A DNA stretch of 64,000 bases from an uncultured Clostridia bacterium (GTDB lineage: Bacteria > Bacillota > Clostridia > Christensenellales > Borkfalkiaceae), in assembly GCA_947624225.1 (NCBI GenBank), contig CANQJF010000001.1, positions 1-64,000 on the forward strand, in the 5' to 3' direction. Below are positions 1-64,000 of this stretch, piece after piece (position 1 is the stretch's first letter; each line of letters opens with the position of its first letter). The position numbers and the translations under genes were made by a program. The notes beneath the pieces are model-generated. The model saw only the letters and a program-made list of their open reading frames with translations, made no database searches and was not told the DNA's origin.

Positions 1-35
1 CCGAACCCGTCGCCAACAGGCACTACAAGGTTCGG
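1..35. repeat. Inverted repeat at window edge
   Basis: CCGAACC at 1-7 is the exact reverse complement of GGTTCGG at 29-35, leaving a 21-nt loop. It lies just 3' of the leftward tRNA-Arg, so it may be part of that tRNA's terminator, but any following T-run is outside the window. Confidence 0.35.
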
Positions 36-47
36 ATTATTATCATT

Positions 48-122
48 TGGTACTCCCGACGGGAATCGAACCCATAATTAGCCCTTAGGAGGGGCTTGTT
101 ATATCCATTTAACTACGGAAGC
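48..122 (-). tRNA. tRNA-Arg (anticodon CCT)
   Basis: Read on the minus strand, the sequence folds as a full cloverleaf. The 7-bp acceptor GCTTCCG/CGGGAGT has two wobble pairs, the D-stem is GTTA/TAAC, and the anticodon stem AGCCC/GGGCT carries loop CTCCTAA. The T-arm is ATGGG-TTCGATT-CCCGT, followed by discriminator A and an encoded CCA (48-50). Anticodon CCT reads AGG. The 3' end points left, so an element integrated at the usual tRNA 3' end would lie outside the window, not over the cluster on the right. Confidence 0.93.
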
Positions 123-141
123 ATCGATGTTTGTGAGGCAG

Positions 142-192
142 AAGTTTTCTGGCGCTTTTGCATAGTACCAAAAGTTTTCAAGCGCTTCTGCA
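142..192. repeat. Two imperfect 21-bp direct repeats
   Basis: AAGTTTTCTGGCGCTTTTGCA (142-162) recurs as AAGTTTTCAAGCGCTTCTGCA (172-192), 30 bp centre to centre with four mismatches. They lie in a gene-free AT-rich stretch (123-581). No coding signal was convincing here, so this may be decayed or regulatory DNA. Confidence 0.5.
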
Positions 193-273
193 AATTACAG
201 TTCCATTTTACATCATTGCGAAAGAAATAGCAAGCGTTTTTGAAATTATTTATGGGACTTTTCTCCGGTGGGC

Positions 274-326
274 GCCGAGGGAGGAACTCATAAAGCCGAG
301 GGAGGAACTCATAAAGCCGAGGGGGA
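274..326. repeat. 21-bp tandem repeat, 2.5 copies
   Basis: GCCGAGGGAGGAACTCATAAA occurs at 274-294 and 295-315 without mismatch, followed by a partial third copy from 316. It lies upstream of the promoter of the first cluster operon. The unit is uninterrupted and spacerless, so it is not a CRISPR repeat. Confidence 0.8.
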
Positions 327-379
327 GACTTGGAAAACGAGGATATTCTGACAACCTTTAAAAAATTTTGATGGATATC

Positions 380-409
380 TTGACATTTTTCTCCTATTTC
401 GTGTATAAT
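380..409 (+). promoter_or_regulatory. Sigma-A promoter of the ESCRT-like operon
   Basis: TTGACA (380-385) and TATAAT (404-409) both match the consensus, with an 18-bp spacer. The expected transcript has a leader of about 165 nt before the first start codon at 582. A weaker alternative with TTGCAA at 484-489 is less convincing. Confidence 0.75.
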
Positions 410-441
410 CAAATGTGTGAAATGATAAGGACGCTTGACGC

Positions 442-475
442 ATAGGATGAAGTTTTTTGCCAAATAGGATAAAGT
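442..475. repeat. 12-bp direct repeat in the leader, possible operator
   Basis: ATAGGATGAAGT (442-453) and ATAGGATAAAGT (464-475) differ by one base and are spaced 22 bp, about two helical turns. They sit between the promoter and the first gene, where a regulator such as the XRE-type protein of this operon could bind. That link is inference. Confidence 0.4.
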
Positions 476-581
476 GACTTGGCTTGCAACCTTTTTTGTT
501 TTTTAAGTAGTAAAATGCTCTTATCCGACGGGCCTTAGAAATCGCAAAACGATTTTGGGAAATAAATCAAGGAGAAAAAAT

Positions 582-1202
582 ATGAAAAAGAAGAACAACG
601 ACGCAAAGATCATTGCCGCAATGGATGCTCTCGATAAGGGGGTTCGCACCCTCGAAAAATTCGGTGCACGCTATGATGAATACATCGACAAGGCCGCCCT
701 TCAAGGGAACGACGCGCGCGCAAAACAGCTGATCCGTCAGAAGCACCGCGTGTATTCTCTTGCCGACCAGCTCAGAACGTTGAAGGGGAACATCGAGCTC
801 GGCGCGTTCAGTGCGCACGCCATTTCCCAGCTCGCAGGCCTTCCCGAGGCACTTTCGGCATGCAAGGGTCTCTTGGCCGAGAGCCCCGATTTCGGCAAGC
901 TCGAAAAGACGCTCAAATCCATCTTCACCGATATGAATAAGACCGAAGCCGAGATCGCCAAGCTCAACGAGATCCTCGAGCCCCAGCCCAGCGAGACGAT
1001 CGCAAGCCGCCTCGACGGTTCTTCCCCGTATGAGGATGAGACGAGCGATTGGTTTACCGCCGAGTACGAGGCCATGATCGAACGCCTCAAAAAGTACGGC
1101 GGCAACTCCATTCCCGCTCCCGCCGAGACTGCCCCTGTGGAGAATGCGACGGGTGAGATCGATTACATCGGGATCGTCGAAGAGGAGAAGAAAAAGAAGT
1201 AA
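582..1202 (+). CDS. ESCRT-III/Snf7-like helical protein (candidate)
   Basis: A 206-residue charged cytosolic protein predicted to be almost all helix. A basic helix (about 8-38) leads through QGNDARAKQLIRQKH into a second long helix (about 42-77). A shorter helical block (80-133), an isolated helix (155-171), a Pro/Ala linker and the acidic motif GEIDYIGIVEEE (191-202) follow. This is the layout of ESCRT-III subunits: basic hairpin, regulatory helices and a C-terminal MIT-interacting motif. There is no catalytic motif or membrane segment. ATG 582 was chosen because AAGGAG lies 7 nt upstream. The Vps4-like gene starts 3 bp after the stop, which strongly favours an ESCRT-III-type role. The call rests on layout and context, not a database match. 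A PspA-like or unrelated coiled coil is the alternative. Confidence 0.55.
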   Translation: MKKKNNDAKIIAAMDALDKGVRTLEKFGARYDEYIDKAALQGNDARAKQLIRQKHRVYSLADQLRTLKGNIELGAFSAHAISQLAGLPEALSACKGLLAESPDFGKLEKTLKSIFTDMNKTEAEIAKLNEILEPQPSETIASRLDGSSPYEDETSDWFTAEYEAMIERLKKYGGNSIPAPAETAPVENATGEIDYIGIVEEEKKKK

Positions 1203-1205
1203 GCC

Positions 1206-2405
1206 ATGGCAGAAGCAAATATGGTGGGAGTATTCAACTCCAAAGCAAACGCATTCAGCCAAGCGGTTGCGGCGCACGATACCGAGGCGATGTGCAGCAT
1301 CGGTCTTGAAATGCTCAGGATCGGCCTCGATGAGAGCGCAAAACCCAATGTAAGTCCCTCTTTTAAGGACATGTATCGTAAGCAATGTTTGAGCGTGGCG
1401 CAACACCTTGCCAATCTTGCGCGCACGCCTGCAACGAACTTTGCGGGCGGTCACGTCGATTCCGACGAGGTGGACGATCCATACTACAAACCCATCCAAT
1501 GGTTTTCGGATGAAGTGCCCGATCTGAATTTTTCCAACATCATCGGCGTGCAAGAGGTGAAGGATGCCTTCATGGTCGATGTCGTCGCGCCCTTGCGGTC
1601 GGAGTTCAAGGACATCTACCGGAAATTCAGAGGAGACCAGCTTGGCGCCCAACTGCTTCTTTACGGCCCTCCGGGGACGGGAAAGACGCACATCGTCAAG
1701 TGCCTCGCAGGTGCGCTCAATTGTCAAATTGCCGTCGTGCAGACGAGCGAAGTGCTTGCCAGCGTCGTCGGCGTTGCCGAGAAAAACATCCGCGATATCT
1801 TTAAGCAGGCCGCCGAGCTTGACCGTTGCATCATTTTCTTTGACGAGATCGACAGCATCTGCTCGGACCGCGATTCCGAGGACAGCCGTCACACCAAGTC
1901 CATCTTGACGACGCTCCTCACCTGCATGGACGGCTTCATGAAAACCAAGAAGGAGGGGCAGCTTAGGATCATCGTGGCGGCCACGAACCTCCCTTGGAAA
2001 TTGGATTCTGCCCTGAAACGGGGCGGAAGATTCGAGACGCAGATCTATGTCCCTCTTCCCGACGAGGCGGCGGTCGAAAAGTTTGTCTCCATGGAACTTG
2101 AAAAAGTGCCTCATGAGGACAGCGTCACGGTCAAGGGCCTCGCGGAGCGCTTGAAGGGTTATTCGGGCGCCGACATCAAGGCCGTCATGAAGCAGATCGC
2201 CAACCGCCCGCTCAAAAGGGAGGTGCTGAACATCCTTAAAACCGGCAAGCCGATGGGGGAGAAAGTGACGCTGCAAGACTGTGAAGAGGTGATCAAAAAG
2301 TACATCAACGGGGTCACCCCCGAAGTTTTGGCTTGCTTCGAGGCATATAATCGCGGCATGCCCGTAGAGGTGATCAAGAAAATGCTGAAAGGGAGCAAGG
2401 GATAA
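1206..2405 (+). CDS. Vps4-like AAA+ ATPase with MIT-like N-terminal domain
   Basis: A 399-residue ATPase. Residues 1-78 look like a three-helix MIT-type bundle, followed by a linker to about 108. The AAA core has Walker A GPPGTGKT (154-161), Walker B IIFFDEID (209-216), sensor 1 AATN (258-261), arginine-finger region KRGGRF (271-276) and sensor-2 segment GYSGADI (318-324). The stretch AATNLPWKLDSAL followed by IYVPLPDEAA is very close to Vps4/katanin-type ATPases. A C-terminal helix after VTLQDCEEVI fits the meiotic clade. Known relatives disassemble ESCRT-III polymers or sever microtubules by threading subunits through a central pore. The pore-loop segment SEVLASVVGV lacks the usual aromatic residue. 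The gene sits directly behind the ESCRT-III-like gene. The AAA subfamily is well supported; the MIT call is inferred. Confidence 0.82.
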   Translation: MAEANMVGVFNSKANAFSQAVAAHDTEAMCSIGLEMLRIGLDESAKPNVSPSFKDMYRKQCLSVAQHLANLARTPATNFAGGHVDSDEVDDPYYKPIQWFSDEVPDLNFSNIIGVQEVKDAFMVDVVAPLRSEFKDIYRKFRGDQLGAQLLLYGPPGTGKTHIVKCLAGALNCQIAVVQTSEVLASVVGVAEKNIRDIFKQAAELDRCIIFFDEIDSICSDRDSEDSRHTKSILTTLLTCMDGFMKTKKEGQLRIIVAATNLPWKLDSALKRGGRFETQIYVPLPDEAAVEKFVSMELEKVPHEDSVTVKGLAERLKGYSGADIKAVMKQIANRPLKREVLNILKTGKPMGEKVTLQDCEEVIKKYINGVTPEVLACFEAYNRGMPVEVIKKMLKGSKG

Positions 2406-2414
2406 GGAGGATCC

Positions 2415-3473
2415 ATGCCGACAAAAGATCAGATTGCGACGGTATTTTCCAACGCACGGGAGCTGGTGCGCCAGAACGAACCCAAGGCCGCGCGTGCGTA
2501 CGTGCTCATCCTTCTCGATGGCGCGCTCGAAACCTATCGCAATGCATCGACCATCCTGTTGAAAGCCAAAACGGCGGCCTTTTTGGATCAGTGGATCACA
2601 GTATCCCGCGAGCTGTATAGCCATGGGGTTACCGATTTCGTGCGAAGCTGTTTCGGGTTGCCCGTAACGAGCGCCGCTGTTCCTGCCATCCCGAAGAGGC
2701 TCCCCGCAGAAAAGCCCGCAAAGGCGCCCATGGCTCCCGCAGGCCCCGCAGGGAGCGCGCAACCCGCCCCCGGGCAGTTGCCCGCCCCGGGAACGCTTTC
2801 TCCGGGCGAGATCGACATTGCCGGCCTCATCGAAGAGAGCAAAGAGACGCAGGGTTGGTGCGCGGAGGTTTTCGAAAAGAATAAGGATGCCGTCGTCCGC
2901 ATCTCGTTCGCCGGCCGGGATATGTACGGCAGCGGCACGGGCTTCATCATTTCTCCCAACGGGTACTTGCTGACAAACGACCATGTCGTCTATAATGAGC
3001 AAGCCGAGGCATACCATCAGAGGATCACGATGAGCCGCAACGGGGAGAAGAAAAAGCACAAGCTCGAAGTCCTGTTCTCGGATCAACGGCTCGATATTGC
3101 GCTCTGCAAATTCGACCCCGAGGAATTCGGCGATGCCGTCTGTGTCAAGAGGATCGAGAACTATGCGTCCCTGAAACAGGGTGCCGACTGCCTCATCATC
3201 GGGAATGCGTTCGGGATGGGTCTCGCACCCTTCTCGGGTGTGGTCAGGTTTACGAAGGATGACGAGGGCAATTTGGTCTACACGGCGCCCTCCAACCCGG
3301 GAGATTCCGGCGGCCCCGTCTTTAACAGAAAGGGGGAGTGCATCGGGATCAACAAGTCGCGCACGGTGAGTTTTGACAGCCAGGAGGCAGAGGGTTACGC
3401 CAACGCCACGCCTATGGACAGCATCGATGCCTGTTTGGCGCGTTGGATAAAAGTAAACGATATACGGTTATAA
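2415..3473 (+). CDS. Trypsin-like serine protease with MIT-like N-terminal domain
   Basis: A 352-residue protein. Residues 1-82 form a three-helix, MIT-like module resembling those of its two AAA+ neighbours. A Pro/Ala-rich linker (about 85-130) is followed by GEIDIAGLIEES (131-142), the same short motif that ends the ESCRT-III-like protein. The rest is a chymotrypsin-fold protease of the S1C/HtrA kind with His190 (TNDHVV), Asp227 (LDIAL) and Ser298 (NPGDSGGPVF). No signal peptide, membrane segment or PDZ domain is seen, so it should act in the cytosol, unlike classical HtrA. AAGGAGG lies just upstream of ATG 2415, and the gene is spaced 9 bp from the ATPase. The protease call is strong; targeting by the MIT-like part is inference. 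Confidence 0.85.
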   Translation: MPTKDQIATVFSNARELVRQNEPKAARAYVLILLDGALETYRNASTILLKAKTAAFLDQWITVSRELYSHGVTDFVRSCFGLPVTSAAVPAIPKRLPAEKPAKAPMAPAGPAGSAQPAPGQLPAPGTLSPGEIDIAGLIEESKETQGWCAEVFEKNKDAVVRISFAGRDMYGSGTGFIISPNGYLLTNDHVVYNEQAEAYHQRITMSRNGEKKKHKLEVLFSDQRLDIALCKFDPEEFGDAVCVKRIENYASLKQGADCLIIGNAFGMGLAPFSGVVRFTKDDEGNLVYTAPSNPGDSGGPVFNRKGECIGINKSRTVSFDSQEAEGYANATPMDSIDACLARWIKVNDIRL

Positions 3474-3483
3474 GGAGTAGAAT

Positions 3484-5028
3484 ATGCAATTCAAAGAGAT
3501 ATTCCGTGAGAAATACCGCGTCGCCTTGCTCGCGGCAAGGGCAAACGATCTCGACGGCGTGATCGCCGCGCTTCGGGAGCTCTATCGGATCTTTGCGGAG
3601 CAATACAGCAAGAAAAACGGCGACAGCATCTATGTGAAAGCGCAGCTGAGCCGCTGGAAGGATATCTCCGCAACCTATCTTCATCTTGCCGAAACGCATG
3701 GGCTGAAAGACAAGCGGCTTCGCGATTTCTTCGGACTTCCCGATGAGGAGATCGGTTACGAGGGGATCGTCGGCAACGAGGGAGGCGAGGAAAAGAAGAG
3801 AGCCTCGGGCGGCGGAATTGACATTGCCGGCATTGTTCCGGAGACGCCGACAGCGCCTTCGGAGGGGAGGATCGCAGACATGCCCCCCGCCGATGTGCCC
3901 GAAGTGCCCGTAAATCCTTCGGAGGAGATCCCGGAGGCTCCCGCAGAGCCCATCCCCGAGGAGGCGGCTCCCGCCCAAGACGGGGCGGCACAACCCGCGG
4001 AGGGAGAGGGCGGAGAGACGCTCCCCGAGACGCCCGCAGAGACAGTTGCGGACGGAGCGGGGGAACCGCAGAGCTTGGCGGAATTCGTGGGCCAGAGACA
4101 CATCGTAAAGGTGCTCATGAAGGAGATCGCCATTGCCAAGGCGGAGGGGCGGCATCATCTCGACAACATCCTGCTGCTCGGCAATCCCGGTCTCGGCAAG
4201 ACGACGCTCATGAAGCTCATTGCCAAGGAACTCGGGGTAAAGTACGTCGCCATCGACGGTACCAAGTTCCGCAACAGCCAGACTTCTGTCCAGTCCTTCC
4301 AAAACCTGTTGCAGAATGTGGCTCGCGAAAACGTACCCGTGGTGATCGCCATCGACGAGATCCACATGCTCAACGACGATTTGCAATCGGGCCTTCTCAC
4401 CCTTTTGGAGGAGAGAATTTACATCTCGCCGCCCGATAAGAACGGCGTGATCAAGCACATTCCCATCGATGAATTCACGTTTATCGGTGCGACTACGGAT
4501 GACGACAAGGTGCTCGCCACGATCAAGGACCGTTGCCTCAGGCTCAAATTCCAGCTCGTCGATTATTCCCCCGAGGAACTGAGGGAGATTTACAAGCGGA
4601 AGGTGAGCGCACGCGGGCTCACGATCACGGAAGAGGCCATCGAGACATGTATCCCGCGCAGCCGCGGCTCCCTCCGTTACGTAAATTCCTTTGTGGACGG
4701 GCTCAACCTCGAACTCTATGACGACAACGGGAAGCGCGTCTCCACGCACATTGACCTCGCCATCGCGCTCAGATTCTTCGAGGAACGGGGGATCGATCCC
4801 ATCGGTCTCAACAAAAAGGATCTCGAAATTTTGCGCGTGATCGAGGAGGACCCCTCGGGCGCCATCGGTGCGGAGACGCTCTCCGCACGCATCGGGCTCG
4901 ATGTCAAGAAATATCTCTCGGAGTGCGAGCCTTTCCTCATCAAAATAGGGTTTGTCACCGTTTCCGGGAGAGGGAGAGGCCTCACCGAAAAGGCTATCAA
5001 TTATCTGAAAGCGCATTCCGGCGATTGA
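3484..5028 (+). CDS. RuvB-like AAA+ ATPase with MIT-like N-terminal domain
   Basis: A 514-residue protein. Residues 1-85 are a helical MIT-like module. Two copies of the shared motif follow, EEIGYEGIV (88-96) and GGIDIAGIVPE (110-120), then a Pro/Glu/Ala-rich linker to about 197. The C-terminal part is RuvB-like, with FVGQ at 201, Walker A GNPGLGKT (233-240), Walker B VIAIDEIH (287-294), sensor 1 GATT (335-338), arginine finger near Arg350 and sensor 2 in RGSLRYVN. A winged helix follows from GIDPIGLNKKDL (437-448), as in RuvB, which moves Holliday junctions with RuvA. True RuvB is about 340 residues without such an N-terminus, and no ruvA or ruvC is adjacent. A dedicated clamp or DNA motor of this system is more likely than housekeeping RuvB. 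Confidence 0.82.
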   Translation: MQFKEIFREKYRVALLAARANDLDGVIAALRELYRIFAEQYSKKNGDSIYVKAQLSRWKDISATYLHLAETHGLKDKRLRDFFGLPDEEIGYEGIVGNEGGEEKKRASGGGIDIAGIVPETPTAPSEGRIADMPPADVPEVPVNPSEEIPEAPAEPIPEEAAPAQDGAAQPAEGEGGETLPETPAETVADGAGEPQSLAEFVGQRHIVKVLMKEIAIAKAEGRHHLDNILLLGNPGLGKTTLMKLIAKELGVKYVAIDGTKFRNSQTSVQSFQNLLQNVARENVPVVIAIDEIHMLNDDLQSGLLTLLEERIYISPPDKNGVIKHIPIDEFTFIGATTDDDKVLATIKDRCLRLKFQLVDYSPEELREIYKRKVSARGLTITEEAIETCIPRSRGSLRYVNSFVDGLNLELYDDNGKRVSTHIDLAIALRFFEERGIDPIGLNKKDLEILRVIEEDPSGAIGAETLSARIGLDVKKYLSECEPFLIKIGFVTVSGRGRGLTEKAINYLKAHSGD

Positions 5029-5052
5029 ATGCGTGAAGCAAGGAGGGAAACA

Positions 5053-5577
5053 ATGGAAGAGAAACGTCTCACCCGCGAGCAGCAGGCGCTGTTGGACGCA
5101 TTGGATGATTATCTGCACCAGCCCGTCAAGGAGGCGGTGCACCATGTGTTCGGCGACTTCGGCGACCCGCTTACCGAAAAATTTATTGCGGAGGAGGAGA
5201 AGAACCAAGATGAACGCAACCGTTTTCGCGATTGCGTGATCAAGCTGATGGACAAAAAAGGGATCAAAAAATTCTCCGACGTCTACAAGGCGGCCTGCAT
5301 CTCCAAGTATACCTTCTCGCGCATCATGAACTATGACAAGGACCGCAAACCCGCCAAAGAGACGGTTGCGGCGCTTGCAATCGGGCTCAAATGCACCATG
5401 GATGAGGCGCAGGAGCTCTACCATGCGGCGGGATTCCACCTCGGAACGACAGATTTCCTCGACAGGGTCATCGGCTTTTTCATCCGGGAAAAGCGGTATA
5501 GCGTCAACGAGGTAAATTTCTGCTTGGATTACTTCGGCGCGTCGCTCATCGGCGAGCAGAGCAGGGATCGCGGGTAA
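5053..5577 (+). CDS. XRE-type helix-turn-helix protein
   Basis: A 174-residue protein with a central helix-turn-helix around KFSDVYKAACISKYTFSRIM and the phrase KPAKETVAALAIGLKCTMDEA. The C-terminal part (FFIREKRYSVNEVNFCLDYFG) fits a Bacillota family of XRE-like proteins often found as accessory partners of larger operons. It is the last gene of the first unit. AGGAGGG lies just before ATG 5053, and the ATG at 5029 lacks a Shine-Dalgarno site. It may repress its own operon through the direct repeats at 442-475, but nothing in the sequence proves this. The terminator at 5598 ends the unit. Confidence 0.75.
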   Translation: MEEKRLTREQQALLDALDDYLHQPVKEAVHHVFGDFGDPLTEKFIAEEEKNQDERNRFRDCVIKLMDKKGIKKFSDVYKAACISKYTFSRIMNYDKDRKPAKETVAALAIGLKCTMDEAQELYHAAGFHLGTTDFLDRVIGFFIREKRYSVNEVNFCLDYFGASLIGEQSRDRG

Positions 5578-5597
5578 AAAATTTTTCAATTAAATTT

Positions 5598-5638
5598 GGT
5601 TGGCTCGGTTTATGTTGCACGCCGAGTCAACCTTTTTT
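5598..5638 (+). terminator. Rho-independent terminator
   Basis: GGTTGGCTCGG (5598-5608) pairs with CCGAGTCAACC (5622-5632) with one G-U pair, followed by six T residues. It separates the ESCRT-like operon from the ClpP/DNA-pump operon. I saw no strong promoter between here and 5694, so some readthrough is possible. Confidence 0.85.
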
Positions 5639-5693
5639 ATTTTTTATATAGTATGATATATGGGAAATCACAGAGAAGAGAGGAGAAAAGAAC

Positions 5694-6290
5694 ATGCAAT
5701 CCAAAGAAGAATTTTCATGGGGCTATTCGCTCAACCGCAACACGATCAATATTTTCGAACCCATCACTGCCGAAACCGCAGAGAGAGTCATCAGTCAGCT
5801 GCAATACCTCGACGACAAGTTCCGCACGGAGGATATCCCGATGGAGGAACGCGTCATCACCATCCAGATCGACAGCCCCGGCGGGAGCGTCTCGGATGGG
5901 CTCGCCATTTACGACACGATGAACTACATCGAAGCAAAGATCGCAACGGTGGGGCTGGGAATGTGCGCGAGCATGGCGGCATTTTTGCTCTGTTCCGGAA
6001 CGCGCGGCCTCAGAAGCGCAACCGAGAACTGTGAGATCTTGATCCACCAGCCGCTCGGCGGGGCACAGGGGCAGGCGTCGGACATCATCATTGCCGCCAA
6101 CCACATCGAGCGCATCCGCGCGCGGCTCAACCGCATTTTGGCGGAGAACACCAATCAGCCCATCCGTAAAATCCAAAAGGACACAGACAGGGATACCATC
6201 ATGACGGCGGCCGCCGCAAAGGAGTATGGCCTCATCGACCGCGTGATCCCGAGTAAAAACAAAGCCAAGGGAGGAAATGAACATGTTTGA
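5694..6290 (+). CDS. ClpP-like serine protease
   Basis: A 198-residue ClpP-family protease, close to the usual size. Key parts are SPGGSVSDGLAIYDTM (61-76), the nucleophile Ser93 in GMCASMAAF, His118 in ILIHQPLGGAQGQASD and the acidic segment KDTDRDTIM that supplies the catalytic Asp. ClpP forms a barrel that degrades proteins fed by a AAA+ unfoldase. Here the next gene is a degenerate Lon-type AAA+ protein, not ClpX, and the genes overlap by 8 bp. This is probably a specialised paralogue, because housekeeping clpP usually sits with clpX or alone. The ATG follows GAGGAG. Confidence 0.9.
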   Translation: MQSKEEFSWGYSLNRNTINIFEPITAETAERVISQLQYLDDKFRTEDIPMEERVITIQIDSPGGSVSDGLAIYDTMNYIEAKIATVGLGMCASMAAFLLCSGTRGLRSATENCEILIHQPLGGAQGQASDIIIAANHIERIRARLNRILAENTNQPIRKIQKDTDRDTIMTAAAAKEYGLIDRVIPSKNKAKGGNEHV

Positions 6291-7899
6291 CCATCTTACC
6301 GAAATGATGCTGAGAAGCTACTTTATCGCGGAAAACACCGTCGGGCGTTTTTACGGGGATAAACAGGCGCTTTTCTCTGCGTATGCAAAAATTTTTCTTG
6401 TGCCGTCCGACGAGGCGGCGCGGCTGTTTGCCCTTGCGTCCCGGGAAGAAGTCACGGGGATCCTGAGCGAGCGCGAATATCACCAGCATCTCCGTCTCAA
6501 ACAATTTCTTGCCATGAATGCCCGCTCCCGCGTTTCCGACGCCGAGTTGGAGGACATGATCGATCTCAAAGGCACGGCCTTTACCATGGCGTTGAATTAT
6601 CAGCTCATGCAGGACGCCAAGGAAGTGAAGTCCGTCGCTTGCGAGAATTTGGCGCTTGCCGCGGAGAGCGGCATCATCGCGGCGCTCAACGTTCTCGGCA
6701 TCTTGCAGATGGAGGGGATCGTTCTCGGAAAAGACCGGGAGAACGGGCTCAGAAAGATCCAAAATGCCGCCGATTGGGACAGCGAAGAGGGGCTTCTCGC
6801 GGCCCTGTACTATGACGCCGAGGGGAGAGAAAAATATCTCGAACGGCTGCACGACTGCATGGTCCGTATCGGACATGGTATGGCTTTCGAGCGTGTCAGA
6901 GCCGTCTATGGGGATTACACGGAGGGGAAGCACGGGGAGTATAAACTACTCGAAAAGGCTTTCCGTCAGGGCCTCCTCAAACGCGAGGTCTACAACAAGC
7001 CGTATGCCCGTCTCGTGTATTCCAAGCTCTTGAACGACCGCGACAAGGAGGCCCTCGTCCTGAGCCCCAACAAGGAGCTCTTTGCGGAGGCCTGCTCGCT
7101 GCCGCTCAAACTCGGGAGCACCTCCGCGTCCTTCAACGCGGAAGCTCTCGCGGATCTCCGTCCCGACCGGGTGGAGGAGCGCACAAAGGTCATTTGCGGC
7201 CTCGGGAACACCGATCTGTGCGCCGTTCCCTCCTATCGGCCTCTCTGTTTTGTCTCCGGGAGCAAATACATGCTCAACTTTTACGAGACGCTCATTCCCC
7301 GCTGTTTCCGCGGGTGCCACACGGAGCGCATCGAGGTGAGCGACCTTGCGGAGTATGACTTCGAACCCACCAAAAACAATATCTTTGTGAGAAGTTGCGA
7401 TGAGGATGCCTTTAATCTGTATCTCTTGTCGTTCCGCGGGGAGATCTCGGACAGATACTTCGACATGGTAAAGAACTTTTTGCAGAGCGGAAAACGCGGA
7501 AAATTCCGCTTGAATCATCCGAGCGTTTCGCTCGATCTCTCGGCCGTATTGCCCGTTTGCTTTGCAGACAGCGAAAATGCCAAGAAACTCAGACCCTATT
7601 GCGACATTATCCGCATCACCGAGCTGACCGTTTCCGAGAAAGTAAACTTTTTGGAGCACATCCTCGAAGAAAAGGCGCAGACGTACGGGATCGGCAAACT
7701 CACCATTCGCGCGGAGGTCGCGGAGAAGCTCACGGAATACGGCATCGACGACATCGAACGCGTGTGCGATGCGGCCATCTGTGAACATCGCACCCATGAG
7801 CTGACGCTCACAGAGGAGATCGTGCGTCCCTATTTGAGAGGGATCGGCGCGAGAAGAACTTACGGTTTCGGAGGTAGCATTCATGACGATCACGAATGA
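6283..7899 (+). CDS. Degenerate Lon-type AAA+ protein with helical repeats
   Basis: About 538 residues. The N-terminal half is helical and includes Sel1/TPR-like pieces such as AAESGIIAALNVLGILQMEG. The C-terminal half follows the Lon AAA+ pattern: a P-loop position reading LCFVSGSKYMLNF, a Walker-B-like IFVRSCDEDAF, then SVSLDLSAVLPVCFADS, which matches the DLS-V-LF-ATAN stretch of Lon. A lid domain containing LTIRAEVAEKLTEYGIDDIE follows. The GKT/GKS of Walker A and the sensor-1 Asn are missing, so ATP hydrolysis is unlikely. Its overlap with clpP suggests an adaptor or gate for that protease. ATG 6283 was preferred over 6277 because GGAGG is too close to the latter. Confidence 0.6.
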   Translation: MFDHLTEMMLRSYFIAENTVGRFYGDKQALFSAYAKIFLVPSDEAARLFALASREEVTGILSEREYHQHLRLKQFLAMNARSRVSDAELEDMIDLKGTAFTMALNYQLMQDAKEVKSVACENLALAAESGIIAALNVLGILQMEGIVLGKDRENGLRKIQNAADWDSEEGLLAALYYDAEGREKYLERLHDCMVRIGHGMAFERVRAVYGDYTEGKHGEYKLLEKAFRQGLLKREVYNKPYARLVYSKLLNDRDKEALVLSPNKELFAEACSLPLKLGSTSASFNAEALADLRPDRVEERTKVICGLGNTDLCAVPSYRPLCFVSGSKYMLNFYETLIPRCFRGCHTERIEVSDLAEYDFEPTKNNIFVRSCDEDAFNLYLLSFRGEISDRYFDMVKNFLQSGKRGKFRLNHPSVSLDLSAVLPVCFADSENAKKLRPYCDIIRITELTVSEKVNFLEHILEEKAQTYGIGKLTIRAEVAEKLTEYGIDDIERVCDAAICEHRTHELTLTEEIVRPYLRGIGARRTYGFGGSIHDDHE

Positions 7900-9586
7900 A
7901 TTGATGCAGGGGTACGAGGATACCAAGTATTACCACTATGAAAATTTGGACCCGGAATTCCCGGGAAGCGTTTGGTATGACGAATTGCCCCAAAAAGAGG
8001 TGACGGGCGTCTTAAAATCCAATCGGTATGTAGACGGCCGTCTGTTGCAGATCTATTCCGAAAAGGAAAACCATGTGGGCGTCATTGCGGCCACGCGCCT
8101 CGGCAAGACGACCTCCTATGTCATTCCCACCGTTCTTTCCTTTGCGCGGGCAAGGAACAAGCGGAGCATGATCGTCTCCGACCCCAAGGGGGAGATCTAC
8201 CGCCACACCGCTGCCACGCTCAGGGAGATGGGGTACGAAGTGCTGCTTCTCAACTTCCGTGACTATGCGCATTCCGAGTGCTGGAACCCTCTTACGCCCA
8301 TTTTCCGCAAGTATCAGGCCATCTATAAGGTCTATGATGAGGTGGAGCTGGTCGAGACGGAAAACGGGCCGCGCAACCTCTTCCGCGGAAAGATCTATGA
8401 GGACCAGACCCTGCTCGACGCCGAGATCGAGCGCTATATCAACATCATGCTTGAAGAAGTCGGCAACGATATCGACAACATTGCCATGATGATCGCGCCC
8501 ACGGTGGACTTAAAGGATCCCTATTGGGAGGACAGCGGCAGAGAACTCTTAAAGGGCTATCTTTGGGCCATGCTCGAAGATAGCCGCCTCGAATTCATCG
8601 AGGGCTCGGATCGGCCACTCATCACCGAGGAGACCTATTCCTTTGCGACCATCATCACGTTGATGTCCCTTTTGAATAAGGCAGACGGCGATTTCGACAG
8701 CGGTTACTTCTTCTCCCGCCCCAAGACTTCCCGCGCCTACCGGATCGTCAAGACGGCCATTCCCGTGCATGCCCAAACGACGCGCCAATGTATCACGAGC
8801 GTCTTTAATTCCAAGATGGCGGTTTTCAAGGAGAGCGCGATGCGGTTGGTCACGAGCTGCAACTCCTTTGATTTGGAGGAAGTCCTCACGGGCGAAAAAC
8901 CCGTTGCGCTCTTCATCGACTACCGCGACGAGCTCAAAGTGCACTTCAAGGTGATCAGCCTGTTCGTGCAGGATGCCTACCGCCTCTTGATCGAGCACGC
9001 CAACGTTCAGCCCGAGGGCAAGCGGGAGATCCCGTTCTATTTCATCCTCGACGAATTCGGCAATTTCCCCGCGATGAAAGACTTCGAGACCACCATTTCG
9101 GCGTGTGCGGGGCGCAACATCTTCTTTATTCTCATTGTGCAGTCCTATGCGCAACTCAACGGCGTCTATGGCGATGCGGTGGCGGCCATTATTCGGGACA
9201 ATCTGAATATGCACATCTTCTTCGGTTCCAACAATCCCCAAACGTTGGAGGAGTTCTCCAAGGAGTGCGGCCTGTTCACGCGCATCTCGCCCACGTCCGT
9301 TTTAAACGGAAAGGGCCCCGAGATGGATTCCTATCAGCTTGAAACCATCCCGCTCGTCCCGAGAAGCATGCTTGCGCACTTCTCGCAGGGAGAATGTATC
9401 ATTACGGAAGCCAATTGCGGCTATGTCATGTTCTCAAAGTTGGAGCGGTACTATCTCTGCAAGGAATACAGCGAATTGCCTCTTCTCGACGAAAAACAAT
9501 ACACGGGTAGAGTGGATCCTTTCCAGGCATGTTACACCTACAAATTTTCTGAGGAACAACTCAAAAAAATGCGCGACGATGACTGA
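7883..9586 (+). CDS. VirD4/TraG-like coupling ATPase without membrane anchor
   Basis: A 567-residue ATPase of the type IV secretion coupling-protein family. It has a variant Walker A, AATRLGKTTS (69-78), the typical SMIVSDPKGEIYRHTA block, the phrase ECWNPL, and Walker B in FYFILDEFGNFPAM followed by QSYAQL. Family members pump DNA or protein substrates, usually from a membrane-anchored hexamer. No N-terminal membrane helices are visible, so this one should be soluble. It overlaps the preceding gene by 17 bp and is followed after 11 bp by a protein with an FtsK-gamma-like domain, which could supply DNA recognition. No relaxase or mating-pair genes are in the window, so plain conjugation is not supported. 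Confidence 0.85.
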   Translation: MTITNELMQGYEDTKYYHYENLDPEFPGSVWYDELPQKEVTGVLKSNRYVDGRLLQIYSEKENHVGVIAATRLGKTTSYVIPTVLSFARARNKRSMIVSDPKGEIYRHTAATLREMGYEVLLLNFRDYAHSECWNPLTPIFRKYQAIYKVYDEVELVETENGPRNLFRGKIYEDQTLLDAEIERYINIMLEEVGNDIDNIAMMIAPTVDLKDPYWEDSGRELLKGYLWAMLEDSRLEFIEGSDRPLITEETYSFATIITLMSLLNKADGDFDSGYFFSRPKTSRAYRIVKTAIPVHAQTTRQCITSVFNSKMAVFKESAMRLVTSCNSFDLEEVLTGEKPVALFIDYRDELKVHFKVISLFVQDAYRLLIEHANVQPEGKREIPFYFILDEFGNFPAMKDFETTISACAGRNIFFILIVQSYAQLNGVYGDAVAAIIRDNLNMHIFFGSNNPQTLEEFSKECGLFTRISPTSVLNGKGPEMDSYQLETIPLVPRSMLAHFSQGECIITEANCGYVMFSKLERYYLCKEYSELPLLDEKQYTGRVDPFQACYTYKFSEEQLKKMRDDD

Positions 9587-9597
9587 GGGAGGATGAA

Positions 9598-11010
9598 ATG
9601 AGCTTTTCAGATCTGTTTGACTTTTTGAAAGAGGATAAGTCGAAAAAAAGGAACGAGACCGCGCAAAAAGTCTTGGACTATGCAAAGACAGCAGGCCGTT
9701 TCACGCTTCCCGAACTCCAACAAAAACTCGGGTTGGATTATTACGGCGCCAAGAGAGCGGCGGACGAACTCATCAAGGAGGAGGCTGTCAAATTTTCGGG
9801 CGGGCTGGTCTATGAGTGCCTCGCAACCGAACAGCAGGAGCCTCCCGTGCAGGAGGAGAAATCGGAGGAGAAGCATCAGACTTTCGAGGAGTACAGGCGG
9901 GCCATGGAGGCCCGCAGAAGAGCGCTCATGCGCAGAATGCGGATGAGTTCGGACGACGATGACGACGATGAGGATGGCGATGACAACCGTGACACCGACA
10001 GCAACAGTGACAGCGACACCGACAGTGACGACGACAATGATGACAATGACGATGACGACGAAAGTTTTGATGACTTCTGTGTCGATGACTTTGATTTCGA
10101 GACGGAAGATGACTCCAAGCTCGATGAAGTGATCGGTTTTTTGCCGAAGAGCGGGGAGATCAGCGCGATCAACGGCAATCGTTATTGGAAGCAAGACGAC
10201 CTCCGATTGGAGGGCCTCGAAACAAAATTCAAACTTCTCGAAGAGGACGGCAACATCTATATTACCGATGATTCTTTGGCCATCAACGCGCTTAAATTTC
10301 GCTTGCCGCTCGAAACGGAGGGGATCGCGAAAAAGATCGATGACATCAACGCGAGGTACCATGTCCAAAGGAGGGGCGACGAATTGTGCATTTTGGTCGT
10401 CCAACCGGAGAAAGCGTCCGCCTCCCTCGTGCAGCTGTTTGCAACCATGGATCGGGTGGCTTCAATCGATCTTGACGAGCACATCGCCTTTTCGCGGGAG
10501 GAACGGCGCAAGCGGGAGGTCCGCAATCTCGCCGGGGAGCTTCTGCAAGAGAAGCCGGATGCGGGCCTTGCGGAACTCTTGGAGGAGCTGGAAAAACGAT
10601 ATCGTGCGCTGAAAAGGCAGCCCTTGGCGAAGTGCAGAGGTTCCATGTCCACGACATTGGCGGCATTGGAGACATTCCAAGCGCTTTCGATCAACGAATT
10701 TCTCGAAAACCGTGCCTATTGGTGCGGGGACGAGGATGCGCCCCCTCCGACGGAGACGTCGGAATTCGGGATGGCAGACGTCCCGGACGATCCCGCTTAC
10801 TTGCGGGCGCTTGCAATGGTAGTCAAAACGCGGGAGGTGTCCCTCTCGATCATCCAGCGCAGGTGCGGGGTGGGGTACGCGCACGCGGGGAAGATCCTCG
10901 AATGGATGGAGTTGAAAGGCTACATTACGCCCTTTGACGGGTCCTCCGGCAGCCGCGAGGTGCTCTTGACGCCTTTCCTGTACGAGAAGCTATACGGCCC
11001 GTTGGATTGA
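9598..11010 (+). CDS. Acidic winged-helix protein with FtsK-gamma-like C-terminus
   Basis: A 470-residue protein. An N-terminal winged helix spans about residues 20-75 (TLPELQQKLGLDYYGAKRA). Residues about 118-160 are an extreme Asp/Ser low-complexity tract. The last 70 residues, beginning DPAYLRALAMVVKTREVSLS and including IIQRRCGVGYAHAGKILEWM, match the FtsK gamma domain, which binds polar octamers and orients the DNA pump. The FtsK motor itself is absent, while the preceding gene supplies a related VirD4-like motor. A split, FtsK-like DNA translocase is a reasonable inference. The middle region (about 190-370) is unrecognised. GGGAGG precedes ATG 9598, and a terminator follows the stop. 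Confidence 0.75.
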   Translation: MSFSDLFDFLKEDKSKKRNETAQKVLDYAKTAGRFTLPELQQKLGLDYYGAKRAADELIKEEAVKFSGGLVYECLATEQQEPPVQEEKSEEKHQTFEEYRRAMEARRRALMRRMRMSSDDDDDDEDGDDNRDTDSNSDSDTDSDDDNDDNDDDDESFDDFCVDDFDFETEDDSKLDEVIGFLPKSGEISAINGNRYWKQDDLRLEGLETKFKLLEEDGNIYITDDSLAINALKFRLPLETEGIAKKIDDINARYHVQRRGDELCILVVQPEKASASLVQLFATMDRVASIDLDEHIAFSREERRKREVRNLAGELLQEKPDAGLAELLEELEKRYRALKRQPLAKCRGSMSTTLAALETFQALSINEFLENRAYWCGDEDAPPPTETSEFGMADVPDDPAYLRALAMVVKTREVSLSIIQRRCGVGYAHAGKILEWMELKGYITPFDGSSGSREVLLTPFLYEKLYGPLD

Positions 11011-11015
11011 GGAAA

Positions 11016-11039
11016 AAGGCGCTTTAAAAAGGGCGCCTT
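11016..11039 (+). terminator. Hairpin after the cluster
   Basis: AAGGCGC (11016-11022) pairs with GCGCCTT (11033-11039) around a 10-nt loop, with a T6 run about 15 nt later. It ends the second cluster operon. Confidence 0.55.
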
Positions 11040-11067
11040 AGACGGACAAGGGTATTTTTTAAGCGAG

Positions 11068-11095
11068 AAGCGGCCGCATGGGAATGCGGCCGCTT
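11068..11095. terminator. Perfect 12-bp hairpin between convergent genes
   Basis: AAGCGGCCGCAT (11068-11079) pairs perfectly with ATGCGGCCGCTT (11084-11095) around GGGA. It lies between two convergent operons and probably stops transcription from both sides, although the T-runs are short. Confidence 0.7.
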
Positions 11096-11098
11096 TGA

Positions 11099-11866
11099 TC
11101 ATTTGAGCTTTTGTCGGCGCATGAATACGCGCATGACGAGGGAGTGCGGGAGAATTTTCGTGAGTGCGTGCGTCAGCTTTGCGTATGCCCCCGGAACGAC
11201 GTAGTCGCGCCGCTTGTCCATGGCCGAAAGCGTCTTTTTGGCGATAAAGGCGGGTTCGTACATCACCTCGAAGTTGCCGATCACGCCATGCTTGTTGGAG
11301 CGGTCGATAAAGGCCGTCTTGGTCCAATAAGGGCAGACGGCGAGCACTTTGATATCCAATTGTTTCCATTCACGCGCGAGGGCACGCGAGAAAGAGAGCA
11401 CATAGGCCTTGGTCGCGGCATACACGCTGCCGTAGGGAATGGGCTCGAAGGCGGCCATGCTTGCAAGATTGACGACGCAGCTCTTTGCGTGCAGATAGGG
11501 GAAAACCATTTGCGTCATGGCGGTGAGGGCGCGGCAATTGAGGTCGACCATGCCGAGATTGTCCTCTTCGGGGATTTTATCCACCCGCTCAAAGATGCCG
11601 AATCCGCTCGCATTGACCAACACCTCCACGACGGGGCGCTCTTGTTCGAGGAGCGCACGGAGCGCGGAAAGTCCCTCCGGCGTCGTGAGATCTGCCGAGA
11701 TGGGGCGCACGGGCACGGAAAGGAACTCTTTGAGTGCTTCGAGCCTGCCGAGATCTCTTGCGACCGCCCAGATCTCCTCGGGCTTTATTTTTTTGGCGAG
11801 CCCGATGGCGAGTTCTTTCCCGATCCCGGACGAAGCGCCTGTCACGATGACGGTTCTTTTCTGCAT
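11099..11866 (-). CDS. Short-chain dehydrogenase/reductase
   Basis: A 255-residue classical SDR. The NAD(P)-binding motif TGASSGIG lies near the N-terminus, VNASGFG stands in for the NAG motif, the catalytic Ser is in NLASMAAF, and YAATK supplies Tyr and Lys. The C-terminal end is basic and hydrophobic (RVFMRRQKLK), as in SDRs acting on lipid-like substrates, but the substrate cannot be told. Its Shine-Dalgarno site AGGGGG overlaps the stop of the upstream ABC-F gene, 11 bp away, so the two form an operon. Confidence 0.9.
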   Translation of the reverse strand: MQKRTVIVTGASSGIGKELAIGLAKKIKPEEIWAVARDLGRLEALKEFLSVPVRPISADLTTPEGLSALRALLEQERPVVEVLVNASGFGIFERVDKIPEEDNLGMVDLNCRALTAMTQMVFPYLHAKSCVVNLASMAAFEPIPYGSVYAATKAYVLSFSRALAREWKQLDIKVLAVCPYWTKTAFIDRSNKHGVIGNFEVMYEPAFIAKKTLSAMDKRRDYVVPGAYAKLTHALTKILPHSLVMRVFMRRQKLK

Positions 11867-11877
11867 ATGTTATCCCC

Positions 11878-13728
11878 CTAAATCAAAGTTTCGTATTCTT
11901 CATACAGCGCGTCCGACTCCGTGCGGAGCGCTTCAAGGCGGGCGGTGATCTCGCGCACCTTGGCATAATCGGAGGCATTTTCCGCGAGGGAGAGGTTGAG
12001 CGCTTCCTCCTCGGATTCGATTGCTTCCAGCCGCGTTTCGATCTCCTTGACGCGTGTGCGTACACGGGCCTCCCGCGCACGCTCCTCCTTGGAACGGTAC
12101 CCCTCAACAGCCTTTTTGTGAGGCTTCTCCTCGGGCATGGGTGCCGGCTTTTTGCTCGCAAGGTATTCTTCGTAACTTCCCTTGAAGAGGCTGAGACCCC
12201 CGTTTTCGATACAGCAGACGGAGGTGGCGAGGGATTGGATGAATCGCCTGTCGTGTGAGACGAAGAGCAGCGTTCCGTCAAAATTTTTGAGCGCCTCTTC
12301 GAGGGATTCGCGTGCAGGCAGATCGAGGTGGTTGGTGGGCTCGTCGAGGACGAGGAAGTTTGCCTTTTTTGCTTCGAGGATGGTGAGTGCGAGTTTTGCG
12401 CGCATCCCGCCCGACAGCTCGGAGACTTTCTTGTCGACGTCCTCCGCCGCAAGGCCCGCCTGTGCGAGCAGTTTGCGCGCTTCCGTTTGCGTGAGGAGGG
12501 GATAATTCCACCAAAGGGCATCCAGCGCGCGCAGCGCGGGATCCAAGTCGGAATTTTCCTGGTCATAGTATCCGATGCGCACGAGTTTTCCGAACGTGAC
12601 GCGCCTGTCCCCCGAGAGGAAGAATTTGAGAAGCGTGCTCTTGCCCGTCCCGTTGTCGCCGACGAGGGCGCACTTCTCCCCCCGCATGAGCGTAAAAGAG
12701 GCGTTCTTCAAGAGCATTTTATTGTCTACCGTGAGGTCGAACGCCCGCGCCTCCAACACGCGTTCATAGGGCCGTTCCTCTGTCCGGAAGAGAAAGCGCG
12801 GTGGTTGGGGAGGGGGGAGGGGCTTTTCGAGCACCCCCATGCGCTCCAATTTGTTGACCCGTGAGAGCGCGCTCTTCGCGGTGGTCGCGCGCACGAGGTT
12901 GCGGTCGACATAGTCTTTCAGCTTGGCGATCTCCTCCTGCTGTTTTTCGTAGGCGCGCATCTCCTCCTTAAACCGCTCCTCCCTCAGCACTCTGTATTTG
13001 GAGTAATTGCCCTTGAAGAGAGAGAGCCGTCCGCGTTCGAGTTCGAGCGTGCGCGTTGTAATGCGGTCGAGGAAGTAACGGTCGTGCGAGACAACGAGGA
13101 TGGCGCCCTTATAGGATGTGAGATATTCTTCCAACCAGAAGAGCGTCTTGATGTCCAGGTGATTGGTGGGCTCGTCGAGGACGAGCAGTTCCGGTTCTTC
13201 GAGCAGGAGGCGGCAAAGTTTTAATTTTGTGCGCTCTCCCCCGGACATGGTATCCACACGTTGCGTGTACATCCCCTCAAAGCCCATGCCGCCGAGCACG
13301 GTTTTGATGCGCACGTCGAAGTGGTAACTGTCCCGTGCGGCGATGCGTTTTTCAAGGCTTTCGATGCGTGCGGAAAGGATGTTCATCTCCGTAGGCGAGG
13401 CGTTTTCCATGCGGCTCTCAGTCTCTCGGAGCCGCGCGATCAGCGCTTCATCCTCTGCAAAGACTTCTTTCATTGCGCCATAGACGGTGGACCCGCTCTC
13501 AAATCCTCCCGTTTGGGGGAGGTAGCCCATGCGGATGCCGCTCTTGCGCGTGACGCTCCCGCTGTCCGGCGTAAGTTCGCCGAGGATGATCTTTAAAAGG
13601 GTGGTCTTTCCCTCGCCGTTGCCGCCGACGAAGCCGACCCGCTCGTTCTCCGTGAGCGTCGTTGAGGCGTCCGAGATCAGAGGCACGCCGTCGTATCCGA
13701 ATGTAATATGTTCGAGGCTTATCAGCAT
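11878..13728 (-). CDS. ABC-F family ATPase
   Basis: A 616-residue protein with two ABC domains on one chain and no membrane segments. The first P-loop is GGNGEGKTT with signature MSGGERTKL and the second is GDNGTGKST with LSGGMRAKL. Both domains carry LDEPTNHLD, and a charged linker lies between them. A C-terminal coiled coil (about residues 545-616) resembles Uup/YfmR types. ABC-F proteins act on the ribosome at the E site, in translation quality control or antibiotic protection. Start 13728 was chosen because GGGGA lies just upstream, and a longer frame lacks a ribosome site. It is co-transcribed with the SDR. Confidence 0.92.
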   Translation of the reverse strand: MLISLEHITFGYDGVPLISDASTTLTENERVGFVGGNGEGKTTLLKIILGELTPDSGSVTRKSGIRMGYLPQTGGFESGSTVYGAMKEVFAEDEALIARLRETESRMENASPTEMNILSARIESLEKRIAARDSYHFDVRIKTVLGGMGFEGMYTQRVDTMSGGERTKLKLCRLLLEEPELLVLDEPTNHLDIKTLFWLEEYLTSYKGAILVVSHDRYFLDRITTRTLELERGRLSLFKGNYSKYRVLREERFKEEMRAYEKQQEEIAKLKDYVDRNLVRATTAKSALSRVNKLERMGVLEKPLPPPQPPRFLFRTEERPYERVLEARAFDLTVDNKMLLKNASFTLMRGEKCALVGDNGTGKSTLLKFFLSGDRRVTFGKLVRIGYYDQENSDLDPALRALDALWWNYPLLTQTEARKLLAQAGLAAEDVDKKVSELSGGMRAKLALTILEAKKANFLVLDEPTNHLDLPARESLEEALKNFDGTLLFVSHDRRFIQSLATSVCCIENGGLSLFKGSYEEYLASKKPAPMPEEKPHKKAVEGYRSKEERAREARVRTRVKEIETRLEAIESEEEALNLSLAENASDYAKVREITARLEALRTESDALYEEYETLI

Positions 13729-13760
13729 AGGTTTCCCCGCGCGGTTGAATAATATAGAAT

Positions 13761-13889
13761 ATGAAGGACACAAAGTTGCGCATCGTGCGCCATATGGAGG
13801 ATCGGTTAAAGGCAATGACGCCCGCCGAGGCGGGGAAACTTGCCAAGAGACTTGTCAAATTAAAGGATGCGTGGTTAAACGGTCATTGA
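13761..13889 (+). CDS. Small basic helical protein, 42 residues (possible)
   Basis: An uninterrupted small frame starting MKDTKLRIVRHMEDRLKAM and ending DAWLNGH. It is amphipathic and basic with no Cys. It overlaps the end of the radical-SAM gene on the other strand by 7 bp. There is no clear Shine-Dalgarno site, so it may be spurious. Confidence 0.3.
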   Translation: MKDTKLRIVRHMEDRLKAMTPAEAGKLAKRLVKLKDAWLNGH

Positions 13890-14734
13890 TCCCATTTGGG
13901 AATAAAGGACGTATCCGCACATCCCCGCTCTTGCGTGAAGAGGTTGGTGAGCCCGAGTGTTTGGGCACAGTCCACGACGCGGCGATATTCCCGCGCCGTG
14001 ATTTTTCTGTTCAATTCGGGGAAGTTTGCAATGTCGCCCATGGGCGTATATTGCCGCATGATGGAGAGGGGGGTATCGAGGGGAACCGTCCTCGCGAGAA
14101 AGGAGAGCACTGCAAGAGAATCGTAGCTGCACGCGGGGAGCACGAGGTGCCTTATGAGCAGTCCCTTTAAAAGTTTCCCGTTCTCCCAAACGGCGGGCGT
14201 CTTTGCCATGTATGCAATTGCCCGCGCGGCATGTTCGAAGTAATCCTCTCGACCCGTGTAGCGCTTGGAGAGCATGGGGTCGCAGAATTTCAGATCGGGC
14301 ATCCATACGTCGATGTAGGGGGCGATCTCTTCGAGCGCTTCCACCTTGCAATAGCCCCCGGAGTTGTAGACGACGGGGACCTTGGGACGGTATAATTTCA
14401 GCGTTTCTGCAATCAGGTTTGAGACATGGTCCGGGGTAACGAGGTCAATGCAGTCGGCGCCCTGCTCTTCGAGGGAGCGGAAGATATCCGCAAGTTCTCG
14501 GGGCGAGACCTCTCTCCCGCGTTGGGCCCGCGAGAGCTCGTAGTTCTGGCAAAAGACGCAGCGGAGGGAGCAGCCGCCGAAGAACACCGCCCCCGCGCCG
14601 TTCGTATGGCAGATGGGGGGCTCCTCATAGGGATGCAGGTAGGCTTTCGCCACTGTGAGGCCCTTTACGCCGCAGCGGCCCGCCCGCGTTGTTCTGTCCG
14701 CCCCGCAAGCCACGGGGCACAGTGTACACTTCAT
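13883..14734 (-). CDS. PflX-type radical SAM protein
   Basis: A 283-residue radical SAM enzyme of the pyruvate-formate-lyase-activase-like group. The N-terminal CTLCPVACGADR and GRCG cysteines are typical of PflX. The SAM cluster motif is GCSLRCVFCQNYE, and downstream YNSGGY, MPDLKFCD and RQYTPMGD also fit the family. The substrate is unknown; such proteins are thought to install glycyl radicals or act in related chemistry. It diverges from metK, which makes the S-adenosylmethionine it consumes. The start ATG lies 6 nt after the -10 box with no ribosome site, so the message may be leaderless. Confidence 0.88.
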   Translation of the reverse strand: MKCTLCPVACGADRTTRAGRCGVKGLTVAKAYLHPYEEPPICHTNGAGAVFFGGCSLRCVFCQNYELSRAQRGREVSPRELADIFRSLEEQGADCIDLVTPDHVSNLIAETLKLYRPKVPVVYNSGGYCKVEALEEIAPYIDVWMPDLKFCDPMLSKRYTGREDYFEHAARAIAYMAKTPAVWENGKLLKGLLIRHLVLPACSYDSLAVLSFLARTVPLDTPLSIMRQYTPMGDIANFPELNRKITAREYRRVVDCAQTLGLTNLFTQERGCADTSFIPKWDQ

Positions 14735-14740
14735 GGGATG

Positions 14741-14769
14741 ATTGTAGCACAAATGCGAAAGAATTGCAA
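14741..14769 (-). promoter_or_regulatory. Promoter of the PflX-like gene
   Basis: On the minus strand TTGCAA and TACAAT are separated by 17 bp. The -10 ends 6 nt before the ATG at 14734, consistent with a leaderless transcript. Confidence 0.75.
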
Positions 14770-14780
14770 CACGATTTCGG

Positions 14781-14809
14781 TTGACTTTCGGAGGATGTTT
14801 CCGTATAAT
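14781..14809 (+). promoter_or_regulatory. Promoter of metK
   Basis: TTGACT (14781-14786) and TATAAT (14804-14809) with a 17-bp spacer, back to back with the PflX-like promoter. Confidence 0.85.
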
Positions 14810-14845
14810 GGTTAAGGAAAGAAAAACAGCGGAGAAAATTTGCCA

Positions 14846-16006
14846 ATGAAAAGGTTTTTTACGAGCGAGAGCGTAACGGAGGGGCACCCCGACAAGGTTT
14901 GCGATAAGATTTCCGACGGCATTCTCGATGAGATCTTGCGGCAGGACAAGAACGCCCGTTCGGCGGTGGAGTGCTGTGCCGCTTACAACACGCTCTTCAT
15001 CACGGGCGAGGTGAGCGGGAATATCCATGTGGATTACGAGGCTGTGGCGCGTCGCGTCATTCAAGAGATCGGATATCACCACGGAAGTTTTGCCTATGAT
15101 GCCTGCAATGTGATCTCGCTCGTACACGGGCAGTCTGCCGACATTGCCCTCGGTGTGGACGCCTCCGTGGAGAAGAAAGCGGGGGGCGATGAACTCGATA
15201 CGCTCGGGGCGGGCGACCAGGGCATGATGTTCGGCTATGCGTGCCGCGAGACGGAGGAGCTCATGCCACTTCCCGTCATGCTCGCGCACAAACTTGCAGA
15301 GCGGCTGGCCTCTCTTCGCAAGAGCAGGGAGCTCTCCTATCTTCGCCCCGACGGCAAGACACAGGTCACCGTGGAATACGAGGGCAAGACGCCCGTGCGC
15401 GTGGATTCCATCGTCATCTCCACCCAACACAAGGAGACGGTTTCGCAGGAGCAGATCCACCGCGACGTGAAGGAGCTGGTCGTCAAAGCCGTCATCCCGG
15501 CAAGATTTTTGGATGAAAACACCAAGTATTACATCAACCCCACGGGTCGGTTCACCATAGGCGGCCCGGAGGGGGATTCCGGTCTCACAGGCAGAAAGAT
15601 CGTGGTGGATACATATGGGGGCAGGTGTGCGCACGGCGGCGGCGCCTTTTCGGGAAAGGATCCGACCAAAGTCGACAGGAGCGCGGCCTACATGGCGCGC
15701 TATGTCTGCAAGAATCTCGTTGCGGCGGGGCTTTGCGACGAGGCGGAGCTCGAAATCGCCTATGCCATCGGTGTCGCAAATCCGGTCTCCATCTTCATCG
15801 ATACTTTCGGCACGGGCAAACTTCCCGATGATCGGCTTGCCGACATCGTGGAGAAAGAGTTCGATCTTCGCCCCGCGGCCATCATCGAGACGTTGGATCT
15901 CCGTCGGCCCATCTATTCGGAGACGGCCGCATACGGCCACTTCGGGAGGGAAAATTTCCCGTGGGAGCGGTGCGACCGCATTTCCGATCTCAAAAAATAT
16001 CTCTGA
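14846..16006 (+). CDS. metK: S-adenosylmethionine synthase
   Basis: A 386-residue enzyme that makes SAM from methionine and ATP. The N-terminus [20 protein letters not shown] has the ATP/methionine-binding His and Asp. [13 protein letters not shown] and [18 protein letters not shown] are further family signatures, and the length is normal. Start ATG 14846 was preferred to TTG 14840 because GGAG is better spaced. It is monocistronic in appearance, with its own sigma-A promoter, and diverges from a SAM-using radical enzyme. No S-box or other riboswitch was recognised in the 30-nt leader. Confidence 0.97.
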
Positions 16007-16036
16007 GCTAAAACATCTCCCAAGACGTCATCGGAG

Positions 16037-16050
16037 CATACCATGTCCGC
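16037..16050 (+). repeat. Copy of a recurring 14-mer
   Basis: CATACCATGTCCGC, between metK and bioY, is one of several near-identical copies scattered through the window (also 28648, 38493, 54525 and others). Its role is unknown. Confidence 0.45.
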
Positions 16051-16077
16051 GAATACACCGTCAAAATACAAAAAACT

Positions 16078-16632
16078 ATGAAAACCGTCACAAGGAAAAG
16101 CATCGCGCGTGAGTGCGCGTATATTGCGCTTGCCGTTTGCCTCATCACCGTCTGCGCGTGGATCTCCTTTCCGATTGGCGCGGTGCCCGTCACGCTGCAA
16201 ACATTTGCCGTCTGTTTTACGGGGGCGCTCTTCGGCTGGAAGCGGGGGATCCCGGCGATCTTGATTTATATTTTTATGGGGCTGATCGGCATCCCCGTCT
16301 TTTCCGGGTTCAAAGCGGGGGGAGCTGCGCTCTTCGGCCCCACGGGAGGGTACATCTTCGGATTCATCTTTGCCGCTCTGATCCCCTCGCTCGCAAAGTT
16401 TATCCCGGTGAAGCGCGCCGCGGCGCGGTGCGCCGTATTCTATTCTGCAAACATTTTGGGCCTTGCCGTCTGCTATTTTTTCGGCACGGTCTGGTTTGTG
16501 CTGATGTACAAATGCACGGTGGCATACGCTTTGATGCTGTGCGTCGTGCCATTTCTCGTGCCCGATTTCATCAAGCTCTTTCTTGCCGCGGTGCTCGCCG
16601 TGCGGTTGGAGCGGTATCTTTCGCCCGTCTGA
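16078..16632 (+). CDS. bioY: BioY-type biotin transporter (ECF S component)
   Basis: A 184-residue membrane protein with about six hydrophobic segments. The family phrases FPIGAVPVTLQTFAVCFTGA and LFGPTGGYIFGF identify BioY, the biotin-binding S component of energy-coupling-factor importers. No ECF ATPase or T component is nearby, so it probably shares a distant ECF module. The biotin ligase gene (birA) lies about 41 kb away. No good ribosome site precedes the ATG, and the gene begins 71 bp after metK, so it may be read from metK. Confidence 0.92.
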   Translation: MKTVTRKSIARECAYIALAVCLITVCAWISFPIGAVPVTLQTFAVCFTGALFGWKRGIPAILIYIFMGLIGIPVFSGFKAGGAALFGPTGGYIFGFIFAALIPSLAKFIPVKRAAARCAVFYSANILGLAVCYFFGTVWFVLMYKCTVAYALMLCVVPFLVPDFIKLFLAAVLAVRLERYLSPV

Positions 16633-16702
16633 CGCCCGTCTGACATTCTTCTGACGCCCGCTCCTCCCCATGCAGGCTCAATTTAAGCAAGGAGGATAAG
16701 GC

Positions 16703-16786
16703 GTGTTGCTTTATTTATCGCGTTACTTTATTTTAAAGAAAAGGAGACGGATCGTCATGCGAAAGTCGTCGTCGCGGTGTTTTTGA
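16703..16786 (+). CDS. Possible 27-residue basic peptide
   Basis: A GTG start 7 nt after a full AAGGAGG site opens a frame beginning LLYLSRYFILKKRRR after the start Met and ending SSSRCF. It has a hydrophobic start and a strongly basic middle, like small membrane-surface peptides. It lies alone in a 250-bp gap after bioY. No homologue is recognised. Confidence 0.35.
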   Translation: MLLYLSRYFILKKRRRIVMRKSSSRCF

Positions 16787-16858
16787 ATAAGAGCATAACA
16801 TATTCACTCCTTTATTTTCTCAATGCTTTATTTATCCGGAAGTCCTTTGAAATAGGTA

Positions 16859-16884
16859 CAAAAAACCCTTGCCTTGGCAAGGGT
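16859..16884 (-). terminator. Terminator of the XRE repressor gene
   Basis: ACCCTTGCC (16865-16873) pairs perfectly with GGCAAGGGT (16876-16884). On the minus strand it is followed by six T residues, and it overlaps the stop codon. Confidence 0.85.
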
Positions 16885-17093
16885 CATATTTTTTCATCGA
16901 GCAAATAATCGGTAGAAACTTCGAAAAATTTTGCAATCTTCAAAAGATCGTCTAGGTTAGGTTCACGGCTTCCGCACTCCCAAAAACTTATTGTTTGATT
17001 ACACACACCAAACACCTCCCCCAACGCACGTTGCGAAAGTCCTCGTTCGAGTCGCAATTCTCGTAATCGTTTTCCGAAAGTGTTTCCTACCAT
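16884..17093 (-). CDS. Cro/CI-like XRE repressor
   Basis: A 69-residue, single-domain HTH protein: RLRELRLERGLSQRALGEVF, then NQTISFWECGSREPNLDDLL and a short tail VSTDYLLDEKI. Its size and layout match small phage-like or housekeeping XRE regulators that bind as dimers. It is divergent from a lipoprotein gene, and an inverted repeat fills the spacer of the shared promoter region, so it very likely represses that gene and perhaps itself. The -10 TAAAAT is 6 nt from the ATG and no ribosome site is seen. Base composition is AT-rich compared with its neighbours, suggesting an acquired mini-island. Confidence 0.9.
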   Translation of the reverse strand: MVGNTFGKRLRELRLERGLSQRALGEVFGVCNQTISFWECGSREPNLDDLLKIAKFFEVSTDYLLDEKI

Positions 17094-17155
17094 AAAAATA
17101 TTTTACAACGATTTGTAGGAAAATACTTGACTTCCTACTTTTTGTAGGATATAAT
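17085..17155 (+). promoter_or_regulatory. Lipoprotein promoter with palindromic operator
   Basis: TTGACT (17127-17132) and TATAAT (17150-17155) are 17 bp apart, and the whole spacer is TCCTACTTTTTGTAGGA, an inverted repeat of TCCTAC/GTAGGA. Extra half-sites are GTAGGA at 17115-17120 and TCCTAC at 17085-17090, the last inside the first codons of the repressor gene. This is what a dimeric XRE repressor site should look like. Confidence 0.75.
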
Positions 17156-17189
17156 ACATTTATCAAACTTACACAAGGAGAAGTATATT

Positions 17190-17747
17190 ATGGAACGTTC
17201 AAGAATGAGGCTTTTGACTTGCTTACTCTTGGCATTTGCTCTGTGTTTGCCGATTTTTTTCGCAGTCGGTTGCAGCACGGGCGAGACGAATGATACGGAA
17301 GGCGGCAATACGACCGAACAAACGGATGGCGGTAATACAACCAAACCGACAGATGATACTGTTTCGATTGGCAAATTTTACGATGCGGTCGTGGAATCAC
17401 AGACCCGTTTAAACAATGTAGCCGACACGATCTATAATTATTGGTATGATGCAATTTACGAGGATGAATATAGCGGAAGTATAGATCTTGCAATCGCATT
17501 TGCGATGTCTGATTGTAAGGAAGATATCAATTTTATTAAAACAAACGAAACAAGTATTCAATCGCTTTATAAGATCGTGCGTGATTCCGAATTAAAGAGT
17601 GAGGTAAAAGAGGTCATGACCGCATATAGCGATTATTATGAATTTGTTATAAATGTCAGTGGATCTTTCAAAACTTATTCGGAAAACAAAGAAACATATA
17701 AAAAAGCGCTTGCAACAGCTTTGAAACATCTTTTTATGGAGCTGTAA
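17190..17747 (+). CDS. Small secreted lipoprotein of unknown function
   Basis: A 185-residue protein with a lipoprotein signal: basic MERSRMR, a hydrophobic run, and lipobox FAVGC, so the mature form is probably attached to the outer membrane leaflet. A Thr/Asn/Gly-rich linker with repeats (GGNTTEQTDGGNTTKPTD) follows, then an acidic helical domain (about 65-185). No family was recognised. ATG 17190 follows AAGGAG. Its AT-rich codon use resembles the neighbouring repressor and differs from the GC-rich flanks, so the pair probably arrived together. Confidence 0.8.
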   Translation: MERSRMRLLTCLLLAFALCLPIFFAVGCSTGETNDTEGGNTTEQTDGGNTTKPTDDTVSIGKFYDAVVESQTRLNNVADTIYNYWYDAIYEDEYSGSIDLAIAFAMSDCKEDINFIKTNETSIQSLYKIVRDSELKSEVKEVMTAYSDYYEFVINVSGSFKTYSENKETYKKALATALKHLFMEL

Positions 17748-17768
17748 GTGAATTTTTCACACTCTTTG

Positions 17769-17798
17769 ACGGGCAGTCGAAACGGCTGTCCGTTTTTT
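17769..17798 (+). terminator. Terminator after the lipoprotein gene
   Basis: ACGGGCAGTCG pairs with CGGCTGTCCGT (two G-U pairs) around AAA... and is followed by six T residues. Confidence 0.85.
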
Positions 17799-17881
17799 CA
17801 TGCGTATTGAGCTGATAAGTACAATTCGCAAGCTGTATGGGGAGGTATTTTGATAAAACATATTTTTTCTATAAAAAAATC

Positions 17882-17910
17882 TTGATTCTCGGGGAAAAAT
17901 GTGCTATAAT
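17882..17910 (+). promoter_or_regulatory. Promoter of the secreted GH51 gene
   Basis: TTGATT (17882-17887) and TATAAT (17905-17910) with a 17-bp spacer. AAGGGGGG lies about 7 nt before the ATG at 17941. Confidence 0.85.
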
Positions 17911-17940
17911 TTTTACAATCATTCCTAAGGGGGGACAAAC

Positions 17941-20262
17941 ATGAAAAAACTACTCACCGCATGCCTTGCGGGCGCCGTGGCTTGCACGATCGCTTTCGGG
18001 GCAGCTGCCTGTGGACCGCAGGCCGATCTCGACGGCAAAACTTTCGGCGACGCCGTGCTTACCGTCAAGGCAAGTCCGGTCAGCGAAGCTGTCGACATCT
18101 CCGATCTCCTGTTCGGGCTCTTTCTCGAGGACATCAACTTTGCCTCTTACGGCCTCGACGACAACATGGTTGCCAACGGCAATTTCGAGGCGCTTACCGA
18201 TGGCTCCGTGCCCGCTTTCGGCAATTCTTGGTCGTCCGTCTCGGGTGCAACGTTCACCGTCGGCGAGACAGACGGCATATTTGCCAACCATGCCGACTAT
18301 CACAATACGGCCAACAAGACCAACGTCAATCCGCACTATGCCCAGGTCGTTGTGACGGCGGCAGGCGGCGGCATCTCCAATGCGGGTTACAGACAGGTGC
18401 CCATGGCTTTCAGCCGCGGCGAAAAATACAAGTTCTCCGCATTTGTTAAGGCTGAAAAGGCGGCCAAAATGACGGTCAAGGCGACAAACGGGACCATGAC
18501 TTTCATCGATGAAGAGATCTCCGTGCCGCAGGGCACCGAGTGGATCAAATATGAGAGAACTGTCTCGGCCAGCAACACGGGTGCCGAGAACACCAAGCTC
18601 GAAATCACTTTCGATACGGCCGGCACGTACTATGTGGACGCCGTCCAGCTCGAAACGATGGATTCCACGCTTGGCTTCAAGAATTATATCTACAACGCCA
18701 TCAAGGATCTTTCGCCCAAGTTCATGCGCTTCCCGGGCGGCTGCATCATCGAGGGCGACAACTCCAATAAGGACGAGAACGGCGAGTGTGTCGAAGTCTA
18801 TGATTGGAAGAACTCCATCGGCGCCGTGCAGAACGGGCCCAATGCGGGCGACGACACCGTGCCTGCTTTCACCTACAAGCTGGATACCGACGGCACCGCC
18901 CGGGAGACCACGACATACGGCGAGTGGGTGACCCGCACCAACAACTATGACCTCTGGGGCTACAACATGGATTACGGCCTCGGCTTCTATGAATACTTCC
19001 TGCTCTGTGAGAGCATCGGCGCCAGCCCTGTGCCCATTGTCAATTGCGGCCTCTCCGACCAAGGCGGTGCGGCAGCGGCCAGCCACCGCGGAACGGACAT
19101 GTACGGCCGTCACGGGAAGAAAGTGCCCGATTACATTCAGGATGCCCTCAACCTCATCGAGTTCGCCAACGGCGACACGACGACCAAGTGGGGGAAGATC
19201 CGCTCCGATCTCGGCCATCCCGAGCCTTTCAACTTGAAATATATCGGCATCGGCAACGAGCAGTTCGGGTCCACCTATTTCAGCTACTATCAGCAGTTCC
19301 TCGAAGCCTTCCGTCCGCTTCAAATCTCCAATGCCGCGGTCTATGGCGGCGTCGAGCCCATCGTCGGAAACGGCATGGTGTTCTCCGATTGCGAATACGG
19401 TCCTTCTCCCGCCAACAACGTCGCCAACACCGCCGCACAGGCCTACAAGAGCACCGGCAAGATCTCCAAGATCTCAGAATACGGCGTCGTCGACCATCAC
19501 TACTACATGGGATATCTCGATTTCTTCCACTTCGCGACTGATCTCAACTGCATCTACGACAAATATTCCCGCGAAAGAGAGACGGGCTACAAAGTGTTCG
19601 TAGGCGAGTATTCCGCAAACTGTGCAACGGCTTATTACGGCACTTCCAGCGCTTCCAAGACCAATACATGGGTCTCCGCGCTCTCCGAGGCGGCCTACAT
19701 GACGGCGCTCGAACGCAACGGCGACGTCATCGATCTCGCGGCCTATGCGCCCATGTTCGGTGTCTCCAACGGCAAGATGCGCGACGATACCGTCAACCAG
19801 TGGGCTGTGGATATGATGTATTTCACCAATACGGACATCCTGCTCTCGCCCAACTATTATGTTCAGCAGCTCTTCATGAAGAACTCCGGGACGAGATACT
19901 TGAAGTCGCAAATGACGGATATCGCGGACGACTATGCCTATGACATGCCCTTGGATGGCGTGCGGGTAGATCTTCTCTACCAAGCTGTCACCTATGACGA
20001 AGCGACGGGCGACATCATTGTGAAGATCGTCAACGCGGGCGAGGATCCCTTAAAGGTCAACTTCGATCTCTCGGGCGCATCCGTCAAGTCTGTCGCGGAC
20101 GCCACCATCTTGGAGGGCGCTTACGGATTGGAGAGCATCAACCAATTCGGCGAGGACGGGTATGAAGTGCTGCCCCGCTCTTTCACCATCGGCGTCTCCT
20201 CGACGTTCGGATACGAAGTGCCTGCAACGAGCGTAACGGCCATTCGCATCCACACGAAATAA
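17941..20262 (+). CDS. Secreted alpha-L-arabinofuranosidase lipoprotein (GH51-like)
   Basis: A 773-residue enzyme predicted to release arabinose from plant arabinan or arabinoxylan at the cell surface. The signal peptide ends at lipobox-like GAAAC (Cys24). The LFGLFLEDINFASYGLDDNM stretch matches the start of the GH51 catalytic domain. A carbohydrate-binding-module-like insertion (about 90-240, ending YYVDAVQLE) follows. The catalytic part has FMRFPGGCIIEGDN, acid/base Glu in IGIGNEQFG and the probable nucleophile Glu in FVGEYSAN. A C-terminal beta domain closes it. It stands alone under its own promoter and complements the intracellular GH51 at 54041. Confidence 0.9.
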   Translation: MKKLLTACLAGAVACTIAFGAAACGPQADLDGKTFGDAVLTVKASPVSEAVDISDLLFGLFLEDINFASYGLDDNMVANGNFEALTDGSVPAFGNSWSSVSGATFTVGETDGIFANHADYHNTANKTNVNPHYAQVVVTAAGGGISNAGYRQVPMAFSRGEKYKFSAFVKAEKAAKMTVKATNGTMTFIDEEISVPQGTEWIKYERTVSASNTGAENTKLEITFDTAGTYYVDAVQLETMDSTLGFKNYIYNAIKDLSPKFMRFPGGCIIEGDNSNKDENGECVEVYDWKNSIGAVQNGPNAGDDTVPAFTYKLDTDGTARETTTYGEWVTRTNNYDLWGYNMDYGLGFYEYFLLCESIGASPVPIVNCGLSDQGGAAAASHRGTDMYGRHGKKVPDYIQDALNLIEFANGDTTTKWGKIRSDLGHPEPFNLKYIGIGNEQFGSTYFSYYQQFLEAFRPLQISNAAVYGGVEPIVGNGMVFSDCEYGPSPANNVANTAAQAYKSTGKISKISEYGVVDHHYYMGYLDFFHFATDLNCIYDKYSRERETGYKVFVGEYSANCATAYYGTSSASKTNTWVSALSEAAYMTALERNGDVIDLAAYAPMFGVSNGKMRDDTVNQWAVDMMYFTNTDILLSPNYYVQQLFMKNSGTRYLKSQMTDIADDYAYDMPLDGVRVDLLYQAVTYDEATGDIIVKIVNAGEDPLKVNFDLSGASVKSVADATILEGAYGLESINQFGEDGYEVLPRSFTIGVSSTFGYEVPATSVTAIRIHTK

Positions 20263-20349
20263 TCTTTCGCAAACGAATGGGGCGTGGGCGAATGCGGCGT
20301 GTATAAAACCTCCGGGTCGGCACATACTGCACACATCGGAGGTGAACGC

Positions 20350-20502
20350 ATGAGATTGAACTGTGGTGATGTCTGTCCCAAGACAGGCGCTTACAAGGTC
20401 ATCGATAAGAACGGCAGAGTCGTCAACACGATTTACGTCGGCGAAGGCGAGACGATGCCGCCCACGCAGTATTCTGATTGCCATTACGAATCGGAGTCCT
20501 AA
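20350..20502 (+). CDS. Small conserved-looking protein, 50 residues
   Basis: Starts MRLNCGDVCPKTGAYKVID with CGGAGG 8 nt upstream and continues KNGRVVNTIYVGEGETMPPT. The pattern C-P-x-x-G-x-Y, a middle G-x-V and a PPT turn resemble short YjzC-like proteins of Bacillota, but the function is unknown. A longer upstream frame start (20284) has no ribosome site. It follows the GH51 gene by 87 bp and may be read from the same promoter. Confidence 0.65.
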   Translation: MRLNCGDVCPKTGAYKVIDKNGRVVNTIYVGEGETMPPTQYSDCHYESES

Positions 20503-20563
20503 GAGAAACAGGGTTTTTCTTAAAATTTCGCGTATGGCGGAATACAAAACCGAAGATGAACAG

Positions 20564-20590
20564 AACGCCGCGGCAATGTTGCCACGGCGT
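20564..20590. terminator. Hairpin between convergent genes
   Basis: AACGCCGCGGCAA pairs with TTGCCACGGCGTT with a single mismatch around TG. It sits between the small + gene and the end of the aldo/keto reductase gene, so it probably ends both. Confidence 0.65.
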
Positions 20591-20607
20591 TCTCTTGTGC
20601 GTTTTCG

Positions 20608-21672
20608 TTATGCCTTGCAGATCGTTTCGATCTTTGCGAGCTCTTCCTCGGTAAAAGAGGGGTTGATCTTGATGTTGTCGAGGATCTGTGCGGAGGAGGA
20701 TGCCCCGACGATGACGGAGGAGACGGCCTTGTCTTTCAGCACCCACGAGAGGGCCATCTCCGCGAGCGTTTGGCCGCGCAGTTCGGCGACGTCGCGCAAA
20801 CTTTGCAACTTTTCGAGCAAGGCGGGCGTGAGGCGCTCTTCTTTGAGCGTGAAACTTTTCCGCATACGGCTGTCATCCGGGATGCCATAGCGATATTTAT
20901 CCGTCAAGAGCCCCTGTGCGAGGGGAGAATAGGCGATGATGCCGAATCCCTGCTGTGCGGCAAAGGCTTTGAGCCCGTTTTCCTCGATGGTGCGGTCGAG
21001 GAGATTGTAGCAGACCTGATGCAGGATGAAAGGGGTTTTCAGCTCGCGAAAGACGGCAACGGCCGCCTTTGTCTGCTCCAAATTATAGTTGGAGATGCCG
21101 ATGTAGAGCGCCTTTCCCTGCTCCACCAGACGGTGCAGGGCATAGCATGTCTCTTCGATGGGGGTGTTGGGGTCGGGCCGATGATGATAGAAGATGTCCA
21201 CATATTCCAGCCCGAGGCGTTTGAGGCTTTGGTCGAGGGAGGCCGTGAGATATTTTTTGCTCCCGCCGTCTCCGTAGGGGCCCTTCCACATGCCGAATCC
21301 CGCCTTGGTGGAGATGCACATCTCGTCGCGGTAGGAGGCAAAATTTTCATGAAGAATGCGCCCGAAATTTTCCTCCGCAGAGCCGCCGCGCGGCCCGTAA
21401 TTGTTGGCGAGGTCGAAGTGGCAAATGCCGTTGTCGAAAGCGGTGAAGATCATGTCCCGCATGAATTCGAAATTGTCCATGCTCCCGAAGTTGTGCCAAA
21501 GCCCGAGGGAGACCTCCGGCAGTTTGAGCCCGCTCGCACCAGCGCGGCGATAGTGCATGGCCTCTTTCTTGTAGCGCATCGGGTCAGGGATGCGTTCCTT
21601 GTTTTGCATGATGCGCTTAAAAGTGCTTTCGTCTATCTGCCTGCCGCCGATAAAAAGTTTCTTTTCATCCAT
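20608..21672 (-). CDS. Aldo/keto reductase
   Basis: A 354-residue NADPH-dependent reductase of the YghZ-like group. The catalytic tetrad is visible as Asp in HFDLANNYG, the following Tyr, Lys in ISTKAG and His in FYHHRPD. YIGISNYN and the C-terminal SSVIVGASS coenzyme loop also fit. The first 40 residues (MDEKKLFIGGRQIDEST...) are an unusual extension before the normal start near MHYRRAG. The upstream start was kept because GAGG lies 7 nt before ATG 21672. Physiological substrate unknown; related enzymes reduce glyceraldehyde-3-phosphate or methylglyoxal. Confidence 0.93.
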   Translation of the reverse strand: MDEKKLFIGGRQIDESTFKRIMQNKERIPDPMRYKKEAMHYRRAGASGLKLPEVSLGLWHNFGSMDNFEFMRDMIFTAFDNGICHFDLANNYGPRGGSAEENFGRILHENFASYRDEMCISTKAGFGMWKGPYGDGGSKKYLTASLDQSLKRLGLEYVDIFYHHRPDPNTPIEETCYALHRLVEQGKALYIGISNYNLEQTKAAVAVFRELKTPFILHQVCYNLLDRTIEENGLKAFAAQQGFGIIAYSPLAQGLLTDKYRYGIPDDSRMRKSFTLKEERLTPALLEKLQSLRDVAELRGQTLAEMALSWVLKDKAVSSVIVGASSSAQILDNIKINPSFTEEELAKIETICKA

Positions 21673-21822
21673 AATTTTGCCTCACGAGCAAGAATTTTCT
21701 ACTATGGTAGCACACGCGCGCGCGAAAGGCAAGCGCGGAAAGGACGTTTTATGCAATTTATTTTTGGTTGAACCAAACCCCGGCTCTTCGCATAGGATGA
21801 TAAAAAACGCGGGAGGTATCGG

Positions 21823-22284
21823 ATGCGGGAAATGTATCCGGAGACGATAGGGGAGGACAGCGCGGCGCTCAAACGCATCTCGCCGCTCTATGCCGGGCGG
21901 GGCAGTTTGCTCACCGCCGTCTTGCAATATGTCTACCAGACAGTGCGGGGAGAGGAGAAGTTGTTCGAGGTGCTCGCCGGTGAGGCGCTCTATGATTTTG
22001 AACTCTTGGGTTCGCTGATCCAAAAGTTGGGTGCGGACCCTGTTTTCACGGCTTGCCCGCCCTATCCGGTGTCCTATCACTCCGCGGCGGGCGTGGACTA
22101 TGCAAAGTCGGCGCATGCCATGCTTGCGGCGGATATTCGCATGGAGGAACGCCTCCTCGCGGGGTTTGAAAGTGCGCTGAGGACGCTCGAAAACCCCGGC
22201 GCGGCGGAGGTCATCGGTCGGCTCCGCGAAAATTGCATCTCCCGTCTCGGTCGGCTGAAACCGGCATGGGAGGCACAGCCCTAA
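21823..22284 (+). CDS. Ferritin-like four-helix protein with altered ligands
   Basis: A 153-residue helical protein resembling the ferritin-like/Mn-catalase-like proteins common in Clostridia: LLTAVLQYVYQTVRGEEKLFEVL, then EALYDFELLGSLIQKLGADPVF and AKSAHAMLAADIRMEERLLAGFE. In relatives the second and fourth helices carry E-x-x-H metal ligands; here those places read EALYDFE and ENCISRL, so a canonical di-metal site is doubtful. GGGAGG precedes the ATG. CATAGGATGA at 21789 could be a sporulation-type -10 element, which I cannot confirm. It overlaps the next, convergent gene by 4 bp. Confidence 0.55.
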   Translation: MREMYPETIGEDSAALKRISPLYAGRGSLLTAVLQYVYQTVRGEEKLFEVLAGEALYDFELLGSLIQKLGADPVFTACPPYPVSYHSAAGVDYAKSAHAMLAADIRMEERLLAGFESALRTLENPGAAEVIGRLRENCISRLGRLKPAWEAQP

Positions 22285-23000
22285 TTCCTCTCCGGCAAGA
22301 ATTTCCAGTAGCGCACGGGCATGTACCCGCGCAACTGTTTTAAGCGTTCGCGCGAGGGGATATTGACGCTCTCATAGTAGCTTTTCCACAGCGATTGCCA
22401 CGCCATCTCGTCCGCAGAGAGCACCACTTCCGCCCTGTCGAGCGGCGCGAGAAAGGTGTGCTCTCCGTCGTAGATGGCCGCCTTGCCGCGCTTCACGTCG
22501 TGGATGACAAAGGGATAGCTGCTCAGCCTTGCGCGAAAGTGGGGGACCAGCGCATCCGCGATATCGTGATCGGGGGAAATGGGGGCGTAGAGCGCCCCGC
22601 TCGCACACTCCATAAAGCGCACAAATCCGTGCATGCGGTGGATCTCCAATCCCACGCGGCGGATGCACGCGTCGGCCGCGGCAACGGCATCCTCGGCGAG
22701 CATCGCTTTGATGGGCTCCCCCCGTGAAGCAAGCAGACGGAAGTAATCAAAGGCCACCATGTCTCGATCTTCGTCTCCGCTTCTCAATAAAGTACATAAG
22801 TCGACCATACTGTTCGGGTCGATTTCCAAAAGCCGTTTTTCTGTCCTTGCCGCGCGCTCGGGATCCGTCTGCACAAAGCGTGCCTCCTGCCCGATGGTGA
22901 GCTGTTTGCTGCCGCAAGTGAGGACGGCGTTTTCATCGTGATAGGCGAGCAGAAAGGCAGTCAAAAAGGCATTTTTGCTGCCGTCATAGAAGTAGATCAC
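22281..23000 (-). CDS. DUF4130-family (TIGR03915-like) DNA-metabolism protein
   Basis: A 239-residue protein beginning MIYFYDGSKNAFLTAFLLAY and ending LRGYMPVRYWKFLPERN, which is the pattern of the SAM-associated DUF4130 family. These are encoded beside a dedicated radical SAM protein, as here, with a 4-bp ATGA overlap. The pair is annotated in many Clostridia as putative DNA modification or repair, and the chemistry is unproven. The conserved MHGFVRFMECASGALYAPI and PHFRARLSSYPFVIHD segments probably form the active region. Confidence 0.88.
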   Translation of the reverse strand: MIYFYDGSKNAFLTAFLLAYHDENAVLTCGSKQLTIGQEARFVQTDPERAARTEKRLLEIDPNSMVDLCTLLRSGDEDRDMVAFDYFRLLASRGEPIKAMLAEDAVAAADACIRRVGLEIHRMHGFVRFMECASGALYAPISPDHDIADALVPHFRARLSSYPFVIHDVKRGKAAIYDGEHTFLAPLDRAEVVLSADEMAWQSLWKSYYESVNIPSRERLKQLRGYMPVRYWKFLPERN

Positions 23001-24247
23001 AGTTCCCCCGTGAGCGCCGAGCGCGCCGTCTCCAAGTCGGAGAAAAGGCTGAGCTGGACGGCGTTTTCATGCGTCTCCCCGCTCGTGAGCAGACCGCGGA
23101 CGGCGGATTGTTGCCGCTCGCCGTAAAATTTCCCGTCTGTCGTGATAAAGTGCCGCGCCCGTTTCAGAACGACGCGCATTTTTTTGAGATCCTCAAAGGT
23201 GAGTTTGGTGTATTTTCGCGCTTCGGTGATCTTGTATGCGCTCCTTGCTCCGATGCCGGGCACGCGCAGGAGCATTTCGAGGGGCGCGCGGTTGACCTCC
23301 ACGGGAAAGTATTGGAAATTTCTGAGGGCCCAGCTGCACTTTGGATCGAGTTCGAGGGAGAGGTTGCCGTCGTCCTCCACGATCTCCTCGGCCGTGAAAC
23401 CGTAAAATCTCAGCAGCCAATCTGCCTGATACAGGCGGTGCTCCCGCCGTTCGCCGGCCGGGATGTCGGGCAGCAGAGAATCGTGCACGAGGGGCACATA
23501 GGAGGAGTAGTACACGCGCTTCAACCCCGCTTTTTGATACAGACTTTGCGTGAGGCGCAGGATGAGCCCGTCGGGTTCGGGGCTTGCGCCTACGATGAGT
23601 TGCGTCGTCTGTCCCGCGGGGAGGAAGTGCCCCTTGCGTTTTTCTTCCTTAAAAATGCTTTTTTCGCGCTGCAAACGCTGCATGGGGACGAGCAAACTCT
23701 CCTTGCTCTTTTGCGGTGCAAGAAGTTTGAGACTCCTTTCCGTCGGCAGTTCGAGATTGAAACTCATGCGGTCGGCATACAGCGCGGTCTCCCGGACAAG
23801 CCCCTCGTCGGCGCGGGGGATCCCTTTCACATGGATATATCCGAAGAAGTGATATTCCGTCCGCAGTTTTTTTACGGTGAGGAGTAGCTGTTCCATGGCA
23901 AAATTGGGCGATTTTACCACGGCGGAGGAGAGGAACAGCCCCTCGATGTAGTTTCGCTTATAAAAATCCATCACGAGCTCGCAGATCTCATCGGGTGTGG
24001 CCGTCATGCGGGGGACGTCGGCCTCCGAGCGGGACATGCAGTATTTGCAGTTGAAAATGCAGTCGTTGGAGAGAAGAATTTTGAGCAGCGAGATGCAGCG
24101 CCCGTCGGGCGTAAAGGAGTGGCAGCAGCCCGCCGCATAGCCGTTTCCCATGCCGCCGTTGTTTTTCCGCGCACTTCCGGAGGAAGAGCAGGAGACGTCG
24201 TATTTCGCGCTCTCCGTGAGGATGCGCAGCTTTTCTTCGGATATCAT
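22997..24247 (-). CDS. Radical SAM DNA modification/repair-type protein (TIGR03916-like)
   Basis: A 416-residue radical SAM enzyme. The cluster motif is CIFNCKYCMSR, preceded by a Cys/Ser-rich N-terminus (DVSCSSSGSARKNN). A helix-hairpin-helix near the C-terminus, LLRVPGIGARSAYKI, indicates nucleic-acid binding. The full layout matches the putative DNA modification/repair radical SAM family that pairs with the DUF4130 gene downstream. GAGG lies before ATG 24247 and a consensus promoter lies just beyond. The substrate is not established; spore photoproduct lyase is a distant analogue, not an orthologue. Confidence 0.92.
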   Translation of the reverse strand: MISEEKLRILTESAKYDVSCSSSGSARKNNGGMGNGYAAGCCHSFTPDGRCISLLKILLSNDCIFNCKYCMSRSEADVPRMTATPDEICELVMDFYKRNYIEGLFLSSAVVKSPNFAMEQLLLTVKKLRTEYHFFGYIHVKGIPRADEGLVRETALYADRMSFNLELPTERSLKLLAPQKSKESLLVPMQRLQREKSIFKEEKRKGHFLPAGQTTQLIVGASPEPDGLILRLTQSLYQKAGLKRVYYSSYVPLVHDSLLPDIPAGERREHRLYQADWLLRFYGFTAEEIVEDDGNLSLELDPKCSWALRNFQYFPVEVNRAPLEMLLRVPGIGARSAYKITEARKYTKLTFEDLKKMRVVLKRARHFITTDGKFYGERQQSAVRGLLTSGETHENAVQLSLFSDLETARSALTGEL

Positions 24248-24264
24248 TTTGTTACCTCGTCTCT

Positions 24265-24293
24265 ATTATAGCGCGCGGGAGCGAGGAAGTCAA
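24265..24293 (-). promoter_or_regulatory. Promoter of the radical SAM/DUF4130 operon
   Basis: On the minus strand TTGACT and TATAAT are separated by 17 bp, about 18 nt before ATG 24247. Confidence 0.85.
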
Positions 24294-24337
24294 ACGTTTG
24301 TTTTTATTATTTTAAACTTTTGTTTGGTAAATTTTGG

Positions 24338-24366
24338 TTGCACGTGCCCGGTGAGTGTGGTATAAT
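24338..24366 (+). promoter_or_regulatory. Promoter of the two-component operon
   Basis: TTGCAC (24338-24343) and TATAAT (24361-24366) with a 17-bp spacer. The roughly 90-nt leader holds two TTTTCACG direct repeats, a possible site for autoregulation. Confidence 0.8.
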
Positions 24367-24458
24367 AATGAAAAGCAATTTTCACGCACTTTTCACGGTT
24401 CTTTTAGAAGTATATAAAGAAGACCATATAAAATAGATAAAACAGAGAAGGGGATGCC

Positions 24459-25127
24459 ATGAAAGTTTTGATCGTTGACGATGAAGAGATGATCCGCGCG
24501 GTGCTTCGCGAATACGTGGAGTTCGAGGGAGGCGAGGCGGATGAAGCGCAGGACGGGATGGAGGCCGTCAAGAAGTGCCGTGAGGGGGAGTATGATGTCA
24601 TCCTCATGGACATCATGATGCCCAAACTCGACGGCTATTCTGCCGTGAAGGAGATTCGCAAGTTCTCCTCCACGCCCATCATCATGCTCTCGGCGCGCAC
24701 GGAGGAATACGACAAGCTGTTCGGGTTTGAGATCGGCACGGACGATTATGTCACCAAGCCTTTTTCTCCCAAGGAGGTCATGGCGCGGATCCATGCCGTG
24801 ATGCGGCGGGGCAAGCCCTCGGGGACGGCCAACGGAGAGATATACGAATTCGAGGGCCTGAAAATCGACGTGACTGGCAGAAATGTGTATGTGGACGGCA
24901 AAAAGGCCGAGCTCACGCCCAAGGAGTATGAACTTCTGTTTTACTTTGTGCAAAACGCGGGCGTGGCGCTCACGCGGGAACGTCTGCTCAACAAGGTCTG
25001 GGGTTATGATTTCTATGGGGACGACCGAACCGTGGACACGCACGTGAAGATGTTGCGCGGGAATTTAAAAGATTACCGCAAGTTCATTGTGACGCTGAGG
25101 GGACTCGGCTACAAGTTCGAGGTATAG
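24459..25127 (+). CDS. OmpR/PhoB-family response regulator
   Basis: A 222-residue response regulator. The receiver domain has the acidic pair DDEE near residue 7, phospho-acceptor Asp in ILMDIMMPKLDGY, the Thr/Ser switch in IIMLSAR and Lys in VTKPFSP. The C-terminal winged helix contains LTPKEYELLFYF and the recognition segment TVDTHVKMLRGNLK. It controls transcription as a phosphorylated dimer. The histidine kinase follows 30 bp later, and the unknown surface protein after it may be a target or part of the sensing unit. Confidence 0.95.
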   Translation: MKVLIVDDEEMIRAVLREYVEFEGGEADEAQDGMEAVKKCREGEYDVILMDIMMPKLDGYSAVKEIRKFSSTPIIMLSARTEEYDKLFGFEIGTDDYVTKPFSPKEVMARIHAVMRRGKPSGTANGEIYEFEGLKIDVTGRNVYVDGKKAELTPKEYELLFYFVQNAGVALTRERLLNKVWGYDFYGDDRTVDTHVKMLRGNLKDYRKFIVTLRGLGYKFEV

Positions 25128-25157
25128 CGGCGTTTTTCTCATACCGTGACAAGAATT

Positions 25158-26609
25158 ATGGCGGATACAAAAAAAAGCAAACATGCGCGTGCCTCCGGCA
25201 GCCTGAACCTCATCCTATGGTTCTCTTTCACCGTCTTTGCTCTGATTTTGCTTGTGCTCTTTCTCGCGGTGCAGAGCCTGCTGTTGGGCAGCCGATATCG
25301 CGGAGAGGTCATCACGCAAATGCAGCAGGCGAGCCGTGAGATGACGGAAGTGCTGTCCGGGTCGGAAGAGGGCTTTTCGCTCGCGGTCTGGCGCCGCGTC
25401 AGGGAACTTGAAGATGACTATGACGTGCACTTCCTCCTCTTGTACACGGATGGGCGCAACGTGTTCTCCGACGGTGCGGAGGATGACAGCTACCCGGAAA
25501 TTGCCGAGTCGCTCAAAGAGCGCATCTATGCCGGCGGCAGCGACGTTGTCTTTGTCGAGGGGGATGTCGTCGCCTATGCCTCCGTTGTCACCATCGGCGG
25601 GCAAAATTACTTTCTGTATGTCTCCAACTCCATTGCGCAGGTCAATTCGTTGGAGGAAAGTCTGAGGTGGCTGTCGCTCGGCACCGGGCTATTCTCCGTC
25701 GTGCTCGCCTTTGTGGCGAGCGGATTTGTGGCAATGCTCATCACCAAGCCCGTGACCGAGGTCACGGAGCAGGCCAAGGAGCTTGCGCGGGGGAATTACG
25801 CCCTCGATTTCAAGCGCGATTATTTTTGTCTCGAAATGTCCGAGCTCTCGGATGCGCTCGATTATGCCCGCCGCGAGATCTCCCGCACGGATACCATGCA
25901 GAAAGAGCTCATTGCGAATGTCTCGCACGACTTTAAAACCCCGTTGACCATGATCAAGGCCTATGCCTCCATGATCCGCGAGATCTCGGGGGAGGATAAG
26001 GCAAAGCGCGAGGCGCATGCCGACGTCATCATCGAGGAGGCCGACCGCTTGACGGCGCTGGTCAACGACGTCTTGGACCTCGGCAAATTGCGGGCAGGCG
26101 GGAGCACGGCGCCCGTCGTGTTCAACCTCTCCGAAACGGTGTATAAGATTGTCGCCCGCTTTGATTACCTCTGTGAGACGCAGGGCTTTGTCTTTGAAAC
26201 GGACATCGCCGAGGATCGGTATGTGCTGGCCGACCGCAACCGTACCGAGCAGGTCATCTATAACCTCATCGGCAATGCCGTCAACTATACGGGAGAGGAC
26301 AAGCATGTCCGCATTCGCCTCATGGCGGCGGCAGACCGAACGCGTTTGGAGGTCGAGGATACGGGCAAGGGCATCCCCGCGGAGGAGCAGGCCACCATTT
26401 GGGACAGATACTATCGCAGCAGCGAGGCGCATCGGCGGCCCGTACAGGGCACCGGGCTGGGGCTGTCCATCGTAAAGGAGATTTTATTGCAGCAAAACTG
26501 CCCCTTCGGCGTGCAGTCGGAAGAGGGCAAGGGGAGCATTTTTTGGGTGGAATTTTCTCTTCCGCCCGAGGACGGCGAGGAGCTGCTTGGCGTCGAGGGC
26601 GCAAAATAG
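25158..26609 (+). CDS. Membrane sensor histidine kinase
   Basis: About 483 residues. A first transmembrane helix (LILWFSFTVFALILLVLFLA), an extracellular sensor of about 120 residues and a second helix (LFSVVLAFVASGFVAMLI) are followed by HAMP-like KPVTEVTEQAKELARGNY. Next come the dimerisation helix with catalytic His in NVSHDFKTPLTM and the ATPase domain with N box QVIYNLIGNAVNY, G1 DTGKGI and G2 GTGLGLSIV. It pairs with the preceding response regulator. No good ribosome site exists; ATG 25158 was chosen, with GTG 25146 as alternative. The signal is unknown. Confidence 0.93.
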   Translation: MADTKKSKHARASGSLNLILWFSFTVFALILLVLFLAVQSLLLGSRYRGEVITQMQQASREMTEVLSGSEEGFSLAVWRRVRELEDDYDVHFLLLYTDGRNVFSDGAEDDSYPEIAESLKERIYAGGSDVVFVEGDVVAYASVVTIGGQNYFLYVSNSIAQVNSLEESLRWLSLGTGLFSVVLAFVASGFVAMLITKPVTEVTEQAKELARGNYALDFKRDYFCLEMSELSDALDYARREISRTDTMQKELIANVSHDFKTPLTMIKAYASMIREISGEDKAKREAHADVIIEEADRLTALVNDVLDLGKLRAGGSTAPVVFNLSETVYKIVARFDYLCETQGFVFETDIAEDRYVLADRNRTEQVIYNLIGNAVNYTGEDKHVRIRLMAAADRTRLEVEDTGKGIPAEEQATIWDRYYRSSEAHRRPVQGTGLGLSIVKEILLQQNCPFGVQSEEGKGSIFWVEFSLPPEDGEELLGVEGAK

Positions 26610-26623
26610 GAGGAAGAAAGTCT

Positions 26624-28012
26624 ATGGGGAAGCGACTGGGCGCGATACTTCTCGCGATTCCACTCTCTTGTGCGGGTATGTTTTGTATCCCGCGCACCCA
26701 AGAGGTTTTTGCAGGGACCAAATATCCGGAACGGGCCACGCTCTCGGGGCCCATGTTCTTGCGCGGGGACAGCGTCTCGCTCGAAAGTGAGCGCATCTCC
26801 CTTCGGGTCGACGAGCTCCCCGCCCAAGAGGATGCTCCGATTGCGGGCTCCATGGCGAGCGAGTTTGTGTTCTACAACCCCTCAAAAGAGGATGCCGCGC
26901 TGTGGCTCGCTTATCCCTGCCGGCAGGATACGGGCATGCCGCGCTTCGAGCTGGGCGGCGAGGAGATCTCGTCCGTCATCTCCATGCAAAATTATATCGG
27001 ATACTACAATCAGACGTACGATCTCACAAACGGTGTCAAGCAGATCTTGCGCAAACTCGGCGAGCGGGCGGGGGAGACCTCCGAAGAGGATCCCGTGCGG
27101 TTCTATTGCGACGATCTCAGCGTCAAGGATTATAAATTCTCCATCCAACTCTCGGAGGAGGCGCTGAGCGGGGTGGAGAAAAAACGCCCGCTGCTCGTCG
27201 CCACCTTTGATTGCGACCCCGTAAACACGCGCGTTTTCTCCTGCAACACGATGAGCTATGCGGTCGTCAACGGCCGCCTCGAACTCTCTTTCGAGTTGCA
27301 GCAGGGGGAGAATCAAGTCGGATTCTCCGTTGCGGGGGCGGATATCGAGCACCTCGGTTACACCGTCTATGCAGACCTTGCGCACAGCAAAGCCCTGCCT
27401 GTGCGTGTGTTTTGCGCGACCTATCCCACGACGTTCGGTCAATATGCGCGCTCCTTTCTGCCCGAGAACAATTTCTCCGTGAGCGAGAAAGATTGGGCAA
27501 CGGGCCTCGCCGAGATGCTGGCTGGCAGCACGGTGGGGTGCGTGGCATACGGAAAGCCGTGCAATTTGCGCGCGGAGGCCTTTATGGAGTGGGGGATCTA
27601 TTCCATCACCGTACCCGCGGGCGGCCGTGCCGTCAACACGGTGACGGTGCCCCTGTGCCCCGTCGCGGGGGAAAAGCGCTGGCAATACGATATCCTGCTC
27701 TCCCCGCTCTCGGATTGGGGACCATCCTCTTTCGACATCTCTCTCGCGACGCCCTATCATCTTGCTTACAGCAACCTGCTCTTTGAGCAAGACGGGCAGA
27801 ATTACTCTTTCTCGCGCGACCGCCTGCCCCTCGGCGAACTCACTTTCTCTCTCAGCGAAACAGAGGATAGGGGAGCGGAGACGCCCGATTACAGTCCCAT
27901 CTCGCCCAGCATGAGGCTTGCCTTTATTCTGCTCGGTGTCCTCGGTGGGCTGGCGGTGCTCGGCGGCACCGTCGCGGCAATCGTCGTGTGGAAGAAGAAG
28001 CGCCGCAAATAG
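26624..28012 (+). CDS. Membrane-anchored extracellular protein of unknown function
   Basis: A 462-residue protein with a signal peptide (MGKRLGAILLAIPLSCAGMF...), a large beta-rich outer region and a single C-terminal transmembrane helix (LAFILLGVLGGLAVLGGTVA) followed by basic VVWKKKRRK, a type I topology. There are several Cys residues in the outer region. No known domain was recognised. AGGAGG precedes ATG 26624, and the gene lies 14 bp behind the histidine kinase, so it is probably a co-expressed accessory or cell-envelope target of the two-component system. A strong terminator follows. Confidence 0.8.
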   Translation: MGKRLGAILLAIPLSCAGMFCIPRTQEVFAGTKYPERATLSGPMFLRGDSVSLESERISLRVDELPAQEDAPIAGSMASEFVFYNPSKEDAALWLAYPCRQDTGMPRFELGGEEISSVISMQNYIGYYNQTYDLTNGVKQILRKLGERAGETSEEDPVRFYCDDLSVKDYKFSIQLSEEALSGVEKKRPLLVATFDCDPVNTRVFSCNTMSYAVVNGRLELSFELQQGENQVGFSVAGADIEHLGYTVYADLAHSKALPVRVFCATYPTTFGQYARSFLPENNFSVSEKDWATGLAEMLAGSTVGCVAYGKPCNLRAEAFMEWGIYSITVPAGGRAVNTVTVPLCPVAGEKRWQYDILLSPLSDWGPSSFDISLATPYHLAYSNLLFEQDGQNYSFSRDRLPLGELTFSLSETEDRGAETPDYSPISPSMRLAFILLGVLGGLAVLGGTVAAIVVWKKKRRK

Positions 28013-28029
28013 AAAATTCATCGAAAAAC

Positions 28030-28074
28030 AACATCGGCGCTCCGCGCAAAGCGGAACGCCGATGTTTTAACTTT
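28030..28074 (+). terminator. Terminator of the two-component operon
   Basis: AACATCGGCGCTCCGC pairs with GCGGAACGCCGATGTT (one mismatch) around a 5-nt loop, followed by TTTTAACTTTT. Confidence 0.88.
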
Positions 28075-28237
28075 TGCGGCAAGCCCACTCCCCAATGTGA
28101 GCGCACCGATTTTTCCATGAAAGCGTTCTTATTATAGCTCATTCCCGCGAGTTTGTCAACACTTCGTCCAAAAATATCTCCTAAAAAATTCCCGCGTTTT
28201 GGCAAAAAAATTATTTCCCGAAAATGGGGCGGAATGC

Positions 28238-28266
28238 TTGCCAAAGTGTACGACTTATGCTATAAT
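28238..28266 (+). promoter_or_regulatory. Promoter of the TM1266-like operon
   Basis: TTGCCA (28238-28243) and TATAAT (28261-28266) with a 17-bp spacer. The predicted transcript starts about 28273 and carries a leader of about 105 nt. Confidence 0.85.
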
Positions 28267-28270
28267 ACAC

Positions 28271-28378
28271 TCACCTAAACGGGAAGAGCGATCTGACCGC
28301 AAAGGGCACAAACGAAGATCTTTCGCGGCACCGCGGCCGCACTGTCTCCTTTTGCCCTTTGGGTGAAAGGAGTTTTTT
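28271..28378 (+). ncRNA. Structured 5' leader, candidate riboswitch
   Basis: TCACCTAAA (28271-28279) can pair with TTTGGGTGA (28358-28366), closing nearly the entire leader. CAAAGGGCA (28300-28308) pairs perfectly with TGCCCTTTG (28353-28361), and the two helices compete for TTTG. Smaller hairpins include CGAAG-ATC-TTTCG. The ribosome site AAGGAG (28367-28372) abuts the closing helix, so folding could expose or hide it. It does not show the TPP, SAM, cobalamin or c-di-GMP core motifs I know, so its class is open. Confidence 0.5.
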
Positions 28379-28627
28379 ATGGAAGAAAAGCGCATCTGTG
28401 TCCTGTCCGTCATCATAGAAGATCGCAACATTGCGCCTCGCGTCAATGGCTATCTCTCGGAATACGGAGAATACATTGTGGGGAGAATGGGCATCCCATA
28501 TCATGAGAAGCATGTCTCGGTGCTCGCCGTTGTCTTGGATGCGCCGCCCTCCGTCGTCAATGCTCTAACGGGCAAACTCGGAAATCTCGATGGCGTCTCC
28601 GCCCGGTCGCTCTTCGGCAAAGTTTAA
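28379..28627 (+). CDS. TM1266-family putative [FeFe]-hydrogenase regulator
   Basis: An 82-residue protein matching the TM1266 family: YIVGRMGIPYHEKHVSVLAV, then DAPPSVVNALTGKLGNLDGV. The fold is an ACT/ferredoxin-like alpha-beta domain, and members are found beside [FeFe]-hydrogenase maturation genes, with a proposed regulatory role. No hydrogenase or hydE/F/G genes are in this window. Instead a three-gene ABC importer follows, hinting at ligand sensing tied to uptake. The gene is preceded by a folded leader and a strong ribosome site. Confidence 0.85.
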   Translation: MEEKRICVLSVIIEDRNIAPRVNGYLSEYGEYIVGRMGIPYHEKHVSVLAVVLDAPPSVVNALTGKLGNLDGVSARSLFGKV

Positions 28628-28647
28628 GGCCTATGAGCGAAAACGGG

Positions 28648-28661
28648 CATACCATGTCCGC
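28648..28661 (+). repeat. Copy of a recurring 14-mer
   Basis: CATACCATGTCCGC, in the gap between the TM1266-like gene and the ABC operon, is identical to the copy at 16037-16050. Confidence 0.45.
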
Positions 28662-28701
28662 AAATGCACGTTATAAAACTTTTTTTCAAAGGAGTAAATA
28701 T

Positions 28702-29778
28702 ATGAAAAGATCGTTTGCTGTTTTCACGGCCGCGCTTCTCGCCGCGGCAACGCTGTCGCTCGGGGCATGCGAGCTCACGCTCCCCGATGCGCCCACCTCC
28801 GACGGTCCCGCGCCCGAGGCCGTCACCCTGAGCGTTTATGCGCCCGACGGTGCTCCCGCGCTCGCCCTTGCGAACTTCATTGAGGACAAGGGGGCTGCCG
28901 CACGTTCCGCCGACCCTCAGCCCACGCACACTTTCACCTATGATATTCACGTCGTTGACGCGAATCAGATCGTGAGCTTTGTGACGGGGGAGGCTCCCAA
29001 GGCCGACTTCTGCATCCTGCCCCTCAACGCGGCCTCCCTCCAACTCGGCACGGGCGAGGCCTACAAGATGGCGGGAACGGTCACCAACGGCAATCTGTAT
29101 TTTATCACGACGGGCGAAAACCCCGCGCTCACCGAGGAAAATCTTGATACCCTCGTCGGCAAAAAACTCGGCGTCGTCCAACTTCCCAATGTGCCCGGGC
29201 TCACCCTCCGCGCAACGCTCAAAGACCATGATATTCCCTTTCAAGTGATCGAGAGCGCGCAGGCACAAGCCGATGCAGCCAAGGTCAATCTCGTGCCCTT
29301 TGCCCCCGATAATGTGACGCCGACGGGCGGATGCGACTACTATCTCGTTCCCGAGCCCGCGGCAAGCGCCAAGATAAAGGGGACGGCCTCCACGGCCAAG
29401 CCTTTCAAGGCGGCGGGGGATTTGCAGGCCATCTATGGCGAGGGGGGCTATCCGCAGGCCGTGCTCGTCGTCAAAAACAGCGTCGTCGAACAGTACGCGG
29501 ATGCGGTGGACGAAGTCGGGATCGCGCTTTCCCGCAGTGAAGATTACCTCAAAAATGCCGAGCCCGCCAAGCTCATCGACCTGCTCGCATCCAAGCGCAC
29601 CGAGGGGCTCACGCCCTCCTTTAACGCCAACAATCTCACCAAGGAAGTCGTGGCGCATTGCTCCGTCCGCTATACGCCCGCAAAGGACTGCAAGGCGGCC
29701 GTGCTCGCTTTCCTGCAAAAACTCATGGAAGTCGACGCGACATCTGCCAAGGTACCCGCAGATAAATTCTTTCTTTGA
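28702..29778 (+). CDS. ABC transporter substrate-binding lipoprotein
   Basis: A 358-residue lipoprotein with lipobox LGAC (about Cys23) and a periplasmic-binding-protein fold resembling the SsuA/NMT1 group: VTLSVYAPDGAPALALANF, a middle VGKKLGVVQLPNVPGLTLRA hinge segment, and a conserved-looking C-terminal helical part. It should capture a small solute outside the membrane and pass it to the permease encoded next. The ligand is not known; relatives bind sulfonates, thiamine precursors or other aromatic cofactors. AAAGGAG lies 7 nt before ATG 28702. Confidence 0.87.
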   Translation: MKRSFAVFTAALLAAATLSLGACELTLPDAPTSDGPAPEAVTLSVYAPDGAPALALANFIEDKGAAARSADPQPTHTFTYDIHVVDANQIVSFVTGEAPKADFCILPLNAASLQLGTGEAYKMAGTVTNGNLYFITTGENPALTEENLDTLVGKKLGVVQLPNVPGLTLRATLKDHDIPFQVIESAQAQADAAKVNLVPFAPDNVTPTGGCDYYLVPEPAASAKIKGTASTAKPFKAAGDLQAIYGEGGYPQAVLVVKNSVVEQYADAVDEVGIALSRSEDYLKNAEPAKLIDLLASKRTEGLTPSFNANNLTKEVVAHCSVRYTPAKDCKAAVLAFLQKLMEVDATSAKVPADKFFL

Positions 29779-29786
29779 GGGATGAT

Positions 29787-30542
29787 TTGAAGCGCGCATT
29801 GTTGAAAAATTTCGCACTTTCCGTGGCGGCGGTCCTCACCATGCTCTTGGTGTGGGTCGTCGCCTACTTTGTCGTGCGCAACGACTATGTGTTGCCCTCG
29901 CTTTCGGAGACATGCCGCGAAGTGGGCAGACTATTTTCCGAGGCCGACTTTTGGATGGCATTTTCGAACACGCTCCTCCGCACGGCCGTGGCCTTTTTGG
30001 TTGCGCTCGTCTTGGGGATCGTACTCGCTCTGATCGCCAACCTTTGGACATGGGTACGGGCTTTTCTGTCTCCCATCGTCTCTGTGCTCCGCACCGTCCC
30101 CACGATGGCGGTCATTCTGATGCTGCTTCTGTGGACAACGCCGCGCGTCGCACCCGTCATCGTCTCTCTGTTGGTGCTCATGCCGGCCGTCTATGCTACA
30201 ACGCTTTCGAGCCTCAACGAGGTCACGGCGGAATACGGCGTTCTCGCGCAGACCTTTCGCATCCCGGCATGGAAACGCGCATGGAAGATGTATCTTCCCC
30301 TCGTTGCGCCCCCCGTTTTCGGACAGGCCGGTTCCATTTTCTCAATGGGGCTCAAAATCACCGTATCGGGAGAAGTGCTTTCCAACACATTCCAAAGTCT
30401 CGGCGGCATGATGCAGGAGGCCAAGATGTTTGTGATGATGCCCCGTTTGATGGCGCTCACGCTCAGCACGGTCGTGGTCGGCTTTTTGCTTGAAGCCGTT
30501 TGCCTGCTTATCTATAAGCTCATCGTGAGGTGGAGAGGATGA
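29787..30542 (+). CDS. ABC transporter permease
   Basis: A roughly 251-residue inner-membrane protein with about six transmembrane helices and the SsuC/TauC-like EAA loop around YGVLAQTFRIPAWKRAWKMY. It forms the channel of the importer. The start is uncertain: TTG 29787, 4 nt after GAGGGA, is preferred to TTG 29775, which overlaps the stop of the previous gene. Its end overlaps the ATPase start by 4 bp, so the two are translationally coupled. Confidence 0.9.
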   Translation: MKRALLKNFALSVAAVLTMLLVWVVAYFVVRNDYVLPSLSETCREVGRLFSEADFWMAFSNTLLRTAVAFLVALVLGIVLALIANLWTWVRAFLSPIVSVLRTVPTMAVILMLLLWTTPRVAPVIVSLLVLMPAVYATTLSSLNEVTAEYGVLAQTFRIPAWKRAWKMYLPLVAPPVFGQAGSIFSMGLKITVSGEVLSNTFQSLGGMMQEAKMFVMMPRLMALTLSTVVVGFLLEAVCLLIYKLIVRWRG

Positions 30543-31207
30543 AACTCGAAAATGTTTGCAAGCGTTACGGCGAAAAACTTGCCCTCGATGGGATCACCTT
30601 GGAGATCGAAAGGGGAAGAATTACCGCCGTCCTCGGGGAAAGCGGAGCGGGAAAGACCACGCTTCTCAACGTGCTCGCCGATTTGGTGCCTTTCGACGGC
30701 AGTAAGAAAGATTTTCCCGCCGTTTCCTATCTCTTTCAGGACGACAAACTTTTGCCCAATCTTACGGTGGAAAAGAACTTGCGCCTTGTTTTGGACAAAA
30801 GCCGGTGGGGGGAGATTGGCCCCATGCTCGGGAAAGTGGGGCTTGCGGGCAAAGAAAAACGCTACCCCAATTCTCTATCGGGCGGCGAGCGGCGGCGCGT
30901 GGCCATTGCCCGTGCCTTTCTCTATCCGCACGGACTTCTTTTGATGGACGAACCATTCTCTTCCCTCGACCTCTCCCTCAAAAAGACGCTCATCGAGCTC
31001 GTCGCCTCCCTCTGGCGGGAGCGTGGGGATACCGTCGTATTCGTGACCCACGATGTCCGCGAAGCCACGCTTCTCTCGCATCGCGCGGTTGTTCTCAAAG
31101 GGGGGCGGATCGTTGCAGACCACAGGATCTCGGGAGAACCCCCGCGGGATTTCTATGCCGAATGCCCGGAAACCCAATGGCTGATCCGCTCTCTGATGAA
31201 TTCCTGA
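30539..31207 (+). CDS. ABC transporter ATPase
   Basis: A 222-residue ATPase of the nitrate/sulfonate/taurine type. Walker A GESGAGKTT, Q-loop in YLFQDDKLLPNLTV, signature LSGGERRRVAIARAF, Walker B LLMDEPFSSLD and switch His in VFVTHDVREA are all present. It powers the importer formed with the preceding permease and lipoprotein. ATG 30539 overlaps the permease stop in the ATGA arrangement. Confidence 0.94.
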   Translation: MKLENVCKRYGEKLALDGITLEIERGRITAVLGESGAGKTTLLNVLADLVPFDGSKKDFPAVSYLFQDDKLLPNLTVEKNLRLVLDKSRWGEIGPMLGKVGLAGKEKRYPNSLSGGERRRVAIARAFLYPHGLLLMDEPFSSLDLSLKKTLIELVASLWRERGDTVVFVTHDVREATLLSHRAVVLKGGRIVADHRISGEPPRDFYAECPETQWLIRSLMNS

Positions 31208-31297
31208 AATACCCCCGATCTGTTTTTTGGGTCCTCATTTTTGTCCGGGAAAGCGTATCGCCCCAACATCGTCGCAAAGCCCCCGCAGAGGGGTAGT

Positions 31298-31510
31298 TTG
31301 GATATTTTTGAGCAACGGAAAATCTGTTGCTCTTTCTCTGAGGAAATCGAGAAAGCGAAGAACACACACGCAAGGGCAGCCGCAGAACACGAGAGACCGC
31401 AAGTTGACGTGGCGGAAAGTTTGAAAAAATTTGCCGAGTTGCGCGATTCCGGCATCATCACCGAGGAAGAGTTTCAGCAGAAAAAGAACGAGCTTTTGGG
31501 AAAAATATAG
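31298..31510 (+). CDS. Small SHOCT-domain protein, possibly a remnant
   Basis: The C-terminal 34 residues (LKKFAELRDSGIITEEEFQQ, then KKNELLGKI) are a textbook SHOCT motif, a short helical oligomerisation module usually at the end of longer proteins. The upstream part has no recognised domain. No ATG is available; TTG 31298 after AGAGGGG is the best start, giving about 70 residues. The frame stays open further upstream, so a longer ancestor may have been truncated. Confidence 0.6.
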   Translation: MDIFEQRKICCSFSEEIEKAKNTHARAAAEHERPQVDVAESLKKFAELRDSGIITEEEFQQKKNELLGKI

Positions 31511-31556
31511 CAAAAAAACTTTGGCGTACAGCACGCTTTATTAGGAATGCGAATTT

Positions 31557-31584
31557 AAGGGAGACAGGTGTCTCCCTTGTTTTT
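31557..31584 (+). terminator. Terminator after the SHOCT gene
   Basis: AAGGGAGACA pairs perfectly with TGTCTCCCTT around GG, followed by GTTTTT. Confidence 0.9.
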
Positions 31585-31618
31585 CTCTATGATACACCGA
31601 GGGTTCTTTCTGTTTTTT

Positions 31619-31658
31619 GGAACGAATGTTTGACAAACAGTTGGGCATGTTGTATAAT
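31619..31658 (+). promoter_or_regulatory. LexA-controlled promoter of the Y-family polymerase
   Basis: TTGACA (31630-31635) and TATAAT (31653-31658) are a perfect pair with a 17-bp spacer. GGAACGAATGTTTG (31619-31632) matches the Bacillota SOS box CGAACRNRYGTTYG at all but the first base and overlaps the -35, so LexA should block it until DNA damage. Confidence 0.82.
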
Positions 31659-31675
31659 AGATGAGGGAGGACCGC

Positions 31676-33178
31676 ATGGAAAACAGGACTTATATTGCCA
31701 TTGATTTAAAGTCTTTTTACGCTTCCGTCGAGTGTGTGGCACGCCATCTCGATCCTCTCACGACGCACCTCGTCGTCGCCGATGAAAGCAGAACGGACAA
31801 GACGATCTGTCTCGCCGTTTCCCCCGCGTTGAAAGAGTATGGCATCCCCGGCCGCCCCCGCCTCTTCGAAGTCGTCCAAAGGGTGCAGAAGATCAATCAA
31901 GAGCGGAGGCAGCGCGCACCGGGGCATAGGCTCGCAGGCAGCTCCTTTCGGAAAGCGGAATTACAGAACGATCCCGCGCTGGCGCTCGATTATATCGTTG
32001 CCAAGCCTCAGATGGGCGTCTATGAGAAGATCAGTGCGCACGTCTTTGATATTTACCAACAGTATATCGCGCCCGAGGACATCCATGTCTATTCGATAGA
32101 CGAGGTATTCATAGACGTCACGGGATATCTCAAAACGTATGGCATGACCGCGCATGAGCTGGGCATGAAGATGATCCGAGAAGTGCTCTCTCAGACGGGC
32201 ATCACCGCAACGGCCGGGATCGGCACCAATCTATACCTCTGCAAGGTGGCAATGGATATTGTCGCTAAGCACATTCCGCCCGACAAGGATGGTGTACGAA
32301 TTGCCGAATTGGACGAGATGAGCTACCGCAAACTGCTCTGGTCGCACCTTCCTCTCACGGATTTTTGGCGCGTCGGCCATGGCTATGCGAGGAAGTTGGA
32401 GGAACACGGATTGTATACGATGGGGGACGTTGCCCGCTGTTCGCTCACAAACGAGAAGCTGCTCTACAAGCTCTTCGGGGTCAATGCGGAATTGCTCATC
32501 GATCATGCCTGGGGCTGGGAGCCCTGTACCATGTCCGCGATCAAGGCTTACAGAGCGAGTTCAAACAGCCTCGGCTCGGGGCAGGTGTTGCAGTGCCCGT
32601 ATCCCTTTGAAAAGGGAAAACTCGTGGTGCGCGAAATGACGGATCTGCTCGTTCTCGAAATGGCCGAGAAGCGCCTTGTGACCAATCAAATGACCTTGGG
32701 GATCTACTATGACGTCGAAAGCCTTCGGGATTCCGCGATCCGAAAAAACTACCGCGGCGAGGTCGTCACGGATGGCTATGGGCGCCAAGTGCCGAAGCCC
32801 GTCCGCGGCTCTGTCCACTTAAAGAGCTACACCTGTTCCGCGCGCATTATCATGGACGAGATGTCAAATCTATATGATCGGATCGTCAACAGAGATCTTC
32901 TCATCAGAAAAATTTATGTGACGGCGGCCCGCGTGATCGACCGCGACGAGATCCCCATGGAGAAGCCGCAGCAGATGGACCTCTTCACCGATTATGCGGC
33001 GGAGGCGGAGCAGGCCAAGCAAGAGGAGGAGGCCATCGAACGGGAGAAGCGGGTGCAGGAGGCTGTCTTGTCGGTGCATAAGAAATTCGGAAAGAACGCA
33101 CTCATCCGCGGCATGGACCTTGAAGAGGGGGCCACCACCTTGGAGCGGAACAACCAGATAGGAGGGCATAAGAAATGA
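31676..33178 (+). CDS. Y-family DNA polymerase (UvrX/DinB-like)
   Basis: A 500-residue translesion polymerase. Catalytic acids are seen in AIDLKSFYASVE and in YSIDEVFIDVTGY. TATAGIGTNLYLCKVAMDI and the helix-hairpin-helix region around WRVGHGYARKLEEHG fit the UmuC/UvrX subgroup of Bacillota. The little-finger region contains RASSNSLGSGQVL, and a charged tail (ADEAE-rich, about 445-475) replaces the usual ending. GAGGGAGG lies 5 nt before ATG 31676. A YolD-like gene overlaps its end, the usual partner of such polymerases in SOS operons. Confidence 0.92.
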   Translation: MENRTYIAIDLKSFYASVECVARHLDPLTTHLVVADESRTDKTICLAVSPALKEYGIPGRPRLFEVVQRVQKINQERRQRAPGHRLAGSSFRKAELQNDPALALDYIVAKPQMGVYEKISAHVFDIYQQYIAPEDIHVYSIDEVFIDVTGYLKTYGMTAHELGMKMIREVLSQTGITATAGIGTNLYLCKVAMDIVAKHIPPDKDGVRIAELDEMSYRKLLWSHLPLTDFWRVGHGYARKLEEHGLYTMGDVARCSLTNEKLLYKLFGVNAELLIDHAWGWEPCTMSAIKAYRASSNSLGSGQVLQCPYPFEKGKLVVREMTDLLVLEMAEKRLVTNQMTLGIYYDVESLRDSAIRKNYRGEVVTDGYGRQVPKPVRGSVHLKSYTCSARIIMDEMSNLYDRIVNRDLLIRKIYVTAARVIDRDEIPMEKPQQMDLFTDYAAEAEQAKQEEEAIEREKRVQEAVLSVHKKFGKNALIRGMDLEEGATTLERNNQIGGHKK

Positions 33179-33585
33179 GCGATACCGACCGCTACCGTGA
33201 TATCATCGGCTTGCCTCACCACCGGTCCGATCAATTCCCGCACATGCCCCTTGCGCAGCGCGCGGCGCAGTTTTCTCCCTTTGCCGCATTGAGGGGGTAT
33301 GAAGATGAGATCGAGGAGACGAAGCGGTCCACGGAGGCAAGGCGAGATCCCGATGAAACAGACGCGGAAGAGCTCAACGGGAAGTTGCTTTCCCTAAAAG
33401 CGCGGCTTAACGAACGTCCGCGCATCAAAGTTGTTTATTTTCAAGCGGACGAACGCAAGGAGGGGGGCGCCTACATCACATTCGAGGGTGACCTGAAAAA
33501 AATCGATGAATACGCCGAGCGGCTGATCATGTCGGACGGCATCACGATATCGTTCGGAGATATTGTCAAAATAGAGGATATTTGA
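33175..33585 (+). CDS. YolD-like protein
   Basis: A 136-residue YolD-family protein: DRYRDIIGLPHHRSDQFPHM and RAAQFSPFAALRGYEDEIEE are the family signature. It starts inside the stop of the polymerase gene (ATGA). YolD proteins are regularly encoded with Y-family polymerases in Bacillota and are thought to modulate them, though the mechanism is not settled. The C-terminal half (KVVYFQADERKEGGAYITFE) is the typical beta-rich part. Confidence 0.92.
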   Translation: MSDTDRYRDIIGLPHHRSDQFPHMPLAQRAAQFSPFAALRGYEDEIEETKRSTEARRDPDETDAEELNGKLLSLKARLNERPRIKVVYFQADERKEGGAYITFEGDLKKIDEYAERLIMSDGITISFGDIVKIEDI

Positions 33586-33656
33586 ATCGACCGTGGGCGC
33601 GCGGGGATGGGGCAGAGCGCACGGCCGTTTGAAATGCAGCGTGTAAAATGTAAAAT

Positions 33657-33683
33657 AAGGGACAGCTTCAAAAGCTGTCCCTT
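33657..33683. terminator. Perfect 12-bp hairpin between yolD-like gene and tRNA-Thr
   Basis: AAGGGACAGCTT pairs perfectly with AAGCTGTCCCTT around CAA. It is likely to terminate the polymerase operon and, read leftward with ATTTTACATTTT after it, the tRNA transcript. Confidence 0.75.
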
Positions 33684-33707
33684 TGCAATGTCGCTATCTT
33701 GCGACGA

Positions 33708-33783
<76 letters not shown>

Positions 33784-33801
33784 AACTCATGTTACCTATA
33801 T

Positions 33802-33830
33802 AGTATAGTAAAATCCGCGCGCTCCGTCAA
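33802..33830 (-). promoter_or_regulatory. Promoter of tRNA-Thr
   Basis: On the minus strand TTGACG and TATACT are separated by 17 bp and end about 19 nt before the tRNA. Confidence 0.8.
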
Positions 33831-33875
33831 GCGATAATGCACGGTTTTTTGCAAATTTCGATGAACTTTTTTGCT

Positions 33876-34622
33876 CTATCCGAGAATACTGCCGAGCATA
33901 TCCTGCATTCCGTATAGTCCTGCCGGCATGGTCAAAAGCCAACGCGCCGCTCTCAGCGCGCCCACGGCAAACACTTTCCTCGACCGCGCGGAGTGGCTCA
34001 CCGTTAAGATCTCGTCCTCGCCCGCAAACATCACTTCATGCTCGCCGACGATGTTCCCGCCTCTCACGGCGTGGATGCCGATCTCCGATCTCTTTCTTGC
34101 GCCCACCATGCCGTGGCGCCCATAGACGAGTTTCGCATCGCGCACTTCTTTCACGCTCTCCGCAAGCATGAGCGCCGTTCCGGAGGGGGCGTCTTTTTTC
34201 TGATTGTGGTGACGTTCGACGATCTCCACATCGAACTCTTCAAGCACCGCCGCTGCCTCCTTGATGAGTTTTTGCAGCAGATTGACGCCCACGGACATGT
34301 TTCCCGATTGAAAGACGGGTAGAACCTCCGCATAGCGTTTGATCGTCTCCTTGTCCGCCTCCGTATACCCGGTCGCGCCGAGTACGATGGGGGTGTTGTG
34401 CGCTTGGGCAAAGCGGAGGCGCTCTTCGAGCCCGCGATTAGAGGAAAAATCAATGATGACGTCGAAGGTCTCTTTCACCTCGTCAAAACGCGAATAGATG
34501 GGGTAGCTTGCGGACATGGGTGCCACATCGACGCCGCATGCGACGATCTCTCCCGCCTCGGCGGCGCATTCCGCGATCATCTTTCCCATTCGGCCCGCTG
34601 CCCCGCAAATCAATATTTTCAT
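33876..34622 (-). CDS. dapB: 4-hydroxy-tetrahydrodipicolinate reductase
   Basis: A 248-residue enzyme of the lysine/diaminopimelate pathway that reduces the DapA product with NAD(P)H. The N-terminal nucleotide-binding loop is ICGAAGRMGK, VDFSSN-type IIDFSSNRG follows, and the catalytic segment is VERHHNQKKDAPSGTA. It is the last gene of the asd-dapA-dapB operon, overlapping dapA by 4 bp, and so under the lysine riboswitch. The product also feeds peptidoglycan and, in spore formers, dipicolinate. Confidence 0.96.
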   Translation of the reverse strand: MKILICGAAGRMGKMIAECAAEAGEIVACGVDVAPMSASYPIYSRFDEVKETFDVIIDFSSNRGLEERLRFAQAHNTPIVLGATGYTEADKETIKRYAEVLPVFQSGNMSVGVNLLQKLIKEAAAVLEEFDVEIVERHHNQKKDAPSGTALMLAESVKEVRDAKLVYGRHGMVGARKRSEIGIHAVRGGNIVGEHEVMFAGEDEILTVSHSARSRKVFAVGALRAARWLLTMPAGLYGMQDMLGSILG

Positions 34623-35509
34623 GCCTTGACCTCCAACCCGAACTTCTTCATTTCCCCGAGGAGCAGGGCGCGGTGCCCTTCTTCGAGCGGTGTGAGCGGG
34701 GCGCGCGGCGTCCCTGCCCGAAATCCGAGGAGATTCATGCCCTCCTTGACGGGGATGGGATTGACTTCCGAAAAACAGGCCTGTGCAAGCGGGAAAAGCG
34801 CGTCGGCGAGCTTGTTTGCCGCACACAGATCCCCTGCAAAGACGGCCTCCGTGAGCGTCTTTACGGCCCGCGGCGCGAGGTTGGAGACCACGGAGATGAC
34901 GGCAGAGCCGCCCGCGCACAGGATGGGGAGGTTGAGCGCATCCTCGCCGGAGTAGATGTCGATCTTCCCGCGCGTGCGCCGCATGATATCCAAGACTTGC
35001 GCCATATTCCCGCTCGCCTCTTTGATCCCCGCGAGGTTGTCAATGGCGGCAAGTTTTTCTGCCGTCTCGGGGGTGAGATTCACGCCCGTGCGCGAGGGAA
35101 CGTTGTAGGCAATGACGGGGATGCCGACCGCTCCGCAAATTTGTCTGTAATACTCCGCGAGCCCCGCTTGCGTGCATTTATTGTAGTAGGGCGTCACGGC
35201 AAGCACGCCGTCGGCGCCGAGCGCCTCGGCTCTTTTTGCTGCCTCTACGGCATGCGCGGTGCAATTGCTCCCCGCTCCGACGATGATCTTTGTGCGCCCT
35301 TTTGCTTTCTCTATGGCATATTTTATGGTTTCCGAGCGCTCTGTCTCGGACATGGTGGCAGGCTCTCCCGTCGTGCCGAGCACAACGAGCGCATCCGTTC
35401 CGCCCGCGATCTGGAATTCGATCATTTCGCCGAAGCTCTCGAAATCGACGCCGTCTCCCGTAAACGGAGTGATCATCGCCGTGGCGCTTCCCCTCAAAAA
35501 TCCTGTCAT
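34619..35509 (-). CDS. dapA: 4-hydroxy-tetrahydrodipicolinate synthase
   Basis: A 296-residue TIM-barrel aldolase condensing aspartate semialdehyde and pyruvate. GTTGEPATMS is the substrate loop, Tyr in TPYYNK and the Schiff-base Lys in LAGIKEASGN are present, and YNVPSRTGVNL is typical. GAGG precedes ATG 35509. It is the middle gene of the L-box operon. Confidence 0.97.
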   Translation of the reverse strand: MTGFLRGSATAMITPFTGDGVDFESFGEMIEFQIAGGTDALVVLGTTGEPATMSETERSETIKYAIEKAKGRTKIIVGAGSNCTAHAVEAAKRAEALGADGVLAVTPYYNKCTQAGLAEYYRQICGAVGIPVIAYNVPSRTGVNLTPETAEKLAAIDNLAGIKEASGNMAQVLDIMRRTRGKIDIYSGEDALNLPILCAGGSAVISVVSNLAPRAVKTLTEAVFAGDLCAANKLADALFPLAQACFSEVNPIPVKEGMNLLGFRAGTPRAPLTPLEEGHRALLLGEMKKFGLEVKA

Positions 35510-35542
35510 TTTTTACCTCATTGAACGATATGGTTTCAATTT

Positions 35543-36628
35543 TTATGCTCTCCGATCAAAGTATCCCTTGACCGCGAGGAGTTCGGCGAGGAGCACCGCC
35601 CCGCCCGCCGCGCCGCGCAAGGTGTTGTGGGAGCAGCCGATGAACTTCCAATCAAAGACGCTGTCCTCCCGCAGTCTGCCGGCGGTCACGGCCATGCCGT
35701 TTTCGCACATTCTGTCGAGACGGGGTTGCGGACGGTCGTTTTCATCGAGATAGTGGATGAATTTTTTGGGGGCGGAGGGGAGTCCCAGCCGCTGGGGTTC
35801 CCCCGCGTAATGCTCCCAAGCTGTGAGGATCTGCTCGCGGGAGGGGACCCTGTCAAAGGAGGCGAACACGGCCGCGGTGTGGCCGTCGCTGACGGGCACG
35901 CGCACGCATTGCGCCGTGATGCGAGGGGATGTCGCGGGGTGGATGGTTTCGCCGTCGAATGTCCCCCAAAGTTTGAGGGGCTCCTGCTCGCTCTTCTCCT
36001 CTTCGCCGCCGATATAGGGGATCACGTTGTCCTCGATTTCCGGCATGGATGACAAAGTTTTCCCCGCCCCGGAGACGGCTTGGTAGGTGCAGACGACGAT
36101 ATCTTTCAGGCCAAATTCCCGCATCGGGTGCAGGAGGGGGACATAGGATTGCAGCGAACAGTTACTCTTGACGGCGATGAAGCCGTATTGGGTCCCGAGC
36201 CGCTTTTTTTGTGCTTGGATGGCGGCGAGATGTTCGTGGTTGATCTCGGGGATCACCATGGGCACGTCGGGCGTGAAGCGGTGGGCGGAATTGTTGGATA
36301 CGACGGGGATCTCCGCTCTTGCATAGCGCTCTTCGAGTGCGGCGATCTCGGCCTTGGGCATGTTGACCGCGCAAAAGACAAAGTCCACCTTGCCCTTTAA
36401 CGCCTCGGGACGGGAGGCGTCGAGCACGGTCATCTCCCTTGCATAGGCGGGGATGGCGTCGGCATGTTCGCGCCCCCCGAGCGCTTCAAGATATGATTTT
36501 CCCGCACTTTTGGGACTTGCGAGAAGAGCGGTGGGGACGAACCATGGGTGGTTTTCGAGCAGTGAGACAAATCTTCTGCCGACCATACCCGTCGCGCCGA
36601 CAATGCCGACCCTGTATTTTTCTTGCAT
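35543..36628 (-). CDS. asd: Aspartate-semialdehyde dehydrogenase
   Basis: A 361-residue enzyme that reduces aspartyl phosphate to aspartate semialdehyde. GIVGATGMVGRRFVSLL binds NADP, the catalytic Cys is in KSNCSLQSY, and AVSGAGK plus SDGHTAAVF are present. The SNCS-x-Q pattern places it in the archaeal/fungal-like class rather than the enteric class. CCGGAGG precedes the ATG. First gene of the operon, directly behind the lysine riboswitch. Confidence 0.96.
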   Translation of the reverse strand: MQEKYRVGIVGATGMVGRRFVSLLENHPWFVPTALLASPKSAGKSYLEALGGREHADAIPAYAREMTVLDASRPEALKGKVDFVFCAVNMPKAEIAALEERYARAEIPVVSNNSAHRFTPDVPMVIPEINHEHLAAIQAQKKRLGTQYGFIAVKSNCSLQSYVPLLHPMREFGLKDIVVCTYQAVSGAGKTLSSMPEIEDNVIPYIGGEEEKSEQEPLKLWGTFDGETIHPATSPRITAQCVRVPVSDGHTAAVFASFDRVPSREQILTAWEHYAGEPQRLGLPSAPKKFIHYLDENDRPQPRLDRMCENGMAVTAGRLREDSVFDWKFIGCSHNTLRGAAGGAVLLAELLAVKGYFDRRA

Positions 36629-36650
36629 GATGACCTCCGGATAATAAGGA

Positions 36651-36855
36651 AACGGACGGCATGCGCCGTCCGTTCAAGCATCGAGCTTGTCGAAAGCGCT
36701 CCACCGAAAGGTGACAGGGATACGGATCTTCTCGCATACCCCCAACGCGCCCGTGGGGAGGGGCACATTTCGGCGGCCGGGCCCTTTTCTCATGCGTTCT
36801 TCGGAATTCCCCGTTCCTCGCGCAGAGTACTCATGCAGGGCCGCTCCTCTTTTGA
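36651..36855 (-). promoter_or_regulatory. Lysine riboswitch (L-box) with expression hairpin
   Basis: On the minus strand the leader opens AGAGGAGCGG (rc of 36841-36850) and continues to an AGTACT core, a GAATTCCGAAG segment, GCCGAAATG, CCCTGTCACC and TGGAGCGCTTTCG, matching the conserved blocks of the L-box aptamer in order. It ends with a perfect hairpin AACGGACGGC/GCCGTCCGTT (36651-36674) about 15 nt before the ribosome site of asd, which could act as terminator or by hiding initiation. Lysine should turn the operon off. Confidence 0.88.
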
Positions 36856-36862
36856 CGCAAAT

Positions 36863-36891
36863 ATTTTATCACAGCGCACCCGAAAAGTAAA
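36863..36891 (-). promoter_or_regulatory. Promoter of the asd-dapA-dapB operon
   Basis: On the minus strand TTTACT and TAAAAT are separated by 17 bp, just upstream of the L-box. Confidence 0.7.
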
Positions 36892-36910
36892 GAAAAATCG
36901 TAATTTTTCA

Positions 36911-36939
36911 TTGAAATATTTTTGCGTTTGTGTTACAAT
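36911..36939 (+). promoter_or_regulatory. Promoter of the hslO-containing operon
   Basis: TTGAAA (36911-36916) and TACAAT (36934-36939) with a 17-bp spacer, divergent from the asd promoter. Confidence 0.8.
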
Positions 36940-36991
36940 AGGATAAGGTGGAATTTCCACCTCGGAATTTATACGCATCGGAGTGAAAATT

Positions 36992-38308
36992 ATGGCGGAT
37001 AGAGAACATAAGGGGCTGGTGGCTCGTTGGTTGGAGGGAAAGGAGCGCGATGAGGAATACGCGCGCAGTACGCTTCCCACCAATCGCTGGTCTCTGTTTT
37101 GGGATATTTTGAAAGGGAGATTCGGGCGCCTCATGCTCGTAAATCTTCTGATGCTTCTCACGTTTCTCCCGGCAATTGCCGTGATCGTGTGGCGGTATCT
37201 GTGGCTTTGGTCGGAGGGGATCATGGGTCCTTTTGCGGGCGGCCTCGGCGTGGGCGCCTCCGCAGTTCCCCCCGATCAACTCATCGGCGTGGCCGAACTC
37301 ATGGTCTTTCAGGCCGACCTCATGTTCTTCGGCCTGCTCATCCCCTGTCTCGCAATTGCCGCCATCGGCATTTCGGGCGGTGCCTACATCATCCGGAATT
37401 TGATCTGGACGGAGGGGATCTTCGTCGCCAATGACTTTGTGCGCGGGATCAAGCGCAACTATTGGAATGTGTTGGAGGCCGTTCTGATCTTCGGTGTGGC
37501 GCTCTTCATGGTGCGCACCATGGCAAACCTTGCCGAGCTGTTCATTGCCCAAAACCTCGCATCCCGCGGCTGGATGATCGCCTCGGAGACGGTCGGATAC
37601 GTCCTCATCGTGTTCCTGCTGTTGGTGTGCATGTGGATGATCTCCCTCGGGATCAACTATAAGCAGGGCCCGTGGACGCTCTTCCGCAACGCGATTGTCA
37701 TGACCGTGGGGACCATTCTCCAAACTGTTTTCTTTGCGGCACTCGCGAGCATTCCCTTTGTCCTTTCGCTCTTCGGCGGCACTTTCTTTGCCGTGATCGG
37801 GGTCGTCATCCTCGCATTGTTCGGCATCTCCTATGCTTTCCTCGTCTGGATGGATTTCAGCCAGTGGGCATTCGATAAATTTGTCAATCCCAACTTCGGC
37901 ATTGCAACCGGCCGCGGGCTCTATAATAAGGAGAGCGGAAAGATGGGCGGCAAGGAAAAGGAGGACGAGCCGCAGGAAGAGAGCGAGGCGATGCGGGAAT
38001 ACCGCCGCATGATCGTGGCGCAAGGCAAGTCCATGCTCGTCTCCCGTCCCATCAAGCCCATCGATGACGACATCGAGATCTATCAACTTCCGGAGTCCTT
38101 TTCGCGTGAGGACCTCCAAAAACTTCGCGAGAGCAAGGAGTTTATGGAAGAGGACGTCAAGGCCTATGAAGAGGCGCACAAGAACGATGCCCAATACGTC
38201 GAATACAACAAGGAATTCGAGGAGCGGGAGCGCGCCATTCAGGAGGACGACGGAAAGGGCAAGAAGAAGCCCGTCAAAAAACCCAAGATGTTGAATAAGC
38301 GCAAATAG
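36992..38308 (+). CDS. Polytopic membrane protein with long charged tail
   Basis: A 438-residue protein with about six transmembrane helices between residues 45 and 300 (for example LMLVNLLMLLTFLPAIAVIV), recalling YesL/DUF624-like clostridial proteins with their short helical connector GIFVANDFVRGIKRNYWNVL. The last 130 residues are cytosolic and highly charged, ending KKKPVKKPKMLNKRK. Function unknown. GGAG lies 8 nt before ATG 36992. It heads a run of five closely packed genes, so it may belong to an envelope or redox-stress function with hslO. Confidence 0.75.
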   Translation: MADREHKGLVARWLEGKERDEEYARSTLPTNRWSLFWDILKGRFGRLMLVNLLMLLTFLPAIAVIVWRYLWLWSEGIMGPFAGGLGVGASAVPPDQLIGVAELMVFQADLMFFGLLIPCLAIAAIGISGGAYIIRNLIWTEGIFVANDFVRGIKRNYWNVLEAVLIFGVALFMVRTMANLAELFIAQNLASRGWMIASETVGYVLIVFLLLVCMWMISLGINYKQGPWTLFRNAIVMTVGTILQTVFFAALASIPFVLSLFGGTFFAVIGVVILALFGISYAFLVWMDFSQWAFDKFVNPNFGIATGRGLYNKESGKMGGKEKEDEPQEESEAMREYRRMIVAQGKSMLVSRPIKPIDDDIEIYQLPESFSREDLQKLRESKEFMEEDVKAYEEAHKNDAQYVEYNKEFEERERAIQEDDGKGKKKPVKKPKMLNKRK

Positions 38309-38311
38309 AGT

Positions 38312-39046
38312 ATGGGATCGCTGGCTTACGATTTTCTCGCCGAATGGTTTGAATACTTGAATGACGACTGCGGCTATCCCCAATGGTCGCAGTATTTTAT
38401 TGATGGGCTTGCCGCGCTCGGAGCGGGAAAAAACGGGCTCGAACTCGGTTGCGGGAGCGGCGCCTTTTCTCGCGCTTTGACAAAAGCAGGGTATACCATG
38501 TCCGCGATGGACTGTTCCGCACCCATGCTCTCCAAGGCGGCGCGCCTTGCGCGGGAGGAGGGCGTCTCCATCAATTTCCTGCAAGGCGATGCGCGCACGT
38601 TTGCCCTCCCGCAACGGGTGGATTTTATTGTTTCTCCCAACGATTGCTTCAACTATATCGGCCAAAGGCAATTAAAGGGAGCCTTTCAACATGCCCGTAA
38701 GGCGCTCGTGAAAGGCGGCTGTTTTTGGTTTGATATCAGTTCTCCCTGCAAGCTTCGCACCAAGTTTGCAAATACTGTGTTTGCGGATGACCGCGACGAC
38801 ATCACCTATCTCTCTTTCAACCGGCTGTATGAGGACCGCGTCGAGATGAACGTGACGCTCTTTGTCAAGGAGCGCGACGGCCGTTTTTCCCGTTACGACG
38901 AACTTCATACCCAGTATATTCACGAAGAAGAGGCGGTTGTTCGGGCGTTGGAGGAGTCCGGGTTTCAAGTGTTGAAAGTGGAGGGGCATCTGGGGGAGCC
39001 CAAAGAGAGGAGCGACAGGCTGAATTTTCTATGCAAAAGAGTATAA
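38312..39046 (+). CDS. Class I SAM-dependent methyltransferase
   Basis: A 244-residue methyltransferase. Motif I is GLELGCGSGAFSRALT, motif II region SAMDCSAPML, followed by FLQGDART and the motif IV-like FIVSPNDCFNYI. It resembles YqeM-type enzymes of Bacillota, and the substrate is unknown. It starts 3 bp after the membrane protein gene and overlaps hslO by 16 bp. It contains one copy of the recurring ATACCATGTCCGC motif at 38493. Confidence 0.9.
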   Translation: MGSLAYDFLAEWFEYLNDDCGYPQWSQYFIDGLAALGAGKNGLELGCGSGAFSRALTKAGYTMSAMDCSAPMLSKAARLAREEGVSINFLQGDARTFALPQRVDFIVSPNDCFNYIGQRQLKGAFQHARKALVKGGCFWFDISSPCKLRTKFANTVFADDRDDITYLSFNRLYEDRVEMNVTLFVKERDGRFSRYDELHTQYIHEEEAVVRALEESGFQVLKVEGHLGEPKERSDRLNFLCKRV

Positions 39047-39906
39047 TTTATAAGGCATTGATTTGGAACGGAACGGTCTCGATGGCCGTCCTCGACACGA
39101 CGGCGCTTGTCAATGAGGCCATCCGTCACCATGCGCTCACGCCCGTTGCGGCGGCCGCATTGGGCCGTACCATGACCGCGACGGCCTACCTATGCAGCTG
39201 GCTCAAAGAGGAGGAAAGTTCTCTCTCCGTCACCATTGCAGGCAACGGCCCGGGGGGCAAGATCTGTGTCGCGGGGGACGGCCGTCTCTTCATGCGCGGA
39301 TTCGTGGAACATCCCGAGCTCGATCTGCCTCCCCGCAGCGACGGGAAGCTCGACGTGGGAGGATTTACGGGATCGGAGGGCACGCTCACGGTGATCCGGG
39401 ACGACGGTGAGGGCATCCCCTTTGTGGGGACGAGCGCGCTTGTATCCGGGGAGATCGCGGAGGATTTCTCTGCTTACTTTTTGTCCAGCGAGCAGAGGCC
39501 CACGGGCATTGCGCTCGGCGTGCGCATCGATACGGATTGTAGCTGCATGGCCGCAGGCGGGCTGTTCTTGCAGCCACTCCCCGGGGCTGGAGAGGAAGTT
39601 TTGGATCGGATCGAAGAGGCCATGCGCGGCTATGGCAGCATCTCCTCCCTGCTCGCAACGGAGGGGGCCAACGGCATCTTTGCGCGCTTCGGGTTGCCCG
39701 TTCCCCAAGGGAGGGAGATCTTCTTCCGCTGCCATTGTTCGCGGGAGCGCGTCGAGAACTTGATCCTTTCCCTCGGCAAAGAAGAGGCGGAGGCAATTTT
39801 GAGAGACGAGGGAGAGGTCTCCGTCTACTGTCATTACTGCAATACGACATACCGATTCGGGCAAGAAGAGATACAGGCCCTTTTCAAAGGGGAGAATGAG
39901 GCATGA
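39031..39906 (+). CDS. hslO: Redox-regulated chaperone Hsp33
   Basis: A 291-residue holdase activated by oxidation in the cytosol. The N-terminal part includes the typical HHALTPVAAAALGRTMTA stretch and GGKICVAGDG. The zinc/redox switch is CHC (residues about 237-239) with a later CHYC, giving the four-Cys C-x-C...C-x-x-C centre. The length is normal. It overlaps genes at both ends (16 bp upstream, 4 bp downstream), showing strong translational coupling. Confidence 0.95.
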   Translation: MQKSIIYKALIWNGTVSMAVLDTTALVNEAIRHHALTPVAAAALGRTMTATAYLCSWLKEEESSLSVTIAGNGPGGKICVAGDGRLFMRGFVEHPELDLPPRSDGKLDVGGFTGSEGTLTVIRDDGEGIPFVGTSALVSGEIAEDFSAYFLSSEQRPTGIALGVRIDTDCSCMAAGGLFLQPLPGAGEEVLDRIEEAMRGYGSISSLLATEGANGIFARFGLPVPQGREIFFRCHCSRERVENLILSLGKEEAEAILRDEGEVSVYCHYCNTTYRFGQEEIQALFKGENEA

Positions 39907-41552
39907 GAGGCGAGATAAAACTTGAATTCAACGATGAGTTCTTGCTCGACAGCGCACAAAAGCGCCTTGAAAACGGCGATTATTTGGGTGCGCTTAAAAT
40001 ATTGAATAAGCGTGAGTTCATGAACGAGCCCATTGCCGACGCATACGAGCTCTATGCGGATATCTATGAAGCGCTCGAACTGTGGCCTCTTTCTGCCGAC
40101 GCCTGGTTTCGCTTTTTGGATACTTGCGCGCGCGAAGAATTCCCCGACGGATTCGAGGGGCTTGCGATTGCCTTTATGAACATGGGCAACGATTTGCAGT
40201 CGGCCTACTACTATCACCGCGCGATTTTCGGCGATGAAGAGGAGGGGGGACAGGCATTTGACGGCCCTCCGGAGCCGCACACTCCCGAGCTTCGGCTCGT
40301 GCACGATGCGGACGAGGGGCTCAGAAGTCCCGAGTTGATCGCCGAGGGGCTAAGTCTTTTGAAAGCCGGCGATCTCGAAGCGGCGCGGGCGGTGTTTGCG
40401 GATATCCCGGAAACGAGCATGGACTATGCGTCGGGTGCGGGGCTTTCCGCGATGTGCACCCTCATGATGGGCGACGATGCGGGAGCTGAGGAAGAATGCA
40501 AGCAGCTCATGGAGCGCTTCCCCGAGAACGTGCAGGTGCTCACCACATACTGTGCGGTGCTTGGAACGTTGGAGAAGAAAGAGGAGGCAAAGGACGTTGC
40601 GCGCCGTCTCGCCTCGCTGGAAACCGAGGGGACGGAGGACCTTTACCGCGTCGCCACGGCCCTGTGCGAAACGGAGCTTCACGCCGAGGCCTATGAAAAA
40701 TTGGGGCAGCTTCGGGACAGATTGCCCAATGATGACAACGTGCTCTGGTTTTATTCCGTGGCGGCCTACAAAACGGGCCATATCGACAATGCCGTCGAGG
40801 CGCTCGAACTGTTGACGCTCCTCTATCCGCGCAAGTTTGTGGCGGCTTGGTATCTCTCCCGCCTGCGGCTGTTAAAAGAGGGCGGCGATTCGGTCCCGAT
40901 GACCTATTACTATCGCATTCCGGAGGCGGAATACCGGCGGATAGCCACCTATTTTTTGGAGATCAGCAGTTGCGATGAGGCCGAGCGCGAAATCGAGATC
41001 ACGACGGACCGCTTCCGCGAGAGCTTTCGGCTCGCCTTTGACGAGATGGAGGGGCGGGACGAGAAGTTGCAGCTCCTCGCCTCGAAAGTCGCCGTGCGTT
41101 GCCGTGCGGACAATCTTTTGCGCGCCGTGTTGCTTGACCGCGAGGGGGACGACATCGTCAAACTTTCCATTCTGCACGATCTCGTATGCAGGAACGAGGA
41201 GAACTCTTTCGGGACGGTCATATGCGACCTCTACCGCGAGCTCTTCATGCACAAGATCGATGTGGGGAAACGGAACGGCGGGGCATTCATGCTTGCCTTT
41301 GCCGATGTCTATGCCAAGTATGCGCTCATTGGCGAGACGTGCGAATCCAAGATCTGCAATGCGGGAGAAGATGTCTATTCCTCTCTCGCGATGGTGGGCG
41401 CATGGGAACTCATGATGGACCGCGCTGCCCTTGCCGCCGCGATCTATCGGGAATCACGCCTCCCGGGCGGTGAGCGCTCCATCGGGGAGATCTGCAAAAT
41501 GTTCGATGCGGATGAAAAGATCACAAAGAGAATTCTTGATTTGATGATGTGA
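39903..41552 (+). CDS. TPR-type helical repeat protein
   Basis: A 549-residue, acidic, all-helical protein. Several tetratricopeptide-like units are visible, including AQKRLENGDYLGALKILNKR, GLSLLKAGDLEAARAVFADI and WFYSVAAYKTGHIDNAVEAL. The C-terminal third is less repetitive. Such proteins are interaction scaffolds. It follows hslO with ATGA overlap and precedes another helical repeat protein, so these may form a stress-linked complex. That is inference. Confidence 0.75.
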   Translation: MRGEIKLEFNDEFLLDSAQKRLENGDYLGALKILNKREFMNEPIADAYELYADIYEALELWPLSADAWFRFLDTCAREEFPDGFEGLAIAFMNMGNDLQSAYYYHRAIFGDEEEGGQAFDGPPEPHTPELRLVHDADEGLRSPELIAEGLSLLKAGDLEAARAVFADIPETSMDYASGAGLSAMCTLMMGDDAGAEEECKQLMERFPENVQVLTTYCAVLGTLEKKEEAKDVARRLASLETEGTEDLYRVATALCETELHAEAYEKLGQLRDRLPNDDNVLWFYSVAAYKTGHIDNAVEALELLTLLYPRKFVAAWYLSRLRLLKEGGDSVPMTYYYRIPEAEYRRIATYFLEISSCDEAEREIEITTDRFRESFRLAFDEMEGRDEKLQLLASKVAVRCRADNLLRAVLLDREGDDIVKLSILHDLVCRNEENSFGTVICDLYRELFMHKIDVGKRNGGAFMLAFADVYAKYALIGETCESKICNAGEDVYSSLAMVGAWELMMDRAALAAAIYRESRLPGGERSIGEICKMFDADEKITKRILDLMM

Positions 41553-41562
41553 GGAGAATGCC

Positions 41563-42408
41563 ATGGAATTGATTGATTTCGACGGTTTGTTCGATGAAAA
41601 ACTTGCGGAGTACATGCAGCAAAACAGAGGGAAGTATACGGAAAAGCAATGGGAGGCGCTCATCCCCAAACTCTACAAACAATTCGGCGACACTTTCATC
41701 CCCAAAGCGGGCGCAACGCCCAAGGGGTATTATGCCGCGATGACGGATGAGGCGTTGGTCGAGGCACTTGTCCGCCACATCGAGGAGGGGGTTCCCGTCT
41801 CCGATTTTCTGTGCCGCGAACTCGAAGGGCGAGATTGCCCCGATGCGCTCTTGACTCTTCTTCAAGAGACGGACTCCGAGCTCATCACGTTGGCGGTCAA
41901 CCTCATCGGCTCGCATCCCAAGGCTTTCGGACCCTATTTCCGATTGCTTGCGCTGCCGGATTGCGACGAGGATGTGGCGGAGACGATCTGTGAACAGCTC
42001 AAAATGAGCGCGGACCGCGTCAAAGCGCTTGCCCTCGAAGATTATAAAAAGGACATCCGTTCGGAGATGATGCTGGAAATTTTATCCCGTTGCAAGGAGC
42101 GCGACGATGCCGTCTTTGAGGTCCTGCTCAACGCTTTCAGAACGAGCGGGGAGGAGTTGCCCATGCGCGCAAGCTATCTCGCGGCATACGGAGATGTCCG
42201 CGCGCTTCCCACGCTTCTCGAAGCCATCGACCGCGACGACATCAATTTTCTCGAATATCAGGAGCTGAAATACGCCATCGAGGCGCTCGGCGGGGAATAC
42301 ACGCGTCCGCGTGATTTTACAAACGATGCCTATTTTCAGGAGATCGCTTCGCAGCAGGCGGGCGCTTTGGATATTCTCGCATCCAACAATAAAAAATCGG
42401 ACGCTTGA
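41563..42408 (+). CDS. HEAT-like helical protein of unknown function
   Basis: A 281-residue helical protein starting MELIDFDGLFDEKLAEYMQQ. The middle and C-terminal parts have HEAT-like helical pairs (ELITLAVNLIGSHPKAFGPY, then MRASYLAAYGDVRALPTLLE). No enzyme motif. GAGGAG precedes the ATG, and the gene is 10 bp behind the TPR gene in the same operon. I do not recognise a named family. Confidence 0.72.
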   Translation: MELIDFDGLFDEKLAEYMQQNRGKYTEKQWEALIPKLYKQFGDTFIPKAGATPKGYYAAMTDEALVEALVRHIEEGVPVSDFLCRELEGRDCPDALLTLLQETDSELITLAVNLIGSHPKAFGPYFRLLALPDCDEDVAETICEQLKMSADRVKALALEDYKKDIRSEMMLEILSRCKERDDAVFEVLLNAFRTSGEELPMRASYLAAYGDVRALPTLLEAIDRDDINFLEYQELKYAIEALGGEYTRPRDFTNDAYFQEIASQQAGALDILASNNKKSDA

Positions 42409-42423
42409 CGGGGAGGAGGAACC

Positions 42424-43047
42424 ATGAAAGTATTATTGTTTAACGGAAGCCCGCGGCCGAACGGCTGTACATACACCGCTTTGTCGGAGATCGCAGAGGT
42501 TCTTCGGGCAGAGGGGATCCAAGCGGAGATCTTGCAGATCGGCAACAAGCCCGTGCAAGATTGCATCGGTTGCGGCGGCTGTGCCGAGACTTCGAGGTGC
42601 GTGTTCAAATCCGATTGCGTCAATGCGTGGTTGGATCTCGCGGAGACCGCCGATGGCTTTGTCTTTGGCACGCCCGTCTATTATTCTCACCCCTCGGGCC
42701 GCATCTTGTCTGCCATGGATAGGCTGTTCTATGCGGACAGCAAAGTGTTTGCGCACAAGCCTGCCGCGGTCGTCGTCTCTGCAAGGCGGGCGGGAACCAC
42801 CTCCTCCATCGATGTGCTCGGCAAACATCTCGGGATCTCCGAAATGCCCGTCGTTTCCTCCACCTATTGGAATATGGTGCACGGGAACTCTCCCGAGGAA
42901 ACCAAGCAAGACCTTGAAGGCATGCAGACGATGAGAAACATCGGCAAAAATATGGCATGGCTGTTGAAGTGCATCGATGCGGGAAAAAAGGCCGGCATCG
43001 AGGTCCCGAAGTCCGAACACGGTGTTTGGACAAACTTCATCCGATAA
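42424..43047 (+). CDS. Flavodoxin-like NADPH-dependent oxidoreductase
   Basis: A 207-residue flavoprotein. FNGSPRPNGCTYTAL is the FMN-phosphate loop of NADPH-dependent FMN reductases, and GTPVYYSHPSGRI is the second flavin loop. Cys residues in DCIGCGGCAETSRC resemble iron-sulfur flavoproteins, so an Fe-S cluster is possible. GGGGAGGAGG precedes the ATG, and the gene is the last of the hslO operon. A terminator that overlaps the spoIVA promoter follows. Confidence 0.9.
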   Translation: MKVLLFNGSPRPNGCTYTALSEIAEVLRAEGIQAEILQIGNKPVQDCIGCGGCAETSRCVFKSDCVNAWLDLAETADGFVFGTPVYYSHPSGRILSAMDRLFYADSKVFAHKPAAVVVSARRAGTTSSIDVLGKHLGISEMPVVSSTYWNMVHGNSPEETKQDLEGMQTMRNIGKNMAWLLKCIDAGKKAGIEVPKSEHGVWTNFIR

Positions 43048-43084
43048 TTCATCCGATAAATTGTTTTTATCCCCATCCAAACCC

Positions 43085-43136
43085 TATTCACGGATCCCCG
43101 AGACGAAAGCCCAAGATCCGTGAATATCTTTTTGTC
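43085..43136 (+). terminator. Terminator of the hslO operon
   Basis: TATTCACGGATC (43085-43096) pairs perfectly with GATCCGTGAATA (43115-43126) around an 18-nt loop, followed by TCTTTTTG. The right arm overlaps the -35 of the spoIVA promoter. Confidence 0.75.
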
Positions 43137-43150
43137 CTCCGTCATATTGT
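43122..43150 (+). promoter_or_regulatory. Probable sigma-E promoter of spoIVA
   Basis: GAATATC (43122-43128), a 14-bp spacer and CATATTGT (43143-43150) fit the mother-cell sigma-E pattern (GAATATT, then CATACAAT). Known spoIVA genes are sigma-E controlled, which supports the call. Confidence 0.65.
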
Positions 43151-43179
43151 AATTTAGCAAGAAATTCGCGGAGGCAATC

Positions 43180-44646
43180 ATGAACACATTCGGAGTTTAC
43201 GAGGACGTGGCCACCCGCACCGGCGGCGATATCTTTATCGGCGTGGTAGGGCCTGTCAGAACGGGGAAGTCCACGTTTATCAAGAGATTTTTGGAAGAGC
43301 TGGTGATCCCGTCTGTGACGGGGGCAAAGAAACAGCGCTACACGGATGAACTTCCCCAATCCGCAGCGGGAAAAACGGTGATGACGACGGAACCGAAGTT
43401 CATTCCCGAGGAGGCGGCCGAGATCAAAGTGAAAGACGCCGTTGCCCGCGTCAGGCTCATCGATTGCGTCGGCTTCCCCGTCGAGGGAGCGGCGGGCTTC
43501 GAGGAGGACGGGGCTCCGCGATATGTCAAGACGCCTTGGAACGAGAGCGCCGTGCCTTTCGATCAGGCGGCGGAAGAGGGGACGCGCCGCGTCGTGCGCG
43601 ACCATGCGACGATTGCCGTTCTCGTGACGACGGACGGGTCGATTGCCGACCTGCCCCGCGCGGCATACGAGAAAGCGGAGGAGACGGCCGTAAAGGAACT
43701 GAAAGACATCGGGAAGCCCTTTGCGATCTTCTTAAATTGCGTGGAGCCCGACCGCTCTCGGGAGCTTGCCGCCTCGCTCGGCGAGAAATACGGTGTTCCG
43801 GTGCTCGCGGGAAGTTGCGAACGGCTGGATGCCGAGGGTATCTCGGATATTCTCGAACGCATTCTCTATGAATTCCCCGTGGCATCCATCGATTTCAACA
43901 TCCCGGAATGGATGCGCATCCTCGACGCGGATACACCCATCATCTCGGAGTTGCTCCAAGGGATCCGCGAACTCGCGCCCAAGCTCACCAAGCTCTCCGA
44001 TTGCGCCCTGCTCGACACGCTTTTTTCAGACAGCGCGCGGTTGAAGCCGCCCGTTTCCATGCAGCTGGATGCGGCCACGGGCACGGCGGTCTGCAACATC
44101 GAACCGCAGGCGGGGGCTTTCTATGAAGTACTCGGGCAGCAGTGCGGGGAAGAGATCGGCGATGAATACGCGCTCATGCGGTATGTCGTCGAGCTGAAAG
44201 AGGCCAAGAAGGTCTATGAACGCATCGGGCAGGCCTTTTCCGACGCGCAAGAATTCGGATACGGGATCGTTCCGCCCGACGAAGAGGAGATGAGCCTTTC
44301 CGAGCCCAAACTTGTCAAAAAGAGCGGGCGGGTTGACGTCAATCTTCATGCCGATGCGCCCAGCTATCACATCATCCGTGTAGACGTGAGTGGGGAAGTG
44401 CATCCCGCACTCGGCACGATGGAGCAGAGCGAGGCGTTCGTCAAATCGTTGGCGGAGAGCATGGCGACCGCTCCCGAGCGGGCGTGGAACACGAGCATGT
44501 TCGGCCGCACCCTCAAAGATATGCTCGGCGAAGAGCTCACCGTCAAGAACCGCGCCATGCGCGACAATGTGCGCAGCAAGATGCGCCGGACGGTCACGCG
44601 CATCGTCAATGAGGGCAAGGGCGGCGTCATCTGCATCCTCTTGTAA
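43180..44646 (+). CDS. spoIVA: Stage IV sporulation protein A
   Basis: A 488-residue ATPase that polymerises around the forespore as the base of the spore coat. The N-terminal GTPase-like domain has Walker A VGPVRTGKSTF and the following Thr-rich switch region TVMTTEPKFIP, and LIDCVGFPVEGA is typical. The C-terminal GGVICILL hydrophobic tail is the part that anchors SpoIVA to SpoVM. The length is normal. It marks the organism as an endospore former. GGAGG lies before ATG 43180. Confidence 0.97.
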   Translation: MNTFGVYEDVATRTGGDIFIGVVGPVRTGKSTFIKRFLEELVIPSVTGAKKQRYTDELPQSAAGKTVMTTEPKFIPEEAAEIKVKDAVARVRLIDCVGFPVEGAAGFEEDGAPRYVKTPWNESAVPFDQAAEEGTRRVVRDHATIAVLVTTDGSIADLPRAAYEKAEETAVKELKDIGKPFAIFLNCVEPDRSRELAASLGEKYGVPVLAGSCERLDAEGISDILERILYEFPVASIDFNIPEWMRILDADTPIISELLQGIRELAPKLTKLSDCALLDTLFSDSARLKPPVSMQLDAATGTAVCNIEPQAGAFYEVLGQQCGEEIGDEYALMRYVVELKEAKKVYERIGQAFSDAQEFGYGIVPPDEEEMSLSEPKLVKKSGRVDVNLHADAPSYHIIRVDVSGEVHPALGTMEQSEAFVKSLAESMATAPERAWNTSMFGRTLKDMLGEELTVKNRAMRDNVRSKMRRTVTRIVNEGKGGVICILL

Positions 44647-44669
44647 TCAAAACCAACCAAAAAATCCAC

Positions 44670-44698
44670 GGGCTTCCCTGTTGCGGGGAAGCCCTTTT
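44670..44698 (+). terminator. Terminator of spoIVA
   Basis: GGGCTTCCC pairs with GGGAAGCCC around a 7-nt loop, followed by TTTT, with a T7 run a few bases later. Confidence 0.85.
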
Positions 44699-44720
44699 GC
44701 ATGTTTTTTTCCAAAATGCG

Positions 44721-44749
44721 TTGACATTTCCAAACGATTTGCTTATAAT
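44721..44749 (+). promoter_or_regulatory. Promoter of the mscS-like gene
   Basis: Perfect TTGACA (44721-44726) and TATAAT (44744-44749) with a 17-bp spacer. Confidence 0.9.
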
Positions 44750-44776
44750 CTGTTTAGAAAACAAAGGAGTTGCGTT

Positions 44777-45721
44777 ATGGCCAAAGCAGAGTTACAAAAA
44801 ACCAACAAGCGTGTCGTGGTCGGGATCGTGATCTTGTCTCTGATGGCGGTCCTCACCGTCCTCAGTTTCGTATTTTACGACGAAATTTACACCGTCGGAG
44901 GGTGGTTTCATTCCAGCCCCACAGGCGTGGCATTTATCGATGCGATCCTCGGTTGTGCCCCCAGCCTTTTCGGCAGTTTTCAAACGCTCTTCATCACGCT
45001 GCTCGTCCTCTACCTTTTGAAATTGATTTTGAAGAAGATTTTCAAGGGAACACCGCGCAGGCTCACGATAGGGGCGCTTGCGCTGAGCATTTCCCGCGTC
45101 GTTGTTTGGGTGGTTTGCGTGATCGCGATCCTCGCCATTTGGGGCGTGGATGTGGCGGCCCTCATCGCGGGCGCAGGCGTGCTGACCCTCGTCATAGGCC
45201 TCGGCATGCAGAGCCTCATTGCCGATGTCGTTGCGGGCGTCTTTCTCGTGTGCGACGGCACGTTGCAGGTGGGGGACATCGTCACCATCGACGGCTGGCG
45301 CGGCACCGTGCAGGAGATCGGCATCCGCAACACCAAGCTCATCAATTACAGCGGCGACATCCGCGTCGCCAACAATTCGACCATCAAGATCTTTGTCAAC
45401 CAGAGCCGTGAAAATTCCTATCCCACGGTGATCGTCGGCGTTCCCTATGAAGAGAATCTCCAACACGTCAAGGAAGTCTTTGAAGCCAACAAGCAGAGGA
45501 TCAAGGAGATGTGCCCCGCGGTCGTCAGCGATATTGATTTCAACGGTGTGGATTCCCTGTCCTCGTCGAGCGTCGATCTGCATTTCGGAGCGACCTGTAA
45601 AGAGAGTGATTTCTTTGCCGCCCAGCGCCAAATGCGGGGCGCCATCAAGACGGTATTTGAGGAAAACGGGATCTTCGTTCCGTTTCCGCAGGTGGATGTG
45701 CACATGCCCGATCAAAAATAA
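44777..45721 (+). CDS. MscS-family mechanosensitive channel
   Basis: A 314-residue small-conductance mechanosensitive channel. Three transmembrane helices are followed by the pore helix GVLTLVIGLGMQSLIADVVA, the family hallmark, then GVFLVCDGTLQVGDIVTI at the start of the beta domain and the cytosolic vestibule. It relieves turgor on osmotic downshock. AAAGGAG lies about 8 nt before ATG 44777, and the gene has its own strong promoter. Confidence 0.94.
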   Translation: MAKAELQKTNKRVVVGIVILSLMAVLTVLSFVFYDEIYTVGGWFHSSPTGVAFIDAILGCAPSLFGSFQTLFITLLVLYLLKLILKKIFKGTPRRLTIGALALSISRVVVWVVCVIAILAIWGVDVAALIAGAGVLTLVIGLGMQSLIADVVAGVFLVCDGTLQVGDIVTIDGWRGTVQEIGIRNTKLINYSGDIRVANNSTIKIFVNQSRENSYPTVIVGVPYEENLQHVKEVFEANKQRIKEMCPAVVSDIDFNGVDSLSSSSVDLHFGATCKESDFFAAQRQMRGAIKTVFEENGIFVPFPQVDVHMPDQK

Positions 45722-45744
45722 CTCCCATCAAAAATCATTTCAAG

Positions 45745-45784
45745 AGCCGCTCGTATCCCCGAAAAGATGCGGGCGGCTGTTTTG
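45745..45784 (+). terminator. Probable terminator of the mscS-like gene
   Basis: AGCCGCTCG pairs with CGGGCGGCT (one G-U) around a 16-nt loop, followed by GTTTTGA. Confidence 0.5.
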
Positions 45785-45796
45785 ATGCAAAGGGGC

Positions 45797-45832
45797 GGCG
45801 GCTCTCCCGGCGGCTCTCTTGGTAGCTCTCTT
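45797..45832. repeat. Three 12-bp tandem repeats
   Basis: GGCGGCTCTCCC, GGCGGCTCTCTT and GGTAGCTCTCTT follow each other upstream of the arabinose operon promoter. They may be a slipped-strand repeat or a regulator site. Confidence 0.5.
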
Positions 45833-45871
45833 TGGGCTGTAAAATTATTGGAAAAAATTTGCTTTTCCCTA

Positions 45872-45900
45872 TTGAATTTTTCCGAAAGATATTTTATAAT
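45872..45900 (+). promoter_or_regulatory. Promoter of the arabinose operon
   Basis: TTGAAT (45872-45877) and TATAAT (45895-45900) with a 17-bp spacer. No AraR gene or palindromic AraR site was recognised in the window. Confidence 0.8.
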
Positions 45901-45944
45901 ATATCTGTGCAATTATGTGTACGATTCATCAGGGGGGAGATACT

Positions 45945-47534
45945 ATGGAAGTAAGCAAACAAATCGAACTCGGGAAAACCGCGCTCGGCATCGAGTTCGG
46001 TTCCACGCGCATCAAGGCCATTCTTGTGGACGCCGACAATACACCGATTGCGTCGGGAAGCCATGATTGGGAAAACCGTCATATCGGCAACATATGGTCT
46101 TATTCCATCGAGGATATCCAAACGGGGCTGCAAAGTGCCTATGCAAGCCTTGTCAAGGATGTCAAAGAAAAATATGGCGTCACATTGACCACGCTCGGTG
46201 CCATTGGCATTTCGGCCATGATGCACGGCTATATGGTCTTTGACAAGGAGGACCGCATTCTCGTTCCTTTCCGCACGTGGCGCAACAACACGGCGGCATA
46301 TGCGGGAGAAAAATTGACCGAGCTGTTCGGGTATCACATCCCCGCGCGCTGGTCCATTGCGCACCTCTACCAGGCGATCTTGGATCAAGAGCCTCACGTA
46401 AAGGATATCGTATTCCAGACGACGCTCGAAGGCTATGTCCACTGGAAACTCACGGGGCAAAAGGTCGTGGGGATCGGGGAAGCCTCCGGGATGTTCCCGG
46501 TCGACCCGGTCACCAAACAATATCATCCTCACATGTTGCAGCAATTCAACGAGCTCGTCAAGGGGAAAGTTCCTTTCAAGGTGGAGGACATTCTGCCCGG
46601 GATCCTTCTCGCGGGGCAAGATGCAGGCCGTCTCACCGAGGAGGGCGCGAAGTTCCTCGATCCCACGGGAAATCTCAAACCGGGGATCCCGCTCTGCCCG
46701 CCGGAGGGCGATGCGGGCACGGGGATGGTGGCCACCAACGCCATCAAGAAGCGGACGGGCAATGTCTCGGCCGGCACCTCTGTCTTTGCGATGATCGTAC
46801 TCGAAAAGGAGCTTTCCAAGCCCTATCCCGAGATCGATCTCGTGACGACGCCCGTGGGGGATCTCGTCGGCATGGTCCACTGCAATAATTGCACCTCCGA
46901 TCTCAACGGTTGGGTGAATATCTTCGGCGAATTCGCCAAGCTCATCGGCGTGGATATCCCCAAGTGGAAACTCTATGACATGCTGTACTTCGCATCCGAG
47001 GAGGGCGATAGCGATTGCGGCGGTCTGCTCTCCTATAACTATATCTCCAACGAGCACGTCACCAATGTCGAGCATGGCCGTCCGCTCTTTGTGAGAAAGG
47101 CAGACAGCAATTTCAATCTTGCCAATCTGATGCGCTGCCACCTCTATTCGGCATTCGGCGCGTTAAAGGTGGGGTGCGACATCATGCTCAAAGAGGAGGG
47201 CGTGAAGCTGGACCGCATCACCGGCCACGGCGGCCTCTTCAAGACCGAGCGCGTCGGGCAGAGATATCTTGCCGCGGCGATCAATGCGCCCGTCACCGTC
47301 ATGAAAACGGCGGGCGAGGGCGGCGCGTGGGGCATGGCGATCCTCGCCAATTACATGATCGACAAAAAAGAGGGCGAGACGCTCGAAGAATATCTCGAAG
47401 AGCGCGTCTTTAAGGGGCAGGAGGGCGTCACGCTCGCTCCCGACCCGGAGGACGTTGCCGGGTTCGAAGCGTTCATTGCCCGCTATGTCGATGGGCTTCC
47501 CATTGTGAGAGAGGCCGTCAATTCGATGAAGTAA
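45945..47534 (+). CDS. FGGY-family sugar kinase, probable L-ribulokinase
   Basis: A 529-residue FGGY kinase. [15 protein letters not shown] is the N-terminal phosphate loop, [15 protein letters not shown] follows, and the ATP site contains [20 protein letters not shown] and, later, [20 protein letters not shown]. The sequence alone does not tell ribulokinase from xylulokinase, but it lies before araD and araA and is the only kinase in the operon, so phosphorylation of L-ribulose is the natural role. AGGGGGGAG precedes ATG 45945; the ATG at 45915 has no ribosome site. Confidence 0.88.
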
Positions 47535-47606
47535 GCAAAGCCGCCGAAGCCTTGACGGGCGGCGGAACAAAATAAAAATTTTTTTGGGAGTTCAAGGGGG
47601 AGAATT

Positions 47607-48305
47607 ATGTTAGAAGCATTAAAGGAAAAAGTCTTGAAAGCCAACCTCGATCTCGTCAAACATCATTTGGTGCTGTTTACATGGGGCAATGTCTCCGAGA
47701 TCGATCGGGAAACGCAGCTTGTCGTCATCAAGCCCTCGGGTGTCAGCTATGATGAGATGAAAGCGAGCGACATGGTCGTTGTGGATCTGAACGGGAACGT
47801 GGTGGAGGGTGATTTGCGTCCCTCTTCGGATACGCCCACCCACATTGAGTTTTACAAGGCGTTTCCCGGCATCGGCGGTGTGACCCACACACATTCCACC
47901 TTTGCCACGGCATGGGCGCAAGCGGGGCGCGATATTCCTTTCTATGGAACCACGCACGCCGATTATTTCTATGGCGACATTCCCTGTGCGCGTTCTCTGA
48001 CGCAAGCTGAGATCGAGGGCGAGTATGAGAAGAACACGGGCCTTGTGATCATCGAGCGCTTCCGCAAGGATAACATCGATCCGCTCGCGGTCCCCGGTGT
48101 GCTCATCAAGAGCCATGGCGTGTTTGCTTTCGGCAAGGACGGCGACGGGTCTGTCTACAATGCGACCGTCATCGAGGAGGTCGCCAAGATGGCCTACCTC
48201 ACCGAGGGGATCAATCCCGATGTGCAGCGTGCAGACATGTTCATGATGGAGAAGCACTACATGCGCAAACACGGCAAAAATGCCTATTACGGGCAGAAAA
48301 AATAA
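47607..48305 (+). CDS. araD: L-ribulose-5-phosphate 4-epimerase
   Basis: A 232-residue class II aldolase-fold epimerase. [23 protein letters not shown] and the zinc ligands in [15 protein letters not shown] are visible, with [15 protein letters not shown] following. It converts L-ribulose-5-P to D-xylulose-5-P, which enters the pentose phosphate pathway. AGGGGGAG lies before the ATG. Second gene of the arabinose operon. Confidence 0.95.
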
Positions 48306-48324
48306 AAAACAAGGAGACGATGGA

Positions 48325-48669
48325 ATGGGGGCAGACAAAAAAGATGACGACATTCTGAAAGATGACGCCTCGGTCGACGATGACGATGATATCATTACGC
48401 TTGTGACGGCAAATGGCGAGCAGATCGATTTTTGCGAGATCGCGGGAATTGCGCATAAGGGTCACTTCTATGCCATTCTCCAACCGGTAGAGTTGCTTGA
48501 TGGGATGGATGACGACGAGGCCTTGGTATTCAAAGTCACACGCGGCGAGGACGGGCAGGACAAATTCGAAATCGAACTCGACGACGAGATCATTGATGCC
48601 GTGTTTGCGGAGTATAACCGCTTGCTCGACAATGCAATGAAAAATTCCGCCGATGCGGATGAATCATGA
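48325..48669 (+). CDS. DUF1292-family protein
   Basis: A 114-residue acidic protein. An Asp-rich start (KKDDDILKDDASVDDDDDI) leads to the DUF1292 core IITLVTANGEQIDFCEIAGI and HFYAILQPVE, ending with an acidic helix. Members (YrzB-like) are common in Bacillota but have no known function. They usually sit near ruvX/alaS, so its place between araD and araA is unusual. AAGGAG precedes ATG 48325. Confidence 0.88.
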   Translation: MGADKKDDDILKDDASVDDDDDIITLVTANGEQIDFCEIAGIAHKGHFYAILQPVELLDGMDDDEALVFKVTRGEDGQDKFEIELDDEIIDAVFAEYNRLLDNAMKNSADADES

Positions 48670-48692
48670 GAAAATTTTTAAGGAGAAATATT

Positions 48693-50153
48693 ATGAAAGA
48701 AAAGGTAGTTTACTGGCTGACCGGTTCCCAGACGCTGTATGGCGAGGATGTCCTCGAACATGTGGCACAGCACTCCAAGGAGATGGCGATCTATGTCAAC
48801 CGCTTTGTCCCTGTCACGGTGCGTTACCTCACCACCTGCAAGAGCTCGGAAGAAGTCGTTGCGGCCATCAAGCGCGTCAATGCGGATGAGAACTGCATCG
48901 GTATCATCACGTGGTGCCACACTTTCTCGCCTGCCAAGATGTGGATCAAGGGGCTCTCCATGCTTCAAAAGCCCATGTGCCACTTCGCAACGCAGTATAA
49001 CGAAAAGCTCCCTTACGACACCATCGACATGGATTTCATGAACGAAAACCAGGCCGCACACGGAGACAGAGAGTTCGGTTACATTGTTTCTCGGCTTCGC
49101 ATGGACAACAAGGTCATCGTCGGCTATTACAAGGATCCCGAGGCGCTCAAAGAGCTCGCTTCGTGGTGCCGTGTCGCCGCCGGCTATGCTTTCTCGAAGC
49201 AGGTCAAAGTCGCGCGCTTCTCGGACAACATGCGCGATGTCGCCGTCACAGAGGGCGATAAGATCGATGCGCACATCAATCTCGGTTGGCAGGTCGACTA
49301 CTATCCCATCGGAGACCTCGTCGAATACATCGACAAAGTGACCGAAGAGGATGTGGACAAACTCATGGCCGAATACGGCGAGAAGTACACGATGGGGACC
49401 GACCGCATCGAAGTCGTCCGCGAGCAGGCAAAGTATGAGATCGCCATGGACCGTTTCTGCCGTCAAAAGGGCGGATACATCGGCATCGTCGATCACTTCG
49501 GTTCGCTGCACGGCCTCAACCAGTTGCCCGGCCTTGCCATTCAAGATCTGCAATCCAAGGGTTACGGATTCGGCGCAGAGGGCGATTGGAAAATCGCGGC
49601 GCTTGGTGCGACCATGCAGTACATGGCCGATCAGAAAGGCACCGGTCTCATGGAGGACTACACCTATGATCTCGCCGACGGGCTCTGCCTCGGCGCACAC
49701 ATGCTCGAAGTCAGCCCGCAGTTTGCCGCGACCAAGCCCGAGATCCAGGTCCATCCGCTTGGCATCGGCGGCAAGAGCGATCCTGCCCGTCTCGTTTTTG
49801 AGGGCATCGAGGCTCCCGAGGCAATTGCGGTCTCCATGATCGATATGGGCGACAGAATGCGCCTCATCGTGCAGAAGATCGAGCTCGTGAAGTATCCTCA
49901 TCCCATGCCCAATCTTCCCGTCGGCGGCCTGATGTGGAAATATCAGCCCAACTTCAAGGATGGCGTTGCGGCTTGGATCTATGCAGGCGGCGCACACCAC
50001 ACCGTCGTGTCCTCCGTCGTCACCGCACAGGAAATGGTCGACCTCGGCAACATGTGGGGCGTGGAAGTTGTTCTTATCGACGAGAAAACGGAGATCAACG
50101 AGTTCAAGAAGCAACTCATGTGGTCGGATGCCGTTTGGAAAACGAGAAGATAA
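48693..50153 (+). CDS. araA: L-arabinose isomerase
   Basis: A 486-residue isomerase converting L-arabinose to L-ribulose. WLTGSQTLYGEDVLEHVAQH, ITWCHTFSPAKMWIKG, and GFGAEGDWKIAAL with the metal ligand Glu, plus the C-terminal AGGAHHTVVS with metal-binding His, are all standard. AAGGAG precedes ATG 48693. The operon ends at a terminator just downstream. Confidence 0.97.
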   Translation: MKEKVVYWLTGSQTLYGEDVLEHVAQHSKEMAIYVNRFVPVTVRYLTTCKSSEEVVAAIKRVNADENCIGIITWCHTFSPAKMWIKGLSMLQKPMCHFATQYNEKLPYDTIDMDFMNENQAAHGDREFGYIVSRLRMDNKVIVGYYKDPEALKELASWCRVAAGYAFSKQVKVARFSDNMRDVAVTEGDKIDAHINLGWQVDYYPIGDLVEYIDKVTEEDVDKLMAEYGEKYTMGTDRIEVVREQAKYEIAMDRFCRQKGGYIGIVDHFGSLHGLNQLPGLAIQDLQSKGYGFGAEGDWKIAALGATMQYMADQKGTGLMEDYTYDLADGLCLGAHMLEVSPQFAATKPEIQVHPLGIGGKSDPARLVFEGIEAPEAIAVSMIDMGDRMRLIVQKIELVKYPHPMPNLPVGGLMWKYQPNFKDGVAAWIYAGGAHHTVVSSVVTAQEMVDLGNMWGVEVVLIDEKTEINEFKKQLMWSDAVWKTRR

Positions 50154-50171
50154 GTTTGAAAGGAGTATTCG

Positions 50172-50201
50172 GAGGCGGTACTTAGTACCGCCTCGATTTT
50201 T
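50172..50201 (+). terminator. Terminator of the arabinose operon
   Basis: GAGGCGGTAC pairs perfectly with GTACCGCCTC around TTA, followed by GATTTTT. Confidence 0.9.
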
Positions 50202-50237
50202 AAAGCGGTGGATCACGAATGCGCCCCCGCGCTGTGT

Positions 50238-50262
50238 CCGCATGCCGAAAAGCGGCATGCGG
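50238..50262. other. Perfect hairpin upstream of the GH36 gene
   Basis: CCGCATGCCG pairs with CGGCATGCGG around AAAAG, about 45 bp before the GH36 start. There is no T-run, so it is more likely a transcript-stabilising or regulatory stem than a terminator. Confidence 0.5.
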
Positions 50263-50305
50263 GGCAAAGTTTGTCGGCGCAAGTTGAAAGCAATCGAGGT
50301 GGATC

Positions 50306-52351
50306 ATGTTTTTGAAAAAGTATACTTTTGGCGATGCGGAAGTCATCTACCGCGAGGTCCCCATCGAGGGGCACGATGGCAAAACAACGGTGGGGCTGGC
50401 TGTCTATCCGAAGTCCGCACACGCAGATTCCGACAAGTTGATGATGGACGGCCTCGTGCAGGTCGCTTTCTCGGGCGATGAGGCGCTCGTCGACTACACC
50501 GAGGGCGTCACGATGCGGGACCGTTCTTCCACAGTTTTGAAAATGGTGAGCCAATCCTCGGACATGGGTGGGGTCAACACGCTCCTCGCCGACGAAGAGG
50601 GCAATCTGTATACGCACATTCTCCGCTATGATCGGAAGAGCAAAGTCTTTGCTTCCAAGGTCATCTATGAGAATTGCACGGGAAAAATACAGACCTTGGA
50701 ACGGCTCGACAGCTTCTCCCTCTCCGGGATCGGGGATCCCCGCACGGGCAGCACCGAGCAGTTCAAATTGCATCGGATGACGAGCGCTTGGTCGCGGGAA
50801 TGCCGCGTCAAGACAGAGAATTTTTCCGATCTCGGGCTCGACATGAGCTGGGCGCGTTATGGCGTCAAAGTGGAGGCGTGGGGCCAAAACGGGAGCATGC
50901 CCAACCGCGGCTATTTCCCTTTCGGCGCCGTGGAGGGCGCGGGATACTGCCTCGCCGTCATGATCGAGGCGCCCTATTCGTGGCAAATGGAGGTCTACAA
51001 GGAGAAAGAGAGCTGTGCGCTCTCGGGCGGACGGGCAGATCATATCCGCGGCCATTGGCGCAAGGAGATCCTCCCGGGCGAGCGCTTCGAAACGGACATG
51101 GCATTCTTCACGGTGGCGGCCGACCTTACGGCGGCCTGCAATGCGCTCGTGCATTTTCAGGATGCCCGCCTCGCTGTCCCCGCCTCCGAGGAGAGCATGC
51201 CCGTTCTCTTCAACGAGTATTGCACGACGTGGGGGTGTCCCTCCGAGGAGAATATCACAAAGATCCTTGCGGCCATTGAGGGCATGCCCATCGACTATTT
51301 TGTGATCGATTGCGGCTGGTATAAGCCGGATGATAAGGGATGGTGCAATGCTATCGGCGATTGGGAAGAGAGCCGGCAGCTCTTCCCCGCGGGGATCAAG
51401 CGTGTCGCAAAGAAAATCAGAGAGGCCGGGAAGATCCCCGGAGTTTGGTTTGAATTTGAGAACGTGGGGCGGGACAGCAAGGCCTTCTCCCGCGAGGAGC
51501 TGTTGCTTCACCGCGACGGCCGCGTCATCACGAGCAAAAACCGCCGTTTTTTGAATCTGCGCCTGCCCGAGGTGGAGAACTATCTCACCGTGCGCATGCT
51601 CAAATTTCTTCGGGAGAACGGATTCGGCTACATCAAGATCGATTACAACGATACCTATGGCATCGGTTGCGACAGTGAGGACGGAGCGGCATTGGGCGAG
51701 GGGGGAGCCGAGGTCGCGGAGCAAAGTCTCGCGTGGCTCGAAAAACTGAAAGCGGCCGTCCCCGGTCTCGTCATCGAAAATTGCTCCTCGGGGGGCAGCC
51801 GCATCGAACCCAAGCGGATGGGCATGGCCTCCATGTGCTCTTTCTCGGATGCGCACGAGTGCAATGAGATCCCGCTGGTCGCGGCCAATGTCTCCCGCGT
51901 GATCCCGGCGAGACAGTCGCAAATTTGGGCGGTCTTACGGGACGGCGAACCGGACAGCCGCACGATCTATTCGCTGACGGCGGCGATGATCGGCCGCATT
52001 TGCCTTTCGGGGGACGTGTTGCACCTCACGGAGGCCAAGCGCGCGCTCATCCTCGACGGCCTTGCCTTTTATAACAAGGTCAAGGATATTGTGCGCTATG
52101 GCAACATCCTCAAGATCGATAATACCGTTGAATATTACCGTGCGCCCAAGGGAAGGCAGCTCTATGTGAAATCTTACGGCCAAAGACTTCTGGTCCTCGT
52201 GCATTTTTTGGACTGCGAAGAGGATATCGTCTGCGCAAAGGGATACCGCCTTGCGGCGGCATTTACAGATCTGGATCATTCCGAATGCCAAGACGGGCTT
52301 CACATATCGGGCAGACGTTTTCACGGAGGGGCATTTTTGTTGGAGAAGTGA
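50306..52351 (+). CDS. GH36-type alpha-galactosidase
   Basis: A 681-residue intracellular enzyme (no signal peptide) predicted to remove alpha-galactosyl groups from plant oligosaccharides. The N-terminal beta domain (about 1-290) is followed by a TIM barrel with FVIDCGWYKPDDKGW, nucleophile Asp in GYIKIDYNDTYG and the region ENCSSGGSRIEPKRMGM. The probable acid/base Asp is in SFSDAHE. No strong promoter was seen between 50202 and 50306, so readthrough from the ara operon may contribute. Exact specificity within GH36 (galactosidase or related) is inferred. Confidence 0.85.
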   Translation: MFLKKYTFGDAEVIYREVPIEGHDGKTTVGLAVYPKSAHADSDKLMMDGLVQVAFSGDEALVDYTEGVTMRDRSSTVLKMVSQSSDMGGVNTLLADEEGNLYTHILRYDRKSKVFASKVIYENCTGKIQTLERLDSFSLSGIGDPRTGSTEQFKLHRMTSAWSRECRVKTENFSDLGLDMSWARYGVKVEAWGQNGSMPNRGYFPFGAVEGAGYCLAVMIEAPYSWQMEVYKEKESCALSGGRADHIRGHWRKEILPGERFETDMAFFTVAADLTAACNALVHFQDARLAVPASEESMPVLFNEYCTTWGCPSEENITKILAAIEGMPIDYFVIDCGWYKPDDKGWCNAIGDWEESRQLFPAGIKRVAKKIREAGKIPGVWFEFENVGRDSKAFSREELLLHRDGRVITSKNRRFLNLRLPEVENYLTVRMLKFLRENGFGYIKIDYNDTYGIGCDSEDGAALGEGGAEVAEQSLAWLEKLKAAVPGLVIENCSSGGSRIEPKRMGMASMCSFSDAHECNEIPLVAANVSRVIPARQSQIWAVLRDGEPDSRTIYSLTAAMIGRICLSGDVLHLTEAKRALILDGLAFYNKVKDIVRYGNILKIDNTVEYYRAPKGRQLYVKSYGQRLLVLVHFLDCEEDIVCAKGYRLAAAFTDLDHSECQDGLHISGRRFHGGAFLLEK

Positions 52352-52396
52352 GAAATGTTTTCGGAGCGACCGCACTCTGAAAATTGCGGAGGAATC

Positions 52397-52425
52397 TTGA
52401 CATTTTCGTCGGTTCCTCTTATAAT
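52397..52425 (+). promoter_or_regulatory. Promoter of the sugar-nucleotide/GH51 operon
   Basis: Perfect TTGACA (52397-52402) and TATAAT (52420-52425) with a 17-bp spacer. Confidence 0.9.
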
Positions 52426-52467
52426 AGAGAAAATGCGCGCCGGCGGGCCCGTCGGCGAGGGGGGATC

Positions 52468-53667
52468 ATGGATTTCAAGGAAGTTCTCGAAGTACACGGA
52501 CAGACGCAACTTCTTGCGTTGTGCAAAACAGATGCGGAAAGGGAGATGCTCGCAAGGCAATTGCAGACGGTCGATTGGAGCACCCTTGCCTTTCGCCCCA
52601 ATGAGGATCCCGCGAAAGGGCATATCGCGCCGATCACGGGCTTGCGCCTGCATGAGATCGAGGAAAATAAGAGCAGATACCGTCAAATCGGGATAAAAGC
52701 AGTCAAGGAGGGCAAAGTCGCCGCCGTTCTGCTTGCGGGCGGGCAGGGGACCCGCCTTGGCATGGATGCTCCCAAGGGGACTTACGACATCGGCATCACG
52801 CGCCCCGTCTACATCTTTGAGCAGCTCATGGATCACCTCAAAGAGACGGTGGCATGTTGCGGCGGCTATGTTCCCTTATTCATCATGACGAGTGAAAAGA
52901 ACGACGCGCAAACGCGGGCTTTCTTTGCCGAGCATGACTATTTCGGATATCCGGAGCAATTCGTGCGCTTCTTTGTGCAAGAGATGGCACCCTGCGTGGA
53001 TTTTGAGGGGCGGCTTCTTTTAGAGGCGCCGGGGCGGCTTGCCCTTTCTCCCAACGGCAACGGCGGATGGTATGCCTCCCTCAAACGGGCTGGCGCCGAT
53101 GCGGATTTTCCAGATGTGGAGTGGTATAACGTCTTTGGCGTGGACAATGTTCTTCAACGCATTGCCGATCCTGTCTTTGTGGGGGCAACCATTGCAAGCG
53201 GGTGCATGAGCGGCGCCAAGGTGGTGTGCAAATCGCGCCCGGAGGAGAAAGTGGGTGTGCTGTGTTTGGAGGACGGAAAGCCCTCGGTCATCGAGTATTA
53301 CGAGCTCACCGAGGAGATGGCAAATTTGCGCGACGAAAAGGGGGACCTTTGCTATCTCTACGGCGTGATCCTCAATTATCTCTTCAATGCACAGATGCTT
53401 CGCGAGATCGCCTCGACGCGCATCCCCGTGCATGTCGTAAAGAAGAAAATTCCCTACCTCGGGGCAGACGGAACGCTCATCAAGCCCGAAAAGGAAAACG
53501 GCTATAAATTCGAGAGTCTCATTCTCGACATGGTGAAACTTGCAGGGAGCTGTCTCCCTTTCGAAGTCGTGCGGGAAAAGGAATTTGCGCCCATCAAGAA
53601 TTTAACGGGAGTGGACAGCGTGGAGAGCGCCCGTCTGCTTTTGAAATCCAACGGTGTACAACTTTAA
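52468..53667 (+). CDS. UDPGP-type UTP-sugar-1-phosphate uridylyltransferase
   Basis: A 399-residue enzyme of the UDP-N-acetylglucosamine/UDP-glucose pyrophosphorylase superfamily. The nucleotide loop is VLLAGGQGTRLGMDAPKGTY, the downstream PNGNGGWYASL binds the uracil side, and VDNVLQRIADPVFVG is the metal-binding block. Specificity is uncertain: GlcNAc-1-P, galactose-1-P or glucose-1-P are possible. With alpha-galactosidase upstream and arabinofuranosidase downstream, a role in sugar-nucleotide interconversion is plausible. GGCGAGGGGGG precedes ATG 52468. Confidence 0.88.
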   Translation: MDFKEVLEVHGQTQLLALCKTDAEREMLARQLQTVDWSTLAFRPNEDPAKGHIAPITGLRLHEIEENKSRYRQIGIKAVKEGKVAAVLLAGGQGTRLGMDAPKGTYDIGITRPVYIFEQLMDHLKETVACCGGYVPLFIMTSEKNDAQTRAFFAEHDYFGYPEQFVRFFVQEMAPCVDFEGRLLLEAPGRLALSPNGNGGWYASLKRAGADADFPDVEWYNVFGVDNVLQRIADPVFVGATIASGCMSGAKVVCKSRPEEKVGVLCLEDGKPSVIEYYELTEEMANLRDEKGDLCYLYGVILNYLFNAQMLREIASTRIPVHVVKKKIPYLGADGTLIKPEKENGYKFESLILDMVKLAGSCLPFEVVREKEFAPIKNLTGVDSVESARLLLKSNGVQL

Positions 53668-53683
53668 GGAGCAAGGAGGAAGT

Positions 53684-54031
53684 ATGCAACAGGAAGCCAA
53701 CGAACATCATCTTGCCTTTATCGAACAGCTTGTGCGGCTCAACGGTACGATGGCGGAGCTCTTCAAGAATGCAAATTTGGAGCTGTTCGGGGAGATGAAC
53801 AAGGCCATCAAGGAAATGTATCGGGAGCAACATGGATCCGACGACGAGGTGTTCAAAGCAATCGATCCGGACTGTGAGATCATCTATGAAAATTTCGATA
53901 TGATCATTGCCGTCCTCCGCACGACGGAAAACGGCGTGATCGACGAGGGCGCCCGCAAAGCTCTCAACAAATTTTTGCACAACATCGACGAGGCGGTCAT
54001 CAACATTGCCGCCATGCTCGGCGTGATATAG
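53684..54031 (+). CDS. Small helical protein of unknown function
   Basis: A 115-residue, acidic, mainly helical protein beginning MQQEANEHHLAFIEQLVRLN and ending DEAVINIAAMLGVI. It has no recognised motif. AAGGAGG precedes ATG 53684. It lies between the uridylyltransferase (16 bp) and the GH51 gene (9 bp), so it is co-translated with them. Confidence 0.7.
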   Translation: MQQEANEHHLAFIEQLVRLNGTMAELFKNANLELFGEMNKAIKEMYREQHGSDDEVFKAIDPDCEIIYENFDMIIAVLRTTENGVIDEGARKALNKFLHNIDEAVINIAAMLGVI

Positions 54032-54040
54032 GAGGAAACC

Positions 54041-55579
54041 ATGAAGAAAACAAAGATTTTTGCCGACGCCAACCTCGCAATCGGAGAAATCGACCCCAAT
54101 TTATACGGCTCGTTTATCGAACACATCGGGCGTGCCGTCTATGAGGGAATCTATGAACCGGGCCATCCCGCGGCAGACAAAGAGGGCTTCCGCGGCGATG
54201 TGATTGAGCTGATCCGAGAGCTCGGTGTTCCCATTGTGCGCTACCCGGGCGGCAATTTTCTCTCGGGCTATGACTGGATGGACGGGATCGGCCCCAAGGA
54301 AAAGCGCCCCACGCGGTTGGATCTTGCATGGTTTTCGACGGAGACGAATGAATTCGGCACGGATGAATTCATGAAATGGTGTAAAAAGGCGGAGGTCACG
54401 CCCATGATGGCCGTCAATATGGGCACGGGGACCATCCGCGACGCCGCGCGTCTCGTGGAGTATTGCAACCATGAAGGCGGGACCGATCTCTCTGAAATGC
54501 GGAAAGCCAATGGCGCAAAAGAGCCATACCATGTCCGCTATTGGTGCATCGGAAACGAGATGGACGGCCCGTGGCAGATAGGGCACCTCACGGCGGACGA
54601 GTACGGAAAGAAAGCGCTCGAAGCCGCGAAAGTGATGCGCTGGGCCAACGGAGAATTCAAGGGCGACGATGGGTCCGATTGGGCAACGGATCCCTTAAAA
54701 CTCATCGTCTCGGGCTCTTCGAACCATGAAATGAAAACATTCCCCGAGTGGGACCGCGTCGTGTTGGAGCATACATACCGCCATGTCGATTATCTCTCCA
54801 TGCACCGCTATTACATGTATGATGCGGGCCGCGAGCGCCCCTTGGAGGATTTCCTCGGCAGTGCCGACGATATGAACGAATACATCGGGACATTAAAGGC
54901 GACCATCGAATATGTCCGCGCCAAGGTGCGTTCCAAAAAGCGGTTGCATATTTCATTCGACGAGTGGAACATTTGGTCCGTCACGGCGCCCCGCACCGAG
55001 CCGCTTTGGAAGAAGGCGCCGCATCTCTTGGAGGATGTTTACACCTTCCAGGATGCGCTTGTCTTTGCCGGCTTGATGAATACGCTCCTCAACAACTGTG
55101 ACGTCGTCAAACTTGCCTGCCTTGCGCAGCTTGTCAACGTCATTGCACCCATTATGACGAAGAAGCAGGGCGGCGTATTCAAGCAGACCACTTTCTATCC
55201 TTTCCGGTACATCTCGCATGCGGCACGCGGTGAGACGCTCCGCACTTTCTCCGATTCGGACGTCTTTGAGAACATGTACGGCACGGCGCGCTATATCAAT
55301 GAGGCGGTAAGCCATGATAAAAACACGCGTTCGGTGAGCGTATCCCTGTGCAATTATGCGCAAGAGGCGCGCGAGGTGGAGCTGGAACTTCGCTCTTTCG
55401 GCGATCTCCATGCGGCTCAGTATCTGGAAATGACAAACAGCGATCTCCTTGCGACCAACGGCTTCGACCATCCCGACGAAGTCAAGCCGCATGAAAACGA
55501 GCTACCGTGCGTGAAAGACGGTAAGGTGACCCTGAAACTTCCCGCCATGAGTTGGAGTTTGGTCACTTTCAAGTACTAA
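54041..55579 (+). CDS. Intracellular alpha-N-arabinofuranosidase (GH51)
   Basis: A 512-residue cytosolic GH51 enzyme. PNLYGSFIEHIGRAVYEGIY and RYPGGNFLSGYDWMDG open the TIM barrel, the acid/base Glu is in WCIGNEMDGPWQ, and the nucleophile Glu is in ISFDEWNIW. A C-terminal beta domain ends SWSLVTFKY. It cuts short arabino-oligosaccharides taken into the cell and feeds arabinose to araA. GGAGG precedes ATG 54041. A secreted GH51 at 17941 handles the outer step. Confidence 0.96.
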   Translation: MKKTKIFADANLAIGEIDPNLYGSFIEHIGRAVYEGIYEPGHPAADKEGFRGDVIELIRELGVPIVRYPGGNFLSGYDWMDGIGPKEKRPTRLDLAWFSTETNEFGTDEFMKWCKKAEVTPMMAVNMGTGTIRDAARLVEYCNHEGGTDLSEMRKANGAKEPYHVRYWCIGNEMDGPWQIGHLTADEYGKKALEAAKVMRWANGEFKGDDGSDWATDPLKLIVSGSSNHEMKTFPEWDRVVLEHTYRHVDYLSMHRYYMYDAGRERPLEDFLGSADDMNEYIGTLKATIEYVRAKVRSKKRLHISFDEWNIWSVTAPRTEPLWKKAPHLLEDVYTFQDALVFAGLMNTLLNNCDVVKLACLAQLVNVIAPIMTKKQGGVFKQTTFYPFRYISHAARGETLRTFSDSDVFENMYGTARYINEAVSHDKNTRSVSVSLCNYAQEAREVELELRSFGDLHAAQYLEMTNSDLLATNGFDHPDEVKPHENELPCVKDGKVTLKLPAMSWSLVTFKY

Positions 55580-55582
55580 GCT

Positions 55583-56719
55583 ATGGCAAAAAAACGTAAA
55601 AAACCTTTTCGGCGGTTCCTGTTCACGGTCGCCGTTGTCCTCATTGTGATCATTGTCGCAGTTGCCGTCTGGTATTTCTATTTGCGCGACGGAGCGCCAC
55701 TCAAAGAACCGGAGACCTCAACGCCTCCGCCCGCCGAGCTCCAATCGGGTGAGCTGTCCATTCATTTTTTGGAACTCGGGAACAAGTATGCAGGGGATTC
55801 CACGCTCGTCAAGTGCGGCGACACGGAACTTCTCATCGATGCGGGGTCTCGGTCGGGCTCGGCTCAAACCATCGGCGACTATATCGACGATTACTGCACG
55901 GACGGCGTATTGGAGTATGTCATTGCGACCCATGCGCATCAGGATCACATTGCCGCTTTCGTGGGGACGAAGTCCGCTCCCGGAATTTTTGAGCGCTTCG
56001 AATGCAAGACGATCATAGATTTTTCCCGCACGAATGCGACCTCCAATATCTACAACGACTATGTCGCCGAGCGGGAGAAAGAGGTGGCGGAGGGCGCAAA
56101 GCACTACACGGCGCTCGAATGCTGGAAAGAAGAGAACGGGGCGGCCCGCACCTACACGCTGGGGGAGAACGTTCAGTTCCAAATTCTCTACCAATGCTAT
56201 TATGAGGAGAGATCCTCCGACGAGAACAACTATTCCGTCTGCATTCTCCTGACGCAGGGCAACTATCACTATCTTTTCACGGGCGACCTTGAAAAGGAGG
56301 GAGAGGAGAGCCTTGTCAACTCGAACGACCTCCCCGTATGCAAAGTGTTTAAGGGCGGGCATCACGGCAGTCCGACTTCCACGAACGATATCTTGCTGAA
56401 AGAAATTCAGCCGGAGTATGTCTGCATCTGCTGTTGTGCGGGTTCGCCCGAATATACAGAGATCAACGACAACACATTCCCCTCACAGGCGATGATCGAC
56501 CGCGTGGCGCGGTACACAAAAAACATTTTTGTAACGACATTGGCAACGGAGATCGATCTGAAAGACCAAAAATGGGGATATACCTCGATGAACGGCAACA
56601 TCGTTGTGCATTCCGACGGGCAGGCGTTTACCGTTGAGGGGAGCAACAATTCCACGATCCTAAAAGACACGGAATGGTTTCGGGAGAACAGAACCTGGCC
56701 GTCCTATGGCGTGCAATAG
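55583..56719 (+). CDS. Membrane-anchored ComEC-like metallo-beta-lactamase protein
   Basis: A 378-residue protein with a basic start (AKKRKKPFRR), one transmembrane helix (about 15-35) and an extracellular metallo-beta-lactamase fold of the ComEC/Rec2 C-terminal type. Metal ligands are in THAHQDHIAAF, FTGDLEKEGEE and GGHHGSPTS. A nuclease or hydrolase role outside the membrane is likely. It begins 3 bp after the GH51 stop with no clear ribosome site, so it may be translationally coupled. Confidence 0.85.
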   Translation: MAKKRKKPFRRFLFTVAVVLIVIIVAVAVWYFYLRDGAPLKEPETSTPPPAELQSGELSIHFLELGNKYAGDSTLVKCGDTELLIDAGSRSGSAQTIGDYIDDYCTDGVLEYVIATHAHQDHIAAFVGTKSAPGIFERFECKTIIDFSRTNATSNIYNDYVAEREKEVAEGAKHYTALECWKEENGAARTYTLGENVQFQILYQCYYEERSSDENNYSVCILLTQGNYHYLFTGDLEKEGEESLVNSNDLPVCKVFKGGHHGSPTSTNDILLKEIQPEYVCICCCAGSPEYTEINDNTFPSQAMIDRVARYTKNIFVTTLATEIDLKDQKWGYTSMNGNIVVHSDGQAFTVEGSNNSTILKDTEWFRENRTWPSYGVQ

Positions 56720-56741
56720 GAGAGCGTAAACGAGGGAGCCT

Positions 56742-57371
56742 ATGTCTGAAATCACTGCAATCGAACCGCAAAAACACGACAAAGCCCGCTGCAATATCTT
56801 TGTGGACGGGCGGTTTTGTTGCGGGATGGGGTTGGAGACAGTCATCAAAAACAGGCTGAAAACGGGGAGCGTCGTCACCACCGAGGAACTTGCGCGCTTG
56901 CAACTCGATAGTGAAAAGCAGACGGCTTTCGATAAAGCGCTCACCCACATCTCGGCTTCCATGAAGACGGAGCGGGAAGTGCGGGAGTTTCTCGAAAAGA
57001 AGGGATATCTTCGGGACGTAAGCGATTACGTGATCGAAAAGATGAAAGGATACGGCTTTTTGGACGATGCGGCCTATGCGCATGGATACACCGAGCAGAT
57101 GAGCGCGCGCAAGGGCGGGCGGCTCATTGCGGCAGAGCTCAAACGGAAAGGCGTCTCCGAGCAAGCCATTGAGTCGGCGCTCGACGCCATGCAGGGAGAG
57201 ACGGAGGCGGCAACGCGCATCCTCGAAAAATATTTGAGGGGCAAGGATATTACGGACAAAAAGGTGATCCAAAGGGCGTATGCCCACCTCATCTCCAAGG
57301 GCTTTGATTATGACACCGCCCGCGATGCACTGAAAGCCTATGCGGATGCGGGAGATGCGGGGGAGTCATAG
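56742..57371 (+). CDS. recX: RecX-like regulator
   Basis: A 209-residue protein of helical repeats that restrains RecA filaments. SMKTEREVREFLEKKGY, YGFLDDAAYAHGYTE and KGGRLIAAELKRKGVSEQAI are the typical repeats, and an N-terminal beta part (RCNIFVDGRFCCGMG) is usual in Bacillota. GGGAG precedes ATG 56742. birA starts 6 bp downstream. Confidence 0.92.
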   Translation: MSEITAIEPQKHDKARCNIFVDGRFCCGMGLETVIKNRLKTGSVVTTEELARLQLDSEKQTAFDKALTHISASMKTEREVREFLEKKGYLRDVSDYVIEKMKGYGFLDDAAYAHGYTEQMSARKGGRLIAAELKRKGVSEQAIESALDAMQGETEAATRILEKYLRGKDITDKKVIQRAYAHLISKGFDYDTARDALKAYADAGDAGES

Positions 57372-57377
57372 TTTTTT

Positions 57378-58055
57378 ATGCGGAAAGTATTTCTCGAAGA
57401 GACGGAGTCCACCAACCTCCGGATCAGACAGTTCATGGACGGCGGCGAGGATATTGCCGTCGTTGCGCGTCGCCAGACGGGCGGTCGCGGGACAAAGGGA
57501 CGCTCCTTTCTATCCAAAGAAGGCGGCGTCTATTGTTCTTTTCTCAGGTTTTATCATGATCTTCCCGCCTCGGAGGCATTTCGCATCATGACGCATGCCG
57601 CGGTATCCGTTTGCCGCACCGCGGAGGAATTTGGCATTTCCCCCAAAATCAAATGGCCGAACGACATCTTTGTCGGGACAAGAAAGCTGAGCGGGATTCT
57701 CATCGAGAATGTGTTTGCGGGCAGCAGCGTGCGCGCAAGCATTGTCGGGATCGGCATCAATGTGACCAACGATATCTCCTCCCTCGGGGACATCGCGGTC
57801 TCCATGCAGGAGCTCCTCGCCGCTCCTCCGTCGGTCGAATGTGTTGCCGATGCGCTCATCCGCCACTATGAGGAGGAGAGCAGTTTCGATGATTACCTGT
57901 CGCGCCTCGGATTCATGGGGGAAGTGACCGTCGCAGAGGGAGACAGCGTTTATCCCGCCGTCGCGAGGCGTGTTCTTCCCAATGGCAGTTTGGAGGTTGA
58001 AACGGCACAGGGAATACGCTCTCTCGACGCGGCCGAGATCACCATACGGTTTTAA
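57378..58055 (+). CDS. birA: Biotin-[acetyl-CoA-carboxylase] ligase, HTH-less
   Basis: A 225-residue ligase that joins biotin to carboxylase carrier proteins. ETESTNLRI, the biotinyl-AMP loop GGRGTKGRSF and KIKWPNDIFVGTRKLSGIL are present. The N-terminal HTH found in bifunctional BirA is absent, so it should not act as a repressor. The C-terminal SH3-like domain is seen. It pairs functionally with bioY at 16078. Confidence 0.95.
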   Translation: MRKVFLEETESTNLRIRQFMDGGEDIAVVARRQTGGRGTKGRSFLSKEGGVYCSFLRFYHDLPASEAFRIMTHAAVSVCRTAEEFGISPKIKWPNDIFVGTRKLSGILIENVFAGSSVRASIVGIGINVTNDISSLGDIAVSMQELLAAPPSVECVADALIRHYEEESSFDDYLSRLGFMGEVTVAEGDSVYPAVARRVLPNGSLEVETAQGIRSLDAAEITIRF

Positions 58056-58131
58056 AAGAATTGCTTTTTCGACCGCGGCCGCGGGCAATCGGACGCGGGA
58101 TGAAGCGGGCGGGAGAAGTTTGGGAGGAAAC

Positions 58132-59601
58132 ATGAAGAGAGCATATACATTTCAAGAGATCCGAGAAGCGGAAGCGCGCGCGATTGCACAGGGCACAACC
58201 GCTTCCGCCCTCATGGAACGCGCGGGGGCAGCTCTCGCGCGCGAGGTTGAGCAGGAAATGCGGGGAGATTGCATCTTCGTTTGCGGAGGGGGCAACAACG
58301 GCGGAGACGGATTTGTTGCGGCACGGCTGTTGGCGGAAAAGCATCTCGACGTTGCCGTGCTGTGCCTTGCAGAGCACTTCACGCAAGCATGCGAGGCCGC
58401 GAAAGGTGCATATTATGGCGAACTGTTCAACCGGATCCCGAGAAGAAGATATTCTCTTGTCGTCGATTGCCTGTTCGGCATCGGCCTCAACCGTCCCATC
58501 GAGGGGGAGAATTTGGACCTCGTCACTTTTATTGAGAGTGCCGACCGCGTCATCGCCTGTGATATTCCGAGCGGACTATCTGAGGGCGGGGTCGCCTTGG
58601 GATGCGCTGTACGCGCGGACGTAACGGTCACGATGGGCGCCATGAAGCAAGCTCTCCTGCTCGCCGACGGCGCCGATCTCTGTGGAAAAATTTGCGTTGC
58701 GGATATCGGACTTCCCCTCGCGGGCGGGGCGGAAGTTTGGGAGGATGCCGACGTCAGAGCAAGATTCCCGCGGCGCAAGTCGCATTCCAACAAGGGGGAC
58801 TATGGAAGCGTGTCGATCCTTGCGGGGCACGGCATGCTTGGCGCGCCACTTCTCTCCGTGGGTGCCGCGTTGAAATCCGGCGCGGGCTACACCGAGCTGT
58901 GGCTACCCTCCTCCGCCGACGCGGGAATGGATGCGGCACAGAGCGCCGCCGCAAGAGCGGCCGACCAAGCAATTTGCGCCACGGTCACGGCGAAATATCC
59001 TGCGTGCATCGTCAACCTTTACGACGGCGAGCCGTTCTTCTGCAAGGCGCTCGCATACGGCATGGGGGCAGGCACGGGGCCGCTTTGCAAAAACACCTTG
59101 GAAGAAATTTTTTCGACTTACACTTGCGGAACGCTCGTGCTCGATGCAGACGCCCTGAACACGCTCGCGGCGTGCGGTGTGGACATGCTGAGAAAAAAGC
59201 AGTGCTCCGTCATCGTCACGCCGCATCCCAAGGAGATGTCCCGTCTCACAGATCGCCCGGTGGGGGAAGTGCTGTCCGATCCCGTGGGCGTCGCACGGGC
59301 TTTCTCCAAGCAGTACGGCGTGGTCGTCGTCTTGAAGAATAACCGCACCGTCATTGCGGAGGGGGACCGTATCGCCATCAACCCGACCGGCTCTCCCGCC
59401 CTCGCAAAGGCGGGCAGCGGGGATGCGCTCGCCGGTTTCATCACCGGGCTTGCGGCGCGCCTCTCTCCCTTTGAGGCTGCCGTTGTGGGATGTTTCATTC
59501 ACGGAAGAGCGGGAGAGATCGCCGCGGAGGAGATGGGGGAATATGCTCCCGATGCAACGGACATCATCGCCCGCCTCTCCTCGGCAATGCTGTCCGTTTG
59601 A
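58132..59601 (+). CDS. nnr: Bifunctional NAD(P)HX epimerase/dehydratase
   Basis: A 489-residue fusion that repairs hydrated NAD(P)H. The N-terminal epimerase domain has VCGGGNNGGDGFVAARLL and DCLFGIGLNRP. The C-terminal dehydratase (about 225-489) has KGDYGSVSILAGHGMLGAP, VLDADALN and NPTGSPALAKAGSGDALAG. Both domains are complete. GGGAGG precedes ATG 58132. A terminator follows. Confidence 0.95.
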   Translation: MKRAYTFQEIREAEARAIAQGTTASALMERAGAALAREVEQEMRGDCIFVCGGGNNGGDGFVAARLLAEKHLDVAVLCLAEHFTQACEAAKGAYYGELFNRIPRRRYSLVVDCLFGIGLNRPIEGENLDLVTFIESADRVIACDIPSGLSEGGVALGCAVRADVTVTMGAMKQALLLADGADLCGKICVADIGLPLAGGAEVWEDADVRARFPRRKSHSNKGDYGSVSILAGHGMLGAPLLSVGAALKSGAGYTELWLPSSADAGMDAAQSAAARAADQAICATVTAKYPACIVNLYDGEPFFCKALAYGMGAGTGPLCKNTLEEIFSTYTCGTLVLDADALNTLAACGVDMLRKKQCSVIVTPHPKEMSRLTDRPVGEVLSDPVGVARAFSKQYGVVVVLKNNRTVIAEGDRIAINPTGSPALAKAGSGDALAGFITGLAARLSPFEAAVVGCFIHGRAGEIAAEEMGEYAPDATDIIARLSSAMLSV

Positions 59602-59648
59602 TAGACGGCAGGGAGGTTCTTGAAAACACCGCACAAAAAAAGAAGAAA

Positions 59649-59680
59649 CGGCTTGATGTGCATCGTCAAGCCGCTTTTTT
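59649..59680 (+). terminator. Terminator of nnr
   Basis: CGGCTTGA pairs with TCAAGCCG around a 9-nt loop, followed by CTTTTTT. Confidence 0.88.
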
Positions 59681-59775
59681 CATAAATTTCCGCTGAAATT
59701 TGGCCGATATTTCGCATTTTGCGATGTATTATGTCTGACGTAAATAGAATAGTATGTCACAAATAGTATTTCATT

Positions 59776-60531
59776 TCAGGCATATCCGAGCGCGCGAACG
59801 CAAACAGAAGTGATGAGTAGGAGCGCTCCCGTAAGGAGATAGTAGAGGGGAAAGAATGTAAAGAGACTCATCAGGACGAGAACGCTGCCGCTCACAAAGA
59901 AAGGCCGTGCGTTCTTTTTGGAGAAAGTGCGGCGGAGCTTATGTTTCAACGGATGGCGAGGGATCTCTCCGCAAATGAGCGGGGAGGGCGTTGTCCCTGT
60001 CCGTTCGAGGAGCGTGTAGATCTCTTCGCTTTCGGCGCTTGCGCGCCCGAAAGAGGAGAGGAGGGAGCGGGCCTGCGGGGTCAAGTCATTGCAGGCGAGG
60101 ACAAAGTTCTCCTTTCCGTATTTTTTTAACAGCACGGCGACGGCATCGGCGGAAACAGGCTGCATGGTAAAGAGCGGGATGGTTGCGATCCCGTCCACGC
60201 TGAGCGTCTCCTCGCCCGTTTCCACCTCTTTCCCCTCTGCGCGGTAGGCCGCGGCAAGTGTCGCAACCGTATCCCCCGTGGGGGCAAGCGTGAGGTGGAG
60301 CATGACCGCCTCGCGCTGTTTTTGCGCCTGCTTCGTGCAATGTTTTTTGCGGTGGTCGTGAGCGATGAGAAGCGAGCAGCCTGTCCCGATTGCAAGCGCA
60401 ATGAGGACCGAAACCGTAAAGACGGCCCATGTCGCGACGCGGAAATACCGCAAGATCCCCACGGAGAGCAAAAAGGAGCAGGCGGTGTAAAAGATGACAT
60501 CGAGGATGAGGGGGAGGTCGATTTTTTTCAT
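59776..60531 (-). CDS. Membrane protein with cytosolic alpha/beta domain
   Basis: A 251-residue protein. Two N-terminal transmembrane helices (VIFYTACSFLLSVGILRYF and WAVFTVSVLIALAIGTGC) and two at the C-terminus (PFFVSGSVLVLMSLFTFF and following) flank a soluble domain of about 110 residues (VATLAAAYRAEGKEVETGEE, then FVLACNDLTPQARSLLSSFG). The soluble domain vaguely recalls a degenerate restriction-like fold; this is weak. Function unknown. It is divergent from nadD. Confidence 0.65.
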   Translation of the reverse strand: MKKIDLPLILDVIFYTACSFLLSVGILRYFRVATWAVFTVSVLIALAIGTGCSLLIAHDHRKKHCTKQAQKQREAVMLHLTLAPTGDTVATLAAAYRAEGKEVETGEETLSVDGIATIPLFTMQPVSADAVAVLLKKYGKENFVLACNDLTPQARSLLSSFGRASAESEEIYTLLERTGTTPSPLICGEIPRHPLKHKLRRTFSKKNARPFFVSGSVLVLMSLFTFFPLYYLLTGALLLITSVCVRALGYA

Positions 60532-60566
60532 GAAGGTATTTTTGACGGTTTTTTTTAAATTTAATC

Positions 60567-60595
60567 TTGCAAAGCGGAAGAAAGTATGGTAGAAT
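60567..60595 (+). promoter_or_regulatory. Promoter of the nadD-yqeK/rsfS operon
   Basis: TTGCAA (60567-60572) and TAGAAT (60590-60595) with a 17-bp spacer. The ATG follows 6 nt after the -10, so the transcript is probably leaderless. Confidence 0.75.
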
Positions 60596-60601
60596 AAAGG
60601 C

Positions 60602-61744
60602 ATGAAGGTGGCCATTTTCGGCGGGTCGTTCGATCCCATCCATTCCCAGCATGTTGCCCTCATCCGCGCCGCAAAGACGGCGCTCGGGCTTGACCGCGTG
60701 ATCGTCATGCCATCCTTTGTTGCACCGCACAAGCGGAGCGGACCGTCTGCCGACGGACAAAGCCGCCTCGAAATGTGCAAAATTGCCCTCGGCGGATGTG
60801 ATTTTGCCGAGGTTTCCGACTATGAGATCGGCTCCGGAGGCACGAGTTATACCTATTTGACCTGCCGCGCCTTTGCACAAAAATACCCGGATGCCGCGCG
60901 TTTTTTCCTCGTGGGTGCAGACATGCTCTCCGATTTCTTTGCGTGGAGGGAGCCCGAGGACATCCTTGCCAATGTCACGCTCGCCGCATGCGGCAGGGGA
61001 ACGGAGCTGGACGCGGGCATCCATGAGGAATTCAGGAATAGATTCGGAAAGGACTTTGCGGAGATCCCGTTCACGGGGGAGGCCGTTTCGTCCACGGATA
61101 TTCGGGTCATGCTCGCTTTCGGGAAGAAGCCCGAGGCGCTCGACGACGGTGTATACAGTTACATTCGCGCGCACGGCCTGTATGCGCATGCCGCCATCGC
61201 CCCTGCGCTTTCGTTCGAGAAAGAGGGGAGAAGAGAGCATAGTTTTCGCGTGGCGAAACTTGCCTGTCGGCGGGCGCGCTCGCTCAGGATCGACGAGGGA
61301 AAGGCTCTTCTCGCCGCGGCACTCCATGACTGTGCCAAATCCATCCCGGCAGACGATCCCCTCCTTGCGGGATGTGAACTCCCCGCGGATGTCCCCGAGC
61401 CCGTGGTGCATCAATATACGGGGGCTTACCTTGCGGAACATCTCTTTGGCATCAACGATGAAGAGATCCTGGATGCGATCCGCTATCACGCAAGCGGTAG
61501 GGAGGACATGACGCCGCTCGGGAAACTCATCTATCTCGCCGATCTGCTTGAAGACGGCAGGGATTTTCCGGGTGTGGAGTTTTTGCGCGAGCTCTTTTGG
61601 CAGGACTTAGACCGCTGCCTCGTGGAATCTTTGCGGCGTCAGCTTGCCTATCTGGGTGAGAAAGGGGCGCCGATCTATCCGCTCACGAGGAGCGCTTACG
61701 AGTGGCTTGAAGCCGAATTAAACAGGAAAAATCGCCTCATGTGA
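60602..61744 (+). CDS. nadD: NadD-YqeK fusion: NaMN adenylyltransferase and HD phosphohydrolase
   Basis: A 380-residue two-domain enzyme. Residues 1-195 are NadD: FGGSFDPIHSQHVALI, a KRSG near residue 43 and SSTDIRVMLAFGK. This makes deamido-NAD from nicotinate mononucleotide and ATP. Residues about 205-380 are a YqeK-type HD hydrolase with metal site HSFRVAK, AALHDCAKSIP and YHASG, expected to split diadenosine tetraphosphate. In most Bacillota these are separate adjacent genes. No ribosome site precedes the ATG. Confidence 0.94.
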   Translation: MKVAIFGGSFDPIHSQHVALIRAAKTALGLDRVIVMPSFVAPHKRSGPSADGQSRLEMCKIALGGCDFAEVSDYEIGSGGTSYTYLTCRAFAQKYPDAARFFLVGADMLSDFFAWREPEDILANVTLAACGRGTELDAGIHEEFRNRFGKDFAEIPFTGEAVSSTDIRVMLAFGKKPEALDDGVYSYIRAHGLYAHAAIAPALSFEKEGRREHSFRVAKLACRRARSLRIDEGKALLAAALHDCAKSIPADDPLLAGCELPADVPEPVVHQYTGAYLAEHLFGINDEEILDAIRYHASGREDMTPLGKLIYLADLLEDGRDFPGVEFLRELFWQDLDRCLVESLRRQLAYLGEKGAPIYPLTRSAYEWLEAELNRKNRLM

Positions 61745-61808
61745 AGTATTATGTGACGCATAATACAAGACAAACGGCGAAAAAAATGATAAAACAGGGG
61801 GTAAACAA

Positions 61809-62168
61809 ATGGAAGGATACGATCTCGCGATGGCATGCGCGAAAGCGCTTTCCGAAAAGAAAGCAGAGGACATCGTACTCATCAATGTCTCCGAACAGAC
61901 GGTCGTGTGCAGCTATTTCGTCATTGCCAGCGGCAAATCGACGACACAGGTGAGGGCGCTCGGGGACAACGTTGAGGAGCAGCTCAAAAAGAAATACGAT
62001 ATTGCGCCCGTGCGCTCGGAGGGGATGCGCGAGGGACGTTGGGGCGTGCTCGATTACGGTGACGTGGTCGTGCAGATCTTCAACGAAGAATCCCGCAAGT
62101 TCTATTATCTTGAACGCCTTTGGGATTCGGGCGGCAACATTCAACACTATGAGAATGATGACAAATGA
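61809..62168 (+). CDS. rsfS: Ribosome silencing factor
   Basis: A 119-residue RsfS/YqeL protein that binds ribosomal protein uL14 and blocks subunit joining in starvation. KKAEDIVLINVSEQ, SYFVIASGKSTTQVRAL, GRWGVLDYGDVVVQIF and RKFYYLERLW are the family signature. GGGGG precedes ATG 61809. It follows nadD-yqeK, the normal Bacillota order. Confidence 0.96.
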   Translation: MEGYDLAMACAKALSEKKAEDIVLINVSEQTVVCSYFVIASGKSTTQVRALGDNVEEQLKKKYDIAPVRSEGMREGRWGVLDYGDVVVQIFNEESRKFYYLERLWDSGGNIQHYENDDK

Positions 62169-62170
62169 AA

Positions 62171-62204
62171 TTTGCCGCCGCGCAGCATGCTGTGCGGCGG
62201 CAAA
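62171..62204. other. Long perfect-like palindrome after rsfS
   Basis: TTTGCCGCCGCGCAGCA pairs with TGCTGTGCGGCGGCAAA over 17 bp with one G-U pair and no free loop. There is no T-run, so it may be a Rho-independent-like barrier for converging transcripts or a stabilising stem. Confidence 0.55.
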
Positions 62205-62243
62205 CGTTTCATGAAATGGGCTCGTCCTCGGGGGAGGAGTTTG

Positions 62244-62501
62244 TCATTTTCCGTCATCTTTAAAGGAGATCCGTCTGGGCTCCGAATAGGTGTTGCGGGT
62301 GCGCTTCTTCTTTTTCTCGACGATATAATACACCGGCTCGGGCTCTTTGGGCGCGGGCTTTTCGGGCTTGTCTTTGGGGAGATTTTTTTTGGCTCGGTAA
62401 CCGTAGCGGGCCAATAAGAAAACATGCACCGCAAAGAAGCAGGCGATCAGGAGGAGAAGAGAATACAGGCCGCCGAGCCATTGGTTTGCAAGAAGATCCA
62501 T
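62244..62501 (-). CDS. Small single-pass membrane protein
   Basis: An 85-residue protein with one transmembrane helix (LYSLLLLIACFFAVHVFLLA) and a basic, Pro-rich cytosolic tail (KDKPEKPAPKEPEPVYYIVE and beyond, ending KDDGK). Function unknown. It overlaps no other gene and converges on rsfS. TACAAT lies 6 nt before the ATG, a possible leaderless -10, but no good -35 was found. Confidence 0.6.
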   Translation of the reverse strand: MDLLANQWLGGLYSLLLLIACFFAVHVFLLARYGYRAKKNLPKDKPEKPAPKEPEPVYYIVEKKKKRTRNTYSEPRRISFKDDGK

Positions 62502-62574
62502 GGCTCCATTGTAGCACGTGCGTTTTGTCATAAATTGGCAAAAAAGGGAATAATTTCCGCGACTTTCGGGAAAG

Positions 62575-63366
62575 ATGTTTCGTATGGAAGGTACGTATCT
62601 TTCCGCGGCGGAGGCCGTGGAGTATGGAGAATTCAAGAGGACGCGCAGGGAAGCGGAGATCTCCGTGACCCTGCACAAGCTGACGGTGGATGCCTCCCGC
62701 AGGGAGACCGACCGTTTTGCGCTCAAAACGGCATGCGAGAGCGCGAGAAAGTTTTTTGCTTACGGCGTGCTTGTTTCGCCCATCAACGTTGCGGCGGCCA
62801 AAAAGCATCTTGCGGGAAGTGAAACTTACGTCATCTGTCTCGTCGGCGGCACGGGGGAGAGCATCTTGCCCGTCAAACGCTTGGAGGCAAAAAAGGCCCT
62901 TTCCCAGGGAGCAAAGGAGATTCGGCTTGTCCTCTGCTATTCTGCTTTGCGGGCGGCCAATGCTTCCTACCTCAGGCGGGAGATCAAAAAAATAAAGCGT
63001 GCCGTGCGCAAATTGCCTCTCGTGGTGTCTCTCGAAGATCATTCGCTCGGCGAGGAAGAGGTCGCGTTGGGGGCAAAACTTGCGGCAGAGGCCGGTGCGG
63101 ACGCGGTGTGCGTGCGCGGGGAGACGCAATTTGTCTTGCGCGCCTTGCGGGCAAGCGGCGGGAAAATTCGCGTGGACGCCTCCGAAGTGGAGAATGCGGA
63201 ACAGCTCCGTGCGCTCATCAAGGCGGGGAGCTCTCTGTTTGGCACTTCCGACCCCGAGCGCATCGCAAAGGAACTCTATGACAGGGCCCGCGAGGAATCC
63301 GAGCAGGTTGCGACAGTCCCGATCGGAAAACCCGTTCCCGAGATGCCTCTCGGCGAAAACGAATAA
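62575..63366 (+). CDS. DeoC-fold protein lacking catalytic residues
   Basis: A 263-residue protein with the deoxyribose-phosphate aldolase layout: VLVSPINVAAAKKHLAGSE, EAKKALSQGAKEIRLVLCYS, KLAAEAGADAVCVRG and LIKAGSSLFGTSDPE. In active DeoC the three catalytic residues are Asp in VDMVIN, the Schiff-base Lys in DFVKTS and Lys in VKASGG. Here those positions read IRLVLC, DAVCVR and RVDAS, so all three are replaced. A binding or regulatory role is likely. The ATG at 62575 has only a weak ribosome site, and 62584 is possible. A terminator follows. Confidence 0.75.
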   Translation: MFRMEGTYLSAAEAVEYGEFKRTRREAEISVTLHKLTVDASRRETDRFALKTACESARKFFAYGVLVSPINVAAAKKHLAGSETYVICLVGGTGESILPVKRLEAKKALSQGAKEIRLVLCYSALRAANASYLRREIKKIKRAVRKLPLVVSLEDHSLGEEEVALGAKLAAEAGADAVCVRGETQFVLRALRASGGKIRVDASEVENAEQLRALIKAGSSLFGTSDPERIAKELYDRAREESEQVATVPIGKPVPEMPLGENE

Positions 63367-63385
63367 CGGCTTCGGCCGTTTTTTG
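63365..63385 (+). terminator. Terminator of the DeoC-like gene
   Basis: AACGGC-TTCG-GCCGTT with a stable UUCG loop, followed by TTTT. It overlaps the stop codon by a base or two. Confidence 0.88.
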
Positions 63386-63471
63386 TTTGCGAAAAAGGGC
63401 GATCATTCCGATGTGGGCGCATATTTTTTTGTGCGGTCGATGAAAAAATGAGAAAAGGGCCGAAAAACGCT

Positions 63472-63499
63472 TTGAAATTTCCGTAATTTATAGTAAAAT
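63472..63499 (+). promoter_or_regulatory. Promoter of secA
   Basis: TTGAAA (63472-63477) and TAAAAT (63494-63499) with a 16-bp spacer. Confidence 0.7.
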
Positions 63500-63553
63500 A
63501 TACAGGTAATATTCTGCACGCATTCCGCGTGCCTTTTTTCGGAGCATATCAGC

Positions 63554-64000
63554 ATGGGATTGATTTCTTTTATCAAGAACAGCGACGGCCGCAAGAGCCT
63601 CAAAAAGCTCGATAAGATGGCCTGCATGGTCGAAGCGCTCGAACCGAAATATCAGGCGATGAGCGACGACGAACTCAGAAACCAGACAAATGTCTTGAAA
63701 GACCGTCTCGCCAAGGGCGAAACGCTGGACGACATTCTCTTCGATGCGTTTGCGGCATTGCGCGAAGCGAGCTGGCGCGTCCTCGGCATGAAGCACTTCC
63801 ACGTTCAGATCGTGGGCGGCATCTGCCTCTTCCAGGGCCGTATCGCCGAGATGAAGACGGGTGAGGGCAAAACCCTCGTCGCAACGCTTCCCTCCTACCT
63901 CGAAGCATTGAGCGGTAGGGGCGTGCACATCGTCACTGTCAACGACTACCTCGCCCGCCGCGACGCGGAATGGATGGGGAAGGTCCATCGCTTCATGGGG
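63554..64000 (+). CDS. secA: Preprotein translocase ATPase SecA (5' part)
   Basis: The first 149 residues of SecA; the gene continues past the window. [20 protein letters not shown] is the N-terminal lipid- and SecY-contacting helix. [20 protein letters not shown] is followed by the Walker [16 protein letters not shown] and then [19 protein letters not shown], both diagnostic. SecA drives secreted proteins through SecYEG using ATP. GGAG lies 10 nt before ATG 63554. Confidence 0.96.

Follow-up and report, generated by a model that had tools for sequence, protein, structure and literature searches.

A small attenuator RNA of Clostridia that probably governs [FeFe]-hydrogenase cofactor supply

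In vitamin riboswitches, such as those for TPP, cobalamin and preQ1, a single RNA governs how a cofactor is both made and imported, including import through ECF S-components. In the attenuators of PyrR and LicT/SacY, a short hairpin competes with a terminator and the gene for the protein often lies in the controlled operon. The import of nickel for [NiFe] hydrogenase is under the control of NikR. The HMP-PP riboswitch (thiS motif) has its aptamer inside the terminator stem, with a pseudoknot, and its genes make the thiazole of thiamin (PMC6478431). For [FeFe] hydrogenases, ciliates possess the enzyme with no HydE, HydF or HydG detected (PMC6993867), and apo-hydrogenase was activated without these maturases in living E. 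coli supplied with synthetic [2Fe]adt (PMC6984386).

We analysed a leader in a stretch of 64,000 nucleotides (the window, to which all coordinates refer) from an uncultured Clostridia bacterium, where a sequence-only reading had proposed an unclassified riboswitch-like leader before a TM1266-like gene. Our results indicate that it is quite probably, whatever its effector, an attenuator RNA controlling the supply of the H-cluster (the diiron cofactor) of [FeFe] hydrogenase.

Architecture and conservation of the leader

A sigma-A-type promoter, TTGCCA-N17-TATAAT, occupies 28238–28266 (+), with 11 of 12 consensus positions and a TG ahead of the −10 element. As the sequence-only reading had held, it sets the RNA start at the left edge of the leader: the predicted start falls at ~28272–28274, on the first base (28274) of a 32-nt hairpin. 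This hairpin, the sensor core (28274–28305, +), has the sequence CCU-AAA-CGG-GA-AGA-GCGA-UCU-GA-CCG-CAA-AGG and contains three 3-bp helices, P1 (28274–28276/28303–28305), P2 (28280–28282/28297–28299) and P3 (28285–28287/28292–28294), capped by a terminal loop at 28288–28291. The internal loops are AAA/CAA between P1 and P2 (3x3) and GA/GA between P2 and P3 (2x2). Two homology (covariance) models of the hairpin, R1 and R2, matched it at exactly these coordinates with 42.0 and 40.1 bits, respectively. A variable spacer hairpin predicted at 28325–28340 (+), with a counterpart at the same place in most relatives and no conserved sequence, separates it from the expression platform. The latter comprises an intrinsic terminator at 28346–28378 (+), formed by 12 bp (28346–28357 with 28361–28372), a 3-nt loop and TTTTTT. 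The ribosome-binding site AAAGGAG lies in its right arm, and the ATG at 28379 comes directly after TTTTTT. The genes that follow on the same strand are those announced by the earlier reading, a TM1266-family gene and an ABC importer: an 82-aa TM1266 protein (28379–28627; PF21699 and TIGR03959, the latter with 96.6 bits against a curated cut-off of 60.8, which places it within the family), a substrate-binding lipoprotein (SBP) with an NMT1/THI5-type fold recognised by profile match and predicted structure (28702–29778), a permease (29775–30542, PF00528) and an ATPase (30530–31207, PF00005).

Upstream of the leader, the window encodes a predicted membrane-anchored protein of 473 aa (26591–28012, +) matching no Pfam or NCBIfam family, followed on the minus strand by a hairpin of 16 pairs that resembles a terminator and has a T-run (28030–28066) and an adjoining perfect TTGACA-17-TATAAT promoter (28159–28131). 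Further downstream lies a lysine riboswitch of textbook form (RF00168, 87 bits; 36686–36859, −).

To predict the switch fold, the nascent leader of the window was folded stepwise with nearest-neighbour energies. The minimum free energy (MFE) structure is the sensor hairpin at 70–75 nt, an antiterminator that breaks P1 at 80–95 nt (where keeping P1 costs up to 8.9 kcal/mol), and sensor plus terminator from 100 nt onward. The antiterminator pairs CAAAGGGCA (28300–28308, +), which overlaps the 3' strand of P1, with TGCCCTTTG (28353–28361, +), which overlaps the terminator. It thus uses strands of both the closing helix of the sensor and the terminator, making these helices mutually exclusive. The earlier suggestion that two long helices compete for the same TTTG next to the ribosome site is borne out, as both are predicted to use one pyrimidine arm there. 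From the predicted order of folding, any factor keeping P1 closed during polymerase passage through 80–95 nt would lead to termination. We propose that the nascent RNA would first fold the 32-nt hairpin and that an effector would then hold P1 shut, leaving its downstream strand unavailable for the antiterminator and allowing the terminator to form. Transcription would stop before the start codon, and the same terminator hairpin would also hide the ribosome site, turning the genes OFF at sufficient supply. With no effector, the antiterminator would win and the genes would be ON. This OFF direction of the response is the one that the switch geometry suggests.

The folding stability of the leader is only modestly unusual by itself (z −2.1 to −2.4); at the level of sequence, its proof is comparative and comes from conserved leaders, covariation and own versus swapped antiterminator duplexes. 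The hairpin is kept in TM1266 leaders of the same genus and family. When leaders of other TM1266 genes were aligned for compensatory changes, the check that the earlier reading had called for, strong covariation appeared. In a 35-sequence alignment, 97.8% of the pair cells were standard pairs and 42 cells were double-changed, compared with 12 in shuffles, and in a set of 52 diverse sequences 97.0% of cells were paired, with 91 double-changed cells against 23.1 ± 3.7 in shuffles; sliding the partner by one column in this second set lowered pairing to ≤60%. P1 occurs as CCU/AGG, UCU/AGA, CCC/GGG and UUU/AAA, and P2 as CGG/CCG, CUA/UAG, CAG/CUG, UUU/AAA, GUA/UAC and GGU/ACC. In the expression platform, a terminator-like hairpin precedes the ATG in all 61 relatives' leaders examined, and across these 61 leaders the own antiterminator duplexes were stronger than duplexes swapped between leaders (−10.9 versus −9.2 kcal/mol, p = 3e-7). 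Before some SBP genes we found a second leader type with no terminator, in which a UUU/AAA P1 extends into the ribosome site, pointing to control at the level of translation.

A short inverted repeat located at a transcription start could also be the DNA operator of a repressor. This explanation is very improbable here: the hairpin pairs include 39 G-U against 2 A-C mismatches, which shows the element to function as sense-strand RNA, its asymmetric internal loops are conserved, and a terminator and antiterminator are linked to it. The leader joins a conserved, covarying sensor to an expression platform, the combination expected of a functional riboswitch, and the riboswitch-like layout seen in the sequence stands to that extent; as a riboswitch in the strict sense it is a candidate, since TM1266 itself may be the partner of the RNA. 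A covariance search of Rfam 15 with strict and permissive thresholds gave no family matching the window leader or ten distant homologues, in agreement with the earlier impression that no known class fits. With no Rfam match and no description found among open-licence papers, this RNA family is apparently new.

Distribution of the RNA and the genes it precedes

Of 297 genomes of the order, 53 matched model R1 for the hairpin, although some of the weaker matches were due to chance; R1 also found the hairpin at TM1266 genes outside the order. The loci have the form RNA-TM1266-SBP-permease-ATPase, in the window's family and in several other families; RNA-SBP-permease, with the ATPase present or absent and no adjacent TM1266 (L118, L124, L125, L270–L273 and L277); or RNA-TM1266-hydE-hydG-hydF (L115, L123 and L122, in which hydF lies at the end of the contig). 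A scan by pattern of 84,980 species genomes returned 80 loci: 61 of them precede TM1266-ABC or ABC genes, 4 precede hyd genes, 3 sit at the end of a contig and 12 were rejected as chance, including one (L198) inside a Bacteroidales hydG gene. The named organisms were Candidatus Gallimonas (the genus of the window) and two strains with RNA-TM1266-ABC loci (L218 and L240), Pumilibacter muris CLA-AA-M08 and Anaerocaecibacter muris CLA-AA-M11. In a phylum-wide sample of 110 TM1266 loci, counting R2 matches outside the training loci of that model, 48 of 53 lay on the same strand as TM1266 or hydG and ≤350 nt upstream of it (p ~5e-46), one of the 48 spanning the called gene start instead of lying upstream. 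With training loci included, the RNA was detected at 46 of the 110 loci. Scanning whole genomes with R2 brought to light further leaders, those of hydG, hydE, hydF and another ABC importer; L099 is a hydG leader. The RNA also precedes an ECF S-component gene (PF12822, 32.4 bits) in three genomes of one genus (L424, L426 and L428).

Taken together, the regulon is one of H-cluster supply, consisting of hydE, hydF, hydG, TM1266 and the NMT1-type ABC importer, joined in three genomes by the ECF S-component, and the placing of synthesis and uptake genes under one RNA is the pattern of cofactor feedback. The three genomes with the S-component also carry the RNA before hydG, raising the question whether the S-component belongs to another kind of importer that takes up this cofactor or part of it. 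Matches of R1 or R2 in coding regions or at unrelated genes were discarded as chance (L094, L101, L398, L403, L404, L409, L411–L413, L419–L422, L430 and L435). Within the window's own family, genera g2, g13, g16 and g17 keep the TM1266-ABC genes with no RNA detected at the locus. The TM1266 leaders of genus g2 (L037, L042 and L054) carry a different-looking element, CTGAATCGATGATTTTTCGGAGAGGAAGCGC plus a GCGCATACC hairpin, that both models missed and that could be a diverged form.

Hydrogenases without maturases, and the importer

HydG scored above its cut-off in none of 151 genomes of the window's family, including that of the window (98% complete). Likewise, no family genome exceeded the cut-offs for HydF or HydE in panels of 73 and 69 genomes, respectively; HydE and HydF did so only in G264, G721 and G849, the tested genomes with RNA-TM1266-hydEGF loci. 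Hydrogenase was present in 68 of 73 genomes tested. The window genome encodes one [FeFe] hydrogenase, a catalytic enzyme of full group A6 type (NF040763, 797 bits against a cut-off of 765), with the H-cluster motifs TSCCPGW, IPCTAKKYE and EIMACPGGC. According to profile searches, on which these co-occurrence counts rest, the importer SBP occurs in 50 of 51 hydrogenase-bearing and none of 5 hydrogenase-less genomes among 56 of the family; G071 has hydrogenases and no detected SBP. The order SBP-permease-ATPase-HydA is found in G085, G100, G112 and G128, and G117 has HydA-RNA-TM1266-SBP-permease-ATPase-HydA. Outside the order, one locus (L374:941–4548) has TM1266-SBP-permease-ATPase followed by a HydE-like radical SAM protein (TIGR03956, 180 bits against a cut-off of 255).

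The SBP (28702–29778) matched no Pfam or NCBIfam family and has a second invariant Cys in addition to that of the lipobox. It gave a profile match to 3hn0 (E 1e-24), and its predicted structure (pLDDT 88.6) retrieved in Foldseek 3hn0, PqqT, TauA and the pyrimidine (thiamine)-precursor binder 3ix1; the best NCBIfam match of the permease was SaoP, far under the cut-off. This fold is common to binders of many unrelated ligands, so that the Foldseek search reveals no cargo, which has to be read from gene context. In several genomes the SBP appears circularly permuted, with the YPQA C-terminal half before the APDGAPAL half in one reading frame (G034 C17, G045 C14, G099 C1, G120 C33, G156 C16, G231 C4 and G345 C8; L189, L196 and L229).

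From gene context and co-occurrence, we infer that the importer brings in the diiron precursor or part of it. Because the same fold binds thiamine precursors, sulfonates and PQQ, the cargo might instead be a compound merely correlated with hydrogenases (a thiamine precursor, an iron chelate or a redox cofactor), and the RNA would then sense that compound or the general redox or iron state. We consider this unlikely, as the same RNA precedes hydE, hydF and hydG, importer and HydA share one operon in several genomes, and none of the five hydrogenase-less relatives yielded the importer. The ciliate and E. coli precedents make it chemically plausible that a diiron precursor is imported. In genomes with maturases the RNA would control TM1266, hydE, hydG and hydF, and in Gallimonas and its relatives, which have catalytic-type [FeFe] hydrogenases and no maturases, the NMT1-type ABC importer. 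As a tentative extension, for which we would give clearly less than even chances, maturase-less gut Clostridia may live in an H-cluster salvage economy, importing through this dedicated importer diiron precursor released by neighbours, with TM1266, a NikR-like sensor acting on RNA, gauging supply in salvagers and synthesisers alike. Our literature search of open-licence papers found no report of maturase-less hydrogenases with an importer.

TM1266 and the effector of the switch

The AlphaFold model of the window TM1266 (pLDDT 96) had 2nzc as best Foldseek match, followed by NikR sensor domains, and with high confidence the protein is predicted to adopt the NikR C-terminal/ACT-like sensor fold and to lack a DNA-binding domain. 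Residues R5, N23, G35, R36, G38, P40, G65 and G68 are invariant, and positions 66 and 76 are near-invariantly basic. Within the family, 35 of 40 TM1266-bearing genomes checked carried the RNA at the importer or TM1266-importer locus, versus none of 9 TM1266-less genomes (p = 1e-6, uncorrected for phylogeny, the correlation being phylogenetically clustered), absence counts being limited by the sensitivity of a 32-nt model and including five TM1266-bearing loci with no detectable RNA. Two of the nine TM1266-less genomes (G062 and G111) were also negative in a whole-genome R1 scan, the other seven having been checked at the importer locus; all nine keep importer and hydrogenase. Genera 3 and 8 contain genomes with and without TM1266, and the RNA tracks TM1266 in each. 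In genomes whose TM1266 gene lies away from the ABC genes, the RNA is found with the ABC genes.

This co-occurrence makes us lean towards TM1266 as the partner of the RNA over a stand-alone riboswitch. The most likely effector, with chances that we put at about even, is TM1266 itself, perhaps together with a ligand related to the cofactor: the protein would bind the hairpin, autoregulate its operon and control maturases or importer in trans. The retention of the RNA at ABC genes with a distant TM1266, the invariant R5, N23 and R36, the basic positions 66 and 76, and the resemblance to nickel-sensor domains shorn of their DNA-binding part all argue for such a role; against it, many TM1266 genes have no detectable RNA, and we know of no RNA-binding precedent in this fold family. 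Alternatively, and with a somewhat smaller probability, the 32-nt hairpin alone may bind a small molecule tied to H-cluster synthesis, such as the diiron precursor, the HydG product or a metabolite (tyrosine, p-cresol or cyanide/CO species), TM1266 being merely a controlled gene. The strong conservation of the internal loops (second A of AA in 52/52 sequences, GA in 48/52 and 49/52), the tandem hairpin copies 44–50 nt apart in many leaders, and a regulon that joins biosynthesis with ABC and ECF importers would fit such a riboswitch. However, the hairpin is very small, and none of the nine TM1266-less genomes checked has it at the importer, although they keep importer and hydrogenase. No report tying TM1266, hydE or hydG to a regulatory RNA was found among open-licence papers.

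With this leader, [FeFe]-hydrogenase maturation gains a regulatory RNA, and TM1266, a "putative regulator" in family databases whose target was unreported in the papers searched, gains a concrete hypothesis. It also becomes testable how bacteria with catalytic-type [FeFe] hydrogenases and no HydE, HydF or HydG obtain their H-cluster. If the importer carries the diiron precursor, an organometallic cofactor would pass between gut microbes, and hydrogenases could be produced in the absence of maturases by combining the importer with apo-hydrogenase. Should the salvage reading be proven, it would amount to categorically new biology.

Among described systems, the RNA resembles the HMP-PP riboswitch in its very small sensor, its use of a terminator and its position ahead of cofactor supply genes, but its sensor (28274–28305) is separate from and upstream of the terminator (28346–28378). 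The thiS/HMP-PP class was rejected on this difference in architecture and on the genes, which are TM1266, hydE/F/G and importers and not thiS/HET-P. As in the PyrR and LicT/SacY attenuators, a short hairpin is set against a terminator and the gene of the candidate protein is often in the operon, although TM1266 is unrelated to those proteins and its RNA binding is putative. The TM1266 model matches the C-terminal domains of NikR, but it lacks the ribbon-helix-helix DNA-binding part and its target looks like RNA. Finally, unlike the vitamin riboswitches, the RNA matches no Rfam class in sequence or structure, yet like them it spans the synthesis and uptake of one cofactor, down to the inclusion of an ECF S-component.
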